Below are positions 1 through 22,940 of a DNA stretch of 22,940 bases, in pieces (the stretch's first letter is position 1; each line of letters starts with the position of its first letter). Under the pieces are notes generated by a model that worked only from the letters and a program-made list of their open reading frames with translations, was not told the origin of the DNA and did not search any database. Location: the IMG/VR virus record IMGVR_UViG_3300031886_000048, positions 1 through 22,940 of that record; one strand, 5' to 3'. Origin of the DNA: a virus. The position numbers and the translations under genes are program-made.

Positions 1-1
1 A

Positions 2-895
2 TCTGTATTGAAAACAACTGAAATGGGAAGTGGTGTAACACTTACTGCTCACTCAGATGATAATTCAACTGGTGTACTATTACCAGATGGCTCTAAGTCA
101 GGTAACGTAACAACAACTGGTAACTTAATCCAGAATGCTGTTACAGACCAGAACTTGGTATTACAATCAAACGGTTCAGGTGTTGTTCAAGTAAACGATG
201 CGTGTACTGTTACAGGTGAATTGATTGTTTCAGGAAACTTAACTGTAAACGGTTCAACAACAACTGTTAGTTCAACTAACACAACTGTTGAAGATCCGCT
301 ACAAATTTGGGCAACTGGACAATCCGGTGCTCCTGCTTATGACTCAGGTTGGGTTGTAGAGCGTGGATCAAGTGATAACGTAGCAATGATTTGGGACGAA
401 AGTGCCGATGAATTTAGTGCTATTGTTACACCTGAAGATGGTTCAACGGCTGGTAATGCCACTGTTAGTTCTTATGCTAATATGCATTGTGGTACGTTAA
501 CTGGTACAGCAACAGCGGCACAATACGCTGACTTGGCTGAGTGTTATGCGGCAGATGCCGATTACGCTCCAGGCACAGTTGTACACTTTGGTGGAAGCCA
601 TGAAGTATCACTTTGTGATGCAGATGGTGATAAATCCGTAGCAGGTGTTGTTACATCTAATCCTGCTTACTTAATGAATGACGGCATGGAAGCCGATCAT
701 AAATGCCATGTAGCACTTGTTGGTAGAGTGCCTTGTAAAGTTACAGGGTCTGTACACAAAGGCGACATGATGGTAAGTGCTGGAAACGGTGCGGCAAGAT
801 CCGAAGCAGATCCGAAAATGGGCCAAGTAATTGGTAAAGCATTAGAAGATCACGAAGGTGACGGTACTATTGAAGTAGTTGTAGGCAGAATGTAA
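2..895 (+). CDS. Fibre-like virion structural protein, 3' part (5' end outside window)
   Basis: The frame is open to the first base of the window, so this is the C-terminal ~297 residues of a longer protein; the TTG at 8 is probably internal. The visible N-terminal part is Thr/Ser/Asn/Gly-rich with short beta-repeat character (repeated TGNL/SGNLTVNGS-type motifs), as in phage fibre shafts. The last ~120 residues, starting near YADLAECY, form a compact domain with motifs VAGVVTSNPAYLMN, ALVGRVPCKV and GDMMVSAGNG. I recognise this domain from C-termini of marine T4-like fibre/structural proteins, where it resembles the peptidase G2/autoprocessing type of fibre tip; no catalytic residues are assigned here. 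Role inferred: receptor-contacting or baseplate-associated fibre. It ends in a strong terminator at 923. Confidence 0.7.
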   Translation, partial: SVLKTTEMGSGVTLTAHSDDNSTGVLLPDGSKSGNVTTTGNLIQNAVTDQNLVLQSNGSGVVQVNDACTVTGELIVSGNLTVNGSTTTVSSTNTTVEDPLQIWATGQSGAPAYDSGWVVERGSSDNVAMIWDESADEFSAIVTPEDGSTAGNATVSSYANMHCGTLTGTATAAQYADLAECYAADADYAPGTVVHFGGSHEVSLCDADGDKSVAGVVTSNPAYLMNDGMEADHKCHVALVGRVPCKVTGSVHKGDMMVSAGNGAARSEADPKMGQVIGKALEDHEGDGTIEVVVGRM

Positions 896-922
896 GCCAA
901 ACAAATTACTAAAATATCTAAA

Positions 923-947
923 GGGCGGGTTTACTCGCCCTTTTTTT
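923..947 (+). terminator. Rho-independent terminator after fibre-like gene
   Basis: GGGCGGG / CTCGCCC stem (923-929 with 934-940, one G:T pair) around a TTTA loop, followed directly by seven T (941-947). It lies 28 bases after the stop codon at 893-895. Confidence 0.9.
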
Positions 948-981
948 ATTGCCAATAAACACTACAGCATTTAAGTCGGAC

Positions 982-989
982 AATAAGTA
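982..989 (+). promoter_or_regulatory. Weak late-type -10 element before the DUF115-like gene
   Basis: AATAAGTA differs at one position from the NNTAAATA late element used elsewhere in the window and lies exactly 5 bases before the ATG at 995, the same spacing as at 9249(-), 17066 and 18662. There is no Shine-Dalgarno site here. On its own the match is weak; the spacing is what makes it worth listing. Confidence 0.35.
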
Positions 990-994
990 ATGTT

Positions 995-1759
995 ATGCTA
1001 GGAAAAAATAGTGACCAGTATGATGGCGAGTTTTTTATTACCTCAATAAAGTACGAAAATAATCAACGTAAAGAAACTAGAGAATGGATACCACGAACGG
1101 TATACAACGACACCCATATGGGTTATGCGATTGTTATTGGTAATGGTGAAACTAGAGAAAATTTTAATATAAATTTCTTATTAGGGCATAGGGGTGGAGT
1201 GTTAGGTTCTATGGCCGCTCAAACTTATGGATGTAATGCTTTGTCTAGAGAATTTCAATGCGATTTTTTAGTTGCTACAGGTAAAGATCTTGTTGATGAG
1301 ATTGCTAACAGTACTGAATATTCAGATAAACCTTATACTGATGAGAGAATTGTTTATACAACAGCACCTAATTGTTTAGCACATCCTGGTAAATTTCATT
1401 TAGTTCCTTATAATGTACAAATGAATGCTGGAGCAATGGCAGTTTACCTAGCGGCGTTTGATAAGCATAACAATATTTACATGATAGGCTTTGAAGGCCA
1501 GCACGGCGGCGAAGGATATAATAGTAATATATATGCTGGAACACCAGGGTATATGCCACGAAATCATACAGTATCAAGTGCTAAATGGGAGGCAAATATG
1601 TGTCAAGTATTTGGAGCATACCCAAACATATCATTTACTATTGTTGACAATAATACCAATGGGTATCCTGATAGTTATAAGTGGTATAAAAATGTAAGGT
1701 ATATTGCTTATAGAGAGTTTATACAAGAATTAGATATAGGTTCTTTTAAGCACGATTAA
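995..1759 (+). CDS. DUF115-like protein (possible glycosyltransferase-fold), function unknown
   Basis: 254 residues, soluble, no signal peptide or membrane segment. Three blocks stand out: YAIVIGNGETR (44-54), a middle segment around YGCNALSREF/CDFLVATGKD (78-98), and NAGAMAVYLA...NIYMIGFEG (144-168). The order 'VIGNG - cycling residues - G/S-x-A-x-YLA - x-IYLIGFDG' is what I associate with the DUF115/motility-accessory family, which has a sialyltransferase-like nucleotide-sugar-binding fold. This assignment is by motif resemblance only. In a phage such a protein could modify a sugar or a virion protein, but nothing here proves activity. The gene has no Shine-Dalgarno site. It converges with the Nudix gene, the two stop codons sharing TTAA at 1756-1759. 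Confidence 0.6.
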   Translation: MLGKNSDQYDGEFFITSIKYENNQRKETREWIPRTVYNDTHMGYAIVIGNGETRENFNINFLLGHRGGVLGSMAAQTYGCNALSREFQCDFLVATGKDLVDEIANSTEYSDKPYTDERIVYTTAPNCLAHPGKFHLVPYNVQMNAGAMAVYLAAFDKHNNIYMIGFEGQHGGEGYNSNIYAGTPGYMPRNHTVSSAKWEANMCQVFGAYPNISFTIVDNNTNGYPDSYKWYKNVRYIAYREFIQELDIGSFKHD

Positions 1760-2190
1760 GTTATATATTGACTTATTAACGTTTTTAATTTTTCATTAAT
1801 AGCATCAATATTTAAAGTATTATACAATCCAGGGTGTAGTGGTTTAGGAAAATGATCAATGTCTACCCAAGCATATCCAACGTGTTCGTGATTTAAATCA
1901 GGTATAAATTCTTCCTCAATAATATTAACAAACGTTTCATATATAAAATTATTTTTGTTGTGAGTAAATTTTTCTATAGGAATAGTTTTAACAATATCAG
2001 GTAATGAGCCTAGTTCTTCTTTTATTTCTCTACACATAGCCTGATAAACAGTTTCAGTATTTTCAACTTTGCCACCAACTAGTGCCCATGTAAATTTATA
2101 TGTTTTAGTATTTCTTAAAACAAAAAGAAAACGGTTTGTTTTACGAGCCCAAAATAAACAACCGACACTATTTAAAGTACCAGTCGCCAT
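1756..2190 (-). CDS. Nudix hydrolase
   Basis: 144 residues from the ATG at 2190. A complete Nudix box (G-x5-E-x7-R-E-U-x-E-E-x-G-U) is present: G40, E46, then REIKEELGS at 54-62, giving the metal-binding glutamates. Nudix enzymes hydrolyse nucleoside diphosphates linked to another moiety; the substrate cannot be read from sequence. In-frame ATGs exist upstream (2229, 2244) but would extend the overlap with gp15 and add a basic tail; 2190 begins the conserved beta-strand and overlaps the end of gp15 by 19 bases, suggesting translational coupling. It is the last gene of the minus-strand gp14-gp15 late operon, which is unusual company for a nucleotide enzyme. The stop overlaps that of the convergent DUF115-like gene. 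Confidence 0.88.
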   Translation of the reverse strand: MATGTLNSVGCLFWARKTNRFLFVLRNTKTYKFTWALVGGKVENTETVYQAMCREIKEELGSLPDIVKTIPIEKFTHNKNNFIYETFVNIIEEEFIPDLNHEHVGYAWVDIDHFPKPLHPGLYNTLNIDAINEKLKTLISQYIT

Positions 2191-3590
2191 TTTCCCGCTT
2201 CGTATTCTCCTTCGTAACTTTTTATCCATTTTGATCCGTCCCATTTATATTGAATTCCGGTTGTTGCGTTAGTTAGATATTCTGTATCAGTTTTTTTAGT
2301 AGAAGCATCATACACTACTTGCCATTTATTGCTTGTATATTGTATAATATCGTTCGCTGAGGCTATCAAATCTTCGTTACTAGCACCCTTCCAAGCATCC
2401 GCACCATCTACATTACTTGAAGCACCTATGTCTGTTATAATTAAGTATCTTTGCCCGTCTGCTGAAGCAATTAAACCTGAACCCGGCCCTTTCTTACTTG
2501 GATCAACAATAGCATCAATAGGATCTAATGTATTTGTTGGTATTGTATCTGAATCAACAGTAAACAATAGTATGTCTTTGTCTGTTGGATGTAGTGCCAC
2601 AGTACCAACAACTTCATCACCATCTGGTTCTGATGTTAATGATACTCTTAATTGACTAGTGCCGTTAGCAAGAGTGGCAGTACCTGTTGTTGTTAATTTA
2701 CCCCAATTATTAATAAGAGTCGCCCAATCAGGCCTAGGCCCAATAGCACTTGTACTAATAACAGTAGATGTACCTTGGTTAACAGCATCTGCTGAATCAA
2801 TTAGTTGTGCTTGACCATTTAATAGTATAATACCGTACTGGTTTGGTGTGATAGCAATTCTATCGCCGTATAAAAGTCCGATGTCTAAGTCTTTAATAGA
2901 ACCAGAGTTGTCGTGTATACCACTAACAATGCTTCTAATAACACCTAATTTTTTAATTCTAGCAGGTAAACTTAACCATATAGGCATTGAAAAAGTTAAT
3001 GTTGCGATATCAATTTGGTCGTCTGTACCTGTAGGAATACTTCTACTTGACCAACTTTGACTAGTTAGTTCAACATAACTTAAACTAGTCCAGTCAATGT
3101 AATTGTCTGTACTTTGTATTTCTAAATCAGGATTAAACAAGGTTAAAATTTGTTCTAGCAGTTGTAATTTTTGTTCTGTGTTCGTTGTCCATATATCAGT
3201 GTTCATTTGTAATCTATATGGTGTTGGCATGGCACGTTCAATAGTGTATGCTTCGCCTTGTTGTTGAGTGTATGCTCCAGTATTTTCATCTACACCTCTT
3301 GTACGAACTTGCATTTTGTCGACAAAACTTGGTTGTTGCATTCTGTCTCTATCATATTGTAAGTCGCTGATATGAACTGTAATAAGAGGTGCTGTAGGAA
3401 TACCATTTTCGCTATTATGTTTCATAATAGCGGCCGCTTGTCTGCTTGAATCACCGTAACGTACTGGTACTTGATAAAGTGTTATAGTTCCGTCCCTACC
3501 CTTACCAAATTCTACTTGGTAATGTGAAAACATTTTAACAAATTGTAAGATAAATCTACGAATTTGTTCATCGTAAAAATAAGTTCTCAT
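2172..3590 (-). CDS. 15: Tail sheath stabiliser / tail terminator, gp15-like, with long C-terminal extension
   Basis: 472 residues. The N-terminal ~220 resemble T4 gp15 (tail-completion hexamer that caps tube and sheath and joins them to the neck): an opening MRTYFYDEQIRRFI as in gp15 (aromatic FYF/YFY, RR), then VPVRYGD (41-47), LITVHISDLQYDR (69-81), PTPYRLQMNTDIWT (122-135) and a middle TLTFSMPIW (197-205). T4 gp15 is about 270 residues; this one carries ~250 additional residues with a Trp/Asp-Gly module near the end (QYKWDGSKWIK at 447-457 and KWRLVL at 467-472). Start: ATG at 3590 overlaps the gp14 stop as TAATG, implying coupled translation from the late promoter at 4771-4778. The extension is likely surface decoration (inference). 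Confidence 0.85.
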   Translation of the reverse strand: MRTYFYDEQIRRFILQFVKMFSHYQVEFGKGRDGTITLYQVPVRYGDSSRQAAAIMKHNSENGIPTAPLITVHISDLQYDRDRMQQPSFVDKMQVRTRGVDENTGAYTQQQGEAYTIERAMPTPYRLQMNTDIWTTNTEQKLQLLEQILTLFNPDLEIQSTDNYIDWTSLSYVELTSQSWSSRSIPTGTDDQIDIATLTFSMPIWLSLPARIKKLGVIRSIVSGIHDNSGSIKDLDIGLLYGDRIAITPNQYGIILLNGQAQLIDSADAVNQGTSTVISTSAIGPRPDWATLINNWGKLTTTGTATLANGTSQLRVSLTSEPDGDEVVGTVALHPTDKDILLFTVDSDTIPTNTLDPIDAIVDPSKKGPGSGLIASADGQRYLIITDIGASSNVDGADAWKGASNEDLIASANDIIQYTSNKWQVVYDASTKKTDTEYLTNATTGIQYKWDGSKWIKSYEGEYEAGKWRLVL

Positions 3591-4744
3591 TATTCGTCTT
3601 CCTCAGGCTCTAATGCTTTGCTTAAACCAGTTCTACCTGATTTTGCTTGACCTTTATTGTCAATATATGTTTCTGTATTTTCACTAAAGTAATCTCGTTG
3701 TGTACTTCCTGTACCGTCTAATGTAGTTCTAACAGCATCTTCAATTTTAACCCAACGTGTACCATCATATCTAAATAATCTATTAGGCATATAGTCAAGT
3801 CTTAACACATATTCACCTTCTAGAGGATTTGTTGGGAATTGTATGCCTGGAGATACATGGAATCCATTTGGTGGTATGCCATCGCCAGTTAGATATCCGC
3901 CTATCCAATCATTACTTACTGGAGAAATTGCTGTTTCGTCTGTGTTTACTGTAGATGAACTTGCTCTAGTATTAGTGTCGTCTGCCGTTGTACTAGTTGC
4001 GGTAGCAGGTACACCGTCTTTATCAGTTGGTATAACATAAAATTTTTCTGTATCATATCCTGATTTAGGAACATATTTTTCTGCTTGTTCTATAATAGCA
4101 TTATTAATTTCTAATTCTTTTTTATATGTAGATAGTAAGTTCTTTAAACTGTTTGAATCACTTGTATCGCCAAGTATATCTCTATATTCTTGACTATCTA
4201 CTAATGGAGTACATTTAACTCTCCATAAATGTGGATACCAAGTAGGAGAAAATCCTTCTGCCGCTCTAGATCCATCTTGTACAACATAATATCTTCTTAA
4301 TGATGTACTTAAATCTGTGTCTAAAGGATAAAAATCTTTTAAGTGCGGTAGTTCTAATACGTCTCCGTTCATAAGTTTTCTGCCCAGCATATCCATCATG
4401 TCAGACATATGAAAGTTTATAAAGAGAGTATCATTTGCTAAGAATAAACCAAATTGTGTTAAATCAAAGTCAATGTCTTGAACATTGTATATACCTCTTA
4501 ATTGATATACTGTTTGATCATATTTTCTATCTCTGTTTTCAAGAAATAACAAATCTTGTATACGGTTTTCGGTGATAGTATCGTACTTAGGCTGGGTGGC
4601 ATCACCTGCCGCTTGTTCAAAAGTACCTAAGTATTTGTGTATATTAACACCGGTCCCGCCAATAGTAAACATTTCACGGATTCGGTTATCGTGGAAACTA
4701 TAATCAAACGTCTTATTTTCCTTCCACATTGAGATTCTTGGCAT
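3590..4744 (-). CDS. 14: Neck protein, gp14-like
   Basis: 384 residues; T4 gp14 is ~256. The recognisable part is the middle: NDTLFINFHMSDM (104-116), NGDVLELPHLKDFYPLD (126-142) and WYPHLWRVKCTPLVDSQEY (169-187), matching the gp14 pattern 'GDLI-x-P...LFEI-x-W' in which the protein forms part of the head-tail neck with gp13. The last ~150 residues are extra: a Ser/Thr-rich linker (248-275) and a module FPTNPLEGEYVLRLDYMP..LFRYDGTRWVK (303-333) of the same kind as in gp18. Start: ATG at 4744 follows AGGAA, with 21 bases of leader from the predicted late transcription start. First gene of the minus-strand operon. In most T4-like phages gp13-gp14-gp15 are co-directional; here gp14-gp15 are inverted relative to gp13. 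Confidence 0.75.
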   Translation of the reverse strand: MPRISMWKENKTFDYSFHDNRIREMFTIGGTGVNIHKYLGTFEQAAGDATQPKYDTITENRIQDLLFLENRDRKYDQTVYQLRGIYNVQDIDFDLTQFGLFLANDTLFINFHMSDMMDMLGRKLMNGDVLELPHLKDFYPLDTDLSTSLRRYYVVQDGSRAAEGFSPTWYPHLWRVKCTPLVDSQEYRDILGDTSDSNSLKNLLSTYKKELEINNAIIEQAEKYVPKSGYDTEKFYVIPTDKDGVPATATSTTADDTNTRASSSTVNTDETAISPVSNDWIGGYLTGDGIPPNGFHVSPGIQFPTNPLEGEYVLRLDYMPNRLFRYDGTRWVKIEDAVRTTLDGTGSTQRDYFSENTETYIDNKGQAKSGRTGLSKALEPEEDE

Positions 4745-4770
4745 ATTTTTTTCCTATTATACGATAATGT

Positions 4771-4778
4771 TATTTATC
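4771..4778 (-). promoter_or_regulatory. Late promoter for gp14-gp15-Nudix operon
   Basis: GATAAATA on the minus strand, one of the NNTAAATA set of T4-like late -10 elements. With T4 spacing, transcription would start near 4765, leaving a 21-base leader containing AGGAA before the gp14 ATG at 4744. Confidence 0.75.
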
Positions 4779-4780
4779 GG

Positions 4781-4809
4781 TTGACAAGTTTCGCTGATGA
4801 CATTATAAT
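4781..4809 (+). promoter_or_regulatory. Consensus sigma70-type promoter P1
   Basis: TTGACA (4781-4786), 17-base spacer, TATAAT (4804-4809): a perfect match to the bacterial housekeeping consensus. It points to the 420-aa gene at 4890 and lies back-to-back with the late promoter at 4771-4778, only 2 bases away. Confidence 0.85.
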
Positions 4810-4828
4810 CATATAATAAACATAGACC

Positions 4829-4857
4829 TTGACAGAAATAACCCTAATTTTTATAAT
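4829..4857 (+). promoter_or_regulatory. Consensus sigma70-type promoter P2
   Basis: A second perfect TTGACA (4829-4834), 17 bases, TATAAT (4852-4857), 48 bases downstream of P1. Expected start near 4864, giving a ~26-base leader with AGGAG (4879-4883) before the TTG start at 4890. Confidence 0.87.
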
Positions 4858-4889
4858 GTTACTATATAAGCATTAAACAGGAGAAACTT

Positions 4890-6152
4890 TTGGCTAGACG
4901 TAAACAACGATCTCGTAGAATAACAGCCGCTGATAAGGCGTTAGAACCCAAGTGGGACGGTTGGGAAGACATGACCGGCCAGCAATACCATCGTTTTAAA
5001 GAATCCACACATCATTGGTATTATCAAACGTTTAAACCAGACGAACTTATTAAACACACTTACGAGTGGATGAAGAATAATGGTTATAGTAATGAAGATA
5101 TTAAATGTGCTAAAGCCGTTCCTTCTTACGTTATAGGCACTACAACACATATAACTTGTCGTATGTTAACAAACGGAATGCCAGACTTTAATAAAAAAGA
5201 AGATGAATACTGGCAATCACTTCCTGGCACTATGGGTAAAGTTAGACCGTCGGCCGAATGGATTAAAGTTGGCATAGCAAAAGGAATTGAAAAGGGTAAA
5301 ACTCTTGTAAAGGAAAAAGCCAAGGAAGAAGCACAAAAGATTAAAGTTTATAAGCCAACAATACAAGAAAGACTGTACCAAGCGGCTATTAGAATGACAG
5401 TTGAAATAGATGATGTTATGGAATCAGACGTTGATCTTATTGATTTAAAATCTTTTACACCTTTAAAATGGTTAAAAATACATCAATGTAAAGGAAACCA
5501 TGCTAAAATTATTAAAGGATTTTATAAACCTGGGTTTGATGAGTTACATGAGTTGCTTAACCCACCTAATCGTAAGCAAAAACAAGAGATGACAGAGCAT
5601 GAGTTAGATTTTAGGGCTCAGTTAGATGAAAGTTTTAATGTTTTTACTAAAGCAGAAATACAAAGTAGATATAAAGCCTACAAAATGATTTGTGATGCTT
5701 GTGATATGATGATAGACAATGCTAAACTTAATCGTAAGCCTCGTAAAATGAAACCAAAGAGTGCTGAAAAACTAGTAGCAAAAATAAAATACAAAACACA
5801 TGATGAAAAAACTGCTCTTGTAAGTATTAATCCAGCCGATATTATTAAATCAGAAATGCTTTGGGTGTATAATACAAAAACTAGAAAGTTAGGAAAGTAT
5901 GTAGCATCTAGCCTAGATCCATTACATCAGAAACGTGATGGGACAGGATTAAGTGTTAAAGGTACTACAATTACAGGCTTTAAAGAAGATGAAAGTGTTT
6001 GTAAAACACTTAGAAAGCCAGTAGAACAAGTAGCAGAGTTTAAGAAGTGTGGTAAAATAAACCGTAAAAAGTTTTTTGAAGCACTTAATGTTACAGAAAC
6101 TAAACTAAACGGCCGTATAAATCCTGAAACAATCCTATTGCTAACGAGCTAA
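4890..6152 (+). CDS. Conserved basic protein of marine T4-like phages, function unknown
   Basis: 420 residues, Lys/Arg-rich throughout, opening MARRKQRSRR. Start is TTG at 4890, supported by AGGAG at 4879-4883 with a 6-base gap; no ATG fits better. The central part is helical and basic (residues ~120-160 GKTLVKEKAKEEAQKIKVY; ~275-305 KLNRKPRKMKPKSAEKLVAK). The C-terminal ~120 residues contain LVSINPADII, MLWVYNTKTRKLGKY, LSVKGTTITGF, CKTLRKPVEQ and KLNGRINPETILL, a block I recognise as conserved in marine T4-like phages but without assigned function. The charge suggests nucleic-acid binding (inference). Unlike its structural neighbours it is driven by two sigma70-type promoters, so early or constitutive expression is likely. 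Confidence 0.8.
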   Translation: MARRKQRSRRITAADKALEPKWDGWEDMTGQQYHRFKESTHHWYYQTFKPDELIKHTYEWMKNNGYSNEDIKCAKAVPSYVIGTTTHITCRMLTNGMPDFNKKEDEYWQSLPGTMGKVRPSAEWIKVGIAKGIEKGKTLVKEKAKEEAQKIKVYKPTIQERLYQAAIRMTVEIDDVMESDVDLIDLKSFTPLKWLKIHQCKGNHAKIIKGFYKPGFDELHELLNPPNRKQKQEMTEHELDFRAQLDESFNVFTKAEIQSRYKAYKMICDACDMMIDNAKLNRKPRKMKPKSAEKLVAKIKYKTHDEKTALVSINPADIIKSEMLWVYNTKTRKLGKYVASSLDPLHQKRDGTGLSVKGTTITGFKEDESVCKTLRKPVEQVAEFKKCGKINRKKFFEALNVTETKLNGRINPETILLLTS

Positions 6153-6155
6153 ATA
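6148..6155 (+). promoter_or_regulatory. Late promoter overlapping a stop codon, before 6180
   Basis: GCTAAATA, in which TAA (6150-6152) is also the stop codon of the 420-aa gene. Predicted start near 6161, leaving a 19-base leader with TAGGA (6168-6172) before the ATG at 6180. A short inverted repeat (CTACT 6156-6160 / AGTAG 6166-6170) abuts it. Confidence 0.75.
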
Positions 6156-6179
6156 CTACTATTAAAGTAGGAACAAAAA

Positions 6180-6482
6180 ATGGCAAAATACAAAGTAACG
6201 CAATGGGTCACAGCAAGTGTACCAATAGTTTCATATGTAGAAGCAAATTCTGAAGAAGAAGCAGAAGAAAATTTATCAAATAATATTGGTGCTGGAGACT
6301 GGAAGTATAGATACGATAAAATTCATTATGGTGAATTGGAAAGTATCGAAGCAGAAGAAGTTGTTGACGAAGAATTGGACTTACCAGAGACTGGCGATAC
6401 AACTACCAGTGACGCTAGTCCAGAAACAGAACAAGTAGATGAATTAATAAGATTAAAAGATCTTATTAATTTTAGGAAGTAA
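6180..6482 (+). CDS. Small acidic protein, function unknown
   Basis: 100 residues, not recognised. The first ~55 look like a small alpha-beta domain (KYKVTQWVTASVPIVSYVEA, then an EEAEENL helix and WKYRYDKIHY); residues 55-90 are an acidic, Thr/Ser-rich tail (EAEEVVDEELDLPE). Start at 6180 follows TAGGA in a short leader from the late promoter at 6148. The stop is 5 bases before the gp13 start, so it is co-transcribed with gp13 and may be a virion or assembly factor (inference from position). Confidence 0.75.
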   Translation: MAKYKVTQWVTASVPIVSYVEANSEEEAEENLSNNIGAGDWKYRYDKIHYGELESIEAEEVVDEELDLPETGDTTTSDASPETEQVDELIRLKDLINFRK

Positions 6483-6487
6483 CAAAT

Positions 6488-7249
6488 ATGGCAAACGCAG
6501 AACTTCAAACTGAAAAGCAGAAATGCTTTGACTATGTACGTTTTAGTTTAGGTGACGGCATGGTTGATGTGGAATTAGATCCACAACATTATGATGCAGG
6601 TTTTAATAAAGCAACAGCAGTTTATAGACAACGTGCTTCAAACAGCGTCGAAGAAAGTTATGGCTTTTTAGAACTAATAAAAGATACACAAGAATATACA
6701 TTACCTGACCAAGTTACTGAAGTTAGACAAGTATTTCGTAGAACAATTGGTTCAAGTGACGGTGATGGTGCTAATAGTTTTGAACCTTTCGAAGCAGGTT
6801 ATGTTAATGTTTACTTGATGCAGGCTGGCAGAGTTGGTGGTTTAGCAACATACGAATTGTTTACACAATACCAAGAATTAACTGCTAGAATGTTTGGCGG
6901 TCATATCAATTTTACTTATAATCCAGTATCAAAGAAACTTACAATAGTTAGAAAAGTAAATTCTACAGGTGAATCTGTTTTACTTTGGTTATATAATCAT
7001 AAGCCAGATATAACACTTTTAAAAGATCATAGGACTCAACCGTGGATATACGATTATACAAAAGCACAATGTAAGTATATGCTTGGAGAAGCAAGAAGCA
7101 AATTTGCTACTATTGTTGGCCCACAAGGCGGAACTGCTATGAATGGTGATTCATTAAAGCAAGAAGCAATGGCTGAAATTGAAAAGTTAGAGCAAGATTT
7201 ACAGAATTACGTTGAAGGTAGTTTACCTTTAAGTTTTGTAATAGGATAA
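6488..7249 (+). CDS. 13: Neck protein, gp13-like
   Basis: 253 residues. gp13 forms the head-proximal neck ring that joins portal and tail. The family pattern of marine T4-like gp13 is present almost throughout: DVELDPQHYDAGFNKA (27-42), YRQRASNSVEESYGFLEL (46-63), EYTLP (69-73), QVFRR, FEPFEAGYVNVYL, GGLATYELF, RMFGGHINFTYNP (133-145), KLTIVRK, PWIYDYTKAQCKYMLGEARS (185-204), GPQGGTAMNGDSLKQEA (210-226). Start at 6488 has AGGAAG (6474-6479) 8 bases upstream, overlapping the preceding stop. It is followed without an intervening promoter by a zinc-ribbon frame in the same reading frame after its TAA stop. Confidence 0.9.
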   Translation: MANAELQTEKQKCFDYVRFSLGDGMVDVELDPQHYDAGFNKATAVYRQRASNSVEESYGFLELIKDTQEYTLPDQVTEVRQVFRRTIGSSDGDGANSFEPFEAGYVNVYLMQAGRVGGLATYELFTQYQELTARMFGGHINFTYNPVSKKLTIVRKVNSTGESVLLWLYNHKPDITLLKDHRTQPWIYDYTKAQCKYMLGEARSKFATIVGPQGGTAMNGDSLKQEAMAEIEKLEQDLQNYVEGSLPLSFVIG

Positions 7250-7255
7250 TTTCAA

Positions 7256-7414
7256 ATAGAAACCACAAAAGAAACAATTTGGCATTTTACTTGTAAAAGT
7301 TGTTATGGCTTTTGGTCTATTGCCACTATGGATGAGTGGATTCCTAAAAAATTATTTTGCCCACATTGTGGTAAAAAATGTGAAAACGATAAAGCAGTAG
7401 TATACATCTCTTAA
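7256..7414 (+). CDS. Zinc-ribbon mini-protein, probable non-AUG start
   Basis: About 52 codons encode a convincing double CxxC zinc ribbon: CKSC (codons at 7292 and 7301), then CPHCGKKC, with the aromatic core IWHFTC...YGFWSIATMDEWIP between. No ATG, GTG or TTG lies between the gp13 stop (7247-7249) and the first Cys; the internal ATG at 7328 would lose one CxxC pair. The ATA at 7256 is the best placed start, 9 bases after AGGA (7243-7246); ATT at 7277 is the alternative. The frame is that of gp13, so a stop-codon readthrough tail on gp13 is also possible. Short zinc ribbons of this kind occur in marine T4-like phages. Start choice is inference. Confidence 0.55.
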   Translation: METTKETIWHFTCKSCYGFWSIATMDEWIPKKLFCPHCGKKCENDKAVVYIS

Positions 7415-7428
7415 ATCGAACAAAAGAC

Positions 7429-7458
7429 TTGACAACCGACTACTATTTGTAGTATAAT
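7429..7458 (+). promoter_or_regulatory. Sigma70-type promoter, leaderless arrangement
   Basis: TTGACA (7429-7434), 18-base spacer, TATAAT (7453-7458). The -10 ends 6 bases before the ATG at 7465, so the expected transcription start is the start codon itself and there is no room for a Shine-Dalgarno site. Confidence 0.87.
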
Positions 7459-7464
7459 ATAAGC

Positions 7465-7821
7465 ATGATAAAAATAATAATGTGTGTTTTCATGCTTTTC
7501 GCAACATCAGTAAAAGCAGAAGTAGTCAACTTAATAGGTGATACGAGCTATTATGTTACTGTTGAAAAAGGACTTGAAAGCGACCTTAATTATGGATATT
7601 TTGGATCAAGTACACCGGTACTTGATGGCTTTGTATCTGTTAATCACTCAGCAACTTGGCAGTTATTTAACAATGAAGGTGATTTGCAAGAGTTTTCTAG
7701 TCAAACATTAGGTGTTAGCAAAGTGTTTGGAGACTCTGGTTTTAGCGGGTATGTCAGTAATACGTTAACAAATACATTTGCTAGAACTGAAACTTGGGTA
7801 GGAGTAACATACGCATGGTAG
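7465..7821 (+). CDS. Small exported beta-rich protein, function unknown
   Basis: 118 residues. Residues 1-18 form a Sec-type signal peptide (MIK, hydrophobic core IIMCVFMLFATS, cleavage after VKA). The ~100-residue mature part has alternating polar/hydrophobic strands, many Ser/Thr/Gly, no Cys, and ends ETWVGVTYAW, with a C-terminal aromatic residue like that recognised by the outer-membrane barrel machinery. It is short for a standard eight-stranded barrel, so a periplasmic or partial-barrel protein is equally possible. No family recognised. Driven by the promoter at 7429-7458 and predicted leaderless. Its stop overlaps the next gene's start region (ATGGTAG), so the two are coupled. Early expression of an envelope protein suggests a change to the host surface, such as superinfection exclusion (inference). 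Confidence 0.8.
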   Translation: MIKIIMCVFMLFATSVKAEVVNLIGDTSYYVTVEKGLESDLNYGYFGSSTPVLDGFVSVNHSATWQLFNNEGDLQEFSSQTLGVSKVFGDSGFSGYVSNTLTNTFARTETWVGVTYAW

Positions 7822-8300
7822 AAAAGATACTTTGGGTTTTAGGATTTACTTGTTTACTTGGATTAAGTAGAATAATACCACACCCACCTAACTTTACTCC
7901 AGTATTAGCAGTAGCAGTATTTCTTCCTTTAGTGCTAAAAAATAACATATTAGCAATTCCAGTAACATTAGGTGCTATGCTAATTGGTGATTTGTATTGG
8001 GGGTTCCATAGTATTATGTTTTGGACTTATGGTGCTGTAATATTAGCAACTCAATTGAAGTTTAAATATGTGTTTGGTAATGCTGTATTGGCTAGTATAA
8101 TATTCTTTTTAGTTACAAATTTTGCTGTGTGGAGTATGTTTGATTACTATCCTAAAACTTTAGAGGGGTTAATATTTTGTTATACCATGGCAATCCCATT
8201 CTTTCAGAATACTTTATTAGGTACATTATTTTATACTGGTATATTCTGGTTAATAAGATTACTTGTTTCAAAAAGGTTGACAAACGCCTATCCGTTATAG
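7815..8300 (+). CDS. DUF6580-like polytopic membrane protein
   Basis: 161 residues from ATG 7815, preceded by TAGGAG (7799-7804); the ATG overlaps the upstream stop (7819-7821). About five hydrophobic segments. The family signature is clear: SRIIPHPPNFTPVLAVAVFL near the start, MLIGDLYWGFHSIMFWTYGA in the middle, and FFLVTNFAVWSMFDYYPKTL followed by GLIFCYTMAIPFFQNTLLGT. I recognise this as the uncharacterised DUF6580 family of bacterial inner-membrane proteins, whose layout recalls substrate-binding (S) components of ECF vitamin transporters; that link is inference. A host-type membrane gene in a phage is likely acquired. It is co-transcribed with the exported protein; the promoter for the next gene lies inside its 3' end. 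Confidence 0.8.
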   Translation: MVEKILWVLGFTCLLGLSRIIPHPPNFTPVLAVAVFLPLVLKNNILAIPVTLGAMLIGDLYWGFHSIMFWTYGAVILATQLKFKYVFGNAVLASIIFFLVTNFAVWSMFDYYPKTLEGLIFCYTMAIPFFQNTLLGTLFYTGIFWLIRLLVSKRLTNAYPL

Positions 8301-8306
8301 TATAAT
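8277..8306 (+). promoter_or_regulatory. Sigma70-type promoter for dNMP kinase, leaderless arrangement
   Basis: TTGACA (8277-8282), 18-base spacer, TATAAT (8301-8306), partly inside the end of the DUF6580-like gene. The -10 ends exactly 6 bases before the ATG at 8313, so the transcript should begin at the start codon; no Shine-Dalgarno site is possible. Confidence 0.87.
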
Positions 8307-8312
8307 ACATAT

Positions 8313-8987
8313 ATGATTATTGGAATATGTGGGTTAATTGGTTCAGGTAAAGGCACCGTTGCTGACTACCTAGTAGATAACCATAACTTTATAAAATTAA
8401 GTTTCGCCGACAGATTAAAGGACGGTGTATCAACTCTGTTTGGTTGGGATAGAGCATCACTTGAAGGTGACACTGATGAATCAAGAAAGTTTAGAGAAAC
8501 AGTAGATGAATATTGGTCTAACGAAACAGGCAGAGAAATAACACCTAGACTTGTATTACAGTTATATGGAACTGAATGTTTAAGACGAGGATTTTTTGAT
8601 GGTATTTGGGTTAGTTTAGTTAAACAACAAATATTAGAAAATCCTAATAAAAACTTTGTAATACCTGACTGTAGATTCTTTAATGAACTCGAAATGGTTA
8701 AAGGGCTTAAAGGGTATACTTGGGAAGTGTGGAGAGACAAAGAACCCAAGTATTGGAAGATGGCAAGTAAACTCAACAGAGGCTATGCTAATCCACCAGA
8801 AGATAATCCAGTAGCAAAACATCATCCAGATGTACATCGCAGTGAATGGCGTTGGGCAGGTTGGGATTTTGATATTTTACTTACAAATAAAGATACACTT
8901 AAAACGTTATATCATTCTATAGATCAGGTGTTAGATCACCAGCAATCTTACTCCACCCGGTCCGACCTAGAACCACTTTACAATTAA
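8313..8987 (+). CDS. 1: Deoxynucleoside monophosphate kinase, gp1-like
   Basis: 224 residues. P-loop GLIGSGKGT (7-15) opens a P-loop kinase fold, followed by KLSFADRLKDGV (28-39), LQLYGTECLRR (82-92) and FVIPDCRFFNELEMV (114-128), the order seen in T4 gp1 dNMP kinase, which phosphorylates dNMPs to feed phage DNA synthesis. The insertion VHRSEWRWAGWDFDILLTN precedes the final helix. Start at 8313 is set by the promoter at 8277-8306: the A of the ATG is the expected first transcribed base. The 3' end overlaps the convergent HNH-like gene by 71 bases. Expression from a sigma70-type promoter fits an early nucleotide-metabolism role. Confidence 0.85.
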   Translation: MIIGICGLIGSGKGTVADYLVDNHNFIKLSFADRLKDGVSTLFGWDRASLEGDTDESRKFRETVDEYWSNETGREITPRLVLQLYGTECLRRGFFDGIWVSLVKQQILENPNKNFVIPDCRFFNELEMVKGLKGYTWEVWRDKEPKYWKMASKLNRGYANPPEDNPVAKHHPDVHRSEWRWAGWDFDILLTNKDTLKTLYHSIDQVLDHQQSYSTRSDLEPLYN

Positions 8988-9249
8988 GGCAAATAGACTT
9001 AAGATTAGACATTCTTGTATTTGCTTTATTCCCATCTAAATACCATATTAAAAAACTTTCAGGATATTTACTTTGATATCCACAATGATCACAAGTATCT
9101 TTTTTAATATATCCGTGTACTTTAAAAGGGTTAGGCTTCTTTTGTTGCCGTAGGCAACTATCACAAAACCTACGATAGTAAGTTTTTCCTTTTCTATTGT
9201 AATTTATTGCCGCTGGAGCGTTACAAGTTATACATACTGGCCTACTCAT
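8917..9249 (-). CDS. Zinc-finger protein with degenerate HNH-nuclease motif
   Basis: 110 residues with four Cys pairs: C6/C9 and C29/C32 form one zinc site, C53/C56 and C87/C90 a second. The second half has the HNH skeleton (CDHCG, then LDGNKANTRMSNLKSICLNC, with the DGN and the two Asn), but the His expected just before the (I/V/L)-D-G-N stretch is Tyr70. The protein resembles a small HNH-like family common in marine T4-like phages (opening MSRPxCxxC). Loss of the His suggests a DNA-binding rather than cutting role, though a shifted catalytic residue cannot be excluded. Predicted leaderless: TATAAATA ends 5 bases before its ATG. Its 3' end overlaps the dNMP kinase gene. Confidence 0.82.
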   Translation of the reverse strand: MSRPVCITCNAPAAINYNRKGKTYYRRFCDSCLRQQKKPNPFKVHGYIKKDTCDHCGYQSKYPESFLIWYLDGNKANTRMSNLKSICLNCKVVLGRTGWSKIAGDLTPDL

Positions 9250-9254
9250 ACGAG

Positions 9255-9262
9255 TATTTATA
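9255..9262 (-). promoter_or_regulatory. Perfect T4-type late -10 element, leaderless arrangement
   Basis: TATAAATA on the minus strand, identical to the T4 late consensus, followed by CTCGT and then the ATG at 9249. With T4 spacing the transcript begins at the A of the ATG. Confidence 0.8.
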
Positions 9263-9269
9263 CGGTGGT

Positions 9270-9285
9270 GCCCTTTATAAAGGGC
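9270..9285. other. 16-base perfect palindrome
   Basis: GCCCTTTATAAAGGGC reads the same on both strands and can form a tight GC-capped hairpin between the divergent late promoters of the HNH-like gene and gp18. No T-run follows directly; six T at 9299-9304 are 14 bases away, so it is a poor terminator. It could be a protein-binding site. Confidence 0.5.
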
Positions 9286-9314
9286 ATTGATTTCGACGTT
9301 TTTTAGTAGATATC

Positions 9315-9322
9315 GCTAAATA
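9315..9322 (+). promoter_or_regulatory. Late promoter for gp18
   Basis: GCTAAATA with predicted start near 9328 and a 41-base leader. The leader holds an 8-bp A/T stem (AATTTAAA 9334-9341 / TTTAAATT 9345-9352, loop CTT) just before the Shine-Dalgarno AGGAG (9354-9358). Confidence 0.75.
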
Positions 9323-9368
9323 CAATGTATAATAATTTAAACTTTTTAAATTTAGGAGACGAAATAAA

Positions 9369-12300
9369 ATGGCACTTATATCACCAGGCATAGATGTTAC
9401 AATAACAGACGAATCGCAATACGCTCCAACGGCAGTTGGCACGATTCCTTTGATTGTTGTCGCTACGGCCCAAGACAAAACTAGTGGTACAAGCACAGCA
9501 ACAGCGGCTGGTACAACTAAAGCAAATGCGGACAAAACATTTTTAATTGGTTCGCAAAGAGAGTTGGTAACAACTTACGGAGAACCAACTTTTTATAAAA
9601 ACACAAGCGGAACAGCACTACATGGTAGTGAAGTTAATGAATACGGACTTATGGCGGCCTATAGTGTATTAGGTATTAGTAATAGGGCGTATGTATTAAG
9701 AGCAGATGTTGACTTAGGTCAATTATCAACGTCAGCAGGTAGACCAACAGGCGCACCTGTGGCAGGTACACAATGGTTTGATACCGGTAAAACATTATTT
9801 GGTGTTCAAGTATGGAATGCTTCTACACAGAAGTTTGCTAACGTAATACCAAGTGTAATTACTGATGCTAACGATATTGATTCTGGAGCACCTAAAACTG
9901 CTTATGGATCAATAGGTGATTACGCCATTGATGCTACTAATACAAAGAATCCACTTTTTTATAAAAGAACAGATAATACTTGGGTACAAGTAGGTAATAC
10001 AGCCTGGCAAGCAGGACACCCAACACATTCAGGAACAGAAAGTTCACCAGGACTAACAAATGGGCATACTGTTATAATTAATGGTAATACTATTACGTTA
10101 AGTGGTACTACTGTAACCGCGTTAGCAACTGTTATTAATTCTACAGCAGTAACAGGTGTAACAGCGGCGGTAGTTAATAATAAATTAGAACTTTATGCTA
10201 ATGCGAATGCTACAAATGGAGCAATAGTATTAGCGGCAGGTACAGGTACAATAATTGCTGATGTTGGACTAACAGCAGGAACTTATTATGCTCCTAAATT
10301 TGATGTACAACCACACACAAATATTCCAGAATGGAAAACAGCAGATACTTATACTAGACCAAGCGGGTCTGTTTGGATTAAAACAACTACACCTAATTTA
10401 GGTGCTAACTTTAGTCTTAAAACGTATAATTCTACTACTGAATTATTTGAATCAGTAACGGCTGGAGTATATAACAATGATGAATCAGCAAATTATAATC
10501 TTGATAGTGCTGGCGGTGGCTTAAATGTTGCGGCTGACACATTATATGTTAAGTATGATGCTGATGACAATGGTAGAGGAAGTTATAAATTCTTTAAGAG
10601 ACTTGTTAAAGGTGCCACAACTGTAACAGGAACAGCAAGTCCTAGTTTTACAAATTCAGACTCATTTACAATTCAAATGTCAGATAAGACGAGTACTTTA
10701 ACTGCCGCAACAACAATTACTATGGGCGGAACAGATGCTGAAGCATTTGTTACTGCTGTAACGGCAGGTGCTATCCCTAACTTAACAGTTTCAAGAGATA
10801 CTACTACAAATGCTATTACATTAACACACGATTTAGGTGGTGTTATTGTACTTAAAGATACAGGTGGTCATACAGTTGTAGCAGATGCTGGTATTACGGC
10901 TTCTTTAACTACAGCAAGAGCAGGCAACGATTCAGATATTATTGTATCTAATTGGCAGGCTTACACATATTCAGCAAGTTCTACACAACCAACAACAGAT
11001 CCAGCAGATGGAACTAAATGGTTTAATGCTTCTGTTAGTGATGCTGATATTATGATACATGATGGTACAACCTGGAAAGGTTACCAAGGTATTACTGATG
11101 CTAGAGGTTATGATTTATCAAACTGTTCACCAAATGGTCCGATGGTTTCGGCTACTGAGCCAACATTACAATCAGATGGTACAGCACTTGTACATGGTGA
11201 TTTGTGGATTGATAGTTCAGACCCAGATGTTTTTACAATATCTAGATGGCAAAGTGTATCAGGCACAGATAAATGGGTTGCTATTGATACAGCAGACCAA
11301 ACTACAGAAGATGGTATTTTGTTTGGTGACTTTAGATTCCACGATAGTGCTACTGATGATGTAACAACAGATACAATGACAACTGTTAAAACTTTGTTAA
11401 CAAGTGACTATATGGATATAGACGCTCCAAAGGCAACTTTATATCCAAGAGGTATGTTAGGATTTAACTTAAGACGTAGTTCTAACAACGTTAAAGAGTA
11501 TAAGAAAAATTATTTTAATGCTACTGATTATCCTGATGATACATTACCTACAGAAACAAATGCTTGGGTAACTGTTTCAGGAACAAAAACTGATGGTTCG
11601 GCGTGTGTAGGTAGATTCGCTCAGCGTAATACTATTGTATCAGCAATGAAATCAGCAGTTACAGGATCTGATGAGATTCGTGAAGAACAACGTAACTTTA
11701 ACATATTAGTTGCTCCTGGGTATTCAGAACTTATGGCTAACCTAGTATCACTTAATAATGAAAGACGTAACACAGGATTTATTCTTGGAGATGCTCCGTT
11801 TAGATTGGCACCGAATAGTACAGATGTACAAAATTGGGCTAAGAATACTAAACTAGCAATTGATAATAATGATAATGGTTTGGTTACAGCAGATACTTAT
11901 TTAGGTGTATTTTACCCATCGGGTAGAACTACAGATTTAGATGGAAATAGTATTGTTGTTCCTCCAACACATATGGCATTGAGAACGATATTACGTTCAG
12001 ATGACACTAGTTATCCTTGGTTTGCTCCAGCAGGAACAAGACGAGGTGGTGTAGATAATGCTACAGCATTAGGACATATTGATAGCGAAGGTGAATTTAA
12101 AACAGTTGGTATTAAAGAGTCTTTAAGAGATACGTTATATGAAAATGCGATTAATCCTATATCGTTCTTCCCAGGTGTTGGTATACTTAACTTTGGTAAT
12201 AAAACAAGACACGCGACGTCTAGTGCTTTAGATAGAATTAACGTAGCAAGACTTGTAGCATACATTAGAGAAAGATTAGGTGAAGTTACAAAACCATTTG

Positions 12301-12542
12301 TATTTGAACCAAATGACAAATTAACTAGAGATGAAATTAAAGGTGTTGTTGATTCAATAATGAACGATTTAGTTTCAAAACGTGGTTTGTATGATTACTT
12401 GGTAGTATGTGATGAAACTAATAACACATCGGCTAGAATAGACAGAAATGAATTATATTTAGACGTTGCTGTTGAACCTGTTAAATCAGTTGAGTTTATT
12501 TACATTCCAGTTAGGATACAGAACACAGGATCTATTGCTTAA
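9369..12542 (+). CDS. 18: Tail sheath protein, gp18-like, with large decorated insertion
   Basis: 1057 residues versus ~660 for T4 gp18. The contractile sheath core is recognisable at the ends: MALISPGIDVTITDESQY start, LIGSQRELVTTYGEP, ILVAPGYSELM (779-789), FYPSGRTTDLDGNSIVVPPT (848-867), PWFAPAGTRRGGV, FPGVGILNFGNKT, and the C-terminal VARLVAYIRERL...FEPND plus VEPVKSVEFIYIPV. Residues ~120-640 are an insertion containing five Trp-rich 'G-x-x-W' modules (about 126-160, 174-212, 327-364, 540-573, 596-640) and two flagellin/hook-like modules with V-x-A-x-V-x-A-V/G-ITA endings (about 230-305 and 430-510). Start: AGGAG 10 bases upstream of 9369. The insertion should project from the sheath surface (inference). 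Confidence 0.92.
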   Translation: MALISPGIDVTITDESQYAPTAVGTIPLIVVATAQDKTSGTSTATAAGTTKANADKTFLIGSQRELVTTYGEPTFYKNTSGTALHGSEVNEYGLMAAYSVLGISNRAYVLRADVDLGQLSTSAGRPTGAPVAGTQWFDTGKTLFGVQVWNASTQKFANVIPSVITDANDIDSGAPKTAYGSIGDYAIDATNTKNPLFYKRTDNTWVQVGNTAWQAGHPTHSGTESSPGLTNGHTVIINGNTITLSGTTVTALATVINSTAVTGVTAAVVNNKLELYANANATNGAIVLAAGTGTIIADVGLTAGTYYAPKFDVQPHTNIPEWKTADTYTRPSGSVWIKTTTPNLGANFSLKTYNSTTELFESVTAGVYNNDESANYNLDSAGGGLNVAADTLYVKYDADDNGRGSYKFFKRLVKGATTVTGTASPSFTNSDSFTIQMSDKTSTLTAATTITMGGTDAEAFVTAVTAGAIPNLTVSRDTTTNAITLTHDLGGVIVLKDTGGHTVVADAGITASLTTARAGNDSDIIVSNWQAYTYSASSTQPTTDPADGTKWFNASVSDADIMIHDGTTWKGYQGITDARGYDLSNCSPNGPMVSATEPTLQSDGTALVHGDLWIDSSDPDVFTISRWQSVSGTDKWVAIDTADQTTEDGILFGDFRFHDSATDDVTTDTMTTVKTLLTSDYMDIDAPKATLYPRGMLGFNLRRSSNNVKEYKKNYFNATDYPDDTLPTETNAWVTVSGTKTDGSACVGRFAQRNTIVSAMKSAVTGSDEIREEQRNFNILVAPGYSELMANLVSLNNERRNTGFILGDAPFRLAPNSTDVQNWAKNTKLAIDNNDNGLVTADTYLGVFYPSGRTTDLDGNSIVVPPTHMALRTILRSDDTSYPWFAPAGTRRGGVDNATALGHIDSEGEFKTVGIKESLRDTLYENAINPISFFPGVGILNFGNKTRHATSSALDRINVARLVAYIRERLGEVTKPFVFEPNDKLTRDEIKGVVDSIMNDLVSKRGLYDYLVVCDETNNTSARIDRNELYLDVAVEPVKSVEFIYIPVRIQNTGSIA

Positions 12543-12548
12543 TCATTA

Positions 12549-12578
12549 AAATAGGGCGATTAAACCGCCCTATTTTTT
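12549..12578 (+). terminator. Rho-independent terminator after gp18
   Basis: ATAGGGCG (12551-12558) pairs with CGCCCTAT (12566-12573) around a 7-base loop, extended by A:T pairs, followed by a run of T to 12578. It separates gp18 from the separately promoted gp19. Confidence 0.9.
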
Positions 12579-12592
12579 CGGTCAGTTAATAA

Positions 12593-12600
12593 GATAAATA
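12593..12600 (+). promoter_or_regulatory. Late promoter for gp19
   Basis: GATAAATA directly after the gp18 terminator. Predicted start near 12606; the 37-base leader carries AAAGGAG (12627-12633), 9 bases before the ATG at 12643. Confidence 0.78.
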
Positions 12601-12642
12601 ATTATATTAATAAGGATATTAAAATTAAAGGAGATATAAGAT

Positions 12643-13269
12643 ATGCCACATTCGTCATTAAATAAATTTACAGTACCTTTGAGAGGCAATCAAACGGCTT
12701 CGAATCAAGGTCTGTTAATGCCGAAACTTAAATATCGCTTTAGAGTGGCATTTGAGAACTTCGGAATAGAAAAGGCAACAGCAGAACTTACAAAGCAGGT
12801 TATGGACATAACCCGTCCAAGTGTTAATTTTGAAGCAATTCCAGTAGATGTTTACAACTCAAAAGTTCATATTATTGGTAAGCATACTTGGGATCCGGTA
12901 TCAGTTAACATTAGAGATGATGTATCAAGTAATGTTTCAAAATTAGTCGGCCAGCAAGTTCAAAGGCAATTTGACTTTATGGAACAAGCATCAGCGTCCG
13001 CTGGTATGGACTATAAGTTTGTAACACGTTTTGAATTATTAGACGGCGGCAACGGTGCTAATCCTCCAATTACATTGGAAGAGTGGACACTATGGGGTTG
13101 CTACATTGAGAACGTTAACTATAACGATTTAAACTATGCTTCATCTGAACCAGCAAACATCACAATGTCAATTAGATTTGATAATGCGGTACAATTACCA
13201 GTTGGTGCAGGAGTTGGAGCGCCAGTTCCTAGAACTTCAAGTCAAAATATTACCGGCTCTGGTATTTAA
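12643..13269 (+). CDS. 19: Tail tube protein, gp19-like
   Basis: 208 residues; T4 gp19 is ~163. It builds the inner tube of the contractile tail through hexameric rings. Features: KYRFRVAFENF (30-40), TRPSVNFEAIPVDVYNSKVH (57-76), HTWDPVSVNIRDDV (81-94), then FELLDGGN...EEWTLWGCYIENVNYNDLNY (130-165), and the strand ANITMSIRFDNAV. Strong Shine-Dalgarno AAAGGAG. Preceded by its own late promoter and a terminator, so it can be made in higher amounts than gp18. The next gene is a divergent paralogue 11 bases downstream. Confidence 0.9.
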   Translation: MPHSSLNKFTVPLRGNQTASNQGLLMPKLKYRFRVAFENFGIEKATAELTKQVMDITRPSVNFEAIPVDVYNSKVHIIGKHTWDPVSVNIRDDVSSNVSKLVGQQVQRQFDFMEQASASAGMDYKFVTRFELLDGGNGANPPITLEEWTLWGCYIENVNYNDLNYASSEPANITMSIRFDNAVQLPVGAGVGAPVPRTSSQNITGSGI

Positions 13270-13280
13270 GGAGAGGCAAA

Positions 13281-14435
13281 ATGGCAGAAGGTAACTTCTG
13301 GGATCCTCCGAAATTAAGTCTGAAAGACTGGAGCAGTAAGAAACTCTTACGAGATTATCAACACGCATCTAGACTTATCACAGATGGCAATTTCCGATTA
13401 GCACCAAAACAGAAATTCTTATTTTTTGTTGTGTTTAATTTTTCAGACACAGCCGCAAAATTAGTTCACCAAGACATTAAAGATCATGCTAGTATGTTAG
13501 TTAAATCAACTGACTTACCATCGTTTACTTTTGATACACAATTGATGAATCAATATAATCGTTGGAGATCGATCCAAACTAAATTAAATTATGAACCCAT
13601 TCAGATACGAATACATGATGATATGTCAGATGTTTCAAAACGTTTGTGGTATTCTTATTTAGATTATTATTATGAAGATCAGAAAAACGGAGAGTTGGAA
13701 AGGTATACTGCCGCCCCTGATACATATACAGGACTGAGAGAATTAGATTGGGGAATGACTCGCCCAAGGGCACAACCATTTTTTAAAAGTATTCAGTTGT
13801 ACAGTATATATGGAGCAAAAAAGTTCTCAGAATATACTTTAGTTAATCCGATGATTACTAATTTTAATCATGATAATCATGATCATAGTGCGAGTGATAT
13901 ATTAGAAAATACATTCCAGGTTCAGTATGAAACTGTAAAATATGCTAGTGGATGGATGGATGGCGGACAACCTGGTGAGTTAATAAACGGCCCTAGAGGT
14001 TTTGGTGACTTACATTATGATAAAGAATTCTCACCAAACGATCCTCTTAATAATAAAAAATGGGAAGATATGGTTGATAACTATGTAGACTCTTATAAAC
14101 AAGATCTATCTGATAAGAGGATGAATCGAGTAATTGAGGCTAAAAATCTTACACCTAAAAAATCACATATAGAAGGTTGGAAAGAAGATGTAGTTGTGAT
14201 AAAAGCCTCAGATATAGCAAAAGCAAAAAACAGAACTAATGCTTGGTCATTTCCGTTACCTGGTAATGTACGTGACGCTTATTATACCGGGAAAAAAGAT
14301 TTTAATAGTGTGATGGAAGATCAAGGAAAAATAATTGACGGCAAACGAACAGTAATTTTAGAAGATGGAACTAAAATAACAGAAGTAGGTGAAATCACAC
14401 AAAGTATGAAAAAAGTAAATGGAACGTGGGTATAG
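13281..14435 (+). CDS. Second tail-tube-like protein (gp19/gp54 paralogue)
   Basis: 384 residues. Residues ~40-230 follow the gp19 order: KFLFFVVFNF (45-54), DLPSFTFD (78-85) aligned to RPSVNFEA, NYEPIQIRIHDDMSDVSKRL (103-122) aligned to TWDPVSVNIRDDVSSNVSKL, then FFKSIQLYSIYG and TFQVQYETVKYASG for the closing strands. The C-terminal ~150 residues are a charged extension not seen in gp19. In T4, gp54 and gp48 are tube-fold proteins that start the tube on the baseplate; this gene could fill that role or be a tube cap, but size and position do not settle it. AAGGAG (13268-13273) precedes the ATG. Co-transcribed with gp19. Confidence 0.75.
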   Translation: MAEGNFWDPPKLSLKDWSSKKLLRDYQHASRLITDGNFRLAPKQKFLFFVVFNFSDTAAKLVHQDIKDHASMLVKSTDLPSFTFDTQLMNQYNRWRSIQTKLNYEPIQIRIHDDMSDVSKRLWYSYLDYYYEDQKNGELERYTAAPDTYTGLRELDWGMTRPRAQPFFKSIQLYSIYGAKKFSEYTLVNPMITNFNHDNHDHSASDILENTFQVQYETVKYASGWMDGGQPGELINGPRGFGDLHYDKEFSPNDPLNNKKWEDMVDNYVDSYKQDLSDKRMNRVIEAKNLTPKKSHIEGWKEDVVVIKASDIAKAKNRTNAWSFPLPGNVRDAYYTGKKDFNSVMEDQGKIIDGKRTVILEDGTKITEVGEITQSMKKVNGTWV

Positions 14436-14439
14436 TGCT

Positions 14440-14823
14440 ATGTCAAATAATTTATATGCTTCAACTAACGTAGGCCAAACAGTAGACAAAAAGTTAGGAA
14501 CTAGAAAGTTCTTTAATGGTCATTATGTTCAAAGTATTAATATTGATCCAAGCGAGCACCAAGCAGTAAAAAGTTTCTTCTTAACAAAAACAAATAATGA
14601 CGAGGAAACAGCAAATACTCTAACAGACAGTTTATTTGAAATAGGAGTCATACAAGAAATTAATGTTATGGAACTTATTGATCGTTTACAAACAGAAACA
14701 ATAGACGATATTCAAATAACATTAATAGCAATGATTAATAATGTAAGAAAGAAGACTAGTGTGTTAGGTTTTTCTACCAACAGAACACCAAATCCAGTAG
14801 TATTAAGGAATATTGTCGAATGA
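14440..14823 (+). CDS. Small virion-region protein, function unknown
   Basis: 127 residues from ATG 14440; an in-frame ATG at 14419 would overlap the tube-like gene by 17 bases and lacks a ribosome site. N-terminal MSNNLYASTNVGQTVDKKLGT looks extended; the rest is helical (SEHQAVKSFFLTKTNND; ETANTLTDSLFEIGVIQEIN; TIDDIQITLIAMINNVRKKT). Not recognised. Located between tail tube and gp4 genes and coupled to gp4 by an ATGA overlap, so a structural or assembly role is likely. Confidence 0.7.
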   Translation: MSNNLYASTNVGQTVDKKLGTRKFFNGHYVQSINIDPSEHQAVKSFFLTKTNNDEETANTLTDSLFEIGVIQEINVMELIDRLQTETIDDIQITLIAMINNVRKKTSVLGFSTNRTPNPVVLRNIVE

Positions 14824-15266
14824 TAGGCAAGGGAATTGCCCGCGGTCGATATACACTTAAAAATCCAGACAAATACGCCGGCACAAAAACACCAATTTAT
14901 AGATCCAGTTGGGAACACGCCTTTATGGCTTTCTGTGATAACAGTCATGGAGTTATAGGTTGGGCCAGCGAAGCAGTAAGAATTCCTTATAAAAATCCGT
15001 TAACCGGAAAGCGAAGTACATACGTTCCAGATTTCTTTGTTCAATATCAAGATGCTAAAGGCAAGAAGCGTTCAGAAGTAATTGAAATTAAGCCAAGTAA
15101 TCAATCTACAATGGAAGCCGCCGGTAAAAGTAAACCTAGACAAATGGCCGTAGTACAAAATATGGCTAAATGGGAAGCCGCAACAGCCTGGTGTAAGCAA
15201 AAACGTATACGTTTCAGAGTAGTAACAGAAAACGATTTGTTTCACCAAGGAAAACGCCGCGGCTAA
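14820..15266 (+). CDS. 4: Head completion protein, gp4-like (nuclease fold)
   Basis: 148 residues, close to T4 gp4 (~150). gp4 acts after packaging to make heads competent for tail joining. The order matches: opening KNPDKYAG...PIYRSSWEHAFMAF (15-38), VIGWASEAVRIPY (45-57), RSTYVPDFFVQY (65-76), EVIEIKPSNQ (86-95), KWEAATAWCKQKRIRFRVVT (117-136). D71 and E89-x-K91 form the PD-(D/E)xK nuclease core, with E32 upstream, as in the TnsA-like endonuclease fold assigned to this family. The start ATG shares ATGA with the preceding stop. The stop TAA is part of the late promoter at 15262-15269. Confidence 0.9.
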   Translation: MIGKGIARGRYTLKNPDKYAGTKTPIYRSSWEHAFMAFCDNSHGVIGWASEAVRIPYKNPLTGKRSTYVPDFFVQYQDAKGKKRSEVIEIKPSNQSTMEAAGKSKPRQMAVVQNMAKWEAATAWCKQKRIRFRVVTENDLFHQGKRRG

Positions 15267-15269
15267 ATA
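15262..15269 (+). promoter_or_regulatory. Late promoter overlapping the gp4 stop codon
   Basis: GCTAAATA, whose TAA (15264-15266) is also the gp4 stop. Predicted start near 15275, leaving a 20-base leader with AAGG before the gp16 ATG at 15295. An inverted repeat (ACCTTA 15269-15274 / TAAGGT 15280-15285) abuts it. Confidence 0.75.
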
Positions 15270-15294
15270 CCTTATACACTAAGGTAAATCTAAA

Positions 15295-15798
15295 ATGACA
15301 AAAAAATTAGAAGAATTACTTAATATTGCTCCTAATGACGATAGTACAGAAGTACTTCCTGAAGAAATTGAGCCAGCAAAATCATTAGAAGTAGTTGATA
15401 AAGTAGAAAAAGAATTAAAAGCAGTTGATACTATTGAATCCGCTTTAGCAGGTGTTGAAAATTTAACAGCAAATGATAAAGAAATGGATACTATTGCTAC
15501 TAAGGCCGAAGAAACATTTGATAACTTAATGGATTTGGGTATGAACGTAGAAGCAAGGTTTAGTGGACAAATATTTGATACAGCAAGTAAAATGCTAACT
15601 ATCACACTTAATGCCAAACAGGCAAAAATAGATAAAAAACTAAAAATGGTTGAATTACAACTACGAAAAAAGGCTCTTGATGCTCGAATTGATAGAGATA
15701 TGGGCAAGTTTGATGGCACATATCCCGAAGATGGCGAAGCAACAGTACTGAGTCGCAACGAATTGCTTGACAGAATTCTTAAAAAAGATAATAAATAG
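15295..15798 (+). CDS. 16: Terminase small subunit, gp16-like
   Basis: 167 residues (T4 gp16 is 164). Acidic N-terminal region (to ~60), a predicted long coiled-coil hairpin from ~62 to 130 (DTIATKAEETFDNLMDLGMN, then GQIFDTASKMLTITLNAKQA and KLKMVELQLRKKALDARI), and a C-terminal tail with SRNELLDRILKK that resembles the small-subunit C-terminus. The core motif, A/S-E-x-F-x-x-L ... R-x-x-x-V/I-x-x-x-L-x-x-x-L-x-x-N, fits gp16, which forms a ring regulating gp17 at packaging start. Identification rests on length, helix layout and position before gp17, not on a strongly conserved motif. Late promoter upstream. Confidence 0.75.
   Translation: MTKKLEELLNIAPNDDSTEVLPEEIEPAKSLEVVDKVEKELKAVDTIESALAGVENLTANDKEMDTIATKAEETFDNLMDLGMNVEARFSGQIFDTASKMLTITLNAKQAKIDKKLKMVELQLRKKALDARIDRDMGKFDGTYPEDGEATVLSRNELLDRILKKDNK
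15790..15797 (+). promoter_or_regulatory. Late promoter overlapping the gp16 stop codon
   Basis: AATAAATA; its last two bases are part of the gp16 TAG stop (15796-15798). Predicted start near 15803, leaving a 19-base leader with GGGAG (15811-15815) 6 bases before the ATG at 15822. Confidence 0.7.
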
Positions 15799-15821
15799 TT
15801 ATAATACAATGGGAGATTAAA

Positions 15822-16376
15822 ATGAAATTATTTAATGAATACTTGGTAGAGGCAGAGTCAGTAAAAGAATATAAATTCAAGGTTAAATTGGCCATGAAAG
15901 CCGAGCCAGAATTAATGGATCTTATTGAAAGAGTGCTAGGCAAGTATGATGTTAAGGATATTACATCTCCTAAACAAACACCAATTCAAGAACATCCAAT
16001 GGACTTTCAAAATCTTCGTAATAGCGAAGTAACAATTTTTGAAGTTACATTAACATATCCAAGCACACCACAAATTGTACACGCTGATTTAGTAAATTTA
16101 GCAGGTATTCCTGGTAATCACGTAGTTGTTATTAACAGCGATCATCCAGAAGAAGTTGCTAGAGAAGAATCAGTAAAAGCACAAGGTGAGGATTATGTAG
16201 CAAATCTTGGATCAGAATATGCTTCGGGTGAAGCACCAGCAGAATCTAAATTAGGTTTCTTTAAAGAACTAACAAAAGAAACACCTGACATAGAAATTGC
16301 TGGAGGAAAAACAGAAAAGGCTAAAACAACTAGTGATTTGCCACAAGGTACTAAATCACCAGTGGCAGGGAGATAA
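15822..16376 (+). CDS. Conserved phage protein, function unknown
   Basis: 184 residues, not recognised. Residues 14-115 look like a small alpha-beta fold (SVKEYKFKVKLAM strand, PELMDLIERVLGKYDVKDI helix-strand, then EVTIFEVTLTYPSTP and a helix AGIPGNHVVVI). Residues 116-184 are an acidic, low-complexity, probably disordered tail (EEVAREESVKAQGEDYV; GEAPAESK; KTEKAKTTSDL). The opening MKLFNEYLVEA is a short helix. Strong GGGAG ribosome site; the following gene starts 2 bases after the stop, so they are translated together. Confidence 0.75.
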   Translation: MKLFNEYLVEAESVKEYKFKVKLAMKAEPELMDLIERVLGKYDVKDITSPKQTPIQEHPMDFQNLRNSEVTIFEVTLTYPSTPQIVHADLVNLAGIPGNHVVVINSDHPEEVAREESVKAQGEDYVANLGSEYASGEAPAESKLGFFKELTKETPDIEIAGGKTEKAKTTSDLPQGTKSPVAGR

Positions 16377-16378
16377 CA

Positions 16379-16999
16379 ATGGATAACAAATTAATAGATT
16401 TACACAAAGTTGCTGGGCTTTTTAGGGAAATCCAAGAAGAAGAGTTCGCTAAAACCGAAGCAAAAGAAATATCGGAATTTAAAAAAACAGTAGAAGCATT
16501 AGAAACTACTGAAGAAGTTGCTGAAGAATTAACCGCGGCACAAAAGAAATTGCCAGCAGGCTTACGTGATGCTATTGCTAAAAAGCAAGGCGATTCAACA
16601 GATGACGACGAAGTAGAAGAAAAAGTTGAAGAAGAAATAGCAGAAACTCCAGTAATTGCTGTAATTAAAGATACACCAGTTGCTGAAGAAGAAGTTGCTG
16701 AAGAAGTAGTAACAGAAGAGCCAGAAATGGTTTCTATGGATACAAATACTTTAGCACAAATTTTAAGTTTAGCAGGATTAACACCTGTTACAGATGCTGA
16801 TATTAATCAACCGGAGGCCGACGCTCAACCAGTTGAAGAATATTCTAACTCACCAGACGAAGAATATGCTGATACTGATACTCAACTCAATAAAATGTCA
16901 GGTGGAATTAATAGACCAAAGGCTATGCCAACCGTAGGTAATGATGGACATAACAGATTAGTTATGAAACTCAAAAAAGCATATACCGACATAGAGTAA
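16379..16999 (+). CDS. Acidic protein with Glu/Val repeats, function unknown
   Basis: 206 residues, very acidic. An N-terminal helix LIDLHKVAGLFREIQEEEF (5-23) is followed by AAQKKLPAGLRDAIAKK (53-69), a Glu/Val-rich repeat stretch (residues 78-117, units such as VEEEIAE, EEEVAEEVVTEE), then a short ordered helix MDTNTLAQILSLAGLTPVTD (119-138) and a polar C-terminus ending in the basic helix NRLVMKLKKAYTDIE. A similar EEVVTEE segment occurs in the 748-aa protein downstream. Scaffold or disordered assembly factors can look like this, but that is speculation. GGGAGA (16367-16372) lies 6 bases before the ATG. Ends before the terminator at 17021. Confidence 0.72.
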   Translation: MDNKLIDLHKVAGLFREIQEEEFAKTEAKEISEFKKTVEALETTEEVAEELTAAQKKLPAGLRDAIAKKQGDSTDDDEVEEKVEEEIAETPVIAVIKDTPVAEEEVAEEVVTEEPEMVSMDTNTLAQILSLAGLTPVTDADINQPEADAQPVEEYSNSPDEEYADTDTQLNKMSGGINRPKAMPTVGNDGHNRLVMKLKKAYTDIE

Positions 17000-17020
17000 T
17001 ATTTTTTACAAAACATACAT

Positions 17021-17048
17021 AGCCAGGTTGTAATATACCTGGCTTTTT
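17021..17048 (+). terminator. Rho-independent terminator before gp17
   Basis: AGCCAGGT (17021-17028) pairs with ACCTGGCT (17037-17044), 8 bp, loop TGTAATAT, followed by T44-T48. It closes the gp16 operon; the gp17 promoter starts 5 bases later. Confidence 0.92.
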
Positions 17049-17052
17049 CTTG

Positions 17053-17060
17053 AGTAAATA
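17053..17060 (+). promoter_or_regulatory. Late promoter for gp17, leaderless arrangement
   Basis: AGTAAATA, then CATAT, then the ATG at 17066. With T4 late spacing the transcript starts at the ATG; the intervening 5 bases hold no ribosome site. Confidence 0.75.
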
Positions 17061-17065
17061 CATAT

Positions 17066-18646
17066 ATGAACAAGAGTTTAGATGGCGTAATAATTAAAAA
17101 AGCCAATAGAGGGCAACAGTTTACTGAAAAGCAACTTGATAAATTTATTAAATGTGCTAATCCAGTAACTGGACCAGAGTACTTTCTTAAAAATTATTTG
17201 TTTATTCAACATCCTGTTGCAGGTAAACTTAGGTATAAAGCATATCCGTTTCAACATACACTTGTAAAAAGTTATCACGAAAATAGATTTAGTATAAATT
17301 TGTTAAGTCGCCAAATGGGTAAAACTACAACAGCGGCTGGATACTTATTATGGTATGCTATGTTTATTCCTGATAGTGTAATATTAGTTGCGGCACATAA
17401 ACACGCCGGTGCTCAAGAAATTATGCAACGTGTTAGGTACGGATATGAACTTTGCCCTGATTATATTAGAGCAGGTGTTACAAACTACAATAGAGGATCG
17501 ATTGAATTTGAAAACGGTAGTAGGATTGTATCACAAGCAACAACTGAAACAACAGGAAGAGGTATGTCCATTACATTACTATACTGTGATGAGTTTGCTT
17601 TTGTGCGAAATAATATAGCAAGAGAGTTTTGGACTTCCATTTCACCTACACTAGCAACTGGTGGTAAAGCAATTATTACAAGTACACCAAATAGTGATGA
17701 AGATCAATTTTGGTTAATGTGGACTGAAGCAAATAAAGTTTTAGATAATTTTGGTAATGCTGTTAAGGTTAACGAAAATGAGGTAGGTGTTAATGGATTT
17801 CATGCTTTTAAGGCCTTATGGGATGAACACCCAGATAGAGATAAAGAATGGGCCGATGATGAACGTGGACGAATAGGAATTGAAAGATTTAAACGTGAAC
17901 ACGAATGCGAACCAATTATATTTGACGAAACATTAATTAACCCAATTATATTAGCAAGTTTAGAAGGACAAGAACCTTTATATAAACAAGGACAAGTACG
18001 TTGGTACCAGAAACCTAAAAAAGGTAAAACGTATGTTGTTGGATTAGATCCAAGTTTAGGTACAGGTGGCGACTATAGTGCTATTCAAGTATTTGAATTA
18101 CCTGGTATGAAACAATGTGCCGAATGGCAACATAATAAAACAACAATACAAGAACAAATAACTATTTTAAAACAAATTACAAAATATATATTTGAGATAA
18201 CAGACGACAATAATAACATTTATTATAGTGTAGAAAATAACACATTAGGTGAAGCGGCACTTGTGTCAATAGCAGAACAAGGTGAAGAAACAATACACGG
18301 TTATTTTATGAGCGAGCCTGCTAGAAGTGGTCACGTTAGACGCTTTAGAAAAGGATTTAATACAACACATAAAAGCAAACTATCTTCTTGTGCCAAGTTA
18401 AAAGAGTTAGTAGAAAATCAAAAACTAACAATTTACAGTAAATCTCTTATCTCACAGTTAAAAACGTTTGTAGCAAGTGGTAATAGTTTTCAAAGTAAGC
18501 CTGGGGAACATGACGATTTAGTTATGGCACTTGTTTTGTCTTTAAGAATTGCTGTATTTTTAGGAACATACGACCCTAGTATACAAAAAGATATGAGATC
18601 AAGTGAAGATGACTATATCGAGCCAATGCCCTTTGTAGTCATATAA
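17066..18646 (+). CDS. 17: Terminase large subunit, gp17-like
   Basis: 526 residues (T4 gp17 ~610; here the N-terminal ~80 residues of T4 are absent). Two domains. ATPase: Walker A SRQMGKTT (81-88), Walker B LLYCDEFAFV (171-180, D175/E176), coupling motif TSTPNS (205-210). Nuclease of RNase H fold: D328 in VVGLDPSLGTGGDY, E390 in YYSVENNTLG, and D483/D484 in EHDDLVMAL. The enzyme pumps DNA into the prohead and cuts the concatemer at the end of a headful. All catalytic residues expected are present, so it should be active. Translation start is at the predicted transcription start (leaderless). A terminator isolates it from the upstream operon. Confidence 0.96.
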   Translation: MNKSLDGVIIKKANRGQQFTEKQLDKFIKCANPVTGPEYFLKNYLFIQHPVAGKLRYKAYPFQHTLVKSYHENRFSINLLSRQMGKTTTAAGYLLWYAMFIPDSVILVAAHKHAGAQEIMQRVRYGYELCPDYIRAGVTNYNRGSIEFENGSRIVSQATTETTGRGMSITLLYCDEFAFVRNNIAREFWTSISPTLATGGKAIITSTPNSDEDQFWLMWTEANKVLDNFGNAVKVNENEVGVNGFHAFKALWDEHPDRDKEWADDERGRIGIERFKREHECEPIIFDETLINPIILASLEGQEPLYKQGQVRWYQKPKKGKTYVVGLDPSLGTGGDYSAIQVFELPGMKQCAEWQHNKTTIQEQITILKQITKYIFEITDDNNNIYYSVENNTLGEAALVSIAEQGEETIHGYFMSEPARSGHVRRFRKGFNTTHKSKLSSCAKLKELVENQKLTIYSKSLISQLKTFVASGNSFQSKPGEHDDLVMALVLSLRIAVFLGTYDPSIQKDMRSSEDDYIEPMPFVVI

Positions 18647-18648
18647 TG

Positions 18649-18656
18649 GATAAATA
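18649..18656 (+). promoter_or_regulatory. Late promoter for the 748-aa gene, leaderless arrangement
   Basis: GATAAATA, then ATTAT, then the ATG at 18662: the same 5-base gap as at gp17 and the HNH-like gene. It lies 3 bases after the gp17 stop (18644-18646). No Shine-Dalgarno sequence is present. Confidence 0.75.
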
Positions 18657-18661
18657 ATTAT

Positions 18662-20908
18662 ATGGAACTGATTAATAAAATAGCCGACACATTATATCAA
18701 AATTTAGCCAGTAAATTCGGCGAAGTAAACATTGCCGACGAAGGTGCTGGTGCTGTATTAGAGTCCGAACAAGCAAGATTGTTTGATTTTAACTACATTG
18801 TTGAAGGAAATAAGTACGGTCCTGTTACAATTAGTATAATAGACCCTGCTAACTTTACAATTTATTTTGCTGAAAGTTTAAGTGGCGATTTACCAGAATC
18901 AATACAACGTAGTTGGTTTGGTTTTTTAAAAGAAATGAGAAAGTTTGCTAAAAGAAACATGATGAACTTTGATGTAAGAAACATAGGTAAGAATCAGTTA
19001 GATAAACGAGATTATGAGGCTATTACTAAAAATAGTTCTCAATACACAACGGATGAGATAACCATGGAATCAGTCAGCAGAATGTATGGATCAACAAAAA
19101 CAAGTTACCAAACAGTTGAATCAGCAAAAATTATAGTAAAACATAGATCAGCAGTAGACGAAGATAAACGAGGATCTAGAAGTAGACAAATACAAGCAAT
19201 CTTTATTGAAAATAGTTCAAAAGAAAGATTTAAATTTCCTTTCAAATACTTGCCAGGTGCTAGAGCAATGGCAAGACACGTCAACGCTGGCGGTAACCCA
19301 CACGACGAGTTAGGTTCACACATTGTAGAATGTGTAAAAGAAATGTATGACTTAAGAAATTTTGTTCGTAAACTAAACCGTGCTGACGGGTTTATTCATG
19401 AAGATTCCGCTGATATTATTTCTGATGCTAAAAAACGTTATAAAGGATTAAAAGAAACAGTAGCAACTCTTAGTAAACCAAAAGGTTATAAGATATATTC
19501 TGAAAACTTTAAACCAACAGAATCAACATATGATGAGTCAGATATTGATGAACTAAAAAGTAAGTTAATAAGAAATGTTGATCAAACAGAATTAGAAAGT
19601 TTATTGCCTACAGTACTTAAAGCAAGAAAGAAAGTACAAGAAGATATGGGACCACTACATGACATTATTCAAGGTAAGACTAAAATTGTTGTTACACCAA
19701 ATGAAGAAGAAGATGGTTTAATTAAAAAGCAATTTGAATTTGTTAAGGCAAATAAATTTAAAAAACCAAATGATACAGAAGGATTGGACCATACTGAAAA
19801 TCCAACACATTCGTTAATCAGAAGAATTTTAACTACAATTTCAGTTCGTACAAAAAATGACGATTTAGCAAGATCTATTTTTAATTTAGATGACAGTTTT
19901 GAAAATAAACACGATGCTCAAATGATGACAGCAGTTGCTAGTAAATGGTTAAAAGGTGATGTAGAAGTACAAGACTTTGATCCTAAATATAAGATGAAAG
20001 AACCTGTTGAAGAATTTGAGAAATGGGCAGATTCAGTTGTAAGAGAAGGTACATGGCATTTACCTACAAGTGATGAAGACGTAGCAAAATTTAAAGAAAT
20101 TATGGCAAAACCTATTATAGCAGGCGAAGATGGACAATCAGCCACTGATGCCATAGGCGAAGTATTTGGCGATGATGAATTGTTTGATAACTTATCTGAT
20201 GTTGATTCAAATGCTGATGCTAGACCGGTCATTTGGGAATGGTTAAAAATTGCGGCTAAGAAAGGCTACGATGACGAACATCAACCTTTTTTAGATGCTA
20301 TGTTGGCCACAGCAGAAGCAGTAGAAAAAGAATTACCAATTGAAGCCGAAGCGGCAGTTGAAGAAATTGAAGCAAGAGAAGAAGTAGTAACAGAAGAGAG
20401 CAACAGAGATTTAGCACTTAAAGATTGGTATCAAAACTGGTCTCATCTAACAGGCGGAAATGGTGATGAATTACCTAAAGGTTGGATGCTGTCTATAATA
20501 GATACTGGTATTACTACAGACGGAATTGAACAAAGCGAATTAGACATGAATTGGGAAGAAGATCGTTTACCAATTACAGATGCTATGAAAGATGATTTTA
20601 AATCTATTATGGGCAACGATGATGAAGATACAATGCGAGAGGCTTGGCAGATATTATCTGAACTTTGGGAAGCATATGAACCTAAAATGGATTGGGAAAA
20701 ACCAAATCCTGAAACAGTTCTTACAAAAGGAATGGCAGACGAACTTGCTAAAGAAATTGAAGATGAACTAGAAGATGAAGAAGAAGATACAGATGAGTCA
20801 CTAAATCATATGAAAAAATTAGCAGGTATCATGTCATCTAATAAAGCATTAAGACCTAAGAAAACAGAACACCAAACAACACCCAGATCTATACATAAAA
20901 GAAAATAG
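18662..20908 (+). CDS. Large conserved marine T4-like phage protein, function unknown
   Basis: 748 residues, no membrane segments. The N-terminal ~240 residues are best ordered: FDFNYIVEGNKYGPVTISII (41-60), ESVSRMYGSTKTSYQTVESA (135-154), VDEDKRGSRSRQIQAIFIEN (164-183), ERFKFPFKYLPGARAMARHV (187-206), a block I recall from marine T4-like phages without assigned function. The middle is helical and charged; from ~450 it becomes acidic with Glu/Asp repeats (EAEAAVEEIEAREEVVTEE; KEIEDELEDEEEDTDESL), ending in a short basic tail after LNHMKKLAGIM. Late, leaderless expression suggests a virion or assembly protein (inference). Position next to gp17 is unusual: in related phages gp17 is normally followed by gp18. 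Confidence 0.75.
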   Translation: MELINKIADTLYQNLASKFGEVNIADEGAGAVLESEQARLFDFNYIVEGNKYGPVTISIIDPANFTIYFAESLSGDLPESIQRSWFGFLKEMRKFAKRNMMNFDVRNIGKNQLDKRDYEAITKNSSQYTTDEITMESVSRMYGSTKTSYQTVESAKIIVKHRSAVDEDKRGSRSRQIQAIFIENSSKERFKFPFKYLPGARAMARHVNAGGNPHDELGSHIVECVKEMYDLRNFVRKLNRADGFIHEDSADIISDAKKRYKGLKETVATLSKPKGYKIYSENFKPTESTYDESDIDELKSKLIRNVDQTELESLLPTVLKARKKVQEDMGPLHDIIQGKTKIVVTPNEEEDGLIKKQFEFVKANKFKKPNDTEGLDHTENPTHSLIRRILTTISVRTKNDDLARSIFNLDDSFENKHDAQMMTAVASKWLKGDVEVQDFDPKYKMKEPVEEFEKWADSVVREGTWHLPTSDEDVAKFKEIMAKPIIAGEDGQSATDAIGEVFGDDELFDNLSDVDSNADARPVIWEWLKIAAKKGYDDEHQPFLDAMLATAEAVEKELPIEAEAAVEEIEAREEVVTEESNRDLALKDWYQNWSHLTGGNGDELPKGWMLSIIDTGITTDGIEQSELDMNWEEDRLPITDAMKDDFKSIMGNDDEDTMREAWQILSELWEAYEPKMDWEKPNPETVLTKGMADELAKEIEDELEDEEEDTDESLNHMKKLAGIMSSNKALRPKKTEHQTTPRSIHKRK

Positions 20909-20935
20909 CTCAATAATACCTTAGAGCGTTCATTT

Positions 20936-20943
20936 TCTAAATA
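20936..20943 (+). promoter_or_regulatory. Late promoter before the TctA-like gene
   Basis: TCTAAATA. Predicted start near 20949, leader 26 bases, with only a weak ribosome site (AAGA at 20965-20968) before the ATG at 20975. Confidence 0.65.
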
Positions 20944-20974
20944 ATTAATAGTAAACATATTAATAAGATATCAT

Positions 20975-22414
20975 ATGGATGCCATACTAACATTACTAGC
21001 AGGAACATTTTACGGATTAATAATAGGACTAATACCGGCCGCTGGAGCCACAACGGGGCTTGTAGCCTTATTTGGTTTTATAGGTTTCTTTGGATTTGAC
21101 CCATACTTAGGTGTAGTATTTTGTATGGCAGTTGTGGCCGCAAGTACAACCGGTGACACATACAGCGGAATACTTTTAGGAATACCTGGCGCCAATTCAG
21201 CCGCGGCAACAATGGTGGATGGACATCCTTTAGCACAACAGGGCAAGGCTACATACGCCTTAACATCAGCAATTACAACAAGCACAGTCAATGGTTTACT
21301 TTGGGGTACACTTACTTTTGCTTTATTGCCTTGGTATGCAAAACTTATAATGTACTTTGGCATACCCGAACTCTGGGCATTTGTAATGTTAAGTTTAGCC
21401 TGTGTAGGATTTGTTAGTAATAAATTTTGGGTTAGAAGTTTAATAGCAATCGCTGTAGGAATTTTTATAGGACTTATCGGAGTAGATCCTACTACTAATG
21501 TTGATAGGTTTACATTTAATTGGGATTATTTAGCAGACAGTATTCAACTTATGCCATTTGTTGCTGGTTTGTTTGCTTTCCCAGAAATTTTAGATGGATG
21601 GAGAAAAGGTAAATCAATAGCACCAATAGGAGAAGACCTTCATAGTAAACAAACTTGGGAAGGCATTAAAGCAGTATGGAAATATAAATGGGATGCCTTA
21701 CGTGGAGGAGCCATTGGAGCCTTTATAGGATTTCTCCCAGGCGTAGGTGGTGCTATGGGAGATTGGATGGCATATGGTTCAACAGTAGCAACACACCCTG
21801 AAGAAGAATTTGGCAAAGGAAATATTAGAGGAGTTATAGGTCCAGAAGGTGCTAATAATTCTCAAAAAGCAACATCAATGATCCCAACAGTATTATTTGG
21901 AATACCAGGAGCAAGTTTTGCCGCAGTATTAATGGCATTGTTTATGTATTTGGGTTTTGAATTAGGAGTTCCAGACCTTGCTAATGATACAAGATTTTTT
22001 GATAGTTTAACGTTTGGGTTTATGTGGGCCACAGTAATTGTTGGAATAGTATGTATTTTGTTCAACCGTTATATTGCCCTCATCACCTATGTACCGTATA
22101 AATACTATTTTCCACTACTAGTGGTCTTTATAGTATGGGCCTGTGTACAATATACAGGCGGTTGGGAAGATTATGCTATACTTGGCATTTGTACATTGTT
22201 AGGAGTACTAGCAAAGAAATACAAGTTTAGCAGACCTGCTTTGTTAATGGCATTTATTTTAGCAGATAAAGTAGAGGCATTAACAATACAATTAACAAGA
22301 CTTTATACATTTGATAAATTATTAGATAGACCATTATTTTTAATTTTAGTATTATGTATAATTGTGTTGTTTATTTGGGCAGTAGCAAGACGAAGTAAAC
22401 TAGAATATGCTTAA
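20975..22414 (+). CDS. tctA: TctA-like large membrane subunit of a tripartite tricarboxylate transporter
   Basis: 479 residues, ~11-12 hydrophobic segments, the usual TctA size. Both halves of the TctA repeat are visible. First: GTFYGLIIGLIPAAGA (10-25) and GDTYSGILLGIPGANS...MVDGHPLAQQGKATYAL (60-96). Second: GFLPGVGGAMGDWMAYG (252-268) and KGNIRGVIGPEGANNSQKAT (281-300) with LFGIPGASFAAVLM (307-320). TctA works with a small membrane protein TctB and a periplasmic binding protein TctC to import tricarboxylates with sodium or protons. Neither partner is in the window. In the first repeat the usual PG(L/I)G is PAAGA, a change at a substrate-binding loop. Base use matches the phage neighbours, so the gene is long established. 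Late promoter upstream. Confidence 0.88.
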   Translation: MDAILTLLAGTFYGLIIGLIPAAGATTGLVALFGFIGFFGFDPYLGVVFCMAVVAASTTGDTYSGILLGIPGANSAAATMVDGHPLAQQGKATYALTSAITTSTVNGLLWGTLTFALLPWYAKLIMYFGIPELWAFVMLSLACVGFVSNKFWVRSLIAIAVGIFIGLIGVDPTTNVDRFTFNWDYLADSIQLMPFVAGLFAFPEILDGWRKGKSIAPIGEDLHSKQTWEGIKAVWKYKWDALRGGAIGAFIGFLPGVGGAMGDWMAYGSTVATHPEEEFGKGNIRGVIGPEGANNSQKATSMIPTVLFGIPGASFAAVLMALFMYLGFELGVPDLANDTRFFDSLTFGFMWATVIVGIVCILFNRYIALITYVPYKYYFPLLVVFIVWACVQYTGGWEDYAILGICTLLGVLAKKYKFSRPALLMAFILADKVEALTIQLTRLYTFDKLLDRPLFLILVLCIIVLFIWAVARRSKLEYA

Positions 22415-22427
22415 TAGGAATATTAAT

Positions 22428-22553
22428 ATGGGTAAAAGAGCAGTACCAGGAATAATAACAAAAAGAGGTCAACCAAGATATAAAAAGAATATGAGTCATG
22501 GAACGTTTCGTTGTAAAAGACATCCTAACTCAAAAAGATGCCAAAATGGATAA
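22428..22553 (+). CDS. Short basic protein, function unknown
   Basis: 41 residues, 14 of them Lys/Arg, with two Cys (29 and 38) in FRCKRHPNSKRC; opening MGKRAVPGIITKRGQPRYKK. Not recognised. AGGA (22416-22419) lies 8 bases before the ATG, immediately after the TctA stop, so it is on the same transcript. Its stop (22551-22553) overlaps the next gene's start region as ATGGATAA. Confidence 0.6.
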   Translation: MGKRAVPGIITKRGQPRYKKNMSHGTFRCKRHPNSKRCQNG

Positions 22554-22710
22554 AGAAACATTTTTAGCAATTTTATTAACACCGTTTTTGTTTTTAGGAC
22601 TTGTTCTATTTTATATAATAATTGGTATTCCAATGTTGATAGCAGTATTACTAGATTCGTCATATAAAAAAGATGTATGGAAAGATTATAAAGTAATAGA
22701 AAAGAAATAG
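22546..22710 (+). CDS. Small membrane protein, function unknown
   Basis: 54 residues from ATG 22546; a longer in-frame start at 22498 would overlap the preceding gene heavily. One long hydrophobic stretch (residues ~6-38: FLAILLTPFLFLGLVLFYII followed by IGIPMLIAVLL), enough for one long or two short membrane helices, then a basic tail KKDVWKDYKVIEKK. Coupled to the preceding gene by overlap. Too short for TctB (~150 residues, four helices). Position after tctA makes an accessory role possible (inference). Confidence 0.6.
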   Translation: MDKETFLAILLTPFLFLGLVLFYIIIGIPMLIAVLLDSSYKKDVWKDYKVIEKK

Positions 22711-22762
22711 TTTGAGTTTTGTATAAGGATATAAAACTGAAACATTACATAGGAGAAAAACA

Positions 22763-22940
22763 ATGAGTTTTTTCAAAGGATGGCCTACTTTAACAGAAAT
22801 ATTTTTTGGTAAAAAAGTTCCGTCAAAAGTAGTAAAAAAAGTAGCACCTAAAATTGCTACAAAGACAAAGAAGACTACTAAAAAAGAACTTTCTAAACTA
22901 ACTAAAGTACAGTTAGAAGAATTAGGAAGACAAAAAGGTA
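22763..22940 (+). CDS. Basic protein with SAP/Rho-N-like helix, 5' part (runs off window)
   Basis: 59 codons visible, no stop. AGGAG (22751-22755) lies 7 bases before the ATG. A hydrophobic start (MSFFKGWPTLTEIFFG) is followed by a Lys/Thr/Val-rich linker and then ELSKLTKVQLEELGRQKG, which looks like the first helix of a SAP or Rho-N-terminal-like fold common at the ends of marine T4-like phage proteins. The full protein is not visible, so no function is given. Confidence 0.6.
   Translation, partial: MSFFKGWPTLTEIFFGKKVPSKVVKKVAPKIATKTKKTTKKELSKLTKVQLEELGRQKG

Follow-up and report, generated by a model that had tools for sequence, protein, structure and literature searches.

A phage TctA gene linked to a TctC-like binding-protein gene in marine viral contigs: a candidate two-component importer

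Introduction

The known tripartite tricarboxylate transporter (TTT) systems of bacteria (TctABC) have three parts, represented in Pfam by PF01970 (TctA), PF07331 (TctB) and PF03401 (TctC). To our knowledge, the phage transport genes described so far mostly supply a single part of a host system. Phage tctA has already been reported as a putative auxiliary gene: in 2014 it was recorded on SUP05 viral contigs as a "protein domain hit only" with its role unknown (PMC4164917), an observation repeated in a review (PMC6359870), and in 2020 tricarboxylate transport genes were described beside viral norB/nirK (PMC8115048). As at the present locus, these reports concern a gene of tctA type carried by marine viral contigs, and it may belong to the same gene family; the accessible text of PMC4164917 and PMC8115048 makes no mention of a paired TctC or of a virus-specific clade. 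Within the open-licence literature we found no description of TctC pairing for phage tctA and no report of phage-encoded solute-binding proteins.

Here we analyze a tctA gene on a viral fragment of 22,940 bases, referred to throughout as the window, together with its relatives on other viral contigs. A preliminary description of this DNA had presented the gene as a phage-borne TctA-like subunit lacking both TctB and TctC.

Results

The tctA gene lies at positions 20975 to 22414 on the forward strand and encodes a TctA-family membrane subunit of 479 aa that belongs to a virus-specific clade. Residues 4-424 align with positions 1-422 of the 423 in PF01970 (E 1.4e-96), and the score of 324 bits compares with a cut-off of 28.9, as expected of a full-length TctA subunit of a TTT system. 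The protein is hydrophobic, with nine predicted segments, and contains the repeat motifs GIPGANS, FLPGVGGAMGDW and NNSQKATSMIPTVLFGIPGAS; the identity initially proposed from both repeat motifs, length and hydrophobicity was therefore correct. The first-repeat loop PAAGA, which had been singled out as altered, is indeed present in the window protein but is not special, being ordinary variation within a clade that reads P-[A/S/G]-A-G-A at this position (PAAGA, PSAGA or PGAGA). The AlphaFold model of TctA was too poor for use (pLDDT 51), and the PDB copy searched contained no solved TctA structure.

The window comes from a T4-like/jumbo marine phage. Immediately upstream of tctA, on the same strand, are genes for the terminase large subunit (TerL, 17066 to 18646; closest named relatives PA5oct-type jumbo phages, 51%) and for a virion structural protein of 748 aa identified by its PHROG match (phrog_13484, 18662 to 20908), the latter ending 66 nt before the tctA start, which confirms the virion-gene setting noted earlier. 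Across the viral tctA loci, neighbors include terminase, DNA polymerase, clamp loader and further phage genes. The late-type promoter suggested for tctA is not supported: sites resembling the T4-late-promoter motif TATAAATA with at most one mismatch number 77 in the whole window, versus 90 expected, and are thus not above chance. Elsewhere in the window, the forward strand encodes a DUF6580 membrane protein with no PHROG match (7794-8300; PF20221, E 2.7e-37) and, amid tail genes, a protein with a TnsA-like endonuclease domain (14820-15266; PF08722, E 2.7e-22).

Two small ORFs, one encoding a membrane protein, follow tctA on the forward strand, as previously observed. A small basic protein of 48 aa (22407 to 22553) overlaps the tctA stop, belongs to no Pfam or PHROG family and occurs in some close relatives only (L006, L012, L016-L018). 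The membrane protein (22546 to 22710) has 54 aa when read from the ATG at 22546, or 70 aa from 22498 as originally listed; the former start is preferred because L084 carries a 46-aa homologue, which there overlaps the tctA stop. Neither protein is a TctB, and the 54-aa protein was not found beyond the closest relatives of the window; their suggested role as transporter partners is not supported. The start of a lysine-rich ORF of 78-79 aa (family F79; 22763 to 22940), preceded by an AGGAG ribosome site, is cut by the window end.

When 84,980 prokaryotic genomes were searched with aligned viral TctA sequences, a single match was returned: L082 (56% identical; 51% GC, versus 35% in the phages), from a marine metagenome-assembled genome. 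Directly after TctA in L082 is an ORF of 378 aa that resembles TctC-type binding proteins but has no Pfam match, and homologues of this ORF occur in nearly all viral tctA loci; the binding-protein gene was recognized solely via this neighborhood. Contig L001, which matches window positions 15419 to 22938 at 99.8% identity and extends beyond them, carries this TctC-like gene on the same strand from L001:7593. This start lies 596 nt after the tctA stop and corresponds to window position ∼23011, ∼70 nt past the last base (22940); contig L002 carries 219 aa of the protein. The reported lack of TctC was therefore a window-edge effect, and the phage need not borrow all its partners from the host, given that it encodes a TctC-like binding protein of its own, while it may still depend on host TctB. 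Searching 22 long viral records with the Pfam TctC profile had given no match, a misleading outcome as the gene is present there.

The two genes were consistently found together. Genes for this TctA are present on at least 345 viral contigs, and scanning with the binding protein recovered its relatives on at least 407. The binding-protein gene is on the same strand in 84 of 90 non-redundant viral tctA loci, and the other six contigs end 0-640 nt past tctA; every locus with room for both genes shows the linkage. The median gap from tctA to the binding-protein gene was -4 nt, i.e. the genes overlap. In the reverse test, TctA was encoded within 3 kb in 69 of 72 newly anchored binding-protein loci, the three exceptions beginning at a contig edge. 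All 22 long viral records contain the binding protein, a result that serves as a consistency check because many of these records supplied query rows. One locus, L134, has two different binding-protein copies (6214-7311 and 8833-9891), one on each side of tctA. A phage collection of 50,697 records contained nothing more than ∼32% identical to the linked TctA and binding protein; seven tblastn matches to TctA in that collection (27-32% identical) are probably bacterial DNA.

A Sec signal peptide, consisting of a hydrophobic leader and an AxA-type site, was apparent by eye and from hydropathy in 27 of 27 aligned rows of the binding protein, and would imply a Gram-negative host. Its AlphaFold model is two-lobed and confident (mean pLDDT 87.5). 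The top 11 PDB structural matches (VIA-align) were all TctC/Bug proteins, with Z 19.5-21.7 over ∼270 residues and rmsd 3.0-3.8, followed by a match at 13.2; Foldseek agreed, its top 17 rows all being TctC/Bug-type. The matches include malate, terephthalate or oxoadipate binders, and the two-lobed fold is common to the viral protein and to Bug27 (2qpq), BugD (2f5x), MatC (6hke), TphC (7ndr), TBP (8hk9) and Rpa4515 (5oei). The model thus has the TctC/Bug fold, and fold and gene linkage together identify a periplasmic TctC/Bug-type binding protein of a TTT system, encoded outside the window itself. PF03401 gave no match to it at E up to 1, and the best PDB profile match was BugD (E 0.028); bacterial relatives of the protein likewise score below the PF03401 cut-off. 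As PF03401 is not matched, we name the protein TctC-like, a divergent branch. Over ∼300 residues it shares 23–29% identity with the binding proteins encoded next to the closest bacterial TctA genes, and it is 11–16% identical to solved TctC/Bug proteins, a level at which ligand specificity is not transferable from the solved structures.

Within the 22 long viral records, TctB was matched neither by PF07331 nor by a profile of the fused TctB domain (the latter search lacking a positive control). The earlier statement that the phage has no TctB stands, as negative evidence only, and of limited weight because the records may be fragments, a positive control was lacking and PF03401 had missed a TctC-like gene that was present. 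Two families of small membrane proteins were tried as hidden TctB and rejected for want of profile similarity (probability under 1%). F46 is a 117-aa protein with two similar halves and no confident Pfam match (L084:10964-11317, its ATG right after the binding-protein stop), while F63 (DUF6552) has 73-89 aa and is encoded directly after the binding protein in several loci and one to two genes further on elsewhere.

Apart from L082, the nearest bacterial TctA proteins are 33-35% identical in the final alignments and 653-678 aa long, with an extra C-terminus that resembles TctB in profile comparison (94.8%). Bacterial TctA-TctB fusions of this kind (e.g. L141-L147) have an upstream gene for a 360-390-aa binding protein that is a full-length homologue of the viral one, but they keep the C-terminal TctB-like domain, whereas viral TctA has no such extension. 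Phylogenetic analysis placed the window protein inside the TctA family, with 85 viral TctA sequences forming one clade (support 92) to which L082 is sister; the stem that carries the viral clade plus L082 is long (2.0 changes per column, support 100) and adjoins the TctA-TctB fusion clade (98). Several long branches were flagged, and the unity of the viral clade is therefore firmer than the identity of its exact sister. Judged from these comparisons, the viral pair descends with the bacterial lineage of TctA-TctB fusion and binding protein.

When the window type was compared with a 92% relative, dN and dS were 0.05 and 0.47 for TctA (dN/dS about 0.1) and 0.06 and 0.37 for the binding protein, estimates that clearly point to purifying selection on both viral genes. 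The tctA gene was intact in every relative read, the binding-protein gene is likewise intact, and the decay that stops or frameshifts would have signaled was not seen. A bona fide viral genome, with terminase and virion neighbors, and dN well below dS are as expected of a viral auxiliary metabolic gene.

Further genes recur around the pair. In L082 (BQJD01000039.1, 3995-8813), TctA and the binding protein form a cassette with a sulfotransferase-like gene, a methyltransferase and a 2OG-Fe(II) oxygenase, and phages repeatedly have relatives of the first two of these three additional genes next to tctA. Families F5 (P-loop sulfotransferase-like), F2 (small methyltransferase) and F6 (unnamed) are found beside the pair in very different phages (e.g. 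L084:11314-13111; L114:10492-12417), which suggests a larger functional cassette. In addition, just upstream of tctA in the closest relatives of the window is a gene for an amino-acid ABC-transporter binding protein with a lipoprotein-like leader (L084:6384-7433, also L003, L083 and L085; SBP_bac_3; 4z9n, E 2.5e-104). This second phage-borne periplasmic nutrient-binding protein occurs in at least 102 viral contigs, mostly without TctA, and lies amid tail genes in the larger loci read.

Discussion

We consider it probable that tctA is one half of a phage-encoded TTT-type importer composed of TctA and a secreted TctC/Bug-type binding protein. The two proteins would work together: in a Gram-negative host, the binding protein would capture a small organic acid in the periplasm and hand it to TctA, the membrane translocation subunit, with translocation probably driven by an ion gradient. 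From the family, the substrate is likely a small carboxylate, and its uptake may feed the carbon or energy supply of the infected cell in nutrient-poor water. The importer would then do without TctB, use a substitute or rely on that of the host. The broader proposal, to which we give about an even chance, is that this is a virus-specialized, TctB-less, two-component secondary importer that is widespread across many uncultured lineages of marine T4-like and jumbo phages and allows infected cells to take up a specific organic acid from seawater independently of host TTT systems.

Other explanations were weighed against the same data. The three-part makeup of known TTT systems, and the failure of two profiles to find TctB in 22 long viral records, would both be accounted for if viral TctA and its binding protein joined a host TctB in a phage-host hybrid that redirects host uptake. 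We regard this as unlikely: in the nearest bacterial relatives TctB is fused to TctA, so hosts need not contain a free TctB that matches, and the marine phages with the pair are very different from one another and would have to meet a compatible TctB in each host. Alternatively, a short membrane protein of the phage, with its gene next to that of the binding protein, could stand in for TctB; F46 directly follows the binding-protein gene in relatives of the window, and F63 does so in several other loci. Yet both families match neither TctB nor the fused TctB domain, each is present in a minority of loci, and F46 lies apart from the pair in L087 and L135, which makes such a replacement improbable.

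We attach the same low probability to a non-nutritional role, in which the pair would mediate superinfection exclusion against a second phage or act as a signaling or decoy module. Placement in the membrane and periplasm fits that idea, and Bug proteins can act in signaling; however, the clade conserves the TctC fold in full along with both TctA repeat motifs, and exclusion alone needs neither. Finally, as many bacteria have TctA (87 of the 299 genomes sampled), the gene might be a chance-acquired bacterial transporter or bacterial DNA mis-binned as viral. That explanation is refuted for the family and very improbable overall, considering that the viral copies (85 rows) group in one clade whose stem is long, that a pattern scan of 84,980 genomes found one relative, that the neighbors are phage genes, and that dS is well in excess of dN.

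A membrane subunit linked to a dedicated binding protein is maintained on hundreds of marine viral contigs, and phages may thus bring along most of a nutrient-uptake system. If the importer reading is true, infection would change which dissolved organic compounds the cell takes up, and the viral pair would offer a simplified TTT system for probing the role of TctB. Compared with bacterial TctABC, the viral system likewise has a full-length TctA with both repeat motifs and an adjacent gene for a secreted protein of TctC fold. It differs in being phage-encoded, in having no detected TctB, in a binding protein that is beyond the reach of PF03401, and in its usual gene order of tctA followed by the binding protein. 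Cyanophage PstS is also a phage-encoded periplasmic nutrient-binding protein, and serves the ABC permease of the host; the viral TctA system, by comparison, also brings the membrane subunit.
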